64,000 nucleotides of DNA from Micromonospora carbonacea (lineage in GTDB: Bacteria; Actinomycetota; Actinomycetes; Mycobacteriales; Micromonosporaceae): NCBI RefSeq assembly GCF_014205165.1, contig NZ_JACHMZ010000001.1, positions 372,001-436,000 of the forward strand. Direction: 5' to 3'. Shown here in pieces: positions 1-64,000 of this stretch. A program made the translations under genes and the position numbers. A model generated the notes under the pieces. That model was not told the DNA's origin and searched no databases. It worked only from the letters and a program-made list of their open reading frames with translations. Positions within the stretch are counted from its first letter, which is position 1, and every line of letters begins with the position of its first letter.

Positions 1-650
1 AGGCTGTCCCGCAGCCGCTGCGGGTCGTAGGAGCTGGGGCGCAGCTCGCCGTCGTCCACGTCGCGCACCTCGGCCTTCGCCCGCGCGTACGCCTCGATCA
101 GGTCGTCCGGCGGGCCGCCCGGGCAGAACCGCACCTGGTAGCCCGCGCCGACGCCCGTGGCCATCTCGGCCAGCGCCGACCAGTCCACCCCGGACAGGTC
201 GAGCACGCTGCGGGTCTCCACGTATTCCCGGGAGAAGCCCAACGCCTCGTAGAACGCCACCGCCGGGGTGCCGCCGACGACCTCGACCCCGATCGACTGG
301 AAGCCCTCCTGGTAGACCCGGCGGGCGGCCACCCGGGTCAGGTCCCGGCCCAGGCCGGTGCGGCGCACCGACGGATGCACCAGCACCTCCAGCACGCCGA
401 TGTCGCCGAGCAACAGCACGTGGACGTGGCCGAGGATCGGCCCGGGGCCGCCCCCGGCGGCCGGCTCGGCCTGGGCCACCCAGGCGAGCCGCCGCTCGCC
501 GGGCATCACCTCGGAGAGGTATTCCCGCAGGTGGCTCCCCTGCCACGGCGGGTCCTGCGGGAGGTCGGCCGCCAGCACCGCGTTCAGCGTGTCCAGCAGC
601 GACGCGAGCTCGGCGGGCGACGCGGTCCGGGGGTCCCATTCGCGCACCAT
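1..650 (-). CDS. GNAT family N-acetyltransferase (3' end outside window)
   Basis: Acetyl-CoA dependent N-acyltransferase of unknown substrate. The visible 216 residues begin at an ATG (648-650) with MVREWDPRT. The acetyl-CoA pyrophosphate loop is RRTGLG at about residues 96-101, followed by an AFYEALGF stretch typical of the GNAT beta-6 region. After residue ~150 the chain continues with a sequence (YQVRFCPGG...) that looks like a linker into a second domain, so a two-domain GNAT of about 400 residues, as in mycothiol-synthase-like proteins, is possible; the C-terminus lies beyond base 1. The gene points away from the window and is separated by 89 bp from the lytic transglycosylase on the same strand. 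Confidence 0.8.
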   Translation of the reverse strand, partial: MVREWDPRTASPAELASLLDTLNAVLAADLPQDPPWQGSHLREYLSEVMPGERRLAWVAQAEPAAGGGPGPILGHVHVLLLGDIGVLEVLVHPSVRRTGLGRDLTRVAARRVYQEGFQSIGVEVVGGTPAVAFYEALGFSREYVETRSVLDLSGVDWSALAEMATGVGAGYQVRFCPGGPPDDLIEAYARAKAEVRDVDDGELRPSSYDPQRLRDS

Positions 651-739
651 CACCCGTCTAGCTTGCCGCTTACGGCAGCTTGACGGAAGTGTCCAGTTCT
701 CGGCTGCGCCCGGTTTCTCCCGCGAGGCCGGCGGCCACC

Positions 740-2119
740 TCACGGGCGGCGGCTGGCCAGCCCGTACTCGTTGGCCTTGTCGAAGACGTCCTGGGCGTAA
801 CGGCGCACGTCGTTGTACGACAGGATGGCCCCCCACCAGTCGCCGGGGGCCGTCATGTTCCGGCCGCCCTTGCACAGGTAGTTGCCGGCGGCCAGGGCCG
901 CGTCGTCCAGGTCGTGCGGGTTCTTGCGCCCGTCGTTGTCGGCGTCGGCGCCGATCTCCTGCCAGGTCGTCGGGATGAACTGCATGGGCCCGATCGCCCG
1001 GTCGTAGACGGTGTCCTTGTCGTAGAGCCCCCGGTCGGTGTCGGTGATCCGCTGCCGCCCGCCCTGGCCGTCGAGCGGGTCGCCGATGATCTCCGGGAGC
1101 GCCTGCCCGTCGGGGCCCAGGGTCGCGCCGTTGGCCTGGCCGTGGCGCGACTCGACGTAGCCGATCGCGGCGAGGGTGGTCCAGCTCAGCCGGCAGCCCG
1201 GGGTGGTCTGGGCGAGCGCCAGCTCGGCGTACCCGTACGCCTGCATGGCCACCGGCGAGATGCCGACCTTCGCCCCGGTCTGCTGGGCCCAGGCGGCGAG
1301 CGCGTCCGCCGGCCGGCCGGTCGGTGCCGGCACGACCGGTCCCGCGCTCGCGCCGGGCACCGCCGTCGCGCCGGGCGGCAGCGGGGTGGCCGACCCGCCG
1401 GGCAGCAGCCCGCCCTGCGGGGTCGCCGTGCCGGCCCCCGGGGTGCCGGCGGTGCCGTCCACCGCCACCGGGCGGGACTTCGGCGCGGACGCCGGCACCA
1501 GCAGCGCCCCGGCGGCGGCGGTCCCGGCGACCAGCACGAGCAGGAAGAGGCCGGGCAGCGTGAGCCGGCCGCTCGGGCGGCGGGACCAGGCCCGGGTGGC
1601 GCGGGCGGCGGCGACTGCCGCCTGCCGGGGCGGGGGCATGCGCACGGCGTGGGCGAACGGCACCCGACGCCGCCGGGCCACCCCGGTCGGCTTCTCGGCC
1701 TCCGACTTCTTCTCCGCCTCGGGCCCGGCGGGCTTCGCCGCCTCCGCCTCGGGCTGCTCGGCGTCGGGCTGCTTCGCCGCCTCGGGCTCGGCCGGCGTCG
1801 CCGGCTCCGGCTCGGCGGCTTCCTTCGCCGTCGGCTCGGCGGGCTCGGTCACCGCCGGCTCCTTCGCCTCCGGCCCGGCAGGCTGCGTCGGCTCCGGCCC
1901 GGCAGGCTGCTTCGCCTCCGGCTCCGCCGGCTGCGTCGGCTCCGGCTCGACCCGCGGCGGGGAGTCGGCGGGCGGCTCGCCGCGCAGCCAGGGCCGGCGG
2001 GGGCGGGGCACCCGGGCACGCGGCGGCGCGCCGCCCGGATCGTCGGGCGGCGCGGCCGGTCGCAGGGCCCTAGCCGCCGGTCTGTCCTCGCCGTCCACCA
2101 CCCGTCGAGTATCACCCAT
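740..2119 (-). CDS. membrane-anchored lytic murein transglycosylase (MltB/SLT_2 type)
   Basis: Cleaves the glycan strands of peptidoglycan outside the cell. 459 residues: a long cytoplasmic N-terminus rich in Pro/Glu/Ala with repeated PAxPE-like units (about residues 55-150), a basic stretch, one membrane segment (LTLPGLFLLVLVAGTAAAG, about 187-208), a Pro/Gly-rich linker, and a C-terminal transglycosylase domain (about 265-450). The catalytic Glu is in AAIGYVESRHGQ, and YDRAIGPMQFIPTTW and LSYNDVRRYA are the usual SLT_2 motifs. The start lies 38 bp from the divergent FmdB gene, so both probably share one promoter region. The acidic repeat arm before the membrane segment is longer than usual. 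Confidence 0.9.
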   Translation of the reverse strand: MGDTRRVVDGEDRPAARALRPAAPPDDPGGAPPRARVPRPRRPWLRGEPPADSPPRVEPEPTQPAEPEAKQPAGPEPTQPAGPEAKEPAVTEPAEPTAKEAAEPEPATPAEPEAAKQPDAEQPEAEAAKPAGPEAEKKSEAEKPTGVARRRRVPFAHAVRMPPPRQAAVAAARATRAWSRRPSGRLTLPGLFLLVLVAGTAAAGALLVPASAPKSRPVAVDGTAGTPGAGTATPQGGLLPGGSATPLPPGATAVPGASAGPVVPAPTGRPADALAAWAQQTGAKVGISPVAMQAYGYAELALAQTTPGCRLSWTTLAAIGYVESRHGQANGATLGPDGQALPEIIGDPLDGQGGRQRITDTDRGLYDKDTVYDRAIGPMQFIPTTWQEIGADADNDGRKNPHDLDDAALAAGNYLCKGGRNMTAPGDWWGAILSYNDVRRYAQDVFDKANEYGLASRRP

Positions 2120-2157
2120 GCCCCGCCCGGAGTCAGGCCCGGTCGTACCCTGGTGCC

Positions 2158-2385
2158 ATGCCCCGGTACGAGTTCCGCTGTCGCGCGTGCGGCGACACCT
2201 TCGAGGTCAACCGTCCGATGGCGCAGGCCGGTGAGCCGGCGTCCTGCCCGAGCGGGCACGCCGACACCGTCAAGCTCCTGTCCACCGTGGCCGTGACCGG
2301 CCGTGGCGGCGGCGCGGGTCCGGCTGCGCCGGCCCCCTCCGCGGGCGGCGGTGGCGGTTGCTGCGGTGGCGGGTGCGGCTGCTGA
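2158..2385 (+). CDS. FmdB family zinc-ribbon protein
   Basis: Small 75-residue protein with the FmdB-type N-terminus MPRYEFRCRACGDTFE. Probable zinc ligands are C8, C11, C30 and H34. The C-terminus is a Gly-rich tail ending CCGGGCGC, which could bind a second metal. FmdB-family proteins are regulatory or zinc-binding; their biochemical role in actinobacteria is not settled. It is divergent from the lytic transglycosylase, with 38 bp between the starts, and about 200 bp upstream of the cyclase/ATPase gene. Confidence 0.85.
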   Translation: MPRYEFRCRACGDTFEVNRPMAQAGEPASCPSGHADTVKLLSTVAVTGRGGGAGPAAPAPSAGGGGGCCGGGCGC

Positions 2386-2586
2386 CCCGGTCCCGACCGG
2401 CCCCGGCGCACCGGGGCGACCCGCCCCGGCCGGCCTGCCCCGACGGGGCCGTACCGGCCCGGGTCCTGCCGTTTCCGGCCCCGGTTGGCACCTTGGGGCG
2501 GATTGCGCCCATCCGTTCTCACGATGCGTGACGGCCCGACCATAGGGCAGCATGTACCCGTCGTCACGGGGGCGGAGGTTCGACGT

Positions 2587-5418
2587 ATGACGTCAGGGGT
2601 CCACCTCCCGAGCGGTTGGGTGACCTTCGTGTTCACCGACATCGAAGGCTCGACGCGCCTGGCCCAGCTGCTCGGTCCCGGGTACCGTCCGGTGCTGCGG
2701 GAGCATCGCAGGCTGCTGCGGGACACCCTGGCCCGCACCGACGGCGCGGAGCTGCTCACCGAGGGCGACTCGTTCTTCATCGCCTTCCCCGACGCGGGTG
2801 CCGCGCTCACCGCCTGCCTCACCGCGCAGCGCGCGCTCGCGACGCACGACTGGCCGGCCCCGGAAGCCGCGCCCCGCGTCCGGATGGGCCTGCACACGGG
2901 CTGGGCGGAGCCCCGCGACGGCGAGTACGCCAGCCACGAGGTGCACCGGGCCGCCCGGGTGGCCGCCGCCGCCCACGGCGGGCAGGTGCTCTGCTCGGCG
3001 GCCACCGCGCGGCTCGCCTCCCCGTTGCCGGCGGGGGCGTCCCTGCTGGACCTCGGCCTGCACCGGCTGCGTGGCTTCGACGACCGGGAGCGGCTGTTCC
3101 AGCTGATCGCGCCCGGCCTGGAGCGGCAGTTCCCCCGCCCGCGCACCGCCGACGCGGTGGCGCACAACCTGCCGACCCAGGTCACCTCGTTCGTCGGCCG
3201 GGAGACGGAGCGGGCGGAGCTGCGCCGGCTGACCGCCGGGCACCGGCTGGTGACCGTCCTCGGCGCCGGCGGGGCCGGCAAGACCCGGCTCGCCGTCGAG
3301 CTGGCGGCCGGCATGGTGGAGGAGTATCCGGACGGCGTCTGGTTCGTCGACATCGCCACGGTGACCGACCCGGGGCTGGTGGCGTTCGCGGTCGCCGCCG
3401 TGCTCGGGCTGCGTCCGGAGCCCGGCCGCCGGATGGTCGACACCCTCGTCGAGTACGCCGCGGCCCGTCGGATGCTGATCCTGCTGGACACCTGCGACGC
3501 CCAGCCGGCCGCCTGCGCCGAGCTGATCTCCCTGCTGCTCGCCGGCGGGGGCGGGGTCCGGGTGCTGGCCACCAGCCGCGAGTCGTTCGGCCTGCCCGGC
3601 GAGGTGGTGTGGCGGATCCCGCCGCTGTCCGTGGAGCCCCGGCCGGGCGGCGCGGAGAGCGACGCGGTGGCGCTGCTGCTGGCCCGCACGGCGGCGGCCC
3701 GGGGCGGCCGGGAGCCGGCCCCGGTCGAGTCGGCCGACCTGCGGCGGGTGGTACGCCAGCTCGACGGGCTGCCGCTCGCCATCGAGCTGGCCGCCGCCCG
3801 GCTGCGGGTGCTCTCCGTCGGGCAGCTCGCCGAGCGCCTCGACGACGTGCTCGGGACCCTCGACGCCGGCCGGGACACCGCCCCGCAGCCGCCCCGGGAC
3901 GAGCTCGGCTGGACGGGCAACCAGCAGGACACCGTCGACCTGGTGGCGGCGTCCCGGGGCAACGCCCCGCCCACCCCGGCGACCCGTGCCGTGCAGCGGT
4001 CGGCCGCCGAGCGGCACCTCACCATGCAGGCCACCGTCACGTGGTCGTACCGGACGCTCGGGCCCCGGGCGGCCCGGCTGCTGCGCTGGCTGGCGGTCTT
4101 CGCCGGCCCGGTGGACCTGCCGACGGTGGAGTGGCTGCTCGACGACGACCCGCTGGACCCGCTGTCGGTGCTGGTGGACAAGTCGATGATCCTGGCCGAG
4201 CCGCACGCGTCGGGCAGCACGTACCGGATGCTCGACCCGATCCGGGCGTACGCGGCGCGGCGGCTGGCCCAGGCGGGCGAGGAGCGGGCGGCCCGGGACC
4301 GGCACCTGGCCTGGTCGACGCGCGCCCTGCGGCGGGCCCACCTCGGGCCGGACGGCCGGCCGACGACCCTGTCCCTGTACGCCCTCGACCCGCTCGCCGG
4401 CGAGGTGCGCGCCGCGCTGCGCTGGTGCACGACCGGCGGCAGCGCGCGGGACGGGCTGCGCCTGGCCGGGGGCCTGGACCAGTGGTGGCGGGAGCGCGGG
4501 CTGGCCCGGGAGGGACGCCTCTGGCTGTTCCGGCTCTACGGCCGGATGGCCGAGACCGGGGAGCACGTGCCGGACGCCGAGCTGGCCGCCGCGTACTACA
4601 TGCACTCGCTGCACGCCGGCGCGGACGGCGAGTTCGCGGAGGAGCTGCGCTACTCGCAGCAGGCCGAGGCGGCGGCCCGGCGGGCCGGCGACGCCGGGTT
4701 GTTGGCCCGGGTGCTGGCCGGGCGGGCCGCCCCGCTGGTCGACATGGGGCAGTTCGCCGACGCCGAGCGGGCCTGCCGGGAGGTCATCGCCTGGGCGCAC
4801 GAGCGGGAGGTGGCGGGGGACGCCCTGTTCGCGGTGCTCAGCCTCGCCGAGCTGCTCTGGCGGCGCGGCGCGCTGGCGGAGGCCGCGGAGCTGCTCGGCG
4901 CGGCCCGCCCGGTCGAGGCGGCCCGCCCGGCGGACCGGGGGCGTCGGTCGGTGGACATGCTGCTCGGCATGGTGGCGCTGGCCCGGGGCGACCTGGTGGC
5001 CGCACACGAGCACCTGCTGGTGGCGTTGCGGTCCCGGATGAGCCACGGCTTCCACCGCCGGGCCTGCGACACGCTGCACGCGATCGCGGTGCGCTGCGCG
5101 GCCGGCGGCGACCCGCTGACCGCGGCCCGGCTCTTCGGCGCGGCGCAGGCGACCCGGGAGAGCCTGCGGTCGACCCCGGGCATCTACGGGGCGTACTGGC
5201 TGGAACGGCAGGCCGCGCTGCGCCGGGAGATGGGCGACGTGGCCTTCGACGAGGCGTACGCGCAGGGGAGCGAGCTGCGCCTGGAGGAGGCGGCGGCGCT
5301 GGCCCTGGCGGTGGAGCACCCCGACCTGGGGGTGGACTCGACCCGCTTCGCGGCCACCGGGCTGCCGACGCCCGCCCCCGCGCCCGCCCCCGCGCGCCCC
5401 GCCGAGGGCTGCTGTTAG
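2587..5418 (+). CDS. class III adenylate/guanylate cyclase-like domain fused to AAA+ (AfsR/SARP-type) ATPase and TPR region
   Basis: 943-residue cytoplasmic signalling protein. The ATG at 2587 follows GGAGG by about 8 nt, so the longer in-frame start is rejected. Domain order: cyclase homology domain (10-175; metal Asp D18 in FTDIEGS and D61 in TEGDSFF), STAND/NB-ARC-type ATPase (about 200-520; Walker A GAGGAGKT at 226-233, Walker B-like LILLDTCD, sensor DGLPLAIELAAARL), then an alpha-helical TPR-like C-terminus. There is no LuxR or winged-helix DNA-binding domain at the C-terminus. The purine-specifying Lys is not seen, and the usual Asn of the N-R pair is His (VHRAAR, 119-124), so cyclase activity is doubtful and the domain may act as a ligand sensor. 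The family is common in actinobacteria (for example Rv1358-like proteins). The stop codon lies inside a genome repeat. Confidence 0.9.
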   Translation: MTSGVHLPSGWVTFVFTDIEGSTRLAQLLGPGYRPVLREHRRLLRDTLARTDGAELLTEGDSFFIAFPDAGAALTACLTAQRALATHDWPAPEAAPRVRMGLHTGWAEPRDGEYASHEVHRAARVAAAAHGGQVLCSAATARLASPLPAGASLLDLGLHRLRGFDDRERLFQLIAPGLERQFPRPRTADAVAHNLPTQVTSFVGRETERAELRRLTAGHRLVTVLGAGGAGKTRLAVELAAGMVEEYPDGVWFVDIATVTDPGLVAFAVAAVLGLRPEPGRRMVDTLVEYAAARRMLILLDTCDAQPAACAELISLLLAGGGGVRVLATSRESFGLPGEVVWRIPPLSVEPRPGGAESDAVALLLARTAAARGGREPAPVESADLRRVVRQLDGLPLAIELAAARLRVLSVGQLAERLDDVLGTLDAGRDTAPQPPRDELGWTGNQQDTVDLVAASRGNAPPTPATRAVQRSAAERHLTMQATVTWSYRTLGPRAARLLRWLAVFAGPVDLPTVEWLLDDDPLDPLSVLVDKSMILAEPHASGSTYRMLDPIRAYAARRLAQAGEERAARDRHLAWSTRALRRAHLGPDGRPTTLSLYALDPLAGEVRAALRWCTTGGSARDGLRLAGGLDQWWRERGLAREGRLWLFRLYGRMAETGEHVPDAELAAAYYMHSLHAGADGEFAEELRYSQQAEAAARRAGDAGLLARVLAGRAAPLVDMGQFADAERACREVIAWAHEREVAGDALFAVLSLAELLWRRGALAEAAELLGAARPVEAARPADRGRRSVDMLLGMVALARGDLVAAHEHLLVALRSRMSHGFHRRACDTLHAIAVRCAAGGDPLTAARLFGAAQATRESLRSTPGIYGAYWLERQAALRREMGDVAFDEAYAQGSELRLEEAAALALAVEHPDLGVDSTRFAATGLPTPAPAPAPARPAEGCC

Positions 5419-5467
5419 GAGGGGACCCCTGCGCTGCCGAAGGCGTTGACAGGGGGCCCTTCCTTGC
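5414..5467 (-). repeat. intergenic GGGGCCCC/GTTAACGC repeat, copy 1
   Basis: Contains GGCGTTGACAGGGGGCCCTT, the reverse orientation of the repeat family seen at 9.64, 18.8, 44.4, 58.7, 59.8 and 61.1 kb, preceded by AGGAGGGGACCCCT as the opposite arm. It sits between convergent genes and overlaps the cyclase stop codon. The arms can pair, so it may act as a bidirectional terminator. Confidence 0.7.
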
Positions 5468-5470
5468 GGC

Positions 5471-5995
5471 TCAGCGCTCGGCGGCCGCCTTCATGCGGGC
5501 GGCGCGGTCGATGTCGGCCTGCCGGACCGCCGCGAGGGAGCCGAAGATGCTGACCGCCTCGTAGTAGGCCCACGCGAGGCTGTAGCAGGCGGGCCGGACC
5601 ACCGAGCTGTAGGTGGCGCAGACCCGCTTGAGGTCCTCGTAGAAGGCGCTGTCCAGCCGGGCCTTGTTGGCCGGGAACTGCCCCATCTCCTTGTAGTTGC
5701 GGTAGCCGAAGTCGTGCCGGTGGCAGGAGAGCTTGAAGTTGAACCCGAGCGGGTTGTCCGGGCTGGACGAGCAGTAGTCGGTGGACCAGTTGAAGGCGTA
5801 CTCGGCCCAGGCGGACTGGTCCTGCCGGGCCGAGTTCCAGCTGTTGTAGCTGCTGGCGCTGGTCTGCGTCCAGCTCGACAGCACGCCGAGCTTCTGGCTG
5901 GTGCTGACGGCGGCGGTCGCGGGGGAGGCGACCGCGAGCGCCGCGAGCAGGGCGAGCGCGCCGGAGGCGAGGACTGTGGCGAGGCGTCTGGGCAC
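5471..5995 (-). CDS. secreted prokaryotic phospholipase A2
   Basis: Hydrolyses the sn-2 ester of phospholipids outside the cell, calcium-dependent in the family. 174 residues: Sec signal peptide (MPRRLATVLASG... to ATAA, about residues 1-29), then the mature enzyme. The active site is CHRHDFGYRNY, with the catalytic His-Asp pair at H94-D95. NKARLDSAFYEDLKRVC and the spaced cysteines (C75, C91 and later ones) match the Streptomyces violaceoruber enzyme family, and the length is typical. It is convergent with the cyclase gene and followed upstream by a divergent-free 180 bp gap that holds a hairpin for the next gene. Confidence 0.93.
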   Translation of the reverse strand: MPRRLATVLASGALALLAALAVASPATAAVSTSQKLGVLSSWTQTSASSYNSWNSARQDQSAWAEYAFNWSTDYCSSSPDNPLGFNFKLSCHRHDFGYRNYKEMGQFPANKARLDSAFYEDLKRVCATYSSVVRPACYSLAWAYYEAVSIFGSLAAVRQADIDRAARMKAAAER

Positions 5996-6123
5996 GGGGG
6001 GACCTCCGCGGGGGTGTGCGGTGCGGGTGGTTACCGGCGGGTCACCGGATTCGACAAGTGTCGATCAAACCGCGAAGCGTCGAGTACGTCATAAACCAAC
6101 ATCTGGTGACATCAGTTGAAACA

Positions 6124-6163
6124 GACGAATGCCCCGGACGCTGGGGCGCCCGGGGCATTCGTC
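6124..6163 (-). terminator. stem-loop terminator of the glycoside hydrolase gene
   Basis: Perfect 14-bp inverted repeat: GACGAATGCCCCGG (6124-6137) and CCGGGGCATTCGTC (6150-6163) with a 12-nt loop. It lies 15 bp beyond the stop of the minus-strand gene at 6178, and the bases just past it on that strand are T-rich (TCTGTTTC). Confidence 0.8.
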
Positions 6164-6177
6164 CGTGCCGCCAGTCC

Positions 6178-7905
6178 TCAGCGCACGAAGCGCGGCGGGC
6201 TGACGGGGCTCTCGTTCCACAGCCGGTCCAGCGCCGTCACGTGGTACGTGTACCGCGCGCCGGCCTCGGCCGTGCCGTCCACCCAGGACTGGGTCGCGCC
6301 GGGGGTGGCCCGCACGGTGCCGACCAGGTGGGACGCGTCGGCGAAGCCGCACGCCCCGGCCGGGCCGGTCCCGTCGAACCGGTAGACCGCGTACGACGCG
6401 GCCCGGCCCAGCGGGCCCGCGCCGTCGGCCGGCTGCCGCCAGCTCAACCGCACCCCGTCGGCCTGCCGCTGCGCGCCGGTGACCACCGGGGGCAGCAGCG
6501 GCTTCGCCGGCAGGTGCGGCATCGCCGGGACCAGGGCGGGGCGGGAGTAGTGCTCGGCGGCGTAGAGGTCGGTCGCCCCGAGCCGGTTCGCCCGCACCTG
6601 CACGGCCGAGAAGTGCACGTTGCCCAGCACCTCCGGGTACGCCCGGTTGAGCGTCAGGTGGTCGGACAGCTCGCGCGGGTTCTGCCAGTACGACCCGTAC
6701 GCCGGGTCGCCGCTCTTGTAGTCGGCCTGGCCGATGTAGAGCTGCACGCGGGTGCCGCGCACCGTCTCGGCCCACCACGGCACCAGCCGGGCGTAGTCGG
6801 CCGCCGGGTACTGGCCGATGTACCAGTAGAGCTGCGGCACGATGTAGTCGATCCACTCCTGCTTGACCCACTTGCGGGTGTCGGCGGAGATGATGTCGTA
6901 CGACTGGCTGCCGGTGGTGTCCGAGCCGTTCGGGTCGGCCGACGCGTTGCGCCAGATGCCGAACGGGCTGACCCCGAACTTCACCCACGGCTTCGCCGCC
7001 TTGATCCTGCCGTTCATCTCCTGGATCAGCAGGTCGATGTTGTCCCGCCGCCAGTCGGCCCGGTCGGTGAAGCCCCGGTTGTACGCCGCGAAGGTGGCGT
7101 CGTCGGGCACCTGGTAGGTGCCGCTGGGGTAGGGGTAGAAGTAGTCGTCGAAGTGCACGCCGTCGATGTCGTAGCGGGTGACGGCGTCCATCATGGCGGT
7201 CTGGACGAACTCGCGGACCGCGGGGACGCCGGGGTCGTAGTAGAGCCGGCTGCCGGCGACGCCGGCCGGCGGGTAGGCGAACGTCCACTCGGGGTGCTGG
7301 CGGGCCGGGTGGCCGGGCGCGAGCTGGGCGAGGTCCGCGCCCGCGCCGCCAGGGGCCGGCATGGAGATCCGGTACGGGTTGAACCAGGCGTGGAACTCCA
7401 GGTTGCGCCTGTGCGCCTCGTCGACGAGGAACGCCAGTGGGTCCCAGCCCGGGTCCTGCCCGCGCACCCCGGTCAGGTACTCCGACCACGGCTCGTACGG
7501 CGACGGCCAGAACGCGTCGGCGGTGGGCCGGACCTGCACGACGACGGCGTTGTGGTGCAGCCGTTGCGCCAGGTCGAGCCAGCCCAGGTATTCGGCCCGC
7601 TGGGCGGCGATGCGGTCCGGGGCGGTCTGCGACGCCTTGGTGGGCCAGTCGATGTTGACCACCGACGAGATCCACATGGCCCGGAACTGCCGCTTCGGGG
7701 TGGCCGGGTCGGTGGCGCAGGTGACGCCGCCGGGGGTGGCCTGCGCCGTTGCGCCGGACGGCGTCGCCGCCGCGGCGGTGCTGGTGTGTGCCGCCGCCGC
7801 GGCGGTGCTGGCGTGTGCCGCCGCCGCGGCGGTGGGTGCGGCGGCGACGAGCGCGCCGAGCAGGGCCACGGCCAGCCCGGCGGCCCTGAGCCGAGTTGCC
7901 TTCAT
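6178..7905 (-). CDS. secreted glycoside hydrolase, GHL10/YngK type, with fibronectin-III-like C-terminus
   Basis: Probable extracellular glycan hydrolase of the DUF187/GHL10 family (TIM barrel related to GH10-like enzymes). 575 residues from the ATG at 7903-7905, preceded by GGGACG; the longer upstream frame is not supported. The signal peptide MKATRLRAAGLAVALLG is followed by an Ala/His/Ser/Thr repeat tract, then the barrel: RAMWISSVVNIDWPT, HNAVVVQVRPTADAFWPS, FHAWFNPYRIS, DIDGVHFDDYFYPYP (putative catalytic acids), IVPQLYWYIGQYP. The last ~100 residues (VVTGAQRQADGVRLSWRQP to the end) look like a fibronectin type III module. The substrate cannot be read; family members have been linked to amino-sugar or cell-wall glycans. 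An operator-like site lies about 80 bp upstream. Confidence 0.88.
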   Translation of the reverse strand: MKATRLRAAGLAVALLGALVAAAPTAAAAAHASTAAAAAHTSTAAAATPSGATAQATPGGVTCATDPATPKRQFRAMWISSVVNIDWPTKASQTAPDRIAAQRAEYLGWLDLAQRLHHNAVVVQVRPTADAFWPSPYEPWSEYLTGVRGQDPGWDPLAFLVDEAHRRNLEFHAWFNPYRISMPAPGGAGADLAQLAPGHPARQHPEWTFAYPPAGVAGSRLYYDPGVPAVREFVQTAMMDAVTRYDIDGVHFDDYFYPYPSGTYQVPDDATFAAYNRGFTDRADWRRDNIDLLIQEMNGRIKAAKPWVKFGVSPFGIWRNASADPNGSDTTGSQSYDIISADTRKWVKQEWIDYIVPQLYWYIGQYPAADYARLVPWWAETVRGTRVQLYIGQADYKSGDPAYGSYWQNPRELSDHLTLNRAYPEVLGNVHFSAVQVRANRLGATDLYAAEHYSRPALVPAMPHLPAKPLLPPVVTGAQRQADGVRLSWRQPADGAGPLGRAASYAVYRFDGTGPAGACGFADASHLVGTVRATPGATQSWVDGTAEAGARYTYHVTALDRLWNESPVSPPRFVR

Positions 7906-7985
7906 CCGGTGCGTCCCTTCGGTGGGCTCGGCGGGCGGGCGCGATGCCTGCTGCGGCAAGAACCGCCGCAGCGAATCTGACCCTG

Positions 7986-8002
7986 GTAGGAAATTTTCAC
8001 AT
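7986..8002. promoter_or_regulatory. operator-like site upstream of the glycoside hydrolase
   Basis: GTAGGAAATTTTCACAT contains the odd palindrome GAAA-T-TTTC in an otherwise GC-dominated region. It resembles the half-sites described for RpiR/MurR-type amino-sugar repressors in actinobacteria, with a good left half and a diverged right half. It lies about 81-97 bp upstream of the GHL10 start. The regulator identity is an inference. Confidence 0.35.
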
Positions 8003-8188
8003 CGGGCGGGCCGGCGCAAGACCCCCCGCCCGGATCGGTGCCCCTCCGGAGTGGAACGCCGCCGGGGTACGCGGCGGACCGTGACCTTATCGACACCCAA
8101 AGTCGTGATTCGTGGGTCGCCGCGCTGGGTAGCTTCGCCGGTCACCGGCCGCCACGGTGGTGGTCGCACGGTGGGAGGGGTGAGCGCG

Positions 8189-9667
8189 GTGTCGGTGCTG
8201 CGTACCAAACCGATCAAGGACGTGATAGCCCAGGGCGAGGCGGACGGTGAGGGCGGCGGCCCCGGCCTCAAGCGCCGACTCGGCGCGCGTGACCTCACCG
8301 GCTTCGGCATCGGCATCGTCATCGGCACCGGGATCTTCACGCTTACCGGCATCGAGGCCCGCGACAGCGCCGGTCCCGGCGTGGTGATCTCCTTCGCCAT
8401 CGCGGGCGTGGTCGCGCTGCTCGCCGCCCTCTGCTACGCCGAGCTGGCCTCCAGCGTGCCGACCGCCGGCAGCGCCTACACCTACGCCTACGCGACGATG
8501 GGCGAGATCGTCGCCTGGATCATCGGCTGGGACCTGCTGCTGGAGTTCGCCCTCGGCGCGGCGGTGGTGGCCCGCGGCTGGTCCGGCTACCTCGCCGAGC
8601 TGCTCGGCCTGCCCACCGCCTGGTTCGGCGAGGAGGGCAGCATCGTCAACGTCGGCGCGATCGCCGTCGTGCTGCTGCTCGGCGTCGTGGCGATCGTCGG
8701 CATCCGCGAGTCCGCCCGGGTCACCAACCTGCTCGTGCTGGTCAAGGTGGCCATCTGCGTCTTCATCGTGGTCGCCGGCCTGTTCTTCGTGAAGGCCGCG
8801 AACCTCACCCCGTTCATCCCGCCGGCCGAGCCCGCCGGGGCCGGCGACGACGGGATCAAGCAGCCCGTCACCCAGGCGCTGTTCGGGCTGGAGCCGTCCG
8901 TGTTCGGGTTCGTCGGCGTCCTCAGCGCCGCCGCCGTGGTCTTCTTCGCGTACACCGGCTTCGAGGCCGTGGCCAACCTCGGCGAGGAGACCCGCCGGCC
9001 CAAGCGCGACCTCACCCTCGGCCTGCTCGGCACGCTGCTGGTCTCCACCGTGCTCTACATCGGCGTCTCGCTGGTCGTCGTCGGCATGGTCCCCTACACC
9101 GAGATCGACCGGGGCGCGCCGATCGCGTCCGCCTTCAACGCGGTCGGGGCCGAGTGGGCCGGCATCCTCGTCTCCATCGCCGCCGTCGCCGGCCTGACCA
9201 GCGTCATCCTCGTGGACCTGGTGGCCATGGGCCGGATCGGCTTCGCCATCAGCCGCGACGGGCTGATCCCGCCGTCGGTGGCGAAGGTGCACCCGCGCTT
9301 CGGCACCCCGTACCGGATCTCGGCCGTCATGACGGTGGCCGTGGCGCTGCTCGCCGGCTTCCTGCCGCTGTCGGCCCTGGCCGACCTGGTCAGCATCGGC
9401 GCGCTCTGCGCGTTCGTGCTGGTCTCGGTGGCCGTGCCGATCCTGCGCCGCAAGCGCCCCGACCTGGAGCGGCCGTTCCGGGTGCCGTTCTCCCCGGTGC
9501 TGCCGATCGTCTCCGCGCTGGCCTGCCTCTACCTGATGCTCAACCTGTCGGTGGAGACCTGGATCCGGTTCCTCGTCTGGATGGCGCTCGGCGGGATCAT
9601 CTACTTCGGCTACGGCTACCGCCGCAACCGCCTGGCGCGCAAGGAAGGGCCCCCTGTTAACGCCTGA
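8189..9667 (+). CDS. APC superfamily amino acid permease (cationic amino acid transporter-like)
   Basis: Integral membrane amino acid transporter of 492 residues. GTG at 8189 is chosen because GGGAGGGG (8173-8180) sits about 8 nt upstream; a GTG at 8180 overlaps that site. Motifs: LGARDLTGFGIGIVIGTGIF (TM1 substrate-binding unwound region), AALCYAELASSVPTAGSAYT (TM2), FFAYTGFEAVANLGEET (TM6), and about 12 hydrophobic segments ending FGYGYRRNRLARK. The family (YhdG/CAT) carries cationic or broad amino acids; the substrate is not readable. The last eight residues, KEGPPVNA, are encoded by a genome repeat. Confidence 0.92.
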   Translation: MSVLRTKPIKDVIAQGEADGEGGGPGLKRRLGARDLTGFGIGIVIGTGIFTLTGIEARDSAGPGVVISFAIAGVVALLAALCYAELASSVPTAGSAYTYAYATMGEIVAWIIGWDLLLEFALGAAVVARGWSGYLAELLGLPTAWFGEEGSIVNVGAIAVVLLLGVVAIVGIRESARVTNLLVLVKVAICVFIVVAGLFFVKAANLTPFIPPAEPAGAGDDGIKQPVTQALFGLEPSVFGFVGVLSAAAVVFFAYTGFEAVANLGEETRRPKRDLTLGLLGTLLVSTVLYIGVSLVVVGMVPYTEIDRGAPIASAFNAVGAEWAGILVSIAAVAGLTSVILVDLVAMGRIGFAISRDGLIPPSVAKVHPRFGTPYRISAVMTVAVALLAGFLPLSALADLVSIGALCAFVLVSVAVPILRRKRPDLERPFRVPFSPVLPIVSALACLYLMLNLSVETWIRFLVWMALGGIIYFGYGYRRNRLARKEGPPVNA

Positions 9668-9691
9668 GGTAGAGAAGGGTCCCCTTCTCAC
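9641..9691 (+). repeat. intergenic repeat, copy 2 (partly coding)
   Basis: AAGGAAGGGCCCCC then TGTTAACGCC, followed by the partner arm AGAAGGGTCCCCTTCTCAC. The first half lies inside the permease reading frame and supplies its final codons and stop; the second half lies just downstream. It is the same family as the copies at 18.8, 44.4 and 58.7 kb in this orientation. Confidence 0.8.
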
Positions 9692-9748
9692 CCCCGCCGC
9701 CCGGATGGGCGCGGGGTGGCGGCGCGGGACGGTGGCGGGGGCGGGGGG

Positions 9749-9758
9749 GTGTCCCTAT
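9749..9758 (-). repeat. ATAGGGACAC direct repeat at the IS110 3' end
   Basis: Ten bases identical, in the same orientation, to 11068-11077 in the 5' non-coding region. Read with the bridge RNA model this is the left-donor end of the element matched by its RNA guide. Confidence 0.55.
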
Positions 9759-9766
9759 GGGTTTCG

Positions 9767-10966
9767 TCAAGCGGTGGCGGGGCTGGTGGGGCGTGGTTGG
9801 TAGGGGATCTTGTTGCGGAGCATGGCGTGGAGGACGTCGCAGCGGCGGCGGGCGAGGCAGATGAGGGCGGCGTTGTGGCGTTTGCCTTCGGCGCGTTTGC
9901 GGTCGTAGTAGGCCCTGCTCACGGGGTCGGCGAGGGCTGCGAAGGCGGCGAGGAAGAACGCGCGTTTGAGGTTCTTGTTGCCGCCCCTTGGCGGGTGTTC
10001 GCCGCGGATGCTGCTGCCGGATCGTCGGGTTACCGGTGCCAGGCCGGCATAGGCGGCGAGGTGGCCGGGGGTGGCGAAGGCGGTGCCGTCGCCGACTTCG
10101 AGGAGGATCCGGGCTGCGGTCCTGACGCCGATGCCGGGCATCGAGGTCAGGACCGGGGCAAGAGGGTGCGCATCAAGCATCCCCTCGACCTGAGCGCCGA
10201 TCTGGTCACGCTGGCGCAGAGTCTCGCGGAGGCTGTCGGCGAGGCGAGGCAGGATCGTCTCGGCCGCTTGGGTGCCGGGAACGGTGACGGTCTGCTCGTC
10301 CAGGGCGGTCATGATCTGCTCGACGAGCCGTTCACCCATGCGGGGTGCGTGTGCTGTGGCGATCGAGGTCAGTTTGCGGCGGCCGGCTTTGCGCAGCCCG
10401 GCGGGTCCTCCGCAACGGGACAGCAGCTCCAGTACCGCTTTGTGGTGCACCTTAGGGCCGAGGACTCGTTCCAGCGCGGGGTGGATCTGCGTCAGCAGGC
10501 CCCGTATCCGGTTCGATATCCGGGTGGCTTCGCCGGCGAGGTCGTCGTCGAAGCCGACGAGAACTTCCAGCTCAGCCAGGGTCTCGTCGCCGGTGTCGAC
10601 CCGCCGCAGCGTGTGCGGCAGGGTACGAGCCGCGTCAGCGATGACGTACGCGTCTCTGGCGTCGGTCTTCGCCGAACCTGGGTGCAGGTCAGCGATCCGG
10701 CGCATCGCCAGCCCGGGCAGGTAGGCCACCTGATGCCCGCACGCCCGAGCCACCGCCACCGGCAGGGCACCGATCGAGGCGGGTTGGTCGACCACGACCA
10801 GGACCTGGCCGTGACGGGAGAGTTTGTCGAACAGTTGCCGCAGCCGGGCCTCGGTGTTCGGTAGCGGCGCGTCGTGCAACCGTCTGCCGTCCGGGGTCAA
10901 CCCGACCGCGTGGTGATCACCCTTGCCGACGTCCAAGCCGAGGTAGACACCGTATCCGTCGTGCAC
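9767..10966 (-). CDS. IS110 family transposase
   Basis: DEDD-type recombinase of the IS110 family, about 400 residues. Of several in-frame GTGs (10981, 10969, 10966) the ones at 10969/10966 follow GGAGG at suitable spacing; 10966 is used. The N-terminal RuvC-like domain starts GVYLGLDVGKGDHH (first Asp), then VVVDQPASIGAL, and KTDARDAYVIADAAR (DxxxD-type acidic pair). A helical linker follows. The C-terminal Tnp domain has MPGIGVRTAARIL and AYAGLAPVTRRSGSSIRG, containing the catalytic-serine candidate, then GGNKNLKRAFFLAAFAAL. The frame is intact and full length, so it may be active. Confidence 0.95.
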   Translation of the reverse strand: MHDGYGVYLGLDVGKGDHHAVGLTPDGRRLHDAPLPNTEARLRQLFDKLSRHGQVLVVVDQPASIGALPVAVARACGHQVAYLPGLAMRRIADLHPGSAKTDARDAYVIADAARTLPHTLRRVDTGDETLAELEVLVGFDDDLAGEATRISNRIRGLLTQIHPALERVLGPKVHHKAVLELLSRCGGPAGLRKAGRRKLTSIATAHAPRMGERLVEQIMTALDEQTVTVPGTQAAETILPRLADSLRETLRQRDQIGAQVEGMLDAHPLAPVLTSMPGIGVRTAARILLEVGDGTAFATPGHLAAYAGLAPVTRRSGSSIRGEHPPRGGNKNLKRAFFLAAFAALADPVSRAYYDRKRAEGKRHNAALICLARRRCDVLHAMLRNKIPYQPRPTSPATA

Positions 10967-10984
10967 CACACCCGCCTCCACGCA

Positions 10985-11205
10985 TCACTCGTGGCCCCGG
11001 CCGCAGTCTGGGCGTCGGACTGCCGGCAGCCACGTTACGAAGAGACCTACCCCAACACGGGGCGGCCGTGTCCCTATCAGCGGTCCGCCGACGCCACCCG
11101 ACCCGGCGACAACACCCCCCGGATCATCGAAACGACAGGGGCAGGAAGTCATACCGGGCCGGGCGACCGAGGGTCCCCGACTGGGGACGATCAAAAAGGT
11201 AACGG
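10985..11205 (-). ncRNA. candidate IS110 bridge RNA region (transposase 5' non-coding end)
   Basis: About 220 nt directly upstream of the transposase, where IS110-group elements encode the bridge RNA. In transposase orientation it contains, in order, a stem-loop GTCCCC-AGTC-GGGGAC (around 11173-11188), a GGGGGGTGT segment (11120-11112) that is the exact complement of ACACCCCCC at the 3' junction (9752-9744), and about 45 nt later ATAGGGACAC (11077-11068), identical to the 3' end of the element. This is the order expected for a target loop then a donor loop. Exact RNA ends cannot be set from sequence alone. Confidence 0.45.
11068..11077 (-). repeat. ATAGGGACAC repeat inside the IS110 5' non-coding region
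   Basis: Second copy of the 10-nt sequence found at 9749-9758. Its position, 90 bp upstream of the transposase and inside the candidate bridge RNA, fits a donor-loop guide better than a target-site duplication. Confidence 0.5.
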
Positions 11206-11210
11206 GGGCG

Positions 11211-12722
11211 CTACGCGGCGGCGGGGGCGAAGCGCAGCAGGTTCCAGGAGACCGCCGGCAGCAGCACCGCGCAGCGGCCCCCGTCGGGGGCGGGGGCCGC
11301 CAGCTCCCGGGGTGCGACCCGGTCGGGCTCGGCCTCGGTGTTGACGGCGTCCGGGTCGGCTGCGGCGGCGAGGGTGAGGTGGGCCGCCCCGGCCAGGGCG
11401 GGCAGGCCGCGCAGGTCCAGGTCGAGGGGGAGGTCGGCGGGGCCCCGGTTGACCGCGAGGACGGTGAGCGCGCCGGTCTCCTCGTCGTGCAGGGCCACGG
11501 TGTCCAGCACCGGGACGTCCCCGTAGCGCTTGGTGGCGTACGTCGGGCAGACCGGCTCGGTGCGCAGCACGGTGCCCCGGGCGTGGCGGGCGGTGAGGGC
11601 GAACGGGTGGAAGATGCTCTGCCGCCAGGCGGGACCGCCGGTGCGGGTGCGGATCGGGGCGATCACGTTGGCGAGCTGCGCCTGGCAGGCCACGCCGACC
11701 CGGTCGGCGTGCCGGAGCAGGGTGATCAGCAGGTCGCCGACCACCACCGCGTCGACGGCGGTGTAGTCGTCCTCGATGAGGGTGGGGGCCTCGACCCAGC
11801 CGCGCCGGTCCAGGTCGGCCTGGAGGCGGGACTGGTACCAGACGTTCCACTCGTCGAACGAGATCTTCAGCTTGCGCCGGTGCCGCTGCTTCGCCGCCAC
11901 GTGGTCGGCGGTGGCGACCACCTCCGCGATGAAGTGGTCCATGTCGACGGCCGAGGCCAGGATGCTGGCCCGGTCGCCGTCGGCGGGATCGTAGTAGGTG
12001 TGCGCGGAGATGTAGTCCACGTGCTCGTAGGTGTGCTCCAGCACCGTCGCCTCCCAGGAGGCGAAGGTCGGCATGCCCCGGCCGGAGCTGCCGCAGGCGA
12101 CCAGGCTGACCGAGGGGTCGATCAGCTTCATCGCGCGGGCGGTCTCGGCGGCGAGCCGGCCGTACTCGTCGGCGGTCTTGTGCCCGACCTGCCACGGGCC
12201 GTCCAGCTCGTTGCCCAGGCACCACAGCCGCACCCCGTAGGGCTCGGGCGCGCCGTGGGCGCGGCGCAGGTCCGACAGCCGGGTGCCGCCGGGGTGGTTG
12301 GCGTATTCCAGCAGGTCGCAGGCCTCCTGCACACCCCGGGTGCCGAGGTTGACGGCCATCATCGGCTCGACGCCGGCCGCCGTCGCCCAGGTCATGAACT
12401 CGTCGAGGCCGAAGGCGTTGGTCTCGATCGTCTTCCAGGCGAGGTCGAGCCGGCGGGGCCGGTCGGCGACGGGGCCGACGCCGTCCTCCCAGCGGTAGCC
12501 GGAGACGAAGTTGCCGCCGGGGTAGCGGACCACGGAGACGCCCAGCTCCCGGGTCAGCTCCAGCACATCGCCGCGCAGGCCGTGCGGGTCGGCGGTGGGG
12601 TGGCCGGGCTCGTAGATCCCGCCGTAGACGCAGCGCCCCAGGTGCTCGACGAAGGACCCGAAGATCCGCCGGTCGGCCGGCCCGATCGCGAAGGCCGGGT
12701 CGATGGTCAGCTTCGCGGTCAC
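11211..12722 (-). CDS. alpha-L-arabinofuranosidase, glycoside hydrolase family 51
   Basis: Releases terminal arabinofuranose from arabinoxylan or arabinan oligosaccharides; intracellular (no signal peptide). 503 residues from GTG 12720-12722, with AAAGGTGGA about 7 nt upstream. Typical GH51 features: IFGSFVEHLGRCVYGGIYEP at the N-terminus, VVRYPGGNFVSGYRWEDGVG, acid/base Glu in WCLGNELDGPW, and nucleophile Glu in KISFDEWNVWY. The C-terminal beta domain ends at VSWNLLRFAP. Length and architecture are normal. It is divergent from a LacI regulator with an operator inside its promoter. Confidence 0.94.
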   Translation of the reverse strand: MTAKLTIDPAFAIGPADRRIFGSFVEHLGRCVYGGIYEPGHPTADPHGLRGDVLELTRELGVSVVRYPGGNFVSGYRWEDGVGPVADRPRRLDLAWKTIETNAFGLDEFMTWATAAGVEPMMAVNLGTRGVQEACDLLEYANHPGGTRLSDLRRAHGAPEPYGVRLWCLGNELDGPWQVGHKTADEYGRLAAETARAMKLIDPSVSLVACGSSGRGMPTFASWEATVLEHTYEHVDYISAHTYYDPADGDRASILASAVDMDHFIAEVVATADHVAAKQRHRRKLKISFDEWNVWYQSRLQADLDRRGWVEAPTLIEDDYTAVDAVVVGDLLITLLRHADRVGVACQAQLANVIAPIRTRTGGPAWRQSIFHPFALTARHARGTVLRTEPVCPTYATKRYGDVPVLDTVALHDEETGALTVLAVNRGPADLPLDLDLRGLPALAGAAHLTLAAAADPDAVNTEAEPDRVAPRELAAPAPDGGRCAVLLPAVSWNLLRFAPAAA

Positions 12723-12756
12723 CGGGAAATCCACCTTTCGTCGCCGTCCCGTCGGT

Positions 12757-12784
12757 TCTATAACGTTGTACTCAACGCTGTAAA
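12757..12784 (-). promoter_or_regulatory. promoter of the GH51 gene with embedded LacI-type operator
   Basis: On the minus strand: -35 TTTACA (12784-12779), 16-nt spacer, -10 TATAGA (12762-12757). The spacer is filled by an inverted repeat: AACGTTG (12762-12768), TACT, CAACGCT (12773-12779), with a perfect CGTTG-TACT-CAACG core. A repressor bound here would block RNA polymerase directly. The divergent gene at 12826 encodes a LacI protein, the obvious candidate. Confidence 0.65.
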
Positions 12785-12825
12785 GGGGCGGCGGAGCGCC
12801 CGTGGCACCCGGCGGGGAGGCGGCG

Positions 12826-13833
12826 GTGCGACACAGGCTGAAGGACGTGGCGGAGCGGGCCGGCGTCTCCGTCAAGACCGTCTCCAACGTCGTCAACGGC
12901 TACCAGCACGTGCGGCCCGACACCCGGGCCCGCGTCGAGCGGGCCATCGCCGAGCTGAACTACCGGCCCAACCTGTCGGCGCGCAACCTGCGCAAGGGGC
13001 GTACCGGCGTGATCGCCCTGGCCGGGCCGGAGCTGGACGTCCCCTCCTTCGCCGAGTTGGCCCGGCACGTCGTCGCCGCCGCCGCCGAACGGGGCTGGAC
13101 GGTCCTGGTCGATCGGGCCGGCGGCGGCCCCGCGCCGGGGCGGGCCGCCACCGGCATCGGCGACCACCTCGTCGACGGCCTGATCGTCGGCCCGTTGACG
13201 CCGACCGCCGGGCACCTCGCCGGCCGGGACGACGGCACCCCGGTGGTGCTGCTCGGCGGGCCCGGCGGCCCCGGCCCCGCCGACCAAGTGGCGACCGACG
13301 ACGCGGCCGCCGCCCGCGCGGCCACCGCCCACCTGATCTCCCTCGGCCGCCGCCGCGTCGCCGCGATCGGCGCGCGGCCCACCCCCGAGGTGGCCGCCGC
13401 CCGGCTCCGCCTCGCCGGCTACGCCGCCGCGCTCGCCGCGGCCGGCATCGCCCACGACGAGCGCCTCGTCGTGCCCGCGCCGGCCTGGCGTCGCGCCGAC
13501 GGCGCGGCGGCCGTGCGGCATCTGCTCACCTCGGGGGTACGCCCCGACGCCGTCCTCTGCCTCACCGACACCCTCGCCCTCGGTGCCCTGCGGGCGCTGC
13601 ACGAGGCCGGTCTGCGGGTCCCCGGCGACGTGGCGGTGGCCGGCTTCGACGACATCGAGGACGGGCGCTTCTCCGTCCCCACCCTCACCACCGTCGCCCC
13701 CGACAGGGAACGCGTCGCGCGGCTGGCCGTCGCGCTGCTGGCCGACCGGATCGACGGGGACCGGAGCGCCCCGCCGCGCATGCTCACCGTCCCCTACCGG
13801 CTCGAACCGCGGGAGAGCACGCTGGGCCGCTGA
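12826..13833 (+). CDS. LacI family transcriptional repressor, probably of the GH51 gene
   Basis: 335-residue sugar-responsive repressor. GTG 12826 follows GGGGAGG by 5 nt and is preferred over the GTG at 12802. HTH: RLKDVAERAGVSVKTVSNVV, followed by the hinge helix region YRPNLSARNLRKG. The periplasmic-binding-protein-like ligand domain runs from about residue 60 (GVIALAGPEL) and ends with VAVAGFDDIEDGRFSVPTLT, typical for LacI. The gene is divergent from the arabinofuranosidase, which suggests control by arabinose-containing sugars; autoregulation is likely because the operator lies between the two starts. Confidence 0.92.
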   Translation: MRHRLKDVAERAGVSVKTVSNVVNGYQHVRPDTRARVERAIAELNYRPNLSARNLRKGRTGVIALAGPELDVPSFAELARHVVAAAAERGWTVLVDRAGGGPAPGRAATGIGDHLVDGLIVGPLTPTAGHLAGRDDGTPVVLLGGPGGPGPADQVATDDAAAARAATAHLISLGRRRVAAIGARPTPEVAAARLRLAGYAAALAAAGIAHDERLVVPAPAWRRADGAAAVRHLLTSGVRPDAVLCLTDTLALGALRALHEAGLRVPGDVAVAGFDDIEDGRFSVPTLTTVAPDRERVARLAVALLADRIDGDRSAPPRMLTVPYRLEPRESTLGR

Positions 13834-13969
13834 CCCCGCCCCGGGCGTCGGTTCGTCCACATGCGACAGTCGTGCCACGGGCTGCCGCCGAACGGCGGAT
13901 GGGCGCGGTGACGGCGGGTCGCGATGATGTGGCGGCACGTGGGGACGAGCAGACCAAACTGGGGGCGAG

Positions 13970-14437
13970 ATGAGCACCGATTCGAGCTGGGGCGACTACC
14001 TGTCCGCTGACACCGCCGGCACGGACGCCGGCATCGCCACCTTCGACCAGCCGCTGGTCGAGCCGGTCGCGGTCGAGCCGGTGCTGCCCGAGCCCGTGGT
14101 GGACGTCGTCGAGAGCGAGTTGGCCGGCGCGGCCGCCGACCAGGACTGGTCGGCCTGGCACGCCGACAGCGGCGACCAGTGGGCCGACTCGGCGCAGGAC
14201 TGGGTCGACTACGCCAACGAGAACCTGGCCGCCGGCAACACCGACATCGCCGCCAGCGCCTTCGACACCGCCGCCAACCACGCCGACCTGGCCGACGGCA
14301 ACTACGACGTCTCGTTCGACTACGCCGCCCAGGCCGGCACCCACCTGGACACCGCCGTCGCGGAGGTCGCCCCCTACGACACGTACGACGCGGGGGCGGG
14401 CTTCGACGCCGGCACGAGCTTCGACATCGCGGAATGA
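13970..14437 (+). CDS. acidic hypothetical protein
   Basis: 155-residue protein with no family I recognise. Strongly acidic and rich in Ala/Asp; a proline/valine section (LVEPVAVEPVLPEPVVDVV, residues ~28-46) is followed by a helical Ala/Asp/Asn part (DWSAWHADSGDQWADSAQDW, then AGNTDIAASAFDTAANHADL). No signal peptide, membrane segment or Cys. Its stop overlaps the start of the next gene (ATGA), so the two are translationally coupled and likely work together. Confidence 0.75.
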   Translation: MSTDSSWGDYLSADTAGTDAGIATFDQPLVEPVAVEPVLPEPVVDVVESELAGAAADQDWSAWHADSGDQWADSAQDWVDYANENLAAGNTDIAASAFDTAANHADLADGNYDVSFDYAAQAGTHLDTAVAEVAPYDTYDAGAGFDAGTSFDIAE

Positions 14438-15852
14438 GCTGGGCCGACGACAACGACCCCGGCAGCCGGCCGCAGCCGGCCGTGCTGGCCGCCGAGGCCG
14501 GCCGGCTCGCCGCCGGGGCGGAACGCCGGATCGCCGCCCCGGCGAGCGCGGTCCGGCAGCACCTGCTCCGCGCCGTCCGGGACCTCGGCTTCGACCTGCG
14601 CGCCGAGCAGCTCAGCCTGCTGGAGGCGGTCCGCGGGTCGAAGCTCGGCGGGGTGACCCTCTCCGCCGCCCGGGTGCCCGTCCTCCTCCGGGTCGGTCTC
14701 GAAGCCGACGCGGCCGGGACCCGGGTCACCGTCCTGCTGGCCGACCGCTGGGTCGGCAAGGTGGGCCGGAACTGGGGCCTCACCTCCGTCTACGTCGAGC
14801 TGTTCGGGTCCGTCCTCAGCGCCGTCGACGGGGTGCTGGGCCGGCTCGACCCGGCCGCCGCCGCCACGTTCGCGCCCTGGTGGCGGCAGACCGGCCCCGG
14901 CGACGTGGCGATCATGCAGAACGCGGCCGGCATCGCCAACCGGGCGGGAGCGGTGCTGTCCCGGCACGCCTCCCGCCTGCTCGAAGGGGACGTCGCCACC
15001 CCGCGCCGGGCGTCGGTCAGCCGCGCCGGCACCGAGACGTTCGCCTTCGAGACGCCGCAGGCCGTCGCGGAGGTGCCGGCCGAACTGGCCGACGGCATGC
15101 TGATGGTCGGCACCCTGGTGGCCAGCCGCCCCGACGGGATGCCGCCCCACCTGGTGGCGCAGGTGCGGTCGCTCGTCGTCCGGATCGAGGAGCACCTCGC
15201 CGCGGTCGCCGGCACCGCCGGGGCGGCCCCGGCCGCCCGGTTCACCGTCGACCCGGCGGACGTGCCGGTGGTGACCTTCCTGCACCAGCAGGCCCGGATC
15301 CGGGGCATGCTCCCGGTGCGGACCCTGCGCACCTGCACCACCTGCCGGCTGGAGAAGGTCACCAACCCCGACCTGGAACGGTTGCAGGAACGCACCCGCC
15401 GGACCCGGGACCTGGCGAGCAGCATCAGCGCGGTGGTCACCCCGTACGTGCTGGCCGGACGGCTGGTGCAGCTCAACGGGAAGGGACCCAGCTTCGCCTG
15501 CCCGCGCTGTCAGGGCATGGACGCCGACGAGACGGTGGTGACGTACTGCCAGCGGTGCGGCGACCGGCGGGCCGAGACGGCCCTGCGGACCTGCCCGAAG
15601 TGCCAGTTCGACTTCCGCAGCCTGCTCGCCGGCGACAAGCCTTGGCAGCCGCGCGCGACGCAACCGACGGGCGTGGCCGCCACCCCCACGGTCACCACCG
15701 CCGTCGCCCCGGGACCCGCCCCGGGGCCCGTGCCGCCGCCCGTGCCGCCGGCCGCGACCGCCGCCCCGTGCCCGCCGGCGCCCGCCGCGCCCCGACGGGT
15801 GGATCCGGAGGCGGAGCAGTGGCCACGCCCACCGGGGTACGTGCCCCGCTGA
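14434..15852 (+). CDS. hypothetical protein with zinc-ribbon clusters
   Basis: 472 residues, coupled to the upstream acidic protein by an ATGA overlap. The N-terminal half is a mixed alpha/beta domain (LSLLEAVRGSKLGGVTLSAA..., reminiscent of a small ligand-binding or PH-like fold, not assignable). The C-terminal half has a CTTC pair (about residue 302), CPRC, CQRCGDRR and CPKCQFDF: three or four Cys pairs that form treble or double zinc ribbons (about 300-400). The last 65 residues are Pro/Ala-rich and disordered. No catalytic motif is visible. A zinc-ribbon adaptor or nucleic-acid-binding role is possible but unproven. Confidence 0.75.
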   Translation: MSWADDNDPGSRPQPAVLAAEAGRLAAGAERRIAAPASAVRQHLLRAVRDLGFDLRAEQLSLLEAVRGSKLGGVTLSAARVPVLLRVGLEADAAGTRVTVLLADRWVGKVGRNWGLTSVYVELFGSVLSAVDGVLGRLDPAAAATFAPWWRQTGPGDVAIMQNAAGIANRAGAVLSRHASRLLEGDVATPRRASVSRAGTETFAFETPQAVAEVPAELADGMLMVGTLVASRPDGMPPHLVAQVRSLVVRIEEHLAAVAGTAGAAPAARFTVDPADVPVVTFLHQQARIRGMLPVRTLRTCTTCRLEKVTNPDLERLQERTRRTRDLASSISAVVTPYVLAGRLVQLNGKGPSFACPRCQGMDADETVVTYCQRCGDRRAETALRTCPKCQFDFRSLLAGDKPWQPRATQPTGVAATPTVTTAVAPGPAPGPVPPPVPPAATAAPCPPAPAAPRRVDPEAEQWPRPPGYVPR

Positions 15853-15856
15853 CCGA

Positions 15857-15897
15857 CGTCGGCCCGGCGGGGCCGGGGCACCCGGGCCGGGCCGACG
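15857..15897. terminator. bidirectional stem-loop between convergent genes
   Basis: Perfect 12-bp inverted repeat CGTCGGCCCGGC (15857-15868) and GCCGGGCCGACG (15886-15897), placed exactly in the 53-bp gap between the converging genes ending at 15852 and 15906. Confidence 0.75.
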
Positions 15898-15905
15898 CCC
15901 CCGTG

Positions 15906-16631
15906 TCAGGCGAAGAAGCGGGCCAGGTGCGGCTGCTCCGGCGCCGGGTCGTCCGCGCCCAGCGGGGTGAGGTCGGCGAAGATGCTGGCGCCGTCGCAGC
16001 CCACGTGCAGGGGAAACCAGCGCGGGGTGCCCGGCGGGCGTTGCAGGCAGATCCCCTTGACCGTCTGCACGTCCAGCAGCCGCACGTGGGTCGGGTCGGC
16101 CACCGCGTTCACGTGCCCCCACCAGGGGCTCATCACGTGCAGCACCCCACCCGGGCGCAGCACCCGGTGACACTCGTCCACCAGCGGCAGGAAGTCGATC
16201 AGGTGCTCCAGGATGTGCACCGCGAACAGCACGTCCACGGAGTCGTCGGCCAGCGGCAGCGACCCGGACAGGTCGGCCACCGCGTCCACCCCCGGGGCCG
16301 GGTAGATGTCCAGCCCCAGGTTCTGCGGGTACTGCTTGGTGCCGCCGCAGCCCAGGTCCACCACGACCGGGTCGCGGCCGGCGACCCGCACCCGGCACCA
16401 GACGCCGAACACCCCGGCGAGCCGGCCGACCAGGCCCCGCACCAGGCGCAACTGCGCGGCGTCGGCGACCTCCCCGGTCAGGTGGGCCACCCCCCGGTCG
16501 AAGCGCACCCGCACCGCCACGTCACGCAGCCGGGCGTCGTGGGCGGCCTGATCCGCCCACGCCTCGGCGAGGAACTCGTCGACCGCCCGCAGCCGGTCGG
16601 CCGAGGGCGCGGTCAGGACCGTCGCGACCAT
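15906..16631 (-). CDS. BON-like domain fused to class I SAM-dependent methyltransferase
   Basis: 241 residues. Residues ~35-85 (LRDVAVRVRFDRGVAHLTGEV...LAGVFGVWCRVRV) have the beta-alpha-beta pattern and G-x-V-x-L-x-G-x-V signature of BON domains, which usually bind lipids or hydrophobic ligands. From ~88 a class I methyltransferase follows: motif I VVDLGCGGTK, acidic LGLDIYP, motif IV FAVHILEHLID, and ECHRVLRPGGVLHVMSPWW, the Methyltransf_11 pattern. The first glycine loop is shorter than usual (GCGGTKQYP), a form seen in methyltransferases of polysaccharide or lipid pathways. The substrate is unknown. Confidence 0.82.
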   Translation of the reverse strand: MVATVLTAPSADRLRAVDEFLAEAWADQAAHDARLRDVAVRVRFDRGVAHLTGEVADAAQLRLVRGLVGRLAGVFGVWCRVRVAGRDPVVVDLGCGGTKQYPQNLGLDIYPAPGVDAVADLSGSLPLADDSVDVLFAVHILEHLIDFLPLVDECHRVLRPGGVLHVMSPWWGHVNAVADPTHVRLLDVQTVKGICLQRPPGTPRWFPLHVGCDGASIFADLTPLGADDPAPEQPHLARFFA

Positions 16632-16713
16632 GGGCCACCTCCGGTGCGCCGGTACCCGGCTGGGCGGGCGATATGCCCCGGCCGGGCGGGATCCCCCGAA
16701 GGGGGACGAGCCG

Positions 16714-17031
16714 TCAGCCGGTGATCCGCCGGCTGCCCCGCCCCGCGCCCCGGATCCGTTGCCGGGGCGGCGCGACGGCCGTCTTGGGCCGCTTGAGGTG
16801 GTACCGGTGCAGCTCGCTGCTGCCCGGCTGCGACGGGTCCTCGCTCATCCCGACCAGCTCCCAGCCCTGGTCGCCGGCCCGGTTCAGGTGCGCCAGCGCC
16901 GTATCCCCGTACGGGGTGACGTCGACCATCGAGCCGTCCGGGCCGTACCAGATGAACACCAGCTCCCAGCCGACGTCCGTGCTGGCCGCCTGGCGGCGTC
17001 GGACCAACAGCGCGTACTCCCACTTGAGCAT
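16714..17031 (-). CDS. DUF4177-like small protein
   Basis: 105 residues. KWEYALLVRR at the start and LNRAGDQGWELVGMSED in the middle are the characteristic parts of the DUF4177-like fold (small beta-sheet protein); function unknown. The last 25 residues are basic (PPRQRIRGAGRGSRR). It lies between the methyltransferase and the ABC-F gene, all on the minus strand with short gaps of 82-87 bp. Confidence 0.75.
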   Translation of the reverse strand: MLKWEYALLVRRRQAASTDVGWELVFIWYGPDGSMVDVTPYGDTALAHLNRAGDQGWELVGMSEDPSQPGSSELHRYHLKRPKTAVAPPRQRIRGAGRGSRRITG

Positions 17032-17118
17032 GGAGTCATTGTCACCCCGCCGACCCCGGTCGGCACGCCGTCGGACCTGGCGATCCGCCCCGCGTCGGGC
17101 GGCGCGACCCGGCCGCCG

Positions 17119-18756
17119 TCAGTCCTCGGCGACCCGGCCGGCGTCCACCCGCACCCGGCGGTTGACGGCCACCGCGTCCAGCATCCGCCGGTCGTGCGTC
17201 ACCAGCAGCAGCGTCCCCGGGTAGCTGGCCAGCGCCGACTCCAGCTGCTCGATGGCCGCCAGGTCCAGGTGGTTCGTCGGCTCGTCGAGCACCAGCAGGT
17301 TCACCCCGCGCCCCTGCAACAGCGCCAGCGCCGCCCGGGTCCGCTCGCCCGGCGACAGCGACGCCGCCGTCCGCAGCACGTGGTCGGCCCGCAGGCCGAA
17401 CTTGGCCAGCAGCGTCCGCGCGTCCGCCGGCGACAGCTCCGGTACGGCCAGCCGGAACGCGTCCAGCAGCGGCTGCTCGCCGAGGAACAGCCCCCGGGCC
17501 TGGTCGACCTCGCCGACCACCACCCCGGGGCCCAGCGAGGCGTGGCCGGCGTCCAGCGGCAGCCGCCCCAGCAGCGCGGCGAGCAGCGTCGTCTTGCCGG
17601 ACCCGTTCGCCCCGGTGATCGCCACCCGGTCGGCCCAGTCGATCTGGAGGGTCACCGGGCCGAGGGCGAAGCTTCCCCGGCGTACCACGGCGTCGCGGAG
17701 CGCGGCCACGACGGCGCCGGCGCGGGGCGCGGCGGCGATCTCCATCCGCAGCTCCCACTCCTTGCGCGGCTCCTCGACCACCTCCAGCCGCTCGATCAGC
17801 CGGTCCGTCTGCCGGGCCTTCGCCGCCTGCTTCTCCGACGTCTCCCCCCGGTGGTGCTTCACGTGCTTGTCGCCGTCGGTGGCCTTGCGGCGGGCGTTGC
17901 GCACGCCCTTCTCCATCCACGCCCGCTGGGTGCGGGCGCGCGCCTCCAGGGCGGACCGGGTGTCGGCGTACTCCTCGAACTCGGCGCGGGCGTGCCGGCG
18001 GGCCACCTCCCGCTCCTCCAGGTACGCCGCGTAACCGCCGCCGTAGTGCCGGACGAGCTGCTGGTGCAGGTCCAGCTCCAGCACCCGGGTCACCGTGCGG
18101 GTCAGGAACTCGCGGTCGTGGCTGACCAGCACCGTGCCGGCGCGCAGCCCGGTGACGAAGCCCTCCAGCCGGTCCAGCCCGGCCAGGTCCAGGTCGTTGG
18201 TGGGCTCGTCGAGCAGGAACACGTCGTAGCGGCTGAGCAGCAGCGAGGCCAGTCCGGCGCGGGCCGCCTGGCCGCCGGACAGGGCCGTCATCGGATGGTC
18301 CAGGTCGACGGTGAGCCCCAGCTCGGCGGCCACCTGCTCGGCCCGCTCCTCCAGGTCCGCCCCGCCCAGGCCCAGCCAGCGCTCCAGCGCCTCGGCGTAC
18401 GCGTCGTCGGACCCGGCCGACCCGGCCGTCAGCGCCTCGGTCGCCGCGTCCAGGGCCGCCTGGGCGGCCGTCACCCCCGTCCGGCGGGCCAGGAAGTCCC
18501 GCACCGTCTCCCCGGGCCGGCGCTCCGGCTCCTGCGGCAGGTGCCCGACGGTCGCGGTGGGCGGGCTCAGCGTGACGCTGCCGGCCTCGACGGGCAGCAA
18601 CCCCGCGAGGGTACGCAGCAGCGTCGACTTGCCCGCCCCGTTCACCCCGACCAGGCCGACCACGTCGCCCGGGGCGACCACCAGGTCCAGCCCGGAGAAG
18701 AGCAGCCGCTCGCCGTGCCCGGCCGCGAGATCCTTGACCACCAATGTCGCGCTCAT
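17119..18756 (-). CDS. ABC-F family ATP-binding protein
   Basis: Soluble twin-ATPase protein of the ABC-F class, which acts on the ribosome (translation factor or antibiotic target protection) and not in transport. 545 residues from ATG 18756; an in-frame GTG two codons upstream is an alternative. First ATPase: Walker A GLVGVNGAGKST, signature LSGGQAARAGLASLL, Walker B DVFLLDEPTNDLD. The linker is basic and helical (ARTQRAWMEKGVRNARRKAT...). Second ATPase: GANGSGKTTLLAAL, LSPGERTRAALALL, LLVLDEPTNHLDL. No membrane segments. The repeat copy at 18.8 kb lies directly upstream. Confidence 0.92.
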   Translation of the reverse strand: MSATLVVKDLAAGHGERLLFSGLDLVVAPGDVVGLVGVNGAGKSTLLRTLAGLLPVEAGSVTLSPPTATVGHLPQEPERRPGETVRDFLARRTGVTAAQAALDAATEALTAGSAGSDDAYAEALERWLGLGGADLEERAEQVAAELGLTVDLDHPMTALSGGQAARAGLASLLLSRYDVFLLDEPTNDLDLAGLDRLEGFVTGLRAGTVLVSHDREFLTRTVTRVLELDLHQQLVRHYGGGYAAYLEEREVARRHARAEFEEYADTRSALEARARTQRAWMEKGVRNARRKATDGDKHVKHHRGETSEKQAAKARQTDRLIERLEVVEEPRKEWELRMEIAAAPRAGAVVAALRDAVVRRGSFALGPVTLQIDWADRVAITGANGSGKTTLLAALLGRLPLDAGHASLGPGVVVGEVDQARGLFLGEQPLLDAFRLAVPELSPADARTLLAKFGLRADHVLRTAASLSPGERTRAALALLQGRGVNLLVLDEPTNHLDLAAIEQLESALASYPGTLLLVTHDRRMLDAVAVNRRVRVDAGRVAED

Positions 18757-18790
18757 CAGCACCCGAGCCTATCCACCGCGCTGCGCGCGT

Positions 18791-18844
18791 AAGGAAGGGC
18801 ACCCTGTTAACGCCTTTTGTATAGGAAGGGCCCCTTCCTAACAC
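18791..18844 (+). repeat. intergenic repeat, copy 3
   Basis: AAGGAAGGGCACCC then TGTTAACGCC, a TTTTGTAT centre, and AGGAAGGGCCCCTTCCTAACAC. The outer GGAAGGG/CCCTTCC arms pair. It lies in the divergent gap between the ABC-F and TPR genes. Confidence 0.8.
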
Positions 18845-18943
18845 CTCGCCCGGTCGCAACTTCCTGTGGCGGAACACTCGCGGTCCGGCCGGTGTTGTGC
18901 CAGCGTCGGATCAGGTGCCGGCGCGAGACGAGGAGGTGGGTCG

Positions 18944-19312
18944 ATGGACCTTCTGGCGGACTACCGACGGGCGACCATGTTCTTCGAGATGGGTGACGCG
19001 TCCGGGGCGGTGCGGCTGCTGGAGCCGATCGTCGAGGCCGAGCCCGGCAACTCCGCGGTGCGGCAGTTGCTGGCCCGCGCCTACTTCCAGACGGCGCAGC
19101 TCAACCGCGCCGAGGAGCAGCTGCGCGAGCTGGTCGACCGCGACCCGAGCGACCACTACGCGCACCACGTGCTGGGCCGGACGCTGGAGCGGATGAACCG
19201 CCCGACGGACGCGCTGCGGCACCTGCGCATCGCCGCCGCGATGTACTCGACGAACACCGACTACACGACCGCGCTGCGCCGGGTGGAGAACCGGGTCAGC
19301 GGCGGTCACTGA
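18944..19312 (+). CDS. tetratricopeptide repeat protein
   Basis: 122 residues from ATG 18944, preceded by AGGAGGTGGG. Two to three TPR units: DYRRATMFFEMGDASGAVRL, then ARAYFQTAQLNRAEEQLREL, then HHVLGRTLERMNRPTDALRH. No signal or membrane segment. TPR proteins of this size act as protein-binding scaffolds; the partner is unknown. The Smr-domain-like gene follows 128 bp downstream. Confidence 0.85.
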   Translation: MDLLADYRRATMFFEMGDASGAVRLLEPIVEAEPGNSAVRQLLARAYFQTAQLNRAEEQLRELVDRDPSDHYAHHVLGRTLERMNRPTDALRHLRIAAAMYSTNTDYTTALRRVENRVSGGH

Positions 19313-19440
19313 CCGCGCCGCCGGGGGAGGGCAAGGCGCGCTCTCCCCGGCGCGCTCTGCCTCCGGCCGGGTGTCCCCATCCGCCGTGCGGCGGGCCTAC
19401 CATGGGCTGCCATGGGAGTCGCGCAGGTGGTGGAGGCGGG

Positions 19441-19695
19441 ATGAAGCTCAAGCTGGACCTGCACGAGATCTTCAACAAGGGTCACGACATCGACCGCGCG
19501 CTGCGGGGGATCATGGACGAGGCGGTGGCGAAGAAGGCCACCCTCGTCGAGATCATCCCCGGCAAGGGCTCCGGCCAGCTCAAGAAGCGGGTGCTGCGGT
19601 TCCTCGACCAGAAGGACGTCAAGCAGCTCTACCACCGGGTGGAGAAGGACTCGAAGAACTTCGGCCGCCTCTTCGTCCACTTCCGCTGGAAGTGA
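19441..19695 (+). CDS. small Smr-domain-like protein
   Basis: 84 residues from ATG 19441, with GGTGGAGG just upstream. LKLDLHEIFNKGHDIDRAL corresponds to the LDLH...A start of the Smr domain, and VEIIPGKGSGQLKKRVLRF to its HGxG/GKG loop, so the protein is essentially one stand-alone Smr domain (family of MutS2 C-termini, nucleic-acid binding or nicking). The canonical H of HGKG is P here (IPGKGSG), so nuclease activity is uncertain. It lies directly before the lower-GC patch. Confidence 0.85.
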   Translation: MKLKLDLHEIFNKGHDIDRALRGIMDEAVAKKATLVEIIPGKGSGQLKKRVLRFLDQKDVKQLYHRVEKDSKNFGRLFVHFRWK

Positions 19696-19699
19696 TCAC

Positions 19700-20201
19700 G
19701 GACTGGCGCTGCCTTGACCGGGGCGGCCCTACCCGCTCCGGGGCGCGCGGACGAGGTCCGCTGCCAACAGGCTGGGAGGCGCGGCGGGGCGGGGCGTAGG
19801 AGGATGCGCAAACAGGGCAGCGACCGCCGGGTGGAGTGTGACTTCCGCCACTAGCCTTGTCGGGGCTGCCTGGTGGTGTCCGTTAGAAGCGCTTTGTTCT
19901 ATCCCTCGGCGCGATTCAAAGATCAACATGCGGGGGATTGGCGAGCCTCGCGTGTCGCCTGTTACAAGGGCCCTTAGACTGCCTTATGGCATTCATTACC
20001 CTCGCGTACCGCGAGCCCGACCACAGCATCTTGTCCTCCGGCTTCGCGCAGGACAAGATCTCCAGAAGCAACCACGCTCGCTGGGTGCTCCGCCAGTAGC
20101 GCGCGAAATCTGCCTCCACTTCTCACCAAGAGATTTGCCTTGCTGTGCTAACGGCAAGGTCGACTTACGGCAGCCTTGTTCGCGCCCCTCAGGAGTTCTG
20201 A
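19700..20201. other. gene-poor segment at the edge of a lower-GC patch
   Basis: 502 bases with no convincing gene. Base composition falls noticeably from about 19850 onward. A 37-codon frame at 19986-20099 (MAFITLAYREPDH...) and its reverse are the only open stretches; neither has a convincing ribosome site or a recognisable family, so they may be remnants. No tRNA, integrase or terminal repeat was found. Confidence 0.5.
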
Positions 20202-20843
20202 TTGAGCGACAGTATGGCCCTGGTTGTTGCCATATCAGGAATGGTGATAACGGCCATTAGTCTGGTTCCCAGCATACTTAGCACGTTCTACGCTCGCCGG
20301 CAAACCCAACCTCAGAGGAAGCGGTTGTCCGTCTCCATTGTCGCCCCAGCGCCGCTGCTCAACCATGAGTCGATACCAGGCGTAAAAATGGAGGTGGTGA
20401 TCGATGGAAGGCCCATCAAAGATCCCTGCGTTATCGTGATCAGGGTGGCAAACTCTGGTCGCCTGGCAATCAAGAGTGACGACTTCGACCGGGGTAGGCC
20501 AATCACCTTCGCGCTCGGTGTTCCGATCGTCAAGTTGTTGGAGGTGTCGACCGATCCGCAGATATCGGCGGTACCGGACGTCTCGCAGGGCGAGCAGTGC
20601 ATCATGATCGGGCCGGACCTGATTCATCCCGGCCATTCAATTATCGTGCAAGCACTCACGAGTGGAGAGCCAAGCGCGGCTCTACCGGAGCACCATCTCA
20701 TCGATACCATCGTTGAGCGGGCCCCCGAAGGAAGCCCGTATCTGTCGCCGCATAGCCGCCTCAGCCTCGTCGCCTCGGGAATGGGCGTTGTCATCGCAAT
20801 TGCCGCCCTGCTTAGTGACTATTTCGGATTCAGGGTCGAATGA
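20202..20843 (+). CDS. orphan membrane protein of unknown function
   Basis: 213 residues. TTG 20202 follows AGGAG (20191-20195) by 6 nt; ATG 20214 is the alternative. Two membrane segments, near the N-terminus (ALVVAISGMVITAISLVPSI) and at the C-terminus (SGMGVVIAIAALLSDYF), bracket a ~140-residue domain rich in beta strands (LSVSIVAPAPLL, CVIVIRVANSGRLAIKSDDF, RPITFALGVPIVKLLEV). The NSGxxxIxxxDF pattern suggests an Ig-like or beta-sandwich fold. Codon use and GC content are clearly lower than in neighbouring genes, a sign of recent acquisition. No recognised family. Confidence 0.7.
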   Translation: MSDSMALVVAISGMVITAISLVPSILSTFYARRQTQPQRKRLSVSIVAPAPLLNHESIPGVKMEVVIDGRPIKDPCVIVIRVANSGRLAIKSDDFDRGRPITFALGVPIVKLLEVSTDPQISAVPDVSQGEQCIMIGPDLIHPGHSIIVQALTSGEPSAALPEHHLIDTIVERAPEGSPYLSPHSRLSLVASGMGVVIAIAALLSDYFGFRVE

Positions 20844-20894
20844 TCCAATGGTCTAGCTGGATCCGCGCAGGCTCTTGAAGTCGACGTGCGGGAA

Positions 20895-20934
20895 GGGGTG
20901 TGGTCGACCTTCACGGTCGGCCACACCCCCTTTC
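20895..20934. terminator. strong stem-loop terminator
   Basis: 15-bp stem with one G-T wobble: GGGGTGTGGTCGACC (20895-20909), loop TTCAC, GGTCGGCCACACCCC (20915-20929), followed by CTTTCT. It lies between the orphan membrane gene (+) and the convergent methyltransferase gene (-), so it could serve both. Confidence 0.8.
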
Positions 20935-21068
20935 TCAGGGCCCCAGGATCCGAGGAGGTCCGATCGGGGCGCACCGACAGTTCGAGGCTGCCTCGCAGTT
21001 CCCGCGCTGATGGTCCTAAGCGAGGTGTGCGGACCGTGGCGGGCCATCCAAGCACGACTACTGCCCAG

Positions 21069-21722
21069 CTACGGCTGATGCCGCGCGAAGAGGAACGCGC
21101 CCTGCGTGCTCTCGTCCCGCTGGTGCAGCACCTGAGCCTCGACGGCGAAGCCGGCGTCGCGGATCCAGGCGCTGATCCGTTCGGGCGGGCGCCGGTGGAC
21201 GTACACCTTCATCGGGTGGCCACCGTAGCCTTTCGTCTTGAGCCGGCAACCGTCGCCGACGTGGAAGCCGAGCAGCAGGACGCCGCCGGGGCGCAGCACC
21301 CGATGGAACTGCCCGAGAACCGCCGGGACCTCCTCGTCGGGAACGTGGATCAGGGAGAACCAGGCGAGGACACCGGCGGCGGAGGAATCGGTGAGGCTCA
21401 GGTCGGTCATGGAGCCGACCTCGAACCGCAGGCCGGGATGGTCACGCCGGGCGCGGTCGATCATGGCGGGCGAGAGGTCGATCCCGAAGGCGTCGACGCC
21501 GAGGCTGTGCAGGTGAGCGGTGATCCGCCCAGGTCCGCAGCCGACGTCCGCCACCGGTCCCGCGCCGCCGGCCCGCACCAGCTCCGCGAACAACGCCAGG
21601 ATCCCCCGCTCGTACGGCGCGGTGGCGAGGGCGTCTCGCAGCAGATCGGCATAGCTCTCCGCCACCGTGTCGTAGGACACCCGAGTGTCGACGAGCCACC
21701 CCTGAGCAACCACGCCGGTCAC
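21069..21722 (-). CDS. class I SAM-dependent methyltransferase
   Basis: About 217 residues, small-molecule methyltransferase of the Methyltransf_25/11 type. Start uncertain: GTG 21722 (MTGVVAQGWLVDTRVSYDTV) is used; a later GTG (VSYDTVAESYADLL) is possible. Motif I VADVGCGPGRITAHL, motif II GIDLSPAMIDRAR, acidic FEVGSMTDLSL, motif IV LAWFSLIHVPDEEVP, and QFHRVLRPGGVLLLGFH. The C-terminus has the Y-x-H-RRPPERISAWIRDAGF segment common to this subgroup. No linked pathway genes. Confidence 0.85.
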   Translation of the reverse strand: MTGVVAQGWLVDTRVSYDTVAESYADLLRDALATAPYERGILALFAELVRAGGAGPVADVGCGPGRITAHLHSLGVDAFGIDLSPAMIDRARRDHPGLRFEVGSMTDLSLTDSSAAGVLAWFSLIHVPDEEVPAVLGQFHRVLRPGGVLLLGFHVGDGCRLKTKGYGGHPMKVYVHRRPPERISAWIRDAGFAVEAQVLHQRDESTQGAFLFARHQP

Positions 21723-21857
21723 AGTAGCCCGCCGGCCGGCACGGACCGGGACGACGTCAGGGGTTCGCCGGGGCCCGCCCGCGGAGGGATCAAGCCTGAC
21801 CGCCCGGAGCGGGCGGGCCCCGGCGAACCCCACCCCGACCAGCAACAAGGGCAGGGC

Positions 21858-24239
21858 CTACAGCGGGTACGTGCGGGCCACCGCCAGCATCTCCGAGCTG
21901 TGCGAGCCGACCACCCCGACGTCCGCCGGCCGGGGCCGGATCCCGGGGACGCCGTCCAGCCCGTCGCTGGCGTCCATCGCGCGCAGCGCCGCCGGCCCGG
22001 AGCCGCCGGCCAGCACGAGGGTGACCTCGATCCCCTCCGGGGGCGGGGCGTGGAACACGATCCCGAAGCCCCAGGGGGTGCCGGTGGCGCGTCCGCCGGG
22101 GATCGCCCGGCCGGCCACCACCGCCGACTCGACCTCGGTCGCCCCGTCGACGTGCAGGGTGAGCAGCCGCACGGGCCGCTGCGGCGTGACCCGCACCCGT
22201 ACGGTGCGCTGTTCGGAGGACCTGGTGTCGGCGAGGACCTCCAGCTTCGGCGCGGGCAGGTTCGCCGCCTGCGCCGGCCCGGAGCGCAGCTCGGTGTCGC
22301 CGAGCCCGGGGAAGTCGGCGACCGACGCCGCGCCGCCGACGAACTGACCCGTCCAGGGCTGGGGGTCGGTCTCGTGGCTGAGCCAGCGGGCCTGCCCGGT
22401 GCCGGCGTCGAGGGCGTACATCAGGTGGGTGGGCACGGGGTGGGCGGCGTCGAACCGGTCGACGGCGAGCCCGACCCCGGCGAACGCCGCCGCCGCGAGC
22501 CCGGCGGCGACGGCCGGGAGCGCGCCGGCGCGGCGGGCGCGGGCGGCGGCCAGGCCGCGCTGGCCGCCGGCCTCGGGGTGCAGCAGGTCCACCACGGGCA
22601 GCGCGGCCAGCCCGAGCAGCACCGCGAACAGCGCGGCGACGCCGCCCATCGCCATGCCGAGCGCCGGGAACAGCAGGACCACGGTCGGCAGCAGGATCAC
22701 CACGGCCACCGCCCCCGCCAGGGTCGCCGCGAGCACGGGCCACGGGCCGTCGATCCGCACGGCGAGCGCGGTCAGCCCGGCCGCCGCGCCGGCCAGGGCG
22801 GGCAGGGTCGTCAGGTACGCCCCGCCGGGCACCAGTACCGCGAGCACGATCCCGAGTACGGCCAGCCAGCCCAGCCCGCCGATCGCGAGGGCGGCGGGGC
22901 CGACCCGGCGGCGGGTCAGCGCGTACCAGGTGAACAGGGTCGCGGCGGCGAGCGCCACCACGGCGAGGCGGTACCAGGTGGGCCGGTACGGGTCGAGCAG
23001 CTCGGCGTAGCCGGGCCGGACGGCGGTGACGCCCGCCCAGAGCAACTGCGCGCCCAGCGGCGCGACGACGATCGGCGCCAGGCCCAGCGCGAACCCGGCG
23101 GCGAGCCGCCCGTACGTGGTGCGGCCCCGCCGCCGGGCGAGCCAGCCGAGCGCGGCCACGGCCAGCAGGGCGGCCACGGCCAGCGGCAGGACCAGCCAGC
23201 CGGGGTAGCGGGCCAGCCCGCCGGGGACGGGGAAGTAGGTGGCGTCGTGGCCGGCGTCGAGGGCCTTGAGGTCGGCGCGGCCGAACTCGCGGGCGAGGCC
23301 GAGCGCGTTGTCGCCGTGCTGCTGGAGGCTGGCCCGGTCCATCGCGGCCGGGGTGTCCAACGGCGTGTGGTAGACCGCCCCGCCGTCGATGTAGGCGGAG
23401 TTGAGCCCGACGAAGCCGGCCCGGTCGAGGAACGCGGTGAAGTCGGTGTCGTTGGGCAGCGCCCGGTAGATCTCCACGGCGAAGGAGGTGCCGACGGGGT
23501 GCGGGGCGGCCCGGCCGAACACGTCGACGAGCTTCGCGTTGTCCCGGGACGTCTCGAACATGATCACCGGGCCGGTCGAGCCGCGCGCCTCCAGGTTGAG
23601 CACGACCCCGCCGTCGGCGGCGAGCGGGTGGTCGGCGGCGAAGGCCGACGCCCCGCACAGGCACGCCTCCTCGGCGTCGGTGAGCACGAACACGACGTCG
23701 TTGCGGGGGCGGGGGCCGGCGGCCAGCGCGCGGGCCACCTCCAGGATGGTGGAGGTGCCGGCGGCGTCGTCGTTGCCGCCGGGGCCGGACTGCACCGAGT
23801 CGTAGTGGGCGACCAGGAACACCTTGCCGGTGGGGTCGGTGCCGGGCAGCCGGGCGACGACGTTGCGGACCCGGGCCAGGGTCGACCCGGCGGCGGCCCC
23901 GCTGAGCTGGCCGGCCTCCCGGGCGACGGTGTCCTGCACCGTGGTCTCCAGCCCGAGGCCGCGCAGCACCCCCTCCAGGTGGGCGCGGACCTGGTCGTTG
24001 GCCGGGCTGCCGGCCGGGTGCGGCCGGGCCGCGATCGTCTCCACGTTCCGGTACGCCCGCGCGGCGCTGAACTCGTCGGCGGGGGCGTCGGCGGGGCGCG
24101 GGGCGGGGGTGTCCAGGTCGTAGGCGACGGTGCCGCCCACGGCGAGCAGGGCGGCGAGCGCGGCGAGGGCGGCGAGCGGGCGGCGGCGGGGGCGGGCCAG
24201 CGCCCGGTCGGCGGCGCGGGTGGGGGGCGGTGCGCCCAC
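21858..24239 (-). CDS. M28 family zinc metallopeptidase with multiple membrane segments
   Basis: 793 residues from GTG 24239, which follows GAGGAG by 5 nt; the longer frame is not supported. Layout: N-terminal membrane segment (PLAALAALAALLAVGGTVAY), M28 aminopeptidase domain (about 50-320), about seven to nine membrane segments (about 350-620), then a soluble C-terminal domain. Zinc ligands and catalysis: VAHYDSVQSGPGGNDDAAGT (His, Asp), DAEEACLCGA (Glu-Glu), YHTPLDTPA (His). This order matches the vacuolar membrane protease (Pff1)/Fxna-like group. It probably trims peptides at the outer membrane face. Divergent from the signalling operon at 24.5 kb. Confidence 0.88.
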   Translation of the reverse strand: MGAPPPTRAADRALARPRRRPLAALAALAALLAVGGTVAYDLDTPAPRPADAPADEFSAARAYRNVETIAARPHPAGSPANDQVRAHLEGVLRGLGLETTVQDTVAREAGQLSGAAAGSTLARVRNVVARLPGTDPTGKVFLVAHYDSVQSGPGGNDDAAGTSTILEVARALAAGPRPRNDVVFVLTDAEEACLCGASAFAADHPLAADGGVVLNLEARGSTGPVIMFETSRDNAKLVDVFGRAAPHPVGTSFAVEIYRALPNDTDFTAFLDRAGFVGLNSAYIDGGAVYHTPLDTPAAMDRASLQQHGDNALGLAREFGRADLKALDAGHDATYFPVPGGLARYPGWLVLPLAVAALLAVAALGWLARRRGRTTYGRLAAGFALGLAPIVVAPLGAQLLWAGVTAVRPGYAELLDPYRPTWYRLAVVALAAATLFTWYALTRRRVGPAALAIGGLGWLAVLGIVLAVLVPGGAYLTTLPALAGAAAGLTALAVRIDGPWPVLAATLAGAVAVVILLPTVVLLFPALGMAMGGVAALFAVLLGLAALPVVDLLHPEAGGQRGLAAARARRAGALPAVAAGLAAAAFAGVGLAVDRFDAAHPVPTHLMYALDAGTGQARWLSHETDPQPWTGQFVGGAASVADFPGLGDTELRSGPAQAANLPAPKLEVLADTRSSEQRTVRVRVTPQRPVRLLTLHVDGATEVESAVVAGRAIPGGRATGTPWGFGIVFHAPPPEGIEVTLVLAGGSGPAALRAMDASDGLDGVPGIRPRPADVGVVGSHSSEMLAVARTYPL

Positions 24240-24503
24240 GGTGACTCCTCGGGGTGGGGCCGGGCCGGGCCTCGGGGTGGTGGGCCAGGGGTGGGCACCA
24301 TCCTGCACCGCCGGTGCCCGCGGCGGGACTCCCCGGGGCAGAGGTCGGTTCCCCTCGGGGCACTTGTTCCCTTTGTCCCCACCCGGGGCGGCCGTCGTCG
24401 CCACCGAGGACGACCGGCGGCGACCCGGCCGTGCCGGGCCCGTCGTGTTGTGTGGGAGCGTTGTCTAATACAGGATCAGCAGGGCACTCGGAAGGAGCCC
24501 GAC

Positions 24504-25780
24504 ATCACCAGCGATCTCCCGCGTCCCGGTGCGGTGACGCGGTCGCCCCGGGGGGCCGGTCCCGCCGGTTCCTCCGTCGTGCCCCGGGCGTTCCCGGCCG
24601 GCGGCGGCCTGGGGCACCCGGTGCTGCCGCCCGGCGAGCGGCTGCGGGTGCTGCTGGTCGAGGACGACGAGGGCGACGCCTTCCTGGTCGGCGAGCTGCT
24701 CGCCGAGACCAACTCGTCGATCGACCTGCTCGTCGCGACCAGCCTGAGCGAGGCGCGGCAGCGGGTGACGGGCGTCGACTGCGTGCTGCTCGACCTCGGC
24801 CTGCCCGACGCGCAGGGGCTGGACGGGCTGCGTCAGGTGCTGGAGATGTCCAGCGGCGCCGCGGTCTGCGTGCTGACCGGGCGCTCCGACGAGCACCTGG
24901 GCATCGTCGCGGTCGCCGAGGGCGCGCAGGACTACCTGGTCAAGGGCCAGGTCGACGGGGTGCTGCTGACCCGGGCGCTGCGCTACGCGGTGGAGCGCAA
25001 GCGGGCCGACGTCAACGCGCGGCGGCTGCGCGAGGTGGAGCTGCGCCAGGCGGAGTCGGCCCGGTTGGAGCGCGGCCTGCTGCCCCAGCCGCTGATGTCG
25101 ACCGACGAGGTCGCGGTGCACACGTTCTACCGGCCCGGCCGGCACGCGGCGCTGATCGGTGGCGACTTCTACGACGTGGTGCAGACCCGCCCGGACCGGG
25201 TGGACCTGATCGTCGGCGACGTCTGCGGGCACGGCGTGGACGAGGCCGCGCTGGGGGTGGAGCTGCGGGTGGCGTGGCGGGCGCTCGTGCTGGCCGGGGT
25301 GCCCGACGACGAGGTGCTGCCGGCCCTGGAGCAGGTGCTGATGAGCGAGCGCCGGCTCCAGGAGATCTTCGCCACCGTGGCCACCGCCCGGCTCGACCTG
25401 GCCGGCAACGCCGCCACGGTGCGCCTCGCGGGGCATCCGCCGCCGCTGCTGCTGTCCCGGGGCAAGGTCGCGCCCGTGCCGGCGCCGGGCGGCCTGCTGC
25501 TGGGCGTCCGTCCCCGCCGTCCCGTGGCCTTCGACCTGGAGTTCGACACCGATGACTGGTCCCTGTTGATGTACACCGACGGCCTGATCGAGGGGCGGGT
25601 CGGCGACGGCGACGAGCGGCTCGACGTCCCCGGCCTGACCGAGCTGCTCAGCGACCGGGACAATCTCGCCGTGCCGCTGGCCGAGCTGCCGGCGTGGCTG
25701 GTCGGGCGGGCCGAGCAGATCAACGGCGGCCCGCTCGCCGACGACGTCGCCATGCTCCTGGTCACCCGGGGCGGTGGCCG

Positions 25781-25784
<4 letters not shown>
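24504..25784 (+). CDS. response regulator receiver fused to PP2C (SpoIIE-type) phosphatase; start at ATC or GTG 24534
   Basis: Phospho-regulated Ser/Thr phosphatase, about 416-426 residues. An excellent GGAAGGAG ends at 24497, but the codon at normal distance is ATC (24504-24506); the first ordinary start is GTG 24534, which has no ribosome site. Receiver domain: [11 protein letters not shown], phospho-acceptor Asp in [12 protein letters not shown] (D97 counted from the ATC), Lys in DYLVKGQ. Linker helix, then PP2[17 protein letters not shown] and [14 protein letters not shown] (metal Asp residues), YTDGLIEGR, and [11 protein letters not shown]. RsbU-like enzymes of this kind act in partner-switching pathways. 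It is coupled to the kinase gene by a GTGA overlap. Confidence 0.88.
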
Positions 25785-27594
<1,810 letters not shown>

Positions 27595-27598
<4 letters not shown>

Positions 27599-28047
27599 CC
27601 GCGCCCGCGGACGGCAAGAGCCCGATCGAGGTCCTGCTGGTCGAGGACGACCCCGGCGACGTCCTGATGACCCAGGAGGCGTTCGAGGAGCACAAGCTCC
27701 GCAACCGGCTGACCGTCGTCTCCGACGGCGCGGAGGCCCTGGCCTACCTGCGCCGCGAGGGCAAGTACGCGGACGCGGTGACACCGGACCTGGTCCTGCT
27801 CGACCTGAACCTGCCCCGCCGGGACGGCCGGGAGGTGCTGGAGGAGATAAAGCAGGACGAGCAGCTCTGCCGCATCCCGGTGGTGGTGCTGACCACCTCC
27901 CAGGCCGACGAGGACATCCTGCGCAGCTACCAGCTGCACGCGAACGCGTACGTCACGAAGCCGGTCGACTTCGAGCGGTTCATCGCGGTGGTCCGGCAGA
28001 TCGACGAGTTCTTCGTCAGCGTGGTGAAGTTGCCGCCGCGTGGCTGA
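27595..28047 (+). CDS. single-domain response regulator (Rcp1-like)
   Basis: 150-residue stand-alone receiver. Acidic pocket VEDDPGD (17-22), phospho-acceptor D70 in [13 protein letters not shown], Thr in VVVLTTSQ, Lys in AYVTKPVDF. The long insertion typical of Rcp1-type receivers ([10 protein letters not shown] before the Asp) is present. No output domain, so it acts through a protein partner, most likely the upstream kinase as phosphodonor and the receiver-phosphatase as pathway partner. ATGA overlap with the kinase. Confidence 0.92.
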
Positions 28048-28858
28048 CCTCACCGACACCCTGACCGACGACGTCGCCGAGCTGCTGCACCGGGCGGCGA
28101 CGGACGTCGTGCTGCCCCTGTTCCAGCAGCTCGACGACGGCGACGTGACGGAGAAGGCCCCCGGTGACCTGGTCACCATCGCCGACCAGCGGGCCGAGGA
28201 GCTGATCAGCGCCGCGCTGCGCCGGCTGCGCCCCGGCTCGGTGGTGGTCGGCGAGGAGGCGGTCGCCGACGACCCGGCCCTGCTCGGGCACCTGCGCGAC
28301 GGCGGGGACGTCTGGCTGGTCGACCCCGTCGACGGCACCGCCAACTTCGCCGCCGGCCGGCGCCCGTTCGCGCTGATGGTGGCGCTGCTGACCGGCGGCG
28401 AGCAGGTCGGCGCGTGGGTGCTCGACCCGCTGGGCGGGACGCTGGCCGTCGCCCGCGCGGGCCACGGCACGACGGTGAACGGCGCGCCGGTGCGCGTCGG
28501 CGACGCGGTGCCGCCACCGGGCGAGCTGCGCGGCACCGCGATGACCCAGTTCCTGCCACCGAAGCTGCGGCGGCGCGCCGAGGCCGGCGGGGAGCGCATC
28601 GGCGCGCTGCTGCCCGGCCAGCACTGCGCCGGTCGGGAATACCTCGACCTGCTCGTCGGCGAGCAGCAGTTCGTGCTCTTCTGGCGCACCCTGCCGTGGG
28701 ACCACGCCCCCGGGGCGCTGCTGGTCCGCGAGGCCGGCGGGGTGGCCCGCCGGTTCGACGGCAGCGACTACCACCCGGCCGAGGACGCGTCGGGGCTGCT
28801 GGTCGCCGTGAACGAGCGGGTGTGGGCCGAGGCCCGCGAGGCGTTGATCCTCGACTGA
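28040..28858 (+). CDS. inositol monophosphatase family protein
   Basis: 272 residues; magnesium-dependent phosphatase of the IMPase/CysQ/HisN superfamily. GTG 28040 overlaps the response regulator gene by 8 nt, so it is the last gene of the signalling operon. Metal and catalytic motifs: [12 protein letters not shown] (43-54), GEEAV (71-75), [11 protein letters not shown] (94-103) and [15 protein letters not shown] near residue 222. Substrate could be inositol phosphate, histidinol phosphate or a nucleotide; sequence alone does not decide. Its place in a two-component operon is unusual. Confidence 0.88.
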
Positions 28859-29003
28859 CATCCGTGGGAGCATCCGGCGGGGCGTCCGCCGCCGCCCGGT
28901 CCGGTATCCTGACCGGCGGTCTCCGCCAGCGGGCCGCCGCCCGGCGCCGGTGGGGGCCGCCGCGCGCCACCGGGAGCCGGTGGTCGAGGGAAGGGACGCC
29001 GAC

Positions 29004-30017
29004 GTGCCCAGGACCAGCCTCATCCGGCGTCGCGGCCGGGGGCCGCTGACCGTGCTGCTCGTCGCCGTGGCGCTGCTGCTCGGCGTGGGCGCCGGGCCGG
29101 CCGCCGCCGAACCCAACGAGGGCGGCACGAAGAAGCTGCGCGAGGCGCTGGAGTCCGCGGCCAAGGGGCACATCGAGGCCAAGGCGAAGCTCGACAACTC
29201 CAAGCGCCGGCAGCAGCTGCTCACCGCCCAGCTCAAGACCGTCGAGACCCGGCTGGCGGGGCTGACCGCACAGGTCGGCGAGGTGGCCGCGCAGTCCTAC
29301 CGGCTGGGGCGGATGACCGCGCCGGCGCTGCTCATCCAGTCGGTCTCCCCGGAGGCGTTCCTCAACCGCGCCGCCGAGCTGGACGTGATGGCCCAGCGGG
29401 ACAGCCGCCGGCTGCGCGAGCTGATCGACACCCGGGACGAGGCGAACCGCGCCAAGATCGCCATCGACGCGGAGGTGCGGGAGCAGCAGAAGCAACTCGC
29501 GGCGCTGGCCAAGAAGAAGCGGGAGGCCGAGACGGCGCTCGCGGCGGTCAGCTCCGGCGGCGGCTCCGGGTTCGGCGGCGGTTCCGCCTCGGCCAAGCCG
29601 GCCCCGCGCAACTCCGACGGCAGTTGGCCGTCCGAGTCCTGCTCGGTCAACGACCCGACCACCTCCGGCTGCATCACCCCACGCACCCTGCACGCCCTCC
29701 AGCAGGCCAAGGCCGCCGGCTACAAGCGGTACGTCTCCTGCTACCGCAGCGGCGGCAGCGGCGAGCACCCCAAGGGCCGGGCCTGCGACTTCTCCGCCGC
29801 CACCAACGGCTTCAAGGACGAGACGGCCACCGGCGGCGACAAGGCGTACGGCGACAGCCTGGCCAACTACTTCAAGAACAACGCCAGCCGTCTCGGCGTG
29901 CTCTACGTGATCTGGTACCGGCAGATCTGGATGCCGAACACCGGGTGGCGGGCGTACAGCGGCAGCGGCAGCCCCGCCGCCGACCACACGAACCATGTTC
30001 ATCTCTCGATGTACTGA
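29004..30017 (+). CDS. secreted coiled-coil protein with ARB_07466-like C-terminal domain
   Basis: 337 residues from GTG 29004, with GAGGGAAGGGA about 8 nt upstream. Signal peptide with basic start and TVLLVAVALLLGVGAGPAAA (cleavage near residue 35). A long coiled coil follows (about 40-185: KLREALESAAKGHIEAKAKL ... EVREQQKQLAALAKKKREAE), as in PcsB/RipC-type cell-wall hydrolase regulators. After a Gly/Ser linker, the C-terminal ~120 residues (SCSVNDPTTSGCITPRTLHA ... HTNHVHLSMY) match the ARB_07466-like domain, related to D,D-carboxypeptidase-like zinc folds; HPKGRACDF and the terminal HxHxS-like NHVHLSMY give possible metal ligands. Likely a cell-wall remodelling factor. Confidence 0.85.
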   Translation: MPRTSLIRRRGRGPLTVLLVAVALLLGVGAGPAAAEPNEGGTKKLREALESAAKGHIEAKAKLDNSKRRQQLLTAQLKTVETRLAGLTAQVGEVAAQSYRLGRMTAPALLIQSVSPEAFLNRAAELDVMAQRDSRRLRELIDTRDEANRAKIAIDAEVREQQKQLAALAKKKREAETALAAVSSGGGSGFGGGSASAKPAPRNSDGSWPSESCSVNDPTTSGCITPRTLHALQQAKAAGYKRYVSCYRSGGSGEHPKGRACDFSAATNGFKDETATGGDKAYGDSLANYFKNNASRLGVLYVIWYRQIWMPNTGWRAYSGSGSPAADHTNHVHLSMY

Positions 30018-30053
30018 CCCGGGGACCCAGCTTCGCTGCGTACCATCGCGACG

Positions 30054-31628
30054 GTGAGCAGCTCATCGTCGTCCGCCGCCGTCGCGCCGGCGCGGCCCGC
30101 GCCGCCTGACGCCCGCGCCCTGCCCAACGGGCTCGCCGCGTTCCTGGTCTTCTTCTCCAGCGGGGCGGTGCTCGTGCTGGAGACCGTCGCGCTGCGCCTC
30201 GTCGGCCCCTACGTCGGGGTCACCCTCGAAGTGACCAGCTCCGTCATCGGCATCGCGCTGGGCGCGATCGCGTACGGGGCGTGGACCGGCGGGTGGCTGG
30301 CCGACCGGCGGGACCCGCGCGCCCTGATCGCCCCGGCGCTGGTGCTGGCCGGCATCGCCACCGCCGTCACCCTCCCCGTCGTCCGGTACGCGGGCGAGGT
30401 GCTGCGCGGCGGGGCGGCCAGCGCCGTGCTGCTGCTCACCGCGCTTGCCGTGTTCGTGCCGGCGGCGCTGCTCGCGGCGGTCACCCCGCTCGTGGTGAAG
30501 CTCCAGCTCGCCGACCTGCGCCGCACCGGGCAGGTCGTCGGCCGGCTCTCCGGCGTCGGCACGCTGGGCGGCATCACGGCCACCCTGCTGACCGGCTTCG
30601 TGCTCGTCGCGGCGCTGCCCAGCAGCGTCATCCTGCTCGCCCTCGCCGTGCTGCTCGGCGGCACCGGGCTGGGGCTCGGCGCGTACCTGCACCGGCAGGG
30701 GCGGGCGGGGCTGGCCGGGGCGGGGACGGGGCTGCCCGGCCCGGTCCGGACGAAGGCCGTCCTCGCGGTGCTCGGGCTGGCCGGGGCGGGGCTGACCACC
30801 GTCGCCCCGAACCCGTGCGACGTGGAGACGGCGTACCACTGCGCGTCGGTGGAGACCGATCCCGGCCGGCCGTCCGGGCGCACGCTGCTGCTCAACTCCG
30901 CCCAGCACTCGTACGTCGACCTGGCCGACCCCACCCACCTGGAGTACGCGTACACGCAGTGGATCGGCGCGGCGGCCGACGTGGCCGCCCCCGCCGGGCA
31001 ACGGCTGGACGCCCTGCACCTGGGCGGCGGCGGCTTCACCGTGCCGCGCTACCTGACCGCCACCCGGCCCGGCACCGACAACGCGGTCTTCGAGATCGAC
31101 GGCGGCCTCGTCGAGCTGGACCGCCGGGAGCTGGGCGTGCGCCCCGGGCCGGACCTGCGCATCGAGGCCGGCGACGCCCGGGTGCTGCTCGACGCGGAGC
31201 CCGCCGACAGCCGTGACCTGGTGGTCGGCGACGCGTTCGGGCACCTCGTGGTGCCGTGGCACCTGGCCACCCGGGAGATGGCCGCCGGGATCAACCGGGT
31301 GCTGCGCCCCGGCGGGATCTACGTGCAGAACGTCATCGACTACCCGCCCGGCCGGTTCGTCCGCAGCGAGGTGGCCACCGTCGCCGCCGCGTTCCGGCAC
31401 GTCGCCCTGGTCGCCCCGCCCGACGCGGTCGCCGGCCGGACCGGCGCGAACTTCCTCATCGTCGCCTCCGACGAGCCGCTGCCGCTGGCCCCGCTCGCGC
31501 AGCGGATCAACGCGCTGCCCGAGGCGGCGATCGTGCTCGCCGGCGACGTGCTGGCGTCCTTCGTCGGCGACGCGCTGGTGCTCACCGACGACTACGCGCC
31601 CGTGGACCAACTGCTCGCGACCGCCTGA
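30054..31628 (+). CDS. membrane protein with spermidine-synthase-like domain
   Basis: 524 residues from GTG 30054. The N-terminal ~200 residues form about seven membrane segments (FLVFFSSGAVLVLETVALRL, IGIALGAIAYGAWTGGWLAD, etc.). The C-terminal half is a spermidine-synthase/methyltransferase Rossmann fold: NSAQHSYVDL, LHLGGGGFTVPRYL (SAM-type glycine loop), FEIDGGLVELDRRELG, IEAGDARVLL, GIYVQNVIDYPP. Such fused membrane proteins are common in actinobacteria and are annotated fused MFS/spermidine synthase, but polyamine synthesis has not been shown for most of them. Directly followed by the kinase gene 70 bp downstream. Confidence 0.85.
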   Translation: MSSSSSSAAVAPARPAPPDARALPNGLAAFLVFFSSGAVLVLETVALRLVGPYVGVTLEVTSSVIGIALGAIAYGAWTGGWLADRRDPRALIAPALVLAGIATAVTLPVVRYAGEVLRGGAASAVLLLTALAVFVPAALLAAVTPLVVKLQLADLRRTGQVVGRLSGVGTLGGITATLLTGFVLVAALPSSVILLALAVLLGGTGLGLGAYLHRQGRAGLAGAGTGLPGPVRTKAVLAVLGLAGAGLTTVAPNPCDVETAYHCASVETDPGRPSGRTLLLNSAQHSYVDLADPTHLEYAYTQWIGAAADVAAPAGQRLDALHLGGGGFTVPRYLTATRPGTDNAVFEIDGGLVELDRRELGVRPGPDLRIEAGDARVLLDAEPADSRDLVVGDAFGHLVVPWHLATREMAAGINRVLRPGGIYVQNVIDYPPGRFVRSEVATVAAAFRHVALVAPPDAVAGRTGANFLIVASDEPLPLAPLAQRINALPEAAIVLAGDVLASFVGDALVLTDDYAPVDQLLATA

Positions 31629-31698
31629 AAGGGTGAAACCCTGACCGATTCTGACCGTGCGGGGTTAGGACGGCGCGGGTCGGGCAAAACCTCCGACC

Positions 31699-33384
31699 AT
31701 GGGTGGAGCGGTCCGTAACGGCGCGCAGCTCCTCGGTGAGCGCTACCGGCTCGTCGAGCAGCTCGGCGCGGGCGGCATGTCCGTCGTGTGGCGCGGCTAC
31801 GACGAGGTGCTGGGCCGGCAGGTCGCGGTGAAGGTGCTCGCCTCCCGGCTGGCCAGCGACCGGGCGTTCCGGCACCGGCTCCGCGCCGAGGCCCAGGCCG
31901 CCGCCCGGCTCTGCCACCCCAACATCACCAACGTGTACGACTACGGCGAGTCCGAGCAGGTCGGGCTGACCGTCCCGTACGTCGTCATGGAGCTGGTCGA
32001 CGGCGGGCCGCTGAGCGCCCGGCTCGGCCGCGACGGGACGCTGCCCTGGCGGGAGGCCGTGACCATCGGCGCGGAGGTGACCTCGGCGCTGGCCACCGCC
32101 CACGCCCGGGGGGTGGTGCACCGCGACGTGACCCCGGGCAACGTCATGCTCACCTCCACCGGCGTGAAGGTCGTCGACTTCGGCATCTCGGCGCTGGCCG
32201 GGGAGAGCGAGAAGGGCGCGGACGGCACGCTGCTCGGCACCCCCGCCTACCTGGCCCCGGAGCGGCTGGACAACGGCCAGGTCTCCCCGGCCACCGACGT
32301 GTACGCCCTCGGCCTGCTGCTCTACCGGATGCTCACCGGCCGGCTGCCGTGGCAGGCGAGCACCACCACCCAGATGCTGCGCGCCCACATGTACGCCGAG
32401 CCCGAGCCGATGCCGGACGTGTCGGGGCTGCCCGCCGAGGTGGCCGGGCTGGTGCACCGCTGCCTGGCCAAGCGCCCCGAGGACCGGCCGGTGACCGCCG
32501 AGGTGGCCCGCACCCTCGCCGGGGCCGCCGGGATGCTCGCCACGGTCACGGTGCCGTCCGCGCCGTCCGGCGGCGACCCGGCCCGGCTCGACCCGGACGT
32601 GCTCGCCAACGCCGGCACCACGATCCTGCCCTGGTCGACGGAGACCGGCGCGCTGCCCTTCCCGGGCCGCACCCGCACCCGGCGGGCGGTGGTCCGGCGG
32701 CGGCGGGTCGAGGCGGGGGTGGCGGCGGCCGGCCTGGTGGCGGTGACCGCGACGATGTGGGGGCTGACGTCCCGCAGCCCGGCCAGCGGCGGCATCGACC
32801 GGCCCATCGAGGCCCGGATGGGGCTGACCGGGCCGCCGCCCTGCGCCGTCGACTACGCGCTGCGCAAGGACTCCGGGAAGGACTTCACCGCCGAGCTGAC
32901 CCTCACCAACACCTCCGAACGGGAGCTGCGCGACTGGACGATGAGCTTCGCGTTCCCCGGCCAGCAGACCGTGACGAAGACCGACCCGGCGGTACGCCAG
33001 CAGGGGCGCACGGTCGAGGTGCGTCCCGCCGCCGGGCAGCCCGCGCTGGCACCCGGAGCGGCCCGCAAGGTCGCCCTGACCGGCCGGTACACCGGCACGA
33101 ACCCGCTGCCGCTGGAGTTCCGCCTCGGCGACGCCGAGTGCCGGGTACGCGTCTCCGGCGTCGCCGGGACCGTGCCCACCGTCAAGCCGACCGCCAAGCC
33201 GACGAAGGCCCCGGCGAAGCCCGCCACGAAGAAGGCCACGGTCGCGAAGGCCGGCGGCCCCGGCGGTGGGAACAGCGGCGCGGGCGGCGGCGCGAAGGCC
33301 CAGCCGGACAAGCCACCGAAGCCCGGCCCGCCCGACAAGCCCGCTCCGCCCCGCAAGCCCGGCCCGTCCGGCAAGGGCAAGTAG
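31699..33384 (+). CDS. Ser/Thr protein kinase with one membrane segment and CBM2-like extracellular domain
   Basis: 561-residue transmembrane kinase. Kinase domain 16-270: glycine loop LGAGGMSVV, catalytic Lys K45 (QVAVKVL), HRDVTPGN (141-148) in place of the common HRDLKPxN, DFG at 160-162, GTPAYLAPE. One membrane segment at 338-357. Outside, residues 381-486 look like a family 2 carbohydrate-binding module: first Cys C382, LTLTNTSERELRDWTMSFAF with W413, ALAPGAARKVALTGRYTG, and last Cys C481, the two cysteines placed as in the CBM2 disulfide. A Lys/Pro/Ala-rich wall-spanning tail ends the protein. PASTA repeats, the usual sensor of such kinases, are absent. Possible polysaccharide sensor. 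Confidence 0.9.
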   Translation: MGGAVRNGAQLLGERYRLVEQLGAGGMSVVWRGYDEVLGRQVAVKVLASRLASDRAFRHRLRAEAQAAARLCHPNITNVYDYGESEQVGLTVPYVVMELVDGGPLSARLGRDGTLPWREAVTIGAEVTSALATAHARGVVHRDVTPGNVMLTSTGVKVVDFGISALAGESEKGADGTLLGTPAYLAPERLDNGQVSPATDVYALGLLLYRMLTGRLPWQASTTTQMLRAHMYAEPEPMPDVSGLPAEVAGLVHRCLAKRPEDRPVTAEVARTLAGAAGMLATVTVPSAPSGGDPARLDPDVLANAGTTILPWSTETGALPFPGRTRTRRAVVRRRRVEAGVAAAGLVAVTATMWGLTSRSPASGGIDRPIEARMGLTGPPPCAVDYALRKDSGKDFTAELTLTNTSERELRDWTMSFAFPGQQTVTKTDPAVRQQGRTVEVRPAAGQPALAPGAARKVALTGRYTGTNPLPLEFRLGDAECRVRVSGVAGTVPTVKPTAKPTKAPAKPATKKATVAKAGGPGGGNSGAGGGAKAQPDKPPKPGPPDKPAPPRKPGPSGKGK

Positions 33385-33390
33385 CTCGGC

Positions 33391-34059
33391 TCAGCTCAGC
33401 TCGGCGAAGCGCTGCACCTGGGCGATGCTGCCCTCCACGATCAGCACGCTGCCGGGGGTGAGGACGGTGCCCGGGTCGGCGTACCGGAACCGCTCGCCGG
33501 GCAGCTTCGCCCCGACCACCATCACCCCGTAGCGGTCCGCCGGGGCCAGCTCGCGCAGCGGTCGCCCGACCAGCGCGTCCGGCACCCGCACCTTGGCGAT
33601 GGCGAAGTCGTCGCCGAACTCGATGAAGTCGAGCATCTTGCTGATGATCAGGTGCGCCACCCGCTCGCCGGTCTCCGCCTCCGGGAAGATCACGTGGCGG
33701 GCGCCGACCGAGCCGAGGATCTTCGCGTGCTTGTCCGAGGTGGCCCGCGCCCAGATCTCCGGCACGCCCAGCTCGGCCAGCCCGAGGACGGTCAGCACGC
33801 TCGCCTCCACGGACGCGCCGATCGCCACGACCACGCGCGGGAAGTCCGTCACGCCGAGCTGCCGCAGCGCCCCCTCCTCGGTCGCGTCGGCCTGCACCAC
33901 CCGGTCCAGGTACGGCGACCAGCGCTGCACCCGTTCGCCGCTGCGGTCGATGGCCAGCACCTCGTGGCCGAGCTGGGTCAGTGAGCTGGCCAGGTGGCAG
34001 CCGAACCGGCCCAGCCCGATCACCGCGACGCCCCCGCCGTCCGTGTTCCTAGCCGACAA
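33391..34059 (-). CDS. ktrA: potassium uptake regulatory subunit, TrkA/KtrA family
   Basis: 222-residue cytoplasmic gating ring protein of the Ktr potassium channel. RCK_N Rossmann fold: VAVIGLGRFGCHLA (11-24), acidic end of strand 2 in LAIDRSGERV, VVQADATEEGAL. RCK_C from about residue 135 (IAKVRVPDALVGRPLREL). It starts at TTG 34059, inside the end of the ktrB gene; the ribosome site GGAGGAG is made by ktrB codons for the EEQ near its C-terminus, so the two are translationally coupled. Convergent with the kinase gene, 6 bp apart. Confidence 0.92.
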   Translation of the reverse strand: MSARNTDGGGVAVIGLGRFGCHLASSLTQLGHEVLAIDRSGERVQRWSPYLDRVVQADATEEGALRQLGVTDFPRVVVAIGASVEASVLTVLGLAELGVPEIWARATSDKHAKILGSVGARHVIFPEAETGERVAHLIISKMLDFIEFGDDFAIAKVRVPDALVGRPLRELAPADRYGVMVVGAKLPGERFRYADPGTVLTPGSVLIVEGSIAQVQRFAELS

Positions 34060-35383
34060 TGGGTTGCTCCTCCGGGTAGCGGTACAGCCGTCGTCGGGTG
34101 TTCAACGCGATCGCCGACCCGAGGGTGAGCGGCCCGACCCGACCGACGTACATGAGGACGGTCAGCACGAGCTGGCCCGGCTCGGGGACGGTCGACGCGA
34201 CGCCGGTGGAGAGTCCGGTGGTGCTGAACGCCGAGGTCACCTCGAACAGCGCCAGGTGGTAGGCCAGCCCCTCGGTGAGCAGCAGCAGGACGACCGTGCC
34301 GCCGACCACCAGCGCGACGCTGAGCAGGGCGACGGTCAGCGCCTGCCGCAGGCTCGCGGTGGACACCCGCCGCCGGCCCACGATGACGTCCGGCTCGCCG
34401 CGCAGCTCCGCCCAGATGGCGAAGCCGAGCAGGAAGAACGTGGCGACCTTGATCCCGCCCGCCGTGCTGGCGCTGCCGCCGCCGATGAACATCAGCGTGA
34501 TCAGCAGCGGGACGCTCTCCTCGTCCAGGCCCGCCGGGTCGAGGACGGCGAACCCGCCGGTGCGGATCACCGCGCTCTGGGTGAAGGTGGCCAGCACCTT
34601 GCCGGCGACGTCGTACCCGCCGACGGTGCGCGGGTCGGGCCATTCGGCGGCGAGCAGCCCGAGGAAGCCGACGAGGAGCAGCACCGCGCTGCCCCACACG
34701 GTGAGCTTGGTGGCGATCGCCCAGCGGCCCGGCGTCCGCCACTCCCGCGACGCCTCGAACAGCGCGGGGAAGCCCAGCCCGCCGACGATCGTGCCGAACG
34801 CGATCGGCAGGCAGATCCACGGGTCCCGGGCGAACCCGACGAGGCTGTCGGTGAAGAGCGCGAAGCCGCCGTTGTTGAACCCCTGCACGGCGTGGAAGAA
34901 GCCGTACCAGAGGGCCCGGCCCGGCGGGTAGCCGTAGCCGAGCCAGAACCGGCCGGCGAGGACGGCGGTCATGGCCAGCTCGAAACCGGCCATGGTGGCC
35001 GCGATCCGCAGCAGCAGCCCGCGGACGTCGCCGATGCCGAACTCGGCGGTCTCGGCCTGCACCAGCAGCCGGTTGCGCAGCCCGAGCTGCCGGGCGACCA
35101 CGAGCACCACCAGGGTCGCGCCGCTGAGGATGCCGAACCCGCCGACCTGGGTCAGCACGGTGATCATCACCAGCCCGAACCCGTTCCAGTACGTCGGGGT
35201 GTCGACGACGGACAGCCCGGTGACCGAGACCGCCGAGGTGGCCGTGAAGAACGCCGTGCTGAACGGAGTGAACCGGTGCGCGCTGGTCGCCGCCGGCAGC
35301 ATCAGCGCGCCGGTGCCGAGCAGGATCACCGCCAGGAACCCGAACGGCACCAGCCGCACGGGGTGACGGAGAAACCGGCGCAC
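34049..35383 (-). CDS. ktrB: potassium uptake membrane subunit, TrkH/KtrB family
   Basis: 444-residue membrane channel subunit that carries potassium (and sodium, in KtrB types). GTG 35383 with GGAAG upstream is used; the longer frame reaches into the opposite-strand phosphodiesterase gene. The four pore loops each have the selectivity Gly: TSAVSVTGLS, QGFNNGGFAL, AVIRTGGF, SAFSTTGLS. About eight membrane segments. It forms one operon with ktrA; the intergenic start region is shared with the divergent glycerophosphodiesterase (105 bp). Confidence 0.93.
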   Translation of the reverse strand: MRRFLRHPVRLVPFGFLAVILLGTGALMLPAATSAHRFTPFSTAFFTATSAVSVTGLSVVDTPTYWNGFGLVMITVLTQVGGFGILSGATLVVLVVARQLGLRNRLLVQAETAEFGIGDVRGLLLRIAATMAGFELAMTAVLAGRFWLGYGYPPGRALWYGFFHAVQGFNNGGFALFTDSLVGFARDPWICLPIAFGTIVGGLGFPALFEASREWRTPGRWAIATKLTVWGSAVLLLVGFLGLLAAEWPDPRTVGGYDVAGKVLATFTQSAVIRTGGFAVLDPAGLDEESVPLLITLMFIGGGSASTAGGIKVATFFLLGFAIWAELRGEPDVIVGRRRVSTASLRQALTVALLSVALVVGGTVVLLLLTEGLAYHLALFEVTSAFSTTGLSTGVASTVPEPGQLVLTVLMYVGRVGPLTLGSAIALNTRRRLYRYPEEQPIVG

Positions 35384-35488
35384 CAGACAATCTTCCGTTC
35401 CCCGCCGACCGCCGGTGCCGAAACGGCCATCTACCGGCCAACCGCCCCCGGTCTGCTGGGCGCGTTCCCTCGACGACAGGAGACGGCG

Positions 35489-36649
35489 TTGCGACGTACC
35501 CTTTCCGCCCTCGGTCTGGCCGGCGCGCTGCTCGCGGCGGCCGTGGCGGTGCCCGCCCTGAGCGCCTCGGCGAAGCCGGAGGCCGCCCCCGGCGCCGCCC
35601 CGGACGCCGCCCCGCCGGCCGCCGCGGACCGGTCCCGGGCCGCCGACCGGCCGCTGGTCATCGGCCACCGGGGTGCGAGCGGCTACCGGCCCGAGCACAC
35701 CCTGGAGGCCTACCGGCTGGCGATCCGGATGGGCGCCGACTACATCGAGCCGGACCTGGTCCCGACGAAGGACGGCCAGCTCGTCGCCCGGCACGAGAAC
35801 GAGATCTCCGGTACGACCGACGTGGCGGCCCACCCCGAGTTCGCCGCCCGGAAGGCGACGAAGACCATCGACGGGGTGCCGGTGACCGGCTGGTTCACCG
35901 AGGACTTCACCCTGGCCGAGCTGAGGACGCTGCGGGCCACGGAGCGGCTGCCCCAGGTGCGGGTCGCCAACACCGCGTTCGACGGCAGGTTCCCGGTGCC
36001 CACCCTCCAGGAGGTCATCGACCTGGCCCGCACCGAGAGCAGGGCCCGGGGCCGCACCATCGGCGTCTACCCCGAGACCAAGCACCCGAGCTACTTCGCC
36101 TCGATCGGGCTGCCGCTGGAGGAGCCCCTGGTCGCCGTGCTGAAGGCGAACAAGCTCACCCACCGCGGCGACCCGGTGATCATCCAGTCGTTCGAGACGG
36201 CCAACCTGCGCAAGCTGGACAAGCTGACCGACGTGAAGCTGGCCCAGCTCCTCGACGCGTCGGGCCGCCCCTACGACTTCACCCTCGCCGGCGACCCCCG
36301 CACCTACGCCGACCTGGCCACCGCCTCCGGCCTGAAGTGGATCGCCGGGTACGCCGACGGCGTCGGCGCGAACAAGAACCTCATCGTCCCCCGGGACGCC
36401 GCTGGCAAGCTGCTCGCCCCCACCGCCCTGATCCGGGACGCCCACCGCCTCAAGCTGGTGGTGCACGCCTGGACGTTCCGGGCCGAGAACCAGTTCCTGC
36501 CGGCCGACTTCCGCATCGGTGCCGACCCGAACGCCCGCGGCGACAGCACCGCCGAGTACGAGCTGTTCTACGGCCTCGGCCTGGACGGCGTCTTCGCCGA
36601 CCAGCCGGACACCGCCGTCGCCGCCCGCGCCGGCCTGCCCCGCCACTGA
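35489..36649 (+). CDS. glpQ: secreted glycerophosphodiester phosphodiesterase (GlpQ type)
   Basis: Hydrolyses glycerophosphodiesters outside the cell to glycerol-3-phosphate and alcohols. 386 residues. TTG 35489 follows ACAGGAG by about 6 nt and gives a proper signal peptide (MRRTLSALGLAGALLAAAVA), so the very long upstream frame is rejected. GDPD motifs: VIGHRGASGYRPEHT (catalytic His H60, Glu69), ADYIEPDLV (metal acids), VARHENEISGTTDV (second catalytic His), YPETKHPSYF, and a C-terminal GLDGVFADQPDTAV. The long form with the ~70-residue GDPD insertion (TKTIDGVPVTGWFTEDFTL) is GlpQ-like. A terminator follows 16 bp after the stop. Confidence 0.92.
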   Translation: MRRTLSALGLAGALLAAAVAVPALSASAKPEAAPGAAPDAAPPAAADRSRAADRPLVIGHRGASGYRPEHTLEAYRLAIRMGADYIEPDLVPTKDGQLVARHENEISGTTDVAAHPEFAARKATKTIDGVPVTGWFTEDFTLAELRTLRATERLPQVRVANTAFDGRFPVPTLQEVIDLARTESRARGRTIGVYPETKHPSYFASIGLPLEEPLVAVLKANKLTHRGDPVIIQSFETANLRKLDKLTDVKLAQLLDASGRPYDFTLAGDPRTYADLATASGLKWIAGYADGVGANKNLIVPRDAAGKLLAPTALIRDAHRLKLVVHAWTFRAENQFLPADFRIGADPNARGDSTAEYELFYGLGLDGVFADQPDTAVAARAGLPRH

Positions 36650-36664
36650 CCGACCTCGCACGAA

Positions 36665-36698
36665 CGCGGCCCGTCCCCTCCACCGGGGGCGGGCCGCG
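36665..36698 (+). terminator. stem-loop terminator of the glycerophosphodiesterase gene
   Basis: CGCGGCCCGTCCCC (36665-36678) pairs with GGGGGCGGGCCGCG (36685-36698) through 14 positions with one G-T wobble. It lies 16 bp past the stop. Confidence 0.75.
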
Positions 36699-36821
36699 CT
36701 GGCTGGGCATGCCGCGGCTGTTTGGGCCTGCTGCGGCTGGGTGGCTGGCTGGTTGCGCTGCGCTGGTTGGGCGTGCTGCGGCTGGCTAGGTGCGCCGCCT
36801 GGCGGCGCGGCCCCTGTTCTG

Positions 36822-36868
36822 CCGGCTAGGGAGCTGATGTCGTAGATGGATCGGGCCCCGCACCGCCA
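36822..36868 (+). repeat. 47-nt element, direct copy A
   Basis: Begins CCGGCTAGGGAGCTGATGTC and ends GCACCGCCA. Nearly identical to copy B at 36873-36918 (one inserted C and a short swap at GTAGATGG/GTAAGTGG). Confidence 0.75.
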
Positions 36869-36872
36869 TTTT

Positions 36873-36918
36873 CCGGCTAGGGAGCTGATGTCGTAAGTGG
36901 ATCGGGCCCGCACCGCCA
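36873..36918 (+). repeat. 46-nt element, direct copy B
   Basis: Same sequence as copy A, separated from it by only 4 bases, so the pair is a tandem duplication of about 51 nt. Confidence 0.75.
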
Positions 36919-36971
36919 CGTTCCGGGCGCGTCCTGGTCAGGCCGCGTGACTGCACCTGTCACCTGCCGGT

Positions 36972-37036
36972 CCGGCAGACCTGTCCGACCCGGGTCGCAC
37001 AGCCCCGGCAGACCTGTCCGACCCGGTCGCGCAGCC
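36972..37036 (+). repeat. 33-nt tandem duplication
   Basis: Two adjacent units that begin CCGGCAGACCTGTCCGACCC and end CAGCC; the second starts at 37005. They differ by one G and one A/G change. Confidence 0.7.
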
Positions 37037-37080
37037 CCGGCGGCGCGCGGCGGGCGGCTCGGTGCGGCTCGGTGCCGAGT

Positions 37081-37105
37081 CATCTGCGACATCAGCTCCC
37101 TAGCC
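37081..37105 (-). repeat. inverted copy of the GGCTAGGGAGCTGATGTCG element
   Basis: The reverse complement reads GGCTAGGGAGCTGATGTCGC followed by AGATG, identical to copy A over 25 nt except one base. With copies A and B it forms a direct-direct-inverted trio. Confidence 0.75.
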
Positions 37106-37477
37106 TGCGAGACCGAGGCCCCGAGCCCAGACGCAGCCCGTGATGTCGGGCAGATGGGGGTATCGGCGAGGCAGGACAGGCCGATGTCCCCGGCATAGAG
37201 TCGATCATCGCCGACAGCCGCCAGCCGCCAGCCGCCAGGTGGCGGGTGGCGGGTGGTAGGTGGCGGTGGCGGGTGGCGACACACCGGCCGGTGGGCCGGT
37301 GCGGAAAGCGGCCCCGGCAGGTGCGGGGCGGCCGTACTACCGCCGCGTGACTGTCCCGGCGGGCCACCCATTCATCGCTACTTATGTGTTTCCGCCACAT
37401 GGCTCGTGGGTGACGTCACTTCTAGCGTGATCCGACACATGACGTTAACTTCCTCCGAGTCCTCACGTGGAGTCGCA

Positions 37478-38683
37478 ATGACGGTCCGGACGACGCGGCG
37501 GGTGTTCCTCTCCGCCGCCACGATGATGGCCGCGGCGCTCGCCGCCACGGCCTGTGGCAGCCCGCAGGACACCGCCTCCGGCGGCGGTGACGGTGCCGCC
37601 CCGGTGAAGGTCGGCCTGGTCTACTCCCAGTCGGGAGCGCTGGCCAGCTACGGCAAGCAGTACATCGAGGGGTTCCGGGCCGGGCTCGACCATGCCACCA
37701 GGGGCACCGGCAAGGTCGGCGACCGGACCATCGAGGTCACCGAGGTCGACGACGCGGGCGACCCGGCGAAGGCGGTGTCGGCGGCCAAGGACCTGATCGG
37801 CAAGGGCACGAAGATCATCGCCGGCTCGACCTCGTCGGGCGTGGCGCTCCAGGTGGCCCCGATCGCCGCCCAGAACAAGGTCCTGTTCATCTCCGGCCCG
37901 GCCGCCACCGACGCCGTGACCGGGGCGAACCGGTACACGTTCCGCTCGGGGCGGCAGTCCTACCAGGACGTGGTGACCGCGAGGTCGTTCATCGGCGACC
38001 CGACCGGCAAGAAGGTCGTCGTGTTCGCCCAGGACGGCGCGTTCGGCGACGCCAACGAGGCCGCCGTGAAGGCCGTCATCGGCGGTGCCGGGGCCACGGT
38101 GAGCAGCGTCCGCGCGCCGGCCAGCGCCACCGAGTTCACCCCGTTCGCGAGCCAGATCAAGGCTGCCAAGCCCGACCTGCTCTTCGTCGCCTGGGCGGGC
38201 ACCACCGCCCCCGCCATGTGGCAGACCCTCGACCAGCAGGGCGTGCTCTCCTCGACCACGGTCGTCACCGGGCTGGACATCCGCGCGTCCTGGCCGACGT
38301 TCGGCGCGGCCGGTGCCAAGATCTCCTTCCTGTCGCACTGGTTCGACGGGGCCGCCGACACCGAGGCCGCGAAGGCCGCCAAGGCGAAGGTCCCCGGCGG
38401 CACCCTCGACCTGTTCCACCCCGACGGCTTCGCCGCCGCCCAGATGGTCGTGCGCGCGGTCGAGCAGGGTGGCGACGACGTGGACAAGATGATCGCCGGC
38501 CTGGAGGGCTGGAGCTTCGAGGGCGTCAAGGGCACGATGACGATCCGCGCCGAGGACCACGCCCTGCTCCAGCCGATGTTCCAGGCGAAGCTGGCCGGCA
38601 GCGGCAGCGCGTACACGGCGACGTCGCAGAAGAGCCTGACCGGCGACGAGACCGCGCCGCCGGTCGGCCAGATGAAGGGCTGA
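37478..38683 (+). CDS. branched-chain amino acid-type ABC transporter substrate-binding lipoprotein
   Basis: Extracellular solute receptor, 401 residues, from ATG 37478 (GTGGAG upstream). The leader TTRRVFLSAATMMAAALAAT has a twin-arginine motif and the lipobox ends at C26 (ATACG), so it is probably a Tat-exported lipoprotein. The mature protein is a Periplasmic_binding_6 (LivK/Urt-like) fold: VKVGLVYSQSGALASYGKQY, IEVTEVDDAGDPAKAV, KIIAGSTSSGVALQVAPIAA, FRSGRQSYQDV, KKVVVFAQDGAFGD. Ligand may be branched-chain amino acids, urea or aromatic compounds. First gene of a five-gene operon. Confidence 0.9.
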   Translation: MTVRTTRRVFLSAATMMAAALAATACGSPQDTASGGGDGAAPVKVGLVYSQSGALASYGKQYIEGFRAGLDHATRGTGKVGDRTIEVTEVDDAGDPAKAVSAAKDLIGKGTKIIAGSTSSGVALQVAPIAAQNKVLFISGPAATDAVTGANRYTFRSGRQSYQDVVTARSFIGDPTGKKVVVFAQDGAFGDANEAAVKAVIGGAGATVSSVRAPASATEFTPFASQIKAAKPDLLFVAWAGTTAPAMWQTLDQQGVLSSTTVVTGLDIRASWPTFGAAGAKISFLSHWFDGAADTEAAKAAKAKVPGGTLDLFHPDGFAAAQMVVRAVEQGGDDVDKMIAGLEGWSFEGVKGTMTIRAEDHALLQPMFQAKLAGSGSAYTATSQKSLTGDETAPPVGQMKG

Positions 38684-38686
38684 CCC

Positions 38687-39430
38687 GTGCTCGCCACCCG
38701 CGCCCTGACCTGGCGCATCGGTGAGGTCGCCATCGTCGACGGCGTGCACCTCGACCTGGCGCCCGGCGAGTTCCTCGGCGTGATCGGGCCGAACGGCGCC
38801 GGCAAGACGTCCCTGTTCAACCTGATCACCGGCCTGCGCCCGCCGACGGCCGGCCAGGTGCTGCTCGACGGCGAGGACGTCACTGCCCTCCCGCCGCACC
38901 GGCGGGCCCGGCGCGGGCTGGGGCGTACCTTCCAGTCGTCGTCGGTGTTCGGGTCGCTGACCGTGCGGGAGAACGTGCGGCTCGCCGTACAGGCGCACCG
39001 GGGTGGCTCGATGAAGCTGTGGCGGCGGGCGGCGGCCGACCGGGGGGTGGCCGCCGCCGCCGACGCGGCGCTCGACCGGGTCGGCCTGCACCACCGGGGT
39101 ACGGCGCTCGCCGGAACCCTCGCCCACGGCGAGAAGCGCAAGCTGGAGATCGCCCTGCTGCTCGCCGGGGAGCCCCGGGTGATGCTGCTCGACGAGCCGA
39201 TGGCCGGCGTCAGCGCCGAGGACGTGCCCGAGCTGGTCGCGGTGATCCGGTCGCTGACCGGCGACAGCGGCCGGTCCGTGCTCATGGTGGAACACCACAT
39301 GGACGTGATCCTCGAACTGGCCGACCGGATCGCCGTGATGCACCACGGCGCGCTGCTGGCCTGCGACACCCCGGAGACCGTGATGGCCGACGCCACCGTC
39401 CAGGAGGCGTACCTGGGGGAGTCGCTGTGA
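38687..39430 (+). CDS. livG: branched-chain amino acid-type ABC transporter ATP-binding protein (LivG type)
   Basis: 247-residue ATPase; GTG 38687 is 3 bp after the receptor stop. Walker A GVIGPNGAGKTSLFNLITGL, Q-loop GRTFQSSSVF, signature LAHGEKRKLEIALLLA (a GEKR variant common in LivG), Walker B RVMLLDEPMAGVS, and the H-loop VEHHMDVI. The LivG-specific LITG and PMAGVS stretches fit. GTGA overlap with the next gene. Confidence 0.92.
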   Translation: MLATRALTWRIGEVAIVDGVHLDLAPGEFLGVIGPNGAGKTSLFNLITGLRPPTAGQVLLDGEDVTALPPHRRARRGLGRTFQSSSVFGSLTVRENVRLAVQAHRGGSMKLWRRAAADRGVAAAADAALDRVGLHHRGTALAGTLAHGEKRKLEIALLLAGEPRVMLLDEPMAGVSAEDVPELVAVIRSLTGDSGRSVLMVEHHMDVILELADRIAVMHHGALLACDTPETVMADATVQEAYLGESL

Positions 39431-40215
39431 CGGAACCGATCCTGACCGTCGCGGACCTGTCGGTGCGCATCGCCGGGCTGCACATCCTCCAGGGGGTGTC
39501 GTTCACCGTCGCGCCGACCGGCGTGACCGTGCTGCTCGGGCGCAACGGCGTCGGCAAGACCACCACCCTGCGTGCCGTCCTGGGGCTCACGCCCCGGGGC
39601 GGCGAGGCGCGCGGCACCGTGCGGACGGGCGGGCGGGAGTTGCTCGGCCGCCCCACCCACCGGCTCGTCCGCGCCGGGCTCGGCTACGTGCCGGAGGACC
39701 GCGACGTGTTCGCCGGGCTCACCGTCGCCGAGAACCTGCGGCTCGCCGAGCGGCGGGGCGCCACCCCGGCGTACGACCGGGTGTTCGCGCTCTTTCCGGA
39801 GCTGGACCGGCGGGGACGGCAACGGGCCGGCTCGCTCTCCGGCGGGCAGCAGCAGATGCTCGCGATCGGCCGGGTGCTGCTGAACGACAACCGGCTGCTG
39901 CTGGTCGACGAGCCGACGAAGGGGTTGGCGCCGAAGGTGGTGACCGAGGTGGCCGAGGTGCTGGAACGCGTCGCGGAGACGGTGCCGGTGCTGCTGGTCG
40001 AGCAGAACCTCGCCGTGGTCCGCCGGCTCGCCACCGACGCGGTGGTGCTCTCCGCCGGCCGGGTCGCCTGGGCCGGCGGCGCGGGCGAGCTGCTGGGCTC
40101 GGCGGAGCTGACCCGCTCCCTGCTGGGCGTGGGCTCGGGCGAGGTGCCGGTGAGCGCGAGGAGTGAGCCGGGCCTGCGAGCCCCGCAGCCGCGAACGGAA
40201 GGTGGCGCTGCGTGA
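39427..40215 (+). CDS. livF: branched-chain amino acid-type ABC transporter ATP-binding protein (LivF type)
   Basis: 262-residue second ATPase of the transporter. Walker A VLLGRNGVGKTTTLRAVLGL, GLGYVPEDRDVFAGLTVAEN (LivF hallmark), signature LSGGQQQMLAIGRVLL, Walker B LLLVDEPTKGLAPKVV, H-loop-equivalent LLVEQNLAVV (Gln in place of His, usual in LivF). Overlaps livG (GTGA) and livH (GTGA at 40212). Confidence 0.92.
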   Translation: MTEPILTVADLSVRIAGLHILQGVSFTVAPTGVTVLLGRNGVGKTTTLRAVLGLTPRGGEARGTVRTGGRELLGRPTHRLVRAGLGYVPEDRDVFAGLTVAENLRLAERRGATPAYDRVFALFPELDRRGRQRAGSLSGGQQQMLAIGRVLLNDNRLLLVDEPTKGLAPKVVTEVAEVLERVAETVPVLLVEQNLAVVRRLATDAVVLSAGRVAWAGGAGELLGSAELTRSLLGVGSGEVPVSARSEPGLRAPQPRTEGGAA

Positions 40216-41102
40216 ACACGATCGTGCTGCTGACGCTGACCGGGCTCGGCCTGGCGGCGCTGTACTTCCTCGTCGCGTCCGGGCTGTCGCTGGTCTTCGG
40301 CCTCGCCGACGTGCTCAACTTCGCCCACGGGCTGTTCCTCGGCGTCGGCGCGTACGGGACGTGGTGGGCGGCGGGCAACCTGCCCGGTGCCGGGGGCGAG
40401 GGCCTCGGCTTCGTGTTCGCCGTCGCCTTCGGGGTGGCCGCCGGCACGGCAGTCGCCGTGCTGGTCGAGCTGGTGTTGATCCGGTCGCTCTACTCGCGCA
40501 CCATCGAGCAGGTGCTCGTCACCGTCGGCCTGTCGCTGGCCGGGGTGGCGCTGCTCCAGGCCACCTGGGGCGCGGACGCCCGGCCGTTCCCCCGCCCGCA
40601 GTGGACCCGGCAGGTCACCGGGGTCCTCGGCGCGCAGGTGCCCAACGGCGGGCTGCTGCTGATCGTCGCCGCCGCCGTGGTGCTGGGGGCGCTGCTGGCG
40701 TTCCTGCGCTGGACCCGGTACGGGCTGATCATCCGGGCCGGCGTGGAGAACCGGGAGATGGTCACCGCGCTGGGCATCGACGTGCGCAAGGCGTTCACCC
40801 TGGTCTTCGCCATCGGCGGGGCCGCCGCCGCGCTGGCGGGCGCGCTCGGCGGCGTCTACTTCGGCACCGTCTCGCCCGGCCAGGGCGGCTCCCTGTTGAT
40901 CTTCGCGTTCATCGTGGTGGTGATCGGCGGCATGGGCTCCGTCGTCGGCTCCGCGTACGCGGCCGTCGCCGTCGGCCTGCTGCAACAGTTCGTCAACTAC
41001 TACGGCGCGTCCGGCGTCGGCGACCTGTGCGTCGTCGCGCTGCTGGCCGTGGTGCTGCTGCTGCGCCCCCAGGGCATCGCCGGAAAGGTGGCTCACGCAT
41101 GA
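40212..41102 (+). CDS. livH: branched-chain amino acid-type ABC transporter permease (LivH type)
   Basis: 296-residue membrane subunit with about eight hydrophobic segments. LAALYFLVASGLSLVFGLAD and VLNFAHGLFLGVGAYGTWW are the LivH N-terminal signature; VENREMVTALGIDVRKAF and the EAA-like IGGAAAALAGALGGVYFGTV follow. Coupled by overlaps on both sides. Confidence 0.91.
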   Translation: MNTIVLLTLTGLGLAALYFLVASGLSLVFGLADVLNFAHGLFLGVGAYGTWWAAGNLPGAGGEGLGFVFAVAFGVAAGTAVAVLVELVLIRSLYSRTIEQVLVTVGLSLAGVALLQATWGADARPFPRPQWTRQVTGVLGAQVPNGGLLLIVAAAVVLGALLAFLRWTRYGLIIRAGVENREMVTALGIDVRKAFTLVFAIGGAAAALAGALGGVYFGTVSPGQGGSLLIFAFIVVVIGGMGSVVGSAYAAVAVGLLQQFVNYYGASGVGDLCVVALLAVVLLLRPQGIAGKVAHA

Positions 41103-42214
41103 CCGACTCGATGGTCGAGGCGCCCCCGGCGCGGGTGCCGGACGAGCTGACCCCGCACCGGCGGGGCTGGCACGGGCTGCGGCCCTACCTGCCGCTGGTG
41201 GCGCTGGCCGTGGCGGCGGTCCTGCCGTACTCGACGCTGGAGCTGCCCGGGGTCTTCGAGGGGCCGCTGAACTCGCCCGGCACCCTGCAACTGCTCGCCG
41301 TGTGCCTCGTCTTCGGCGGCCTCGCCGCCGGCTACGACCTGCTGTTCGGGCGCACCGGGATGCTCTCCTTCGGGCACGCCCTCTACTTCGCCGCCGGCGT
41401 GTACGGCACCGACATCCTGGTCACCCGGGCCGGGCTGCCGCTGTGGCAGGCCGCGCTGCTCACGGTCACCGGCGGGACGGTCCTCGCCGGGCTGCTCGGC
41501 GCGGTGGCGCTGCGGACGGCCGGGATCGCGTTCGCCATGGTCACCCTCGCCTTCGCGCAGGTCGGGGCGATCCTGGTGGCCCGGGACTTCGGCGGGCTCA
41601 CCGGCGGCGAGGAGGGGCTGCCGCTGGACGTGTCCGGGCTGCCCGCCGGGCTGGTCGGGGTGGCCAACACCGTCAACCTGTACTGGCTGGCGCTGGCGTA
41701 CCTGGCCCTGGTGGTCCTCGTGGTGCACCGGGTGTCCGGCTCGCCGACCGGGCGGGTGCTCGCCGGGCTGCGCGACGACGAGCGGCGGATCGGGGTGCTC
41801 GGGCTCGACCCGTACCGGTTCAAGCTGGTCGCGTTCACCCTGGCCGGCGGGCTCGCGGCCGGCGGGGGAGTGGTCTACTGCCTGATCGTCGGCGGCGCGT
41901 CGCCGCACGTCACCTCCAGCGAGCTGACCCTGTCGCTGCTGGTGATGGTGGTGCTCGGCGGGCCCGGCACCCGCTGGGGGCCGGTGCTCGGCGGCGTCGG
42001 CTACATGTACCTGGACCACCGGCTCACCGCGTTCGGCAGCAGCGACGCGGTGGAGTCGCTGCCGGCGTTCCTGAGCCGCCCCCTGAGCCAGCCGCTGTTC
42101 GTGCTGGGCACGGTGTTCATCCTGGCCGTCTACTTCTTCCCCGGTGGCCTGGCCAGCCTCCGCACCCGCCTCGGCCCGCTGACCCGCCACCTGCCCGCCC
42201 GCCGCACCCCTTGA
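41099..42214 (+). CDS. livM: branched-chain amino acid-type ABC transporter permease (LivM type)
   Basis: 371-residue membrane subunit, last gene of the operon, starting at an ATGA overlap with livH. LAAGYDLLFGRTGMLSFGHA is the LivM signature; VLAGLRDDERRIGVLGLDPY and KLVAFTLAGGLAAGGGVVYC follow, with about ten membrane segments. The C-terminus (GPLTRHLPARRTP) is basic and cytoplasmic. Confidence 0.91.
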   Translation: MTDSMVEAPPARVPDELTPHRRGWHGLRPYLPLVALAVAAVLPYSTLELPGVFEGPLNSPGTLQLLAVCLVFGGLAAGYDLLFGRTGMLSFGHALYFAAGVYGTDILVTRAGLPLWQAALLTVTGGTVLAGLLGAVALRTAGIAFAMVTLAFAQVGAILVARDFGGLTGGEEGLPLDVSGLPAGLVGVANTVNLYWLALAYLALVVLVVHRVSGSPTGRVLAGLRDDERRIGVLGLDPYRFKLVAFTLAGGLAAGGGVVYCLIVGGASPHVTSSELTLSLLVMVVLGGPGTRWGPVLGGVGYMYLDHRLTAFGSSDAVESLPAFLSRPLSQPLFVLGTVFILAVYFFPGGLASLRTRLGPLTRHLPARRTP

Positions 42215-42252
42215 TCGACGGGGTGGCGGGCCGGGGCTGGTAGGAATGGGGG

Positions 42253-44403
42253 GTGGATCAGCAGGGGCGGGTGCGGGAGCGGGCCGAGGCGGTGCTGCGC
42301 CGGTTGGCCGGCGAGCACGCCCGGCTGCGGGAGGACCAGTGGCGGGCCATCGAGGCGCTGGTGGTGGACCGGCGTCGGGTGCTCTGCGTGCAGCGCACCG
42401 GGTGGGGCAAGTCGGCCGTCTACTTCGTGGCCACCGCCCTGCTGCGCGACCGCGACGCCGAGACGACGCCCGTCGGTGCAGGAGCCGCCGTCGTCGGGCC
42501 GACGGTGATCGTGTCGCCGCTGCTGGCGCTCATGCGCAACCAGGTGGAGGCCGCCGCCCGCGCCGGCATCCGGGCCCGCACCATCAACTCGGCCAACCTC
42601 GACGAGTGGGACGCGGTCACCGCCGAGATCCACGACGGCGCGGTGGACGTGCTGCTGATCAGCCCCGAGCGGCTCAACAACCCCGACTTCCGGGACGCGG
42701 TGCTGCCTCAGCTGGCCGCGACCACCGGGCTGCTCGTCGTCGACGAGGCGCACTGCGTCTCCGACTGGGGGCACGACTTCCGCCCCGACTACCGGCGACT
42801 GCGCACGTTCCTGGCGAACCTGCCGGAGCGTACGCCGGTGCTCGCCACCACGGCCACCGCGAACGCCCGCGTCACCGCCGACGTCGCCGAACAGCTCGGC
42901 GACGCGCTGGTGCTGCGCGGCACGCTGGACCGGGAGTCCCTGCGCCTCGGGGTGCTCGACCTGCCCAGCCCCGCGCACCGGCTCGGCTGGCTCGCCGACC
43001 ACCTGGACCAACTGCCCGGCTCCGGGATCGTCTACACGCTGACCGTGGCGGCGGCCGGCGAGACCGCCGAGTTCCTGCGCTCCCGGGGCTACCCGGTCGC
43101 CTCCTACACCGGCCAGGCCGAGGACGCCGACCGGCGGGCCGCCGAGCAGGACCTGCTCGACAACAAGATCAAGGCGCTGGTGGCCACGTCGGCGCTGGGC
43201 ATGGGTTTCGACAAGCCCGACCTCGGCTTCGTGGTGCACCTCGGCGCGCCGCCGTCGCCGATCGCCTACTACCAGCAGGTCGGCCGCGCCGGGCGCGCCG
43301 TCGAGCACGCCGAGGTGCTGCTGCTGCCCGGCGCGGAGGACGCGGCCATCTGGCGCTACTTCGCCTCGCTGGCGTTCCCGCCCGAGGAGCAGGTGCGCGC
43401 CGTGCTGGCCGCCCTGCACACCGACCGGCCGCTGTCCACCCAGGCCCTCGAACCGATCGTCGACCTGCGCCGGGCCCGCCTCGAACTGATGCTCAAGGTG
43501 CTCGACGTGGACGGCGCGGTCCGTCGGGTGCGCGGGGGCTGGCTCGCCACGGGCGAGCCCTGGGTCTACGACGGGGCCCGGCTGCGCCGCGTCGCCGAGG
43601 CGCGCACCGCCGAGCAGCGGGCCATGCGCGCGTACGCGACGACGCCCGGCTGCCGCCTGCGGTACCTACGGGAGTGCCTCGACGACGCCGGGGCCGGCGA
43701 CTGCGGCCGGTGCGACCGGTGCGCGGGCCCGCTGTTCGCCGCCGACGTGTCCTCGCCGGCGCTGGGCGCGGCCCAGGGGTTCCTCGGCCGCCCCGGCGTG
43801 GACGTCCCGCCGAAGAAGCTGTGGCCGACGGGGCTGGACGCGGTGGGCGTACCCCTGAAGGGCCGGATCCCCCCGGCGGAGCAGGCGCTGGCCGGGCGGG
43901 CCGTGGGGCGGCTGTCGGACCTGGGCTGGGGCGGCCGGCTGCGGGAGCTGGTCGGCCCCGGCGCGGCCGACCGGCCGGTCCCCGACGACGTGGTCGGCGC
44001 GGTCGTCGAGGTGCTCAAGGCGTGGGCGCACGGCGACGACCCGTGGCCGCGCCGCCCGGTCGGCGTGGTCGCGGTCGGCTCCCGGCGGCGGCCGGAGCTG
44101 GTCGGCTCGCTCGCGGAGCGGATCGCCGCGGTGGGCCGGCTGCCGCTGCTCGGCGTGGTCGTGCCCACGGGCGCCGCCGGCCCGGACGGCCCGCGCGGCA
44201 ACAGCGCCCAGCGGGTACGCGCGCTGCACGACGCCTTCGCCCTGCCGGACGGGCTGGCCGACACGCTCGCCGGGCTGGACGGGCCGGTGCTGCTCGTCGA
44301 CGACCTGGTCGACACGGGCTGGACGGTGACGATGGTGGCCCGGCTGCTGCGCCGGGCCGGCGCACCCGACGTGCTCCCCCTGGCGCTGGCCGTCGCCGGC
44401 TGA
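42253..44403 (+). CDS. RecQ-like DNA helicase with C-terminal phosphoribosyltransferase-like domain
   Basis: 716 residues from GTG 42253, 38 bp after livM. RecQ core: Walker A CVQRTGWGKS (45-54), motif Ia VIVSPLLALMRNQV, DEAH box VVDEAHCVSDWGHDFRP, motif III ATTATAN, helicase C IVYTLTVA, ALGMGFDKPDLGFVVH, QQVGRAGRA. RecQ-type zinc site: CRLRYLRECLDDAGAGDCGR then CDRC (about 455-480). HRDC is missing. The last ~250 residues end in VLLVDDLVDTGWTVTMVARL (about 678-697), the PRPP loop of type I phosphoribosyltransferases, related to ComF-like proteins. The helicase presumably unwinds DNA in repair; the role of the PRTase part is unknown. Two different activities in one chain. Confidence 0.88.
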   Translation: MDQQGRVRERAEAVLRRLAGEHARLREDQWRAIEALVVDRRRVLCVQRTGWGKSAVYFVATALLRDRDAETTPVGAGAAVVGPTVIVSPLLALMRNQVEAAARAGIRARTINSANLDEWDAVTAEIHDGAVDVLLISPERLNNPDFRDAVLPQLAATTGLLVVDEAHCVSDWGHDFRPDYRRLRTFLANLPERTPVLATTATANARVTADVAEQLGDALVLRGTLDRESLRLGVLDLPSPAHRLGWLADHLDQLPGSGIVYTLTVAAAGETAEFLRSRGYPVASYTGQAEDADRRAAEQDLLDNKIKALVATSALGMGFDKPDLGFVVHLGAPPSPIAYYQQVGRAGRAVEHAEVLLLPGAEDAAIWRYFASLAFPPEEQVRAVLAALHTDRPLSTQALEPIVDLRRARLELMLKVLDVDGAVRRVRGGWLATGEPWVYDGARLRRVAEARTAEQRAMRAYATTPGCRLRYLRECLDDAGAGDCGRCDRCAGPLFAADVSSPALGAAQGFLGRPGVDVPPKKLWPTGLDAVGVPLKGRIPPAEQALAGRAVGRLSDLGWGGRLRELVGPGAADRPVPDDVVGAVVEVLKAWAHGDDPWPRRPVGVVAVGSRRRPELVGSLAERIAAVGRLPLLGVVVPTGAAGPDGPRGNSAQRVRALHDAFALPDGLADTLAGLDGPVLLVDDLVDTGWTVTMVARLLRRAGAPDVLPLALAVAG

Positions 44404-44410
44404 CGGGTGC

Positions 44411-44462
44411 AAGGAAGGGCCCCCTGTTAACGCATTCTGTTGTACAGGGGGCCCCTGCAAAC
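44411..44462 (+). repeat. intergenic repeat, copy 4
   Basis: AAGGAAGGGCCCCC, TGTTAACGCATTCTGTTGTA, then CAGGGGGCCCCTGCAAAC. It starts 8 bp after the RecQ-PRTase stop and may act as its terminator (GGGGCCCC arms). Confidence 0.8.
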
Positions 44463-44552
44463 AAAAGTTCCCGGGGGCGGCGGATTGCGACCAGTGCCAC
44501 GCCGCGCCGTCGCTGACCAGGCCGGGCGGGCCCCGGCGGTACGGTGGGCCGC

Positions 44553-45509
44553 ATGACCGAGCAGCTTCCCGACGGCGGGGAGCCGCAGCAGCCCGGGGCG
44601 CTGGTCGACCGGGGCACGCTGCGGCTCGCGTCGGTCGTCGGCGGGCTGGTGCTCGCGGTCCTGCTCGGGTTCGGCCTCGGTCGGCTCAACCCGCCCCCGG
44701 CGGCCGGCGGCTACGCGTCGACGCCGGCCGGCGCGGACCACACGCACGCGCCCGGCACCGGGGAGCACGACCACGGCGGCACCGCCGACGGGAGCGACCC
44801 GACGGGCGTCGGGGGCCTCGCGGTCAGCTCCGGCGGCTGGACGCTGACCCCGCTGGCGGCCGACCTCGCCGCCGGGCGGGCCGGCGAGTTCCGGTTCCAG
44901 ATCCGGGACGCCGAGGGGCGGCCGGTGACCCGCTTCGCGGTCGTGCACGACAAGCCGATGCACATGATCGTGGTGCGCCGCGACCTCACCGGCTACCAGC
45001 ACCTGCACCCGACGATGGCCCCGGACGGCACCTGGTCGGTCCCGCTGACCCTGCCGCAGCCGGGCGTCTGGCGGGCGTACGCCGACTTCACGCTGGTCAC
45101 CGACGACGGCGGGCAGAGCGCCCGGACGCTGGGCACCGACCTGGCCGTCCCGGGGGAGTACGCTCCCCGGCCGCTGCCGGCGGCGGCCCGTGCCGCGACC
45201 GTGGACGGCTTCGCGGTGAGCTGGTCCGGCGAGCCCGGGATCGGCCTCACCCGGCCGCTGCGGTTCGAGGTGCGCGCCGCCGACGGCACCGCCGCGCCGC
45301 TTGAGCGCTACCTGGGCGCGTACGGGCACCTGGTGGCGTTGCGCGAGGGCGACCTGGGCTACCTGCACGTGCACCCGGAGGCGGGGCCGCCGACGGCGGG
45401 GGTGAGCTTCCAGGTGACCGTGCCGGGGCCGGGCCGTTACCGGCTCTTCCTCGACTTCCAGGTGGCCGGCGTGGTGCGGACGGCCGAGTTCACCCTGGCC
45501 GTGCCCTGA
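44553..45509 (+). CDS. membrane-anchored His/Met-rich secreted protein, possibly metal binding
   Basis: 318 residues. One N-terminal membrane segment (LASVVGGLVLAVLLGFGLG), then a His-rich linker (DHTHAPGTGEHDHGG, about 70-85), then two related beta-rich domains. Each contains a similar motif: VVHDKPMHMIVVRRDLTGYQ with HLHP (about 132-155) and YGHLVALREGDLGYLHVHP (about 260-278). The M-H/H-x-H spacing suggests copper or another soft metal; the overall pattern resembles YtkA/CopC-like extracytoplasmic proteins. No enzyme motif. No metal transporter lies next to it, so the assignment is tentative. Confidence 0.75.
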   Translation: MTEQLPDGGEPQQPGALVDRGTLRLASVVGGLVLAVLLGFGLGRLNPPPAAGGYASTPAGADHTHAPGTGEHDHGGTADGSDPTGVGGLAVSSGGWTLTPLAADLAAGRAGEFRFQIRDAEGRPVTRFAVVHDKPMHMIVVRRDLTGYQHLHPTMAPDGTWSVPLTLPQPGVWRAYADFTLVTDDGGQSARTLGTDLAVPGEYAPRPLPAAARAATVDGFAVSWSGEPGIGLTRPLRFEVRAADGTAAPLERYLGAYGHLVALREGDLGYLHVHPEAGPPTAGVSFQVTVPGPGRYRLFLDFQVAGVVRTAEFTLAVP

Positions 45510-45526
45510 CCTACAGGGCTGAGTGG

Positions 45527-45614
45527 CCCGCCACGGTCGGAGGACCCGCCACGGTCGGAGGACCCGCCACGGTCGGAGGACCCGCCACGGTCGGAGGACC
45601 CGCCACGGTCGGGG
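45527..45614 (+). repeat. 18-bp tandem repeat, five units
   Basis: CCCGCCACGGTCGGAGGA repeated at 45527, 45545, 45563, 45581 and 45599 (last unit incomplete), directly followed by two copies of GCGGTTCAGCCGGCGCG-like sequence up to 45670. It lies between convergent genes and is not coding in a supported frame. Confidence 0.9.
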
Positions 45615-45657
45615 CGGTTCAGCCGGCGCGAAGGCCGGGCGGCTCAGCCGGGGCGGT

Positions 45658-46074
45658 TCAGCCGGCGCGGCGGACCGGGCGGCGGGCCAGGTAGCGGAGC
45701 AGGTCGCGGATGTGGTGCTTCTCCTCGGCCGGCACGGCCGGGTCGGCCAGCCGCTGGAGGATGACCCGGACGTCGGCCTCGACCGGCCCCTCGTCGCCGC
45801 GTCGCCGGGGGACGGGCCCCGAGTCGGGCAGCCCGAGGGCCCGGAAGGCCGCCGTCACGGGCAGGTCGAGCGCGGCGCAGAAGCCGCGCACCTTCGCCAG
45901 CTCGGGGTAGTCCTGCCAGTCGCCGGCGAGCCAGCGGAAGACGGTGGACCGGCCCACCCCGGTGTGCGACGCCAGGTCGCTGACGGTCCAGCCCCGTTCC
46001 TCGCGGGCGTCGTCGATGGCGCGTCGCACGAAACGCGCGAACGCCATCTGCGGCGAAACCTCTGGCGAAGCCAT
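45658..46074 (-). CDS. XRE-family helix-turn-helix transcriptional regulator
   Basis: 138 residues from ATG 46074; ATG 46046 (MAFARFVRRAID) is a plausible alternative with GAGG at 9 nt. HTH: WTVSDLASHTGVGRSTVFRW, then LAGDWQDYPELAKVRGFCAA, the XRE_3 type. The C-terminal part is helical and charged (EADVRVILQRLADPAVPAEE ... LLRYLARRPVRR). Target genes unknown; a palindromic array about 170 bp upstream could be an autoregulatory site or belong to another regulator. Confidence 0.85.
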   Translation of the reverse strand: MASPEVSPQMAFARFVRRAIDDAREERGWTVSDLASHTGVGRSTVFRWLAGDWQDYPELAKVRGFCAALDLPVTAAFRALGLPDSGPVPRRRGDEGPVEADVRVILQRLADPAVPAEEKHHIRDLLRYLARRPVRRAG

Positions 46075-46221
46075 TCCTGCGCGGTCTTCCTTCGGGCCGG
46101 AGCAAGGGGCGGTGCCCCCTGAGGGTAGTCCCACAGATGGCGGAAGCAAGCGTTTGCTCGCCCCCTTCGTCCCGATCGGTGCCTTCCCGGGGCGGCTACC
46201 TGCGAATATCCCTCATGTTCT

Positions 46222-46252
46222 TTCCCGCCGAATGGGAACGTTCCCACGGGAA
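46222..46252. promoter_or_regulatory. array of TTCCC/GGGAA half-sites with perfect TGGGAACGTTCCCA palindrome
   Basis: Perfect 14-bp palindrome at 46233-46246, flanked by a further TTCCC (46222-46226) and GGGAA (46248-46252), giving four alternating half-sites in 31 bp. The core looks like a LacI-family (central CG) operator. It lies in the 274-bp divergent gap between the XRE gene and the small membrane protein gene. Confidence 0.55.
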
Positions 46253-46348
46253 GCGTATCGGTCCCTGCGGCTGATTGCCGTACGTCAACTAAGCTCGATG
46301 CTCATCCGCCCACCGCCCGTGGCCGTGGGTGAACCGATGAGGAGCAGC

Positions 46349-46810
46349 ATGAGCGAGCCGAGCCGTCCGGTGCCGCACCGTCCGGGTGCGGTGAGTCTCT
46401 TCTTCGTCGCCAAGGCCGGCGTGTTCGCCGCCGGCTTCTGGTGCTGGCTGCTCGTCCTGGTGTCGCACGCCGAGCGGGTGACCGGGGCGCACGTCCTGGC
46501 CGCCACGGGCGCGGTCACCACGACACTGGTCGGCGTGGTGCTCGGCGTGCGCCTGGCCCTGCAACGCAACGCGGCGGTGCGGCACGCCGAGCTCAAGCGG
46601 CTGCTGGTCGACATCTCCTGGAACGCCTTCGCCGCCGCCGGCAACGCGGAGACCCCGGCGAAGGTGGTGCCGTTCCCGACCCTGGCACCGGACGTCGAGC
46701 GGCCGGGCGGCCGGGGACGCGGCGACCGGTTCTCGGCCTTCGACCGCAGCGCCGGCAACGAGCGGGCCCAGGGGCGGGACCGGGGCGGCAGCGGCGACCG
46801 CCGCCGCTGA
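46349..46810 (+). CDS. small membrane protein of unknown function
   Basis: 153 residues from ATG 46349, with GAGGAG 5 nt upstream. Two adjacent membrane segments (LFFVAKAGVFAAGFWCWLLVLV and GAHVLAATGAVTTTLVGVVLGV region, about 20-75), then a cytoplasmic tail that is charged and ends in Arg/Gly/Asp-rich sequence. No recognised family. Confidence 0.7.
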   Translation: MSEPSRPVPHRPGAVSLFFVAKAGVFAAGFWCWLLVLVSHAERVTGAHVLAATGAVTTTLVGVVLGVRLALQRNAAVRHAELKRLLVDISWNAFAAAGNAETPAKVVPFPTLAPDVERPGGRGRGDRFSAFDRSAGNERAQGRDRGGSGDRRR

Positions 46811-46954
46811 GCGGACCGGCGCGAGCCGGGCCCCTGGCCCGACCCGGCGCGGCCCGGCGATACAGCGAGGGCCAGCCCGGCGGGACAGCAGAGCCGGCCC
46901 GGTGCCACAGCCAGGGCGGCCCGGCGCACAGACGCAGCCGGGGGCCGGGCCGGG

Positions 46955-48109
46955 TCAGCCGGTCGGCGGCGTGGCGAGCAGCGCCTCCAGGCGCGGGGTC
47001 ACCTGCCACTGGTCGACCAGCGCCCGGTACTCGGCGCGCTGCTCGGCCGTCGGCGGCCCGCCCGCCCGCCGCGCCCGGATCAGCAGGTTGCGGGGCGTGT
47101 GCCGGGAGTCGACGAACTCGACCACCTCGGTCCGGTACCCGTGCAGCCGCAGCAGCGCGGCCCGCAGCGAGTCGGTCAGCACGTCCGCGAAGCGCTCGCG
47201 CAGGATGCCCTGCCGGGTCAGCAGGTCGTACGGGGCCGGGGCCGGACGGGCCCGTAGCTGGGCGGCGAGGTCGTGGTGGCAGCACGGCGCGGCGAGCACC
47301 CAGCGGGCGTCCCAACGCACCGCCCGGGCCAGCGCCTCGTCGGTGGCGGTGTCGCAGGCGTGCAGGGCCAGCACCAGGTCGGGAGCGGGGTCGACCACCG
47401 CGTCGGCGATCGTGCCGGCCACGAAGGTCACCCGGTCGACCCAGCCGAGCCGCCCGGCCAGCTCGGTGTTGCGTTGCCGCTGGTCCTCCCGCACGTCGAC
47501 GCCGACCAGCCGCACGTCCAGCCCCCGCTGGTCGAGATACCGGTACGCGGCGAAGGTCAGGTACGCGTTGCCGCAGCCCAGGTCGACCACCCGCAGCGGC
47601 CCGGTGAGGTCGTCCGGCAGCGTGGCGGCCAGCGCCCGCAGGAACGCGTCCACCTGTCGGCGCTTGGCCGCCGATCCGCCGATCTCGGCGAAGATCGGGT
47701 CGCCCGGGTCGAGCAGCCACTCCTTGGCCCGGTCGTGCCCGACCGGCTCGGCGGCGGGCCGGTCGGCGGCGGCCCGGTGCACCTGCGCCTCGCCGGACTT
47801 GGTCACCCGGAGCTGGAGCGTCACGTCGGTCGTCTCCACGTGCCAGTTGCCGAACGGCTCGGCCAGCAGGGCGTCCACGGCCGCGCCGGCCTCCGCGCCG
47901 GGCGCGAGGTTGCGGGTGTACGGGCGGGCCCCGTCGGAGGTGGCGATCTGCAACCTCGGGCCCGCCTTGAGGGCGACGGGGCGCAGCTCGGCGCGGACCA
48001 CCGAGGGGCGGTGCCCCTTGCGGCGGCCGGCGGCGACGGCCCGGGTCAGCGCGGGGTCGAGCAACAGGGCCCGGACCTCGGTCAGGGCGGCGTCCAGGGG
48101 TTCGGGCAT
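46955..48109 (-). CDS. class I SAM-dependent methyltransferase (Methyltransf_32 / METTL25-like)
   Basis: 384 residues from ATG 48109. N-terminal domain of ~170 residues (LLLDPALTRAVAAGRRKGHR ...) precedes the catalytic domain: motif I VVDLGCGNAYLTFAAYRYL, motif II LVGVDVREDQRQRNTEL, LALHACDTATDEALARAV and APCCHHDLAAQL. The D-x-G-C-G-x-x-x-L and PCCHH signatures are those of the Methyltransf_32 family (METTL25/RRNAD1-like), for which an RNA or protein substrate is suspected. The gene lies 160 bp from the DEAD-box helicase on the same strand, compatible with an RNA role. Confidence 0.85.
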   Translation of the reverse strand: MPEPLDAALTEVRALLLDPALTRAVAAGRRKGHRPSVVRAELRPVALKAGPRLQIATSDGARPYTRNLAPGAEAGAAVDALLAEPFGNWHVETTDVTLQLRVTKSGEAQVHRAAADRPAAEPVGHDRAKEWLLDPGDPIFAEIGGSAAKRRQVDAFLRALAATLPDDLTGPLRVVDLGCGNAYLTFAAYRYLDQRGLDVRLVGVDVREDQRQRNTELAGRLGWVDRVTFVAGTIADAVVDPAPDLVLALHACDTATDEALARAVRWDARWVLAAPCCHHDLAAQLRARPAPAPYDLLTRQGILRERFADVLTDSLRAALLRLHGYRTEVVEFVDSRHTPRNLLIRARRAGGPPTAEQRAEYRALVDQWQVTPRLEALLATPPTG

Positions 48110-48214
48110 CTCTCCATCTTCCTCGCCGGGATCGTCTCGGGCGCGGCGGGCGGTGCTCTCGGCGGGACGTGGGGTGTGCCGAGCCGCCCCGCCCGGTCGG
48201 CCTGCTCCGGAATG

Positions 48215-48254
48215 CGACATCCCCCGCTCCGGCGGGGCCGGGCGGGGGATGTCG
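48215..48254 (-). terminator. stem-loop terminator of the DEAD-box helicase gene
   Basis: CGACATCCCCCGC (48215-48227) and GCGGGGGATGTCG (48242-48254) pair perfectly over 13 bp. It lies 15 bp past the stop of the minus-strand helicase gene. Confidence 0.78.
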
Positions 48255-48269
48255 ACGGTCGCGCGTGGG

Positions 48270-49934
48270 TCAGTCGGCGGTCGCCTCGGCGGGCGTACCC
48301 GGGCCGGAACCGCCACCCCGGCGGCGTCGGCGGCGGCGCTTGGCCGGGTCGCCGTCGGCCCCCGCCGCAGCGGCGGCGGGCTCGGCGCCGGACGGCTCGG
48401 CGGCGACCACCGCGGTCGGCTCGCCGGCCACGACCTCGCCGGCCCGGCGGCGACGCCGGCGGCGCGGGGTGCGGGCCTCGCCCTCGGCGGCCTGCTCGGC
48501 CGGGCCATCGGCGGCGTCGCCGTCGGGCCGGCCCCGGCGGCGCTCGCCGCGCCCACGGGACTCGCCCCGCTCGCCGCGCCGGGGGCTCCGGCCGCCGGAC
48601 TCGCCGCGCCGGGACCGGCCGCCGAGGTCCTCCTCGACCTCCGCGGACAGCCCGGCCCGGGTCCGCTCCGCCGTCGGCAGGGTGCCGGTGACGTCGCGGG
48701 AGATGGCCAGGTCGGTGTAGAGGTGCGGCGACGTGTGGTACGTCTCCGGCGGCTCCGGCATCTCCAGCCCGAGCGTCTTGTCGATGATCCGCCAGCGGGG
48801 CATGTCGTCCCAGTCGACGAAGGTCACCGCGACGCCCGTGGCGCCGGCCCGGCCGGTGCGGCCGATCCGGTGGGTGTAGGTGTCCTGGTCCTCGGGGCAG
48901 TCGTAGTTGATGACGTGCGTGACGCCGCTGACGTCCAGGCCCCGGGCGGCCACGTCGGTGGCGACCAGGATGTCGATCTTGCCGGCCCGGAACGCGCGCA
49001 ACGCCCGCTCCCGGGCGCCCTGGCCCAGGTCGCCGTGTACGGCGGCCACGGCGAAGCCGCGGAAGTCGAGATCCTCGGCGACCCGGTCGGCGGCCCGCTT
49101 GGTGCGGGTGAAGATCATGGTGAGGCCGCGCCCCTCCGCCTGGAGGATGCGGGCCACGATCTCGATCTTGTTCATCGAGTGGGTGCGGTAGACCAGCTGC
49201 TCGGTCTGCGGCGACGGCCCGGTCTCGGCGGTGTGCCCGGCGTGGATCGTCATCGGCTGGCGCAGGAAGCGCCGGGACAGGGTGACGATCGGGTCCGGCA
49301 TGGTGGCCGAGAAGAGCATCGTCTGCCGGTCCTCCGGCAGCATCGCGAGGATCTTCTCGACGTCGTCGAGGAAGCCCAGGTCGAGCATCCGGTCGGCCTC
49401 GTCGAGCACCAGCGCGCGCACCCGGTCGAGGCGCAGGTGCTTCTGCTTCTGCAGGTCCATCAGCCGGCCCGGCGTGCCGACCAGGATCTCGACGCCCTTG
49501 CGCAGCGCGTCGATCTGCGGCTCGTACGCCACGCCGCCGTAGATCGGCAGCACCCGGACGCCCCGGGTGCGCCCGGCGGCGGCCAGGTCCTTGGCGACCT
49601 GGATGCCCAGCTCGCGGGTGGGGACGACGACGAGGGCCTGCGGCACGCCGTCGCCGCCCTCGGCCGGGGCGAAGACGCGCTCCAGCAGCGGCACGCCGAA
49701 GCCGAGGGTCTTGCCGGTGCCGGTCGGTGCCTGGCCGATCATGTCGACGCCGCGCAGCGCGATCGGGATCGCGTACTCCTGGATGGCGAAGGCGCGGGTG
49801 ATGCCGGCTGCGGCCAGCGCCTCGACGGTCTCCGGTCGGGCGCCGAGCTCGGCGAAGGTGGGTGCCTCCGGGCGGACCGGGGCGGTCGGTGCCAGCTCCT
49901 GGCCGGCTGTGGGATCGAAGATCTGATCGCTCAT
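48270..49934 (-). CDS. rhlE: DEAD-box RNA helicase (RhlE-like)
   Basis: 554-residue ATP-dependent RNA helicase. Q motif TFAELGARPETVEALAAAGI, AIQEYAIPIAL, Walker A GQAPTGTGKTLGF, PTRELGIQ, VGTPGRLMDL, DEAD box ALVLDEADRMLDLGF, SAT in LFSATMP, then RecA2: MIFTRTKRAADRVA, VATDVAARGLDVSGVTHVIN, HRIGRTGRAG. The C-terminal ~160 residues are Arg/Gly/Glu-rich with RRGE-type repeats and end in two Arg-rich clusters, typical of RNA-binding tails. Same neighbourhood as rhlE (Rv3211) of M. tuberculosis. A long leader (about 175-250 nt) and a CRP-type site lie upstream. Confidence 0.93.
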   Translation of the reverse strand: MSDQIFDPTAGQELAPTAPVRPEAPTFAELGARPETVEALAAAGITRAFAIQEYAIPIALRGVDMIGQAPTGTGKTLGFGVPLLERVFAPAEGGDGVPQALVVVPTRELGIQVAKDLAAAGRTRGVRVLPIYGGVAYEPQIDALRKGVEILVGTPGRLMDLQKQKHLRLDRVRALVLDEADRMLDLGFLDDVEKILAMLPEDRQTMLFSATMPDPIVTLSRRFLRQPMTIHAGHTAETGPSPQTEQLVYRTHSMNKIEIVARILQAEGRGLTMIFTRTKRAADRVAEDLDFRGFAVAAVHGDLGQGARERALRAFRAGKIDILVATDVAARGLDVSGVTHVINYDCPEDQDTYTHRIGRTGRAGATGVAVTFVDWDDMPRWRIIDKTLGLEMPEPPETYHTSPHLYTDLAISRDVTGTLPTAERTRAGLSAEVEEDLGGRSRRGESGGRSPRRGERGESRGRGERRRGRPDGDAADGPAEQAAEGEARTPRRRRRRRAGEVVAGEPTAVVAAEPSGAEPAAAAAGADGDPAKRRRRRRRGGGSGPGTPAEATAD

Positions 49935-50115
49935 ATGGATTTGGGGGTGCCCTCTCGTGGTGCGCCCCTCAGGTCCTCAGGGCGCGGACGGTAGTGCGCG
50001 GGCCACACGGTCGGGGGCGAGATCGCCGAGCCGGACCGGGCCGCACGCGCGCCGTGGTGCAGGGCTTCGGGTCGGATCGACCCTTCGCCGGATCAGCGCC
50101 CACGGCAACTGCCCC

Positions 50116-50121
50116 ATACTA
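50116..50121 (-). promoter_or_regulatory. possible -10 element of the helicase promoter
   Basis: TAGTAT on the minus strand, in otherwise GC-rich sequence. It would give a leader of about 175 nt. No good -35 is visible at 16-18 nt, as expected for an activator-dependent promoter. Confidence 0.35.
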
Positions 50122-50182
50122 CCTGAGCCGCCCCGGTGTCGTCCCTGTTCAGGGCAGGGTATCCACAGTTGGGGTCGGTGAT

Positions 50183-50198
50183 TGTGACTTGGGTCACA
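50183..50198. promoter_or_regulatory. perfect CRP-type binding site
   Basis: TGTGACTTGGGTCACA is exactly TGTGA-N6-TCACA, the CRP/GlxR consensus. It lies in the 384-bp gap upstream of the DEAD-box helicase gene and about 81 bp upstream of the start inferred from the TAGTAT element, a spacing used by class I CRP activation. Confidence 0.6.
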
Positions 50199-50318
50199 TG
50201 AATGCCACCCGATTGCGCCCCGTTGCGCCGCGTTCGGGACGGGGTGGGCGGGCCCGGCCGGCCGACCTGCGCGGTCGGGCCGGCCAGCGCCGCTGGCCGC
50301 CGGTCTCCCGCAGGGAGC

Positions 50319-50546
50319 TCAGCGGACGGTGAAACCGACCGCCCGGGGCGACGCCTCGGCGATCTCGACGTAGGCGACCTTGTTGACCGGCACGATGACC
50401 CGCCGGCCCTTCTCGTCGGTCAGGGAGAGCGTCCCCTCGTCCTTCGCGAAGGCGTCGGTCACGATCTGCTCGATCTCGGCCGGCGACTGCGCGCTCTCCA
50501 GAACCAGCTCGCGCGGCGCGTACTGCACGCCGATCTTGACCTCCAC
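50319..50546 (-). CDS. DUF3107 family protein
   Basis: 75 residues: VKIGVQYAPRELVLESAQSP then FAKDEGTLSLTDEKGRRVIV, a small beta protein conserved across actinobacteria (Rv3208A/TB9.4 in M. tuberculosis). It is predicted as ATP-binding in some databases, without experimental support known to me. It lies between the helicase and the FasR-like regulator, the same order as in mycobacteria. GGAGG precedes the start. Confidence 0.92.
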   Translation of the reverse strand: MEVKIGVQYAPRELVLESAQSPAEIEQIVTDAFAKDEGTLSLTDEKGRRVIVPVNKVAYVEIAEASPRAVGFTVR

Positions 50547-50611
50547 GGTGCCTCCTCAACTGGGGCGAAAAAGCCGCCGTGGGAAGGCTATCCGATCTCA
50601 CGGCCGGATGT

Positions 50612-51250
50612 TCAGGCTGACTCACCCTGCAACGGGAAGCTGGCGATGCCCCGCCAGGACAGCGCCGCCACGAGCGCCTCGGCCTCGGCCTTCGGCACCT
50701 GCCGGCCCCCGGCCAGCCAGAACTGCGCGGCCGTCTCCGCCGCGCCGACCAGGCCGGAGGCGAGCAGCTCGGCGTGCGCCCGGCTCACCCCCGTGTCGGA
50801 GATGATCGTGTCGGTGATCGCGGCGATGCAGCCCTGCTCCACCCGCTCCACCCGCTGCCGCACGGCCGGGTCGTTGCGCAGGTCGGACTCGAAGACCAGG
50901 CGGAACGCCTCGCTCTCGTGGTCGACGAAGTCGAAGTATGCGCGAACCGACGCGCCGACGCGCTCCTTGTTGTCGTTGGTGCCCCGCATCGCGTCGTGCA
51001 CCTTCGCCACGATCGCGTCACAGTGCGTGTCCAGCAGCGCCAGGTAGAGCTCCATCTTGCCCGGGAAGTGCTGGTAGAGCACCGGCTTGGAAACCCCCGC
51101 CCGCTCGGCGATGTCGTCCATCGCGGCGGCGTGGTAGCCCTGCGCGACGAACACCTCCTGCGCCGCCGCGAGCAGCTGCTTGCGCCGCGCGGAGCGGGGC
51201 AAACGCGTGGGCCGGCCGGCGGTCTGGGCACCGTTCCCCACAGCCGTCAT
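50612..51250 (-). CDS. TetR family regulator, FasR-like
   Basis: 212 residues from ATG 51250 (GGAGGTTCCC directly upstream). HTH: DDIAERAGVSKPVLYQHF, with LPRSARRKQLLAAAQEVFVA before it and PGKMELYLALLDTHCD after. These stretches and the C-terminal FDFVDHESEAFRLVFESDL closely match FasR (Rv3208), the acyl-CoA-responsive activator of fatty acid synthase in mycobacteria, and the gene order agrees. Micromonospora has type II fatty acid synthesis, so the target here may differ. Divergent from the 953-residue protein. Confidence 0.85.
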   Translation of the reverse strand: MTAVGNGAQTAGRPTRLPRSARRKQLLAAAQEVFVAQGYHAAAMDDIAERAGVSKPVLYQHFPGKMELYLALLDTHCDAIVAKVHDAMRGTNDNKERVGASVRAYFDFVDHESEAFRLVFESDLRNDPAVRQRVERVEQGCIAAITDTIISDTGVSRAHAELLASGLVGAAETAAQFWLAGGRQVPKAEAEALVAALSWRGIASFPLQGESA

Positions 51251-51397
51251 GGGAACCTCCGAAACTGGTCGTACGAGCCGGCATATCGCCCGAACCGGTC
51301 GGGGTCGACGAACCCCGCGCGGAATTGGCCCGCCGCTGTAACTTATCGCCACTGTCACCACACGGTAGCCTCAGCGGGGGCGACCAAGGAGCGCGCG

Positions 51398-54259
51398 GTG
51401 AGTGAAGCAGGGCAACCCGGTGCCGCCACCCCGGGAGAGCACGGCGACGGCACGGGTCAGCAGGACGACCTCGCCCGTTCCGTCAGCGGGTGGGCGCCCT
51501 CGGCGACCGGCTGGTCCGGTGGCGGCGACGCCGGCGCGTCGCGGGAGGCGTCGTCCGGCTGGGGCCGAGCCGAGCCGGCGTCCGGCTGGGGCGCCTCGTC
51601 GCCCCGCCACGGCGACCTGCCGGCCCCCCTGCCCGGCCCGGCGACCCGGGGTGAGCCCGCGACCCGGGTCAACGGCCACCCGCACGTCAACGGCGTGAGC
51701 CACCCCGGCGACGAGTCGCGCCCGGGCCGCCCCACGCCGGTCAGCGCGCCGCCGCACGCCGAGGGCGCCGGCTGGGAGCCCGACGACGACCGGCTGGCCG
51801 TCCCCGCGCAGCGCCCGGCCTCCGCCCTGGAGCGGTCGGCCCCGGCGCGCGGCGGCGACCCCGACCCCGCCGCCCGGCACTCCTCCGACGACCAGCCGGT
51901 CTCCCGCCTGGGTCACCGGCCGGACGACGACGCCCCGGCGTCCGCGCCCCCCGCCGGTCAGGCCCCACCGGCCGACCCCGGCTTCGACGCGGCGCGCGGC
52001 TTCCCCGCCGACCGCGCCGCCCCCGATCACGGCGCGACCGCCGGCGGGCCGTACGACTGGGCCCACCGGTTCCCGCCCGAGGACGACGACCCGCGCGGCT
52101 ACCCGGCGGCCGAGTCCGGTCGCGGCGGCCATCCCGGCGAACCGGGTCGTGGCGGCTATCCCGGCGAGCCCGACCGCGGGCCCGACCGGGGGCGCGACGA
52201 GACCGCCGCGCCGCCCCCGCCGGGCTGGGCCGGCCCCGACTGGAACCGCCCGAGCTGGGGCGGGGGGTGGGCCCCGCCGTGGTCCCGCGACCAGGGCGAG
52301 CCGGTCGCCCGCCGCCTGCGCGACGACGAGGGCGAGCCCGCCCGCCGGTCCCGCGACGACGGACCGGCCGGGCGTCGCCTGCGCGCCGACGAGGACACCG
52401 CCGACCGCCGCGCCGGCGTCGACGAGCTGGCCGGGCGTCGGGCCCGCGCGGAGGCCGAGCCGAACGGCCCGGCGCGCCCGGAGGCCGAGGAGGCCGGTCC
52501 GCCGTCGCGCGAGGGCCGGGCGGCCGACTGGGCCCCCCCGGCCGGTCGGGGCCACCCGCCGGAGCCGGTCCACCCCTACGCCGCCGAGCCGACCCGGCCC
52601 TACGAGCCGGTCCGCGCCGAGCCGGTCCGGCCGTACCAGCCGGTCCGCGCCGAGCCGGTCCGGCCGTACGAGGTGCCCCGTCCCGGGTCCGAGCCGCGTG
52701 CCGGGGCCGAGCCGACCACCCGACCCGCCCCGGAGCCGGCCGAGCGCCCCGCCTGGGCCGGTGCCCACCCGGCGTCCGCCCCGCCCGCCGGCGGGCCCGG
52801 GACCTCGTCCGCCGCAGCCGTCGACCCGGCCGAGGTCCGGGCCGCCGCCGCCCGGCCCTTCCGGCTCCGTCCGGTCCCCGAGGACGCCCCGCCCACCGAC
52901 GCGCCCGGCCGACCGCCGACCGCCACCGGCGCCGGACCGACCGCCGCGCCCGCCACGAGCGGGATCGGCCGGCTGGTCCGCACCCCGCCCGCGCCCGCCC
53001 CGGCGAGCGCACCCCCGTACGCGGCCCGCCGATCCGCACCCGACCCGGTGAACCCGGCCGCCCCGGCCGACGGGGGCCGGCAGCCGGACCGCACGGCGGT
53101 GCTGCCGCAGCGCGTCCCCGCCGAACCGGACGTGCCCGTCGTGCCGGAGCCGCCAGCCGTGGAGCCCCCCGCAGAGACCCCGGAGCTCGCCCGCACCGCC
53201 ACCCACCTTCGTCGCGACGACGAGCCCGCCCCGCCGCAAGAGCGGCCCGAGGGGTTCGACGTCAACGCCATCCTCGACGCCGTGCGCGGTGTCGCCGGGG
53301 TGCGGGACGCGGCCCTGCGCCGCACCCCGGCCGGCGCGCACAGCCTGCGGCTCGACCTCGCCGACGGCGCCGACCCCGCCGAGGTGAGCCGCCAGGTGGC
53401 CCGTCTGCTCCAGGATCGGATGGGGCTGGCCGCCGCCCCGCAGGACGCCGCGGGACCACCGGGCGCCCCGCCCCCGCCCGTGCGTCGCCGCTCCGCCGAG
53501 GCGCGCCCCGACCTGCGGGGCGCCGCCCCCCGGCCCCCCGAGCGGCGGCCCGCCGACCCCCGGGCAGTCGACCCCCGGGCCGCCGGCCGGCTGCCCGAGG
53601 GCCGACCGTCCGCCGACGCGCCGCCGCCCCGGCTCGACCGCCGGGCCGACCCGGCGGGGGAGCCGCCGCGCCGGCGTCGCCAGGCGACCACGCACCGGGG
53701 CCGGGCCGCCGTGGAGGAGCCGGGCCAGGTCAGCGCCGCCCCCGCCGGGCTCGCGACCGGCAGCCCGGCGACGCTCGGCTCCTCGTACTCCGGTGGGCAG
53801 ATGACCACGACGGAGACCGCGCCCTCGCGACCGCTGGACACCGGCGGCGCGCCGGGGCCCCGCGTGGTGATCGACCACGTCCAGGTGAGCACGTTCGGCC
53901 TCGACGCGAACGTCGAGGTCCGCCTCCTCGCCGACCGGGAGACCGCATCCGGTTACGCGACCGGGCCCGCCGTCGACGGCTACGTGCTGCGGCTCTGCGC
54001 CGTCGCCGCCGCGGCGGCGGTGGACCAGCTGCTGCGCGGCGGCGAGCAGGAGCCCGACCGGGGCCGGTGCTTCGTCGAGCACGCGGCGGTGGTGCCGTTC
54101 GGCAACTGCGAGGTGGCCACGGTCGTGGTGCTGCTCGTCTGCGACGGCTGGGTCGAGCAGCTCGCCGGCTCGGCGCTGGTGGCCGGCGACCCCCGGCAGG
54201 CCGTCGTCCGGGCCACCCTGGCGGCCGTCAACCGCCGCCTGGAGGCGCTGCTCGCGTGA
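51398..54259 (+). CDS. large, mostly disordered Pro/Arg-rich protein with conserved C-terminal domain
   Basis: 953 residues from GTG 51398, with AAGGAG 6 nt upstream. Residues 1-600 are low-complexity: Pro, Gly, Asp, Arg and Ala, with repeats such as GRGGYPGEPDRG, RRLRDDEGEPARR and RAEPVRPYQPVRAEPVRPYE. Two folded parts are visible: about 613-680 (FDVNAILDAVRGVAGVRDAA ... ARLLQDRMGLAA), and about 815-953 (PRVVIDHVQVSTFGLDANVE ... VVVLLVCDGWVEQLAG ... ATLAAVNRRLEALL), an alpha/beta domain found in actinobacterial proteins of unknown role. No signal peptide or membrane segment. Its length and composition suggest a scaffold or condensate-forming protein, but that is inference. Confidence 0.8.
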   Translation: MSEAGQPGAATPGEHGDGTGQQDDLARSVSGWAPSATGWSGGGDAGASREASSGWGRAEPASGWGASSPRHGDLPAPLPGPATRGEPATRVNGHPHVNGVSHPGDESRPGRPTPVSAPPHAEGAGWEPDDDRLAVPAQRPASALERSAPARGGDPDPAARHSSDDQPVSRLGHRPDDDAPASAPPAGQAPPADPGFDAARGFPADRAAPDHGATAGGPYDWAHRFPPEDDDPRGYPAAESGRGGHPGEPGRGGYPGEPDRGPDRGRDETAAPPPPGWAGPDWNRPSWGGGWAPPWSRDQGEPVARRLRDDEGEPARRSRDDGPAGRRLRADEDTADRRAGVDELAGRRARAEAEPNGPARPEAEEAGPPSREGRAADWAPPAGRGHPPEPVHPYAAEPTRPYEPVRAEPVRPYQPVRAEPVRPYEVPRPGSEPRAGAEPTTRPAPEPAERPAWAGAHPASAPPAGGPGTSSAAAVDPAEVRAAAARPFRLRPVPEDAPPTDAPGRPPTATGAGPTAAPATSGIGRLVRTPPAPAPASAPPYAARRSAPDPVNPAAPADGGRQPDRTAVLPQRVPAEPDVPVVPEPPAVEPPAETPELARTATHLRRDDEPAPPQERPEGFDVNAILDAVRGVAGVRDAALRRTPAGAHSLRLDLADGADPAEVSRQVARLLQDRMGLAAAPQDAAGPPGAPPPPVRRRSAEARPDLRGAAPRPPERRPADPRAVDPRAAGRLPEGRPSADAPPPRLDRRADPAGEPPRRRRQATTHRGRAAVEEPGQVSAAPAGLATGSPATLGSSYSGGQMTTTETAPSRPLDTGGAPGPRVVIDHVQVSTFGLDANVEVRLLADRETASGYATGPAVDGYVLRLCAVAAAAAVDQLLRGGEQEPDRGRCFVEHAAVVPFGNCEVATVVVLLVCDGWVEQLAGSALVAGDPRQAVVRATLAAVNRRLEALLA

Positions 54260-54384
54260 GCCGCCGGGCCGGGCGCGCCCGACGCGGCTCCCGGTGCGGG
54301 GCCGGCCGGCGGTCCGGCGTGGCCGTCGCCGGCCGGTGGGCGCAACGCGGGCGGGACGCGGCGGGCGCGGGCAGACTTGGTGCC

Positions 54385-55359
54385 ATGAAAGCCGCCATCC
54401 TCGGGCCGGACCACCACCTGCCCCCGCACGGCACCCCGCCGCCGTGGCCCGGTCGGGAGGTACGCCTCGACGGCACCGTCACCTACGTCCGAGACACCCC
54501 GGCCACCGCCGCCGCGGCGGAGCCGGCGCTCTACGTCCACGGCCTCGGCGGGTCGTCGCAGAACTGGACCGACCTGGCCGGGCTGCTCGCCGACCGGCTC
54601 GACGGCCAGGCCATCGACCTGCCGGGATTCGGGCACAGCGAGCCGAGCCGGCGCTACACCGTCCCCGCGTTCGCCGAGCACGTGGTCCGCTGGATCGAGC
54701 ACTCCGGCCGGGGGCCGGTGCACCTGCTCGGCAACTCGCTGGGCGGGGCGATCTCGGTGCGGGTCGCCGCGCTGCGCCCGGACCTGGTACGCACGCTGAC
54801 CCTGATCTCCCCGGCGCTGCCCTTCCTGGACTTCCGCCGCTCGTTGCAGGGCCGGATGCTGCCGCTGCTGGCCGTCCCGCGCGGGGAGCGGCTCGTCGGC
54901 TGGCAACTGGCCCGGCTGGATCCGGAGGTGATGGCGCAGCAGGTGCTGGAGTCCTGCGTGGCCGACCTGACCCGGATCAGCGAGCAGCGCCGGCGGGAGG
55001 CGTTGGAGGAGATCCTGCTGCGCTACCAGGCCGCGCACTACGCCTCCGTGTACGTGCGTACCTTCCGCGGCCTGGTCTCCAGCTTCCTGCGTTCGTACCT
55101 GCGGGGGCCGGAGTCGCTGTGGCGGCTCGCGGCGGCGGTGCGGGTGCCGACGCTGGTGATCGGCGGGTCCGAGGACCGGCTGGTCGACGTGCGGGTGGCC
55201 CCGCAGGCCGCCCGGGTGATCCCGGACAGTCGGCTGCTGATGCTGCGCGGCGTCGGGCACGTGGCCCAGCTGGAGGTGCCCCGCACGGTGGCCCGCGCGG
55301 TGCTCGGTCTGCTCGACGAAGTGGCGAACCCCGTGACGGTCCGTGACGTGGCATCCTGA
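54385..55359 (+). CDS. alpha/beta hydrolase
   Basis: 324 residues from ATG 54385. LYVHGLGGSSQNWTDLA (oxyanion loop), nucleophile Ser in LLGNSLGGAISVRVA, acid in VIGGSEDRLVDVRVA and catalytic His in RGVGHVAQLEVP complete the triad; a lid region lies between (FRRSLQGRMLPLLAVP ...). Corresponds in position to LipV (Rv3203) of the mycobacterial cluster. Lipase/esterase is likely, substrate unknown. It ends 5 bp before the first DUF3152 gene. Confidence 0.9.
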   Translation: MKAAILGPDHHLPPHGTPPPWPGREVRLDGTVTYVRDTPATAAAAEPALYVHGLGGSSQNWTDLAGLLADRLDGQAIDLPGFGHSEPSRRYTVPAFAEHVVRWIEHSGRGPVHLLGNSLGGAISVRVAALRPDLVRTLTLISPALPFLDFRRSLQGRMLPLLAVPRGERLVGWQLARLDPEVMAQQVLESCVADLTRISEQRRREALEEILLRYQAAHYASVYVRTFRGLVSSFLRSYLRGPESLWRLAAAVRVPTLVIGGSEDRLVDVRVAPQAARVIPDSRLLMLRGVGHVAQLEVPRTVARAVLGLLDEVANPVTVRDVAS

Positions 55360-55364
55360 CCGGG

Positions 55365-56297
55365 ATGCCCGGATTCCTGCCTCGTCGCGCTTCCCGCCCG
55401 AATTCCCCCGCAACCCCGCCCGCCCGCCGGTGGGCCCTGCTGTCGGCCGCCGCCCTCGCCGGGTGCGTCCTGGCCGGCGCGGTCCTGCTGACGGCCCGGC
55501 CCCCGACCGGCGGGCCCCCGACCGAGGTCGAGGCGCTGGCCGTGGACCAGGCCGCCCGCACACCGGCCCCGCCGGGCGGCGCGGCCCCGGCCCCGGCGTC
55601 GCCGGGCCCCGGCGGCCCTTCGGCGGTGGCGTTCGGCGGCTCCCCGCCCGTCGACCCCGGCGCCCCGCCGGCCCCCGGGGCGTCCCCGGTGCTGCGGATC
55701 CCGGGCCCCGTGCCGTCGGCCGGCCGGGGTGGCTTCCGGTACGACGACCGCCCCGGCGCGGTGCTCGGCGCGGCCGGCGCGCTGCGCCGCTACCGGGTGG
55801 CGGTGGAACGGGAGGCGGGCGAGGACGCGGGCGACTTCGGCACGGCGGTGCAGGAGGCGCTGGCGGGGCCGGGAAGCTGGGTGGACAGCGGCCGGCTGCG
55901 GCTGCAACGGGTGCCCGGCACGGCCCGGCACGACTTCACGGTCTACCTGGCCACGGCCGGCACGGCGGCGCGGATGTGCGCGGCCGGCGGGGTCGACATC
56001 CGGGTGGGCGGGCGGCCGTACACCTCCTGCCGCGCGCCCGGGAAAGTGATCATCAATCTGGACCGGTGGCGGCTGTCGGTGCCGCACTTCGTCGCGGCCG
56101 GGGTGCCGCTGGCGGTCTACCGGACGTACGTGGTGAACCACGAGGTCGGGCACCAGTTGGGCCACGGCCACGAGCGCTGCCCGAAGCCGGGCCGGCCGGC
56201 GCCCGTGATGATGCAGCAGACCCTCTTCCTCAAGGGCTGCGTGGCGAACCCGTGGCCGTACCGGGACGGCCGCCGCTACGCCGGCCCGCCGCTGTGA
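55365..56297 (+). CDS. DUF3152 family protein, predicted zinc protease fold (copy 1)
   Basis: 310 residues. N-terminal membrane anchor (WALLSAAALAGCVLAGAVLL), Pro/Gly/Ala-rich linker, then the DUF3152 domain (about 135-305): LRRYRVAVEREAGEDAGDFG, RHDFTVYLATAGTAARMC, KVIINLDRWRLSVPHF, and the zincin helix NHEVGHQLGHGHE (HExxH-like HEVGH plus a third His). The domain is common in actinobacteria (Rv3207c in M. tuberculosis) and has the layout of a secreted metalloprotease, although activity has not been shown to my knowledge. Start ATG 55365. Confidence 0.9.
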   Translation: MPGFLPRRASRPNSPATPPARRWALLSAAALAGCVLAGAVLLTARPPTGGPPTEVEALAVDQAARTPAPPGGAAPAPASPGPGGPSAVAFGGSPPVDPGAPPAPGASPVLRIPGPVPSAGRGGFRYDDRPGAVLGAAGALRRYRVAVEREAGEDAGDFGTAVQEALAGPGSWVDSGRLRLQRVPGTARHDFTVYLATAGTAARMCAAGGVDIRVGGRPYTSCRAPGKVIINLDRWRLSVPHFVAAGVPLAVYRTYVVNHEVGHQLGHGHERCPKPGRPAPVMMQQTLFLKGCVANPWPYRDGRRYAGPPL

Positions 56298-56432
56298 CCG
56301 GGGGCCTGCCACGGTGATCGGGTTGGCTCCCGTCGCTGCGGCCGGGGCGGGGCGCGCGGAAAAGGCGAGGGCTTCTCGCACTGCTAGCGGCAAAAGCGCA
56401 GTTGGGCGCGATTTGTCTGTCAGGCTGACGGG

Positions 56433-57338
56433 GTGACTTCCCTCTCCCCGTCCGGGGCGTACCGCCCCCGGCGGCCGGGTCGCCCGGGCCCCCGTACGGC
56501 GCTCGGCGGCCTGTCCGCCCTGGCGGCCGTCGCCGCCGCCGTGCTCCTGGTCCTCGGCGCGGTGCCGCCGACCGGGCCGGCGCAACCCGGCGGGGCGGGG
56601 GCCGGCGCGGGCGACCGCAGCGTCGGGGCCGCGCCGGGCGACCGGGCCGACCAGGACGGTCGGGCCGGGCGGGCCGAGCAGGGGCGGTCGGGCGACTGGC
56701 CGACCAGCGGACCCGGCCGGTTCGTGGCCGCCGCGGGCGGGTCCCCGGTCCGGGGCGCGGGCGGGCCGGTGCGCCGTTACCGGGTGCTTGTCGAGCGGGA
56801 CACCGGCCAGGACGCGGACGCGTTCGCCGAGGCGGTCGACGAGGCGCTGGGCGACCCGCGCAGCTGGACCGCCTCGGGCGAGGTGCGGCTGCAACGGGTG
56901 GCCGGGCCCGCCGCTCCCGCCGGCCCGGAAGCCGCCGCCGCCCCCTCCGCCCCCGGTGTCTCCGGTGTGTCCGCACCCGAGGTGGACTTCACCGTCTACC
57001 TGGCCACCCCCGTCACCTCGGAGCGGATGTGCGCGCTCGGCGGGCTCCGCACCGAGCGGTACACCTCCTGCCGTCTGCCCGGGCAGGTGATCATCAACCT
57101 GGCCCGGTGGATGGAGGCGGTTCCGGACTACGGCGCCCCACTGGACGCCTACCGCACGTACGTGGTCAACCACGAGGTCGGGCACGAGCTCGGCGAGCTG
57201 CACGAGGCGTGCCCGGGGCCGGGCGAGCCCGCGCCGGTGATGCAGCAGCAGACGTACGGCCTCGACGGCTGCGTCGCGAACCCCTGGCCCTACCTCGACG
57301 GCAGGCGGTACGCGGGGGAGCAGGTCCCGGGCACCTGA
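56433..57338 (+). CDS. DUF3152 family protein, predicted zinc protease fold (copy 2)
   Basis: 301 residues from GTG 56433. Paralogue of the previous gene: membrane anchor (ALGGLSALAAVAAAVLLVLG), disordered linker, LVERDTGQDADAFAEAVDEA, DFTVYLATPVTSERMCALGG, QVIINLARWMEAVPDY, and HEVGHELGELHE. The third His of the first copy's helix is replaced here (GELHE), still giving HExxHxxGxxH spacing. The two copies are tandem and share their C-termini (GCVANPWPYxDGRRYAG), the mark of a duplication. Confidence 0.9.
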   Translation: MTSLSPSGAYRPRRPGRPGPRTALGGLSALAAVAAAVLLVLGAVPPTGPAQPGGAGAGAGDRSVGAAPGDRADQDGRAGRAEQGRSGDWPTSGPGRFVAAAGGSPVRGAGGPVRRYRVLVERDTGQDADAFAEAVDEALGDPRSWTASGEVRLQRVAGPAAPAGPEAAAAPSAPGVSGVSAPEVDFTVYLATPVTSERMCALGGLRTERYTSCRLPGQVIINLARWMEAVPDYGAPLDAYRTYVVNHEVGHELGELHEACPGPGEPAPVMQQQTYGLDGCVANPWPYLDGRRYAGEQVPGT

Positions 57339-57444
57339 GATATTCCCGCTCCCGCATGTCGGGCGGGTGTCCCTGCTCATGGCCGACCGGCGCTCCGGCG
57401 AGCGACAATGGCTCGTCACCCACGCCGATCCCGGGGAGTCCACC

Positions 57445-58626
57445 GTGTCGTTGCCCCCGCTCGTCGAACCCGCCGCCGAGCTGACCGTTGACGAGATCCG
57501 CCGCTACTCGCGCCACCTGATCATCCCCGACGTCGGGGTCGAGGGGCAGAAGCGGCTGAAGAACGCCCGGGTGCTCTGTGTGGGCGCCGGCGGTCTCGGC
57601 TCGCCGGCCCTGCTCTACCTGGCCGCGGCGGGCGTCGGGACGCTCGGCATCATCGACTTCGACACCGTCGACGAGTCCAACCTCCAGCGGCAGGTCATCC
57701 ACGGCGTCTCCGACGTCGGCCGGTCCAAGGCCGAGTCCGCCGCCGCGTCGATCCGGGAGATCAACCCGCTGGTCACCGTGGAGATCCACAACACGGCGCT
57801 GGACCGGGACAACGTGCGGGAGATCTTTTCCGGCTACGACCTGATCGTCGACGGCACCGACAACTTCGCCACCCGCTACATGGTCAACGACGCGGCGGTG
57901 CTGCTCGGCAAGCCGTACGTCTGGGGGTCGATCTACCGGTTCGACGGCCAGGCGTCGGTGTTCTGGGCCGAGCACGGCCCCTGCTACCGCTGCCTCTACC
58001 CGGAGCCCCCGCCGCCCGGCATGGTCCCCTCCTGCGCCGAGGGCGGCGTGCTCGGCGTGCTCTGCGCGTCGATCGGCTCGATCCAGGTCAACGAGGCGAT
58101 CAAGCTGCTCGCCGGCATCGGTGAGCCGCTGGTCGGCCGGCTGATGGTCTACGACGCCCTGGAGATGAGCTACCGCAAGATCAAGGTTCGGAAGGACCCG
58201 AACTGCGTGCTCTGCGGCGAGAACCCGACGGTCACCGACCTGCTGGAGGACTACGAGGACTTCTGTGGCGCGGTCTCCGAGGAGGCCCAGGAGGCGGTGG
58301 TCGACGCGACGATCACCGCAGCCGAGCTCAAGGAGTGGCAGGACGCCGGCAAGGACATCTTCCTCGTCGACGTCCGCGAGCCCGCCGAGTACGAGATCGT
58401 CCGGATCCCCGGCTCGACGCTCATCCCCAAGGGCGAGATCATCTCCGGCGAGGCGCTGGCGAAGCTGCCGCAGGACAAGCAGATCGTGCTGCACTGCAAG
58501 TCCGGCGTCCGCTCCGCCGAGGCGCTCGCCGCGCTCAAGGCGGCCGGCTTCCGCGACGCGGTACACGTCCAGGGCGGCGTCCTGTCCTGGATCAAGCAGA
58601 TCGACCCCTCGCTGCCGGCGTACTGA
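57445..58626 (+). CDS. moeZ: MoeZ: sulfur-carrier-protein adenylyltransferase/sulfurtransferase
   Basis: 393 residues from GTG 57445 (GGGGAG upstream), the usual MoeZ length. ThiF/MoeB domain: IRRYSRHLIIPDVGVEGQKR, VLCVGAGGLGSPALLYL (nucleotide loop), DESNLQRQVIHG, DGTDNFATRYMVN; zinc cysteines CYRCLYP and CVLCGENP. C-terminal rhodanese domain with the persulfide Cys C351 in VLHCKSGVRSAEALAAL. It activates C-termini of ThiS/MoaD/CysO-type carriers and loads sulfur, for cofactor and sulfur-metabolite synthesis. Followed by repeat copy 5. Confidence 0.95.
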   Translation: MSLPPLVEPAAELTVDEIRRYSRHLIIPDVGVEGQKRLKNARVLCVGAGGLGSPALLYLAAAGVGTLGIIDFDTVDESNLQRQVIHGVSDVGRSKAESAAASIREINPLVTVEIHNTALDRDNVREIFSGYDLIVDGTDNFATRYMVNDAAVLLGKPYVWGSIYRFDGQASVFWAEHGPCYRCLYPEPPPPGMVPSCAEGGVLGVLCASIGSIQVNEAIKLLAGIGEPLVGRLMVYDALEMSYRKIKVRKDPNCVLCGENPTVTDLLEDYEDFCGAVSEEAQEAVVDATITAAELKEWQDAGKDIFLVDVREPAEYEIVRIPGSTLIPKGEIISGEALAKLPQDKQIVLHCKSGVRSAEALAALKAAGFRDAVHVQGGVLSWIKQIDPSLPAY

Positions 58627-58663
58627 CCGCGGCCACCGCGGGCGGCGCCCGCGCTGGCGGTGC

Positions 58664-58714
58664 AAGGAAGGGCCCCTTCTTAACGCTTACGGCAGAGAAG
58701 GGGCCCCTTCTCAC
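58664..58714 (+). repeat. intergenic repeat, copy 5
   Basis: AAGGAAGGGCCCCTTCTTAA, CGCTTACGGC, AGAAGGGGCCCCTTCTCAC. Both arms contain GAAGGGGCCCCTTC, itself a perfect palindrome, so several stem-loops can form. Three short CTCGCCCA-type units (58717-58775) follow. Confidence 0.8.
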
Positions 58715-58827
58715 ATCCGCGCGCCCACCGTTCACATCTGCTCGCCCACCGTTGGCACCTGCTCGCCCAGTGTCGCCCGGCCGACCATCCGAGGTGGGAT
58801 CGCGTTTGCGTCGGTAGCGTTCCTGCC

Positions 58828-59790
58828 GTGGTCGACTTGGACGCCGCGATCGGGTTCGTGGTGGCGCACGGTGACGCGGTGGAACGGGCCCGGCTGTCCT
58901 GGCTGCGGGCCGGTGCGACACCGTCGCCGGAGTTGCTCGACAGCGCCGAGGTGGGGCAGACGCCCACCGGCGGCTGGCCCGCCGTGTGGGGCACCGACCT
59001 CGCCTCGGTCGACGCCACCTGCTTCCGCCTCGCCGAGCTGGACGACCTCGGCGCGCTCGGCCGGCCCGCCGCCCGCCGGGCGCTGGACTGGCTCGCGTCC
59101 CGGCAGCAGGCCGACGGCGGCTGGGAGGAGGACGCCGCCCTCGCCGACGACGCTCCCTGGTGGGCCCGGCCCGGCGACCCCGAGGCGCGGCTGTACCTGA
59201 CCGCCACCGTCACCTTCTGGCTCACCGTCGCCGACCTGGACGCGGCGCGGGCCGCCGCGCCGCCCGGCCGCTGGTCGACGCACCCGCCCGACCCCCGCTG
59301 GTCGGCTCATCCGCCTGACCCCCGCTGGCCGGCCGGCCCGCCCGACCAGGCGACCGGCAGCCCGCATGCCGGCAACCAGCTCGCCGGCAACCAGCTCGCC
59401 GGCAACCAGCTCGCCGGCGACGCGTACGCCGGTGCCGTGCAGGCCGGCGTCCGGGCCCTCGCCGGGCAGCTCCAGCCGGACGGCACCTTCCCGTCGTACC
59501 TGGCCGTCGGCTGGCTGAGCGCGGCGGTCTTCCACCAGCAGGAGCTGTTCTACGAGTCGGCCCGGATCCAGGTGGTGCTGGCCGACCGGATGCCGAAGCT
59601 CTCCCCGGCCAACGCGGCGTCGCTGGCGGCCGCCCTGCGCCGGGTCGGCGTCGACGAGCAGCACTGGACGCTGGTCGCGGCCCGCCGCCGGCTGACCGAG
59701 ACCCAGCGCAGCGACGGCGGCTGGGAGAGCGACGACGGCCACCAGTTCGACGTGCACACCACCCTGGCGGCGATCCGCGCCTGCCGCTGA
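58828..59790 (+). CDS. squalene-cyclase/prenyltransferase-fold protein
   Basis: 320 residues from GTG 58828. It has QW-type repeats of the terpenoid cyclase alpha/alpha toroid: SRQQADGGWEEDA, TPTGGWPAVWG, QRSDGGWESDDG, plus LQPDGTFPSYL. The catalytic DxDD or DCTAE motifs of squalene-hopene cyclase are not present, so it is a fold relative only. An inserted low-complexity loop (about 150-195) contains two copies of DPRW and three of AGNQL encoded by an 18-bp tandem repeat. Known genomically as a conserved unknown in actinobacteria. Confidence 0.82.
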   Translation: MVDLDAAIGFVVAHGDAVERARLSWLRAGATPSPELLDSAEVGQTPTGGWPAVWGTDLASVDATCFRLAELDDLGALGRPAARRALDWLASRQQADGGWEEDAALADDAPWWARPGDPEARLYLTATVTFWLTVADLDAARAAAPPGRWSTHPPDPRWSAHPPDPRWPAGPPDQATGSPHAGNQLAGNQLAGNQLAGDAYAGAVQAGVRALAGQLQPDGTFPSYLAVGWLSAAVFHQQELFYESARIQVVLADRMPKLSPANAASLAAALRRVGVDEQHWTLVAARRRLTETQRSDGGWESDDGHQFDVHTTLAAIRACR

Positions 59791-59824
59791 CCGGCACCAC
59801 CGCCGCCTCAGCCCCGCCCAGCGG

Positions 59825-59879
59825 GGTGAGAAGAGAACCCCTCTCTACCGTATGCGTTAACAGGGGGCCCCTCCTTACA
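59825..59879 (-). repeat. intergenic repeat, copy 6
   Basis: Reverse orientation: GTGAGAAGAGAACCCCTCTC, TACCGTATGCGTTAACAGGG, GGCCCCTCCTTACAC. It lies between the convergent squalene-cyclase-fold and proA genes and ends 2 bp before the proA stop. Confidence 0.8.
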
Positions 59880-59880
59880 C

Positions 59881-61125
59881 CTACCCCCGCAGGTGGCCGT
59901 CGCCCGTCACGACGTACTTGGTGCTGGTCAGCTCCGGCAGGCCCATCGGCCCCCGGGCGTGCAGCTTCTGCGTCGAGATGCCGATCTCCGCGCCGAAGCC
60001 GAACTCGCCGCCGTCGGTGAACCGGGTCGAGGCGTTGACCATCACCGCCGCGGCGTCGACCCGGGCCACGAACTCGCGGGCCGCCGACTGGGAGTCGGTG
60101 ACGATCGCCTCGGTGTGCCCCGTGCCGTACCGGCGGATGTGCGCCACCGCCGCGTCGAGCGAGTCGACGACGGCGACGGAGATGTCGGCCGAAAGGTATT
60201 CCGTGGCGAAGTCCTCGTCGGTCGCCGGCACCACCGCCGACGAGTACGCGGCGACCTCCGGCGAGCCGTGCACCGTCACCCCGGCCTCGGCGAACGCGGC
60301 CAGCACCGCCGGCAGGAACGCGTCCGCGACCGAGGCGTGCACCAGCAGCGACTCGGCGGTGTTGCAGGTCGACAGGCGCTGGGTCTTCGCGTTCAGGGTG
60401 ATCGCGACGGCCTTGGCGAGGTCGGCGGCGGCGTCGACGTACACGTGGCAGTTGCCCACCCCCGTCTCGATCACCGGCACCGTCGACTCCTCGACGACGG
60501 TGCGGATCAGCGACGCCCCGCCGCGCGGGATCAGCACGTCGACCAGGCCGCGCGCCCGCATCAGCTCCTTGACCGAGTCGCGGGAGCTGGCGTCGAGGAG
60601 CTGCACGGCGTCCGCCGGCAGGCCCGCGTCGGCGATCGCGTCGCGCAGCACCGCGACCAGGGCCGCGTTGGAGTGCGCCGCCGAGCCGGAGCCGCGCAGC
60701 AGCGCCGCGTTGCCCGACTTCAGGCAGATCCCGGCGGCGTCGACGGTCACGTTGGGGCGGGCCTCGTAGATGATCCCGACCACCCCGAACGGCACCCGGA
60801 CCTGCCGCAGCTCCAGCCCGTTGGGCAGGGTCGAGCCGCGGACCACCTCGCCGACCGGGTCGGGCAGCGCGGCCATCTCGCGCAGCGCGTCGGCGATGCC
60901 CGCCACCCGGCCCGCGTCGAGGGCGAGCCGGTCCAGGATGGCCGCGCTCAGCCCGGCCTCCCGCCCGGCCGCCAGGTCCGCCGCGTTCGCGGTCACGATC
61001 TCGGCGGTACGCGCGACCAGCGCGTCGGCCATCGCCACCAGCGCGGCGTCCTTGGTGGTACGCGTGGCGACCGCCAGGGCCTCCGCCGCGCCCCGGGCCC
61101 GCCTGGCCTGCTCGACGACGCTCAT
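59881..61125 (-). CDS. proA: glutamate-5-semialdehyde dehydrogenase (gamma-glutamyl phosphate reductase)
   Basis: Second step of proline synthesis: reduces gamma-glutamyl phosphate with NADPH. 414 residues from ATG 61125, with GAGGAG about 8 nt upstream; GTG 61134 is weaker. [35 protein letters not shown], catalytic Cys in [14 protein letters not shown], and the C-terminal [20 protein letters not shown] and [16 protein letters not shown] are the ProA landmarks. proB is upstream on the same strand, but 69 bp of repeat copy 7 separates them. Confidence 0.96.
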
Positions 61126-61142
61126 CCAGCTCACTCCTCACG

Positions 61143-61199
61143 GTGTTAGGAAGGGACCCTTTTACAACAGAATGCGTTAACAGGGGGCCCCTGCTTACA
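61143..61199 (-). repeat. intergenic repeat, copy 7, between proB and proA
   Basis: GTTAGGAAGGGACCCTTTTA, CAACAGAATGCGTTAACAGG, GGGCCCCTGCTTACA. The centre TTACAACAGAATGCGTTAAC is the reverse complement of the centre of copy 4. It lies inside the proBA operon and its end touches the proB stop codon. Confidence 0.8.
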
Positions 61200-62304
61200 G
61201 CAGCACCAGGTCGTCGCGGTGGACGACCTCACGTTCGTACGCCGGCCCGAGCGCCGCCGCCAGCTCGCCCGTCGAGCGGCCGAGCAGCCCGGGCAGCTCC
61301 ACGGCGTCGTAGTTGACCAGCCCCCGGGCCACCGGCGCGCCCCCCGCGTCGACCAGGTCGACGGGGTCGCCGGCGGTGAACGCCCCGTCGACGGCGGTGA
61401 TCCCGGCCGGCAGCAGCGACTTGCGCCGCCCCACCACGGCGGCCACCGCGCCCGCGTCGAGGTGCAGCCGGCCGCGCGGGGTGGTGGCGTGGGCGAGCCA
61501 GAACAGCCGGGCGGTCGGGCGTCTGCGCTCGGCGTGGAACAGGGTGCCGACCTCCTCGCCAGCCAGCGCGGCGGCGGCCAGTCCGGCGGCGGTGAGCACC
61601 ACGGGGATGCCGAAGCCGGTGGCGATCCGGGCCGCCTCGACCTTGGTGACCATGCCGCCGGTGCCGACGCCGGCCCGCCCGGCCCCGCCGATCTGCACGC
61701 CGGCCAGGTCGTGTTCGTCGTGGACGTCGGTGATCCGGGTCGACCCGGGGCGGGCCGGGTCGCCGGTCCACAGGGCGTCGACGTCGGAGAGCAGGACCAG
61801 CAGCTCGGCGTGGACGAGGGCGGCGACGAGGGCGGCGAGCCGGTCGTTGTCGCCGAAGCGGATCTCCTCGGTGGCGACGGTGTCGTTCTCGTTGACGATC
61901 GGCACGGCCCGCAGGTCGAGCAGCTTGCGCAGCGTCCGGTACGCGTTGCGGTAGTGCGCCCGCCGGGTCACGTCGTCGACGGTGAGCAGCACCTGCCCGA
62001 CGGTGAGGTGGTGCCGGGCGAAGCCGGCCGCGTACCGGCCGATCAGCAGGCCCTGGCCGACGCTGGCGGCGGCCTGCTGGGTGGCCAGGTCGCGCGGGCG
62101 GCGGCTGAGCCCGAGCGGGGCGAGCCCGGCGGCGATCGCGCCGGAGGAGACCAGCACCACCTCGCGGCCGTCGGCGGCGAGCCGGGCGAGGGTGTCGACG
62201 AGCGCGTCGACGCGGGCGTCGTCGAGGCCCCCGGACGCGGTGGTCAGCGAGGACGAGCCGATCTTGACGACGACCCGCCGGGCCGAGGTGACTGCGAGAC
62301 GCAC
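61195..62304 (-). CDS. proB: glutamate 5-kinase
   Basis: First step of proline synthesis. 369 residues from GTG 62304. Amino acid kinase domain: RRVVVKIGSSSLT, VLVSSGAIAAGLAPLG, VPIVNENDTVATEEIRFGDN, LLSDVDALWTGDPARPGS, GTGGMVTKVEAARIAT. The C-terminal PUA domain (about 275-369) is present (AGAVAAVVGRRKSLLPAGIT). Divergent, by 61 bp, from the alkyltransferase-like gene. Feedback inhibition by proline is known for the family. Confidence 0.96.
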   Translation of the reverse strand: MRLAVTSARRVVVKIGSSSLTTASGGLDDARVDALVDTLARLAADGREVVLVSSGAIAAGLAPLGLSRRPRDLATQQAAASVGQGLLIGRYAAGFARHHLTVGQVLLTVDDVTRRAHYRNAYRTLRKLLDLRAVPIVNENDTVATEEIRFGDNDRLAALVAALVHAELLVLLSDVDALWTGDPARPGSTRITDVHDEHDLAGVQIGGAGRAGVGTGGMVTKVEAARIATGFGIPVVLTAAGLAAAALAGEEVGTLFHAERRRPTARLFWLAHATTPRGRLHLDAGAVAAVVGRRKSLLPAGITAVDGAFTAGDPVDLVDAGGAPVARGLVNYDAVELPGLLGRSTGELAAALGPAYEREVVHRDDLVLL

Positions 62305-62365
62305 CCGCCCATTCTGCGCGGTCGGGTCGGCGGGCCCCGGCGGCGTTCCCATATCGTGGCAGCTC

Positions 62366-62680
62366 GTGACACCTGCGGAGTACGTCGAGGCGGTCCTGGA
62401 GCTGGTCGAGCGCATCCCACCTGGCCGGGTGATGTCCTACGGCGCGGTCGCCGACGCGCTGGCCGAGCGCTCGGGGCGGGCGTCGGCGCGGCTGGTCGGC
62501 TCGATCATGGCCCGGCACGGGGGCGGGGTGCCGTGGCACCGGGTGGTCACCTCGGCGGGCCGGCTGCCGCCCGGCCACGAGGTCGAGGCGCGGGCCCGGC
62601 TGCGCGCCGAGGGCGCCCCGCTGGGCGGGACGGGGGTGGACATGGCCGCGGCGGCCTGGTCGCCGGAAGAGGGGATGTGA
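62366..62680 (+). CDS. alkyltransferase-like protein (ATL)
   Basis: 104 residues from GTG 62366. MGMT C-terminal domain with the Cys of the PCHRV active site replaced by Trp (VPWHRVVTSAGRLP), the signature of ATL proteins, which bind O6-alkylguanine lesions and hand them to nucleotide excision repair instead of repairing them directly. The HTH part VMSYGAVADALAERSGRAS is intact. Comparable to Rv3204 in the mycobacterial cluster. Confidence 0.92.
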   Translation: MTPAEYVEAVLELVERIPPGRVMSYGAVADALAERSGRASARLVGSIMARHGGGVPWHRVVTSAGRLPPGHEVEARARLRAEGAPLGGTGVDMAAAAWSPEEGM

Positions 62681-62712
62681 CCGCGACCGTAACGTGAGTA
62701 ACATTCGGCGTC

Positions 62713-64000
62713 ATGACGCTGCCGCCCGCCGGACCCGGGACGCCGCCCGCGGCCCAGGCGCCGCAGCCCGGCGCGGGCGGGGCCGCTCCGCAGTCCGGCG
62801 GCCACGTCCTGCCCCGCCGGGTGCACGCCGGCTATGCCCTCGGCTCCCTGGTCACCGGGGCTTTCGGCACCGTGCCGGGGCTGCTGCTCCTGCCCTACCT
62901 GACCGACACCCTCGGCGTCGCCGCCGGGGTGGCCGCCCTGCTGGTGCTCCTGCCGAAGGCGTGGGACGTGCTGGTCAACCCCGTCGCCGGGCGGATCTCC
63001 GACCGCACCCGGTCGCGCTGGGGGGCCCGCCGGCCGTACCTGCTGCTCGGCGGGCTCGCCCTCGCCGTGCTGTTCGCCGCGATCTTCGCCGCCCCGTTCG
63101 ACGCCGGACCGGCCGCCGGGGCGTACGTCGCGCTCGCCTTCCTCGCCACGGCGACCGCGTTCGCGTTCTTCCAGGTTCCCTACGTGGCGATGCCGGCCGA
63201 GCTGACCGACGACTACGCCGAACGTACCCGGCTGATGAGCTGGCGGATCGCGGTGCTGGCGGTGGCCATCCTGGTCTCCGGCGCGGTGGCCCCCGCCGTG
63301 GTGACCGCCGGCGGCGACGGCGTCGCCGGGCACCGCTGGATGGGCCTGTTCGTCGCCGCGCTGATCGTGCTCGGCACCCTCGGCGCGTTCCTCGGCACCC
63401 GGGGCGCGCCCACCGGCACGGCCGGCGAGAGCGAGCCGACGCTGCGCGCCCAGCTCGCCGTCGCCGCCCGCAACCGGCCGTTCCGGGCGCTGCTGGTCTG
63501 CTTCGTGATCCAGTCCGCCGGGGTGGCCACCATCCTGGCCGGGGTCAGCTACTTCGCCGACCAGGTGCTGCGCGACCCCACCACCGGCCCGACCGTGCTG
63601 TTCGCCTGCTTCGTCGGGCCAGCGCTGCTGGTGATGCCGCTGTGGACCCGCGTCGGCGCGCGGGTCGGCAAGCGGTCCGCGCTGGTCGCCGCGTCCGTGC
63701 TGCTCACGGCGGGTGCCGCCGGCCTGGTCGCCGCGCCGGCGCTGCCGGCCGTCGCGGTCTACCTCGTGGTCGCGGTCATCGGCGTCGGGTACGCCGGCCA
63801 GCAGGTCTTCGCGCTGGCCATGCTGCCCGACTGCATCGCGTACGACACGGCGCGCACCGGCCGCCGGCAGGCCGGCGTGTTCACCGGCCTGTGGACGGCG
63901 GGCGAGACCCTCGGCCTCGCCCTCGGCCCCGGCATCTACGGGCTGGTGCTCCAGCTCAGCGGCTACGTCTCCTCCGCCACCGGCACGGCGGCAGCGCAGT
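62713..64000 (+). CDS. GPH/MFS family transporter (3' end outside window)
   Basis: At least 429 residues from ATG 62713, open to the window end. LPRRVHAGYALGSLVTGAFG, PKAWDVLVNPVAGRISDRTR (the D-x-x-x-x-P...G-x-x-x-D motif of the MelB/GPH group), RWGARRPYLLLGGLALAV, FFQVPYVAMPAELTDDYAER, and ALAMLPDCIAYDTARTGRRQ in the second half. At least eleven membrane segments are visible. The family carries glycosides or related sugars with sodium or protons; the substrate is not readable. Upstream 32 bp from the ATL gene. Confidence 0.9.
   Translation, partial: MTLPPAGPGTPPAAQAPQPGAGGAAPQSGGHVLPRRVHAGYALGSLVTGAFGTVPGLLLLPYLTDTLGVAAGVAALLVLLPKAWDVLVNPVAGRISDRTRSRWGARRPYLLLGGLALAVLFAAIFAAPFDAGPAAGAYVALAFLATATAFAFFQVPYVAMPAELTDDYAERTRLMSWRIAVLAVAILVSGAVAPAVVTAGGDGVAGHRWMGLFVAALIVLGTLGAFLGTRGAPTGTAGESEPTLRAQLAVAARNRPFRALLVCFVIQSAGVATILAGVSYFADQVLRDPTTGPTVLFACFVGPALLVMPLWTRVGARVGKRSALVAASVLLTAGAAGLVAAPALPAVAVYLVVAVIGVGYAGQQVFALAMLPDCIAYDTARTGRRQAGVFTGLWTAGETLGLALGPGIYGLVLQLSGYVSSATGTAAAQ

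Follow-up and report, generated by a model that had tools for sequence, protein, structure and literature searches.

Bridge RNAs of IS110-family elements have been in print since 2024 (PMC11208160, PMC11208158). In IS621, the right target guide (RTG), core and handshake bases form a 9-nt stretch that pairs after strand exchange with donor positions 6–9 and target positions 10–14, and pairing of the handshake bases ahead of strand exchange blocks recombination (PMC11208158). Insertions at donor-like sites constitute a minority class for IS621 (PMC11208160), and a promoter at the junction is reported for the seekRNA element ISEc21 (PMC11187229).

Here, we describe an IS110-group element in a 64,000-nt stretch of the Micromonospora carbonacea genome (hereafter, the window). 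Short motifs in the leader of this element had been proposed, from the letters of the window, to be bridge-RNA guides. Our analysis confirmed the observation and supports its interpretation; very probably, the locus is an IS110-group insertion sequence of Micromonospora whose guide RNA targets runs of C.

The element, its ends and its copies

The window contains a complete IS110-group element of 1455 bp (GTTACC...GGGAC+AC, 9749–11203, minus strand), delimited by comparison of copies and by the empty sites of a sister family; the 7.53-Mb, single-contig host genome carries three copies, identical across all 1455 bp. Its recombinase gene (9767–10981, minus strand, 404 aa) was assigned using Pfam, NCBIfam and a structure-sequence match. 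The protein combines a DEDD RuvC-like domain (DEDD_Tnp_IS110, PF01548, 163.6 bits, cut-off 29) with a Transposase_20 domain carrying the catalytic serine (PF02371, 81.4 bits, cut-off 21.3), and it scores 237.6 bits (cut-off 140) against the NCBIfam model ‘IS110 family RNA-guided transposase’ (NF033542). IS621 and ISCro4 are the sole solved structures matched by its sequence, and its SGSS motif aligns with the IS621 serine. Significant similarity to the IS621 recombinase is confined to the C-terminal part; in the N-terminal alignment, which is not significant, the DEDD glutamate of IS621 lies opposite an aspartate (D65, VVDQPAS).

A noncoding leader of 222 nt precedes the gene and a tail of 18 nt follows its stop codon, giving the long noncoding left end and short right end expected of the IS110 group. 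In the IS1111 group the long right end holds the guide RNA, whereas here the right end comprises 18 nt and the guides lie in the left end. Inspection by eye revealed no inverted repeat between the two ends. The element starts 7 bases past the stop codon (11213–11211) of the upstream gene, which we take to encode an arabinofuranosidase. Just past its other end, positions 9616–9748 comprise a dispersed repeat of ~55–130 bp, parts of which matched at least 39 other places in the genome.

The exact ends follow a rule derived from the sister family, found in genome G310 (L163–L165), whose recombinase is 55 % identical to that of the window element. Two empty sites of this family in the same genome read TGGCACCCCTCTG; the sister unit is therefore exactly GTTACG...GGGAC+AC. 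By this rule and by copy comparison, the window element (all features on the minus strand) has its right donor, the left end GTTAC, at 11199–11203, its left donor, the right end ATAGGGAC (66/68 family copies), at 9751–9758 and its donor core AC at 9749–9750. Outside the element lie the left target AGCGCCC with the target core CC (11204–11212, from sequence and family comparison) and the right target CCCCC (9744–9748). The original prediction had placed an IS110 element at 9744–11205; the assignment stood, while the mobile unit shrinks to 9749–11203 and CCCCC at 9748–9744, formerly counted as part of the element, is target instead. Read in transposase orientation past the stop codon (TGA, 9769–9767), the sequence from 9758 on is ATAGGGACACCCCCCC.

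Further copies were gathered from 160 congeneric genomes and from 354 genomes of the family Micromonosporaceae (the latter again including congeners), many truncated matches being left out. Among the copies fetched, 79 (75 % or more identical) had a right end that could be recognised, and 68 distinct ones were readable at both ends. The 11 excluded comprised nine in which GTTAC was missing from its expected position, one whose flank contained N and one duplicate; eight other window-family copies lacking the right-end pattern were dropped, and the tandem pair L066 was counted as one. The copies share the left end GTTACC and the right end ATAGGGAC, next to which stand AC and a series of C's. The core is followed by CCCCC in 58/68 copies and by five bases with at least four C in 65/68; beyond these five, C falls to background frequency (31/68), and CCC stands directly before GTTAC in 63/68. 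Thus, an unchanged GGGGGGTGT beside differing 3′ flanks, which had been named as the pattern that would speak against a guide, was not seen. Deviating right targets occur in 10/68 copies (TCCCC, CCCAC, CTCCC, GTTAC and others). GTTAC in this position (L044, in two genomes as L044/L046, and L161; junction GGGACAC-GTTAC(G/C)) is, to judge from the junction, a donor-like site.

Several copies have unusual surroundings. In L040, L153 and L170, a second CCCGTTACC lies immediately left of the element's own left end, and L066 (G076) consists of two tandem copies, the second directly after the terminal C-run of the first. Short repeats of the GATCTTGCACTTT or GATCATGAAGTTGG type were noticed by eye beside many copies (L002, L034, L038, L042, L060, L061, L063, L076–L080 and others); these are presumably intergenic hairpins in C-rich spacer DNA.

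Guides of the predicted bridge RNA

The leader RNA folds at −96.9 kcal/mol, against −84.0 (sd 4.3) for shuffled sequences (z −2.97; 1/200 shuffles as low), and the predicted fold contains two internal loops. In a consensus of 46 distinct leaders, from which L047 and L071 were left out on account of a foreign 5′ half, 2407/2438 cells were paired and 6/53 pairs had changed on both sides. The consensus is a supportive, rather than strong, indication of a structured RNA, with modest support from compensatory change. On fold and consensus, the predicted bridge RNA spans approximately 11013–11190 (minus strand) and begins with a 5′ stem-loop, GUCCCC AGUC GGGGAC (11173–11188, minus strand). An Rfam search of the element returned no match up to E = 1; there was therefore no ready covariance model, and permutation of the flanks was used instead.

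Four guides were placed in this RNA, all on the minus strand. The left donor guide (LDG, AUAGGGACAC, 11068–11077) matches the element's 3′ end at 9758–9749 exactly. The original prediction expected ATAGGGACAC to be invariant here, which holds for the first eight bases (67/68 copies); the full ten are kept in 34, with ATAGGGACCC in 32 and ATAGGGACAG and TAAGGGACAT in one each. The right donor guide (RDG, GUAACGUGG, 11038–11030) is the complement of CC-AC-GTTAC: GUAAC reads the left end, GU the core AC and GG, as handshake, the CC of the target. It is kept in 68/68 copies. Both donor-loop guides thus match the element's own ends. The RTG (GGGGGGTGT, 11120–11112) matches at 9/9 positions as GGGGG-GU-GU against AC-AC-CCCCC, i.e. 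five bases for the right target (CCCCC), two for the core (AC) and two for the handshake on the donor end. Exactly 43 nt before the LDG, 56/68 copies carry GGGGGGTGT, eight carry GGGGGTGTT (shifted by one base), three CGGGGGTGT and one GGGGGGTGG. The left target guide (LTG, CCUGCCCC, 11138–11145) was positioned by homology to 12 other families. It matches the window copy's own left target at only 5/8 bases, its distal part CCUG mismatching the left flank; G at −6 is rare in flanks (5/68 copies). The fit of both target-loop guides to their targets is accordingly one seen across families, the window alone giving 9/9 for the RTG and 5/8 for the LTG.

These placements bear out much of what had been read by eye. 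Both motifs were found where they had been reported (ATAGGGACAC at 11077–11068, GGGGGGTGT at 11120–11112), and the strand sense, the pairing sense and the order of target loop before donor loop agree with IS621. The reading of GGGGGGTGT as a right-target guide applies to five of its nine bases, two others reading the core and two the donor end. That GGGGGGTGT spans right target, core and donor-reading handshake explains the overlap over ACAC; the core, though, is better read as AC than as ACAC, the other two bases belonging to the donor and facing the handshake guide. The left-target and right-donor guides, which had not been resolved by eye, are now both placed, the RDG through 68/68 copies and the LTG by position.

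We then compared guides and flanks across 13 families, i.e. the 12 of 19 protein clusters that have the right-end pattern, plus locus L190. Right ends were anchored by TTGAC...AT[AT][AG][GA]G, and the seven clusters in which no such end was found (including one of 27 loci and one of nine) were left out; the left-end register was set by eye from complementarity to the RDG and was always NNTA[CG]. The 9 nt located 41–47 nt before the LDG match each family's own end and flank at 9, 8, 8, 8, 7, 9, 9, 9, 7, 7, 9, 9 and 8 positions. The mean is 8.23, against 4.40 for mispaired families, where 2/156 combinations reach 8; none of 200,000 permutations equalled it. The window RNA scores 9/9 against its own end and at most 6/9 against those of the 12 other families (distance to the LDG, 41–47 nt). 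The five target bases alone match at 4.54/5 (2.60 when mispaired; 0/100,000 permutations) and the LTG matches the left target at 6.85/8 (4.83; 0/100,000), while the LDG likewise gave 0/100,000. The RDG score of 6.85/7 was not counted as evidence, its test being circular because the left ends had been located by RDG complementarity.

Could the matches be chance products of a G+C-rich leader, the protein itself picking the target? The G-run is of low complexity and each match extends over only 7–10 nt, and longest-match tests without anchored ends gave a weak result across all 19 clusters (723 and 1551 of 100,000 permutations). We agree with the original prediction that the G-run match is weak by itself. 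In the unanchored tests, however, many 3′ ends are misplaced, and anchoring the ends gave the strong result. The anchored permutations over 13 families, the RTG–LDG distance (43 nt in 10/13 families, 44 in two and 46 in one) and the matching target changes in the sister family make chance hardly credible as an explanation.

The sister family resembles the window family in its GTTAC left end and in the kind of its donor guides, and in G310 it likewise joins a donor core AC to a target core CC. It differs in its target (TGGC[A/T]CCC-CTCTG), which lies beside another repeat, and in its LTG (AUGGCUCC) and RTG (CAGAGGUG). A further member, L185 of Plantactinospora endophytica, has the same LTG as the G310 sister and a left flank of ATGGCTCCC followed directly by GTTACT; its right end was not found. 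The expected covariation of guide with flank therefore exists between families, in the permutation tests and in the sister family. It does not appear within the window family because the target there hardly varies.

This covariation also bears on whether the C-run belongs to the element. If the six C after GGGACA were element sequence, GGGGGGTGT would pair with its own end and there would be no right-target guide. Six C is the commonest case (33/68 copies), and the C preference ends sharply after the sixth, as an element end would also give. Yet the equivalent bases of the sister family, CTCTG, are target by its empty sites, the five bases past the core covary with the RNA in 13 families, the ten deviating copies lack CCCCC, and a copy in a CRISPR array (L003) shows a net gain of three C rather than six if its spacer was 33 nt long. 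We consider it very improbable that these bases are part of the element, and retain the reading of CCCCC as right target.

The core mismatch and insertion into C-runs

In 11/13 families the core dinucleotide is equal at both ends (TC, GT, GC or CC), whereas in the window family and in the sister family the left end carries CC and the right end AC. Across the 68 copies (left/right), 59 are CC/AC, five CC/CC, three TC/AC (all in one genome) and one AC/AC, with no AC/CC; the right end thus has AC in 63/68 and the left end CC in 64/68. IS110-group elements use the same core dinucleotide in target and donor, which the window family does not; as the second core base agrees, we regard this as a departure in detail rather than a defining failure. 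Four relatives of the AC/AC copy (L048) that align up to the junction also carry the left AC, and the left core is therefore the target's own. The pattern fits what inheritance of an IS621-like top-strand product would be expected to leave.

An alternative arrangement would have the core CC at both ends, with GTTACC and GGGACAC as the element's ends and two more C gained per insertion. L003 speaks for it: the 16 intact spacers in the fetched stretch of its array are all 33 nt, the interrupted spacer measures 1490, and a CC core restores exactly 33 nt, while our end rule leaves 35 nt, two C too many. The required CC is absent, however, in L051 (GGGACAC-TCCCC), L079 (GGGACAC-CTCCC) and L044/L161 (GGGACAC-GTTAC), the sister empty sites give a shorter unit, RDG and RTG both read AC, and the spacer of the circle promoter would become 20 instead of 18. 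A shared CC core is thus improbable, if a little less so than an element that includes the C-run, and we retain the CC target and AC donor cores.

L003 is not the only copy whose C count sits awkwardly with the end rule. A copy in G305 (L177 with L136) lies in another CRISPR array and leaves no more than 26 nt, the usual length there being 32; the two arrays, whose repeats we presume to be I-E-like, belong to different genera. L068 interrupts a gene that we take to encode an ISAs1-type transposase and has 15 flanking C, while 22/22 relatives show no run of more than three C near the site. These misfits could stem from slippage of the homopolymer or from exchange out of register within it. Codon-phase G+C, used as a reading-frame ruler, could be applied to only four of 57 copies, which did not agree in their answers; one of the four, L137, proved to lie outside a gene.

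Empty sites were also sought for individual copies. For the window copy, 14/41 other genomes matched the left gene and 11 loci were read, in which conservation does not extend past the gene. Forty genomes yielded none for L048 (six others have partial matches, four of which reach the junction with a right side that differs from the L048 flank) and none for L044, whose left flank matched in its far part alone. Five orthologous loci were found for L137, with a short intergenic stretch that is too diverged, and L083, in a repetitive gene, gave no clean unit.

The scheme that we infer from the computed ends, guide–flank matches, target preference and core difference comprises transcription, circle formation, cut positions taken over from IS621 and an effect on direction. 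The element would be excised as a circle, whose abutted ends GGGAC-AC-GTTACC would form a promoter transcribing the leader. An outward −35 box, TTGACG (9765–9770, minus strand), would on closure lie 18 nt from TACCTT (11201–11196). The pattern TTGACn-17/18-TAnnnT was present in 13/13 circle junctions reconstructed from the sequences of the 13 families, where TTGAC belonged to the right-end search pattern and the −10 box and box spacing did not. A promoter scan of the integrated window copy found none, in line with the idea that closure of the circle is needed to bring the boxes together. The junction predicted by the scheme is GGGACAC-GTTACC. The RNA would then fold into the 5′ stem-loop, a target loop (LTG 11145–11138, RTG 11120–11112) and a donor loop (LDG 11077–11068, RDG 11038–11030), and recombinase and RNA would connect the donor junction with a target of about eight consecutive C (CCC-CCCCC). 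Top strands would be cut after the core, and after exchange the RTG would pair with donor AC-AC and target CCCCC (9/9), favouring insertion.

An all-G guide on a C-run would pair at positions 6–9 before exchange, the state that blocks IS621. On the C-run, the RTG is predicted to be mismatched at positions 8 and 6 until exchange and fully paired thereafter. Because pre-exchange handshake pairing blocks IS621, we propose that the U's at positions 8 and 6 may be an adaptation to the homopolymer. More tentatively, and with rather more doubt than confidence, the bridge RNA as a whole might be so adapted, U8 and U6 avoiding the ‘locked’ state and the CC/AC mismatch acting as a one-way insertion ratchet and a natural strand marker. 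If true, the marker would place the inherited crossover 3′ of the core in nearly every event.

Some copies carry nested insertions. Four in G305 (L176–L179; also L082, L136, L138 and L139) share an identical 2358-bp insertion after GTTACCT, which contains a second IS110-family transposase (413 aa) and a methyltransferase-like frame. Only GTTACCT of the left end adjoins the target in these copies. The right target is CCCCC in every one of them, which suggests that the enlarged unit remains mobile although no more than ~8 bp of the left end lies beside the target. We rejected the idea that this derivative is cargo captured by a new left end, as comparison shows a nested insertion just after GTTACCT. 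One of the G305 copies lies on a 22.8-kb contig at the same site as the uninterrupted chromosomal copy L137, and this shared site may reflect exchange. A long frame that we assume to be RHS-like (L176, 3722–7660, plus strand) overlaps the left junction of one G305 copy. In G220, two ~90 % identical copies (L253 and L254; also L156 and L157) carry a related insertion (2243 bp as measured in L253) in the target loop, between LTG and RTG; both nonetheless sit at C-run targets, and their bridge RNA may act in trans.

Comparison with IS621 and ISEc21

Titles and abstract openings in the literature outside subscription papers revealed no IS110 element with a C-run target or a fixed core mismatch, and none on the IS110 family in Micromonospora; as a weak negative, this suggests that a C-run target with a fixed core mismatch may be new among bridge-RNA elements. 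IS621-type recombinases are under development as programmable DNA-insertion tools, with matched cores and non-homopolymer targets as the working rule. A natural family that joins CC targets to AC donors at C-runs is relevant to two questions, namely how strict this rule is for the core and whether the guide can encode direction. Readable guide–flank pairs from 13 families offer ready-made material for tests, and the element shows a route by which such insertion sequences enter C-rich intergenic DNA and CRISPR arrays.

The ISEc21 seekRNA (PMC11187229) resembles the predicted RNA in being an upstream ncRNA that matches both target strands and specifies a particular target. ISEc21 likewise forms a circle, in which the ends abut and the junction carries a promoter; both features are predicted for the window element. 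ISEc21 differs in target and host, and RNAs of 74 nt and 58 nt are described for it, while the RNA of the window element is a predicted one.

With IS621 (PMC11208160, PMC11208158), the window element shares a long 5′ leader RNA, a 5′ stem-loop, a target loop before the donor loop and the same strand senses of LTG, RTG, LDG and RDG. Handshake bases follow RTG and RDG in both, RTG, core and handshake add up to 9 nt in both, and both have a minority of insertions at donor-like sites. Against this, IS621 recognises an 11-bp target of mixed sequence and the window element a C-run, to whose recognition its LTG, unlike that of IS621, adds little beyond C's. Finally, IS621 uses the core CT in both target and donor, whereas the window element joins a CC target to an AC donor, differing in the first base.
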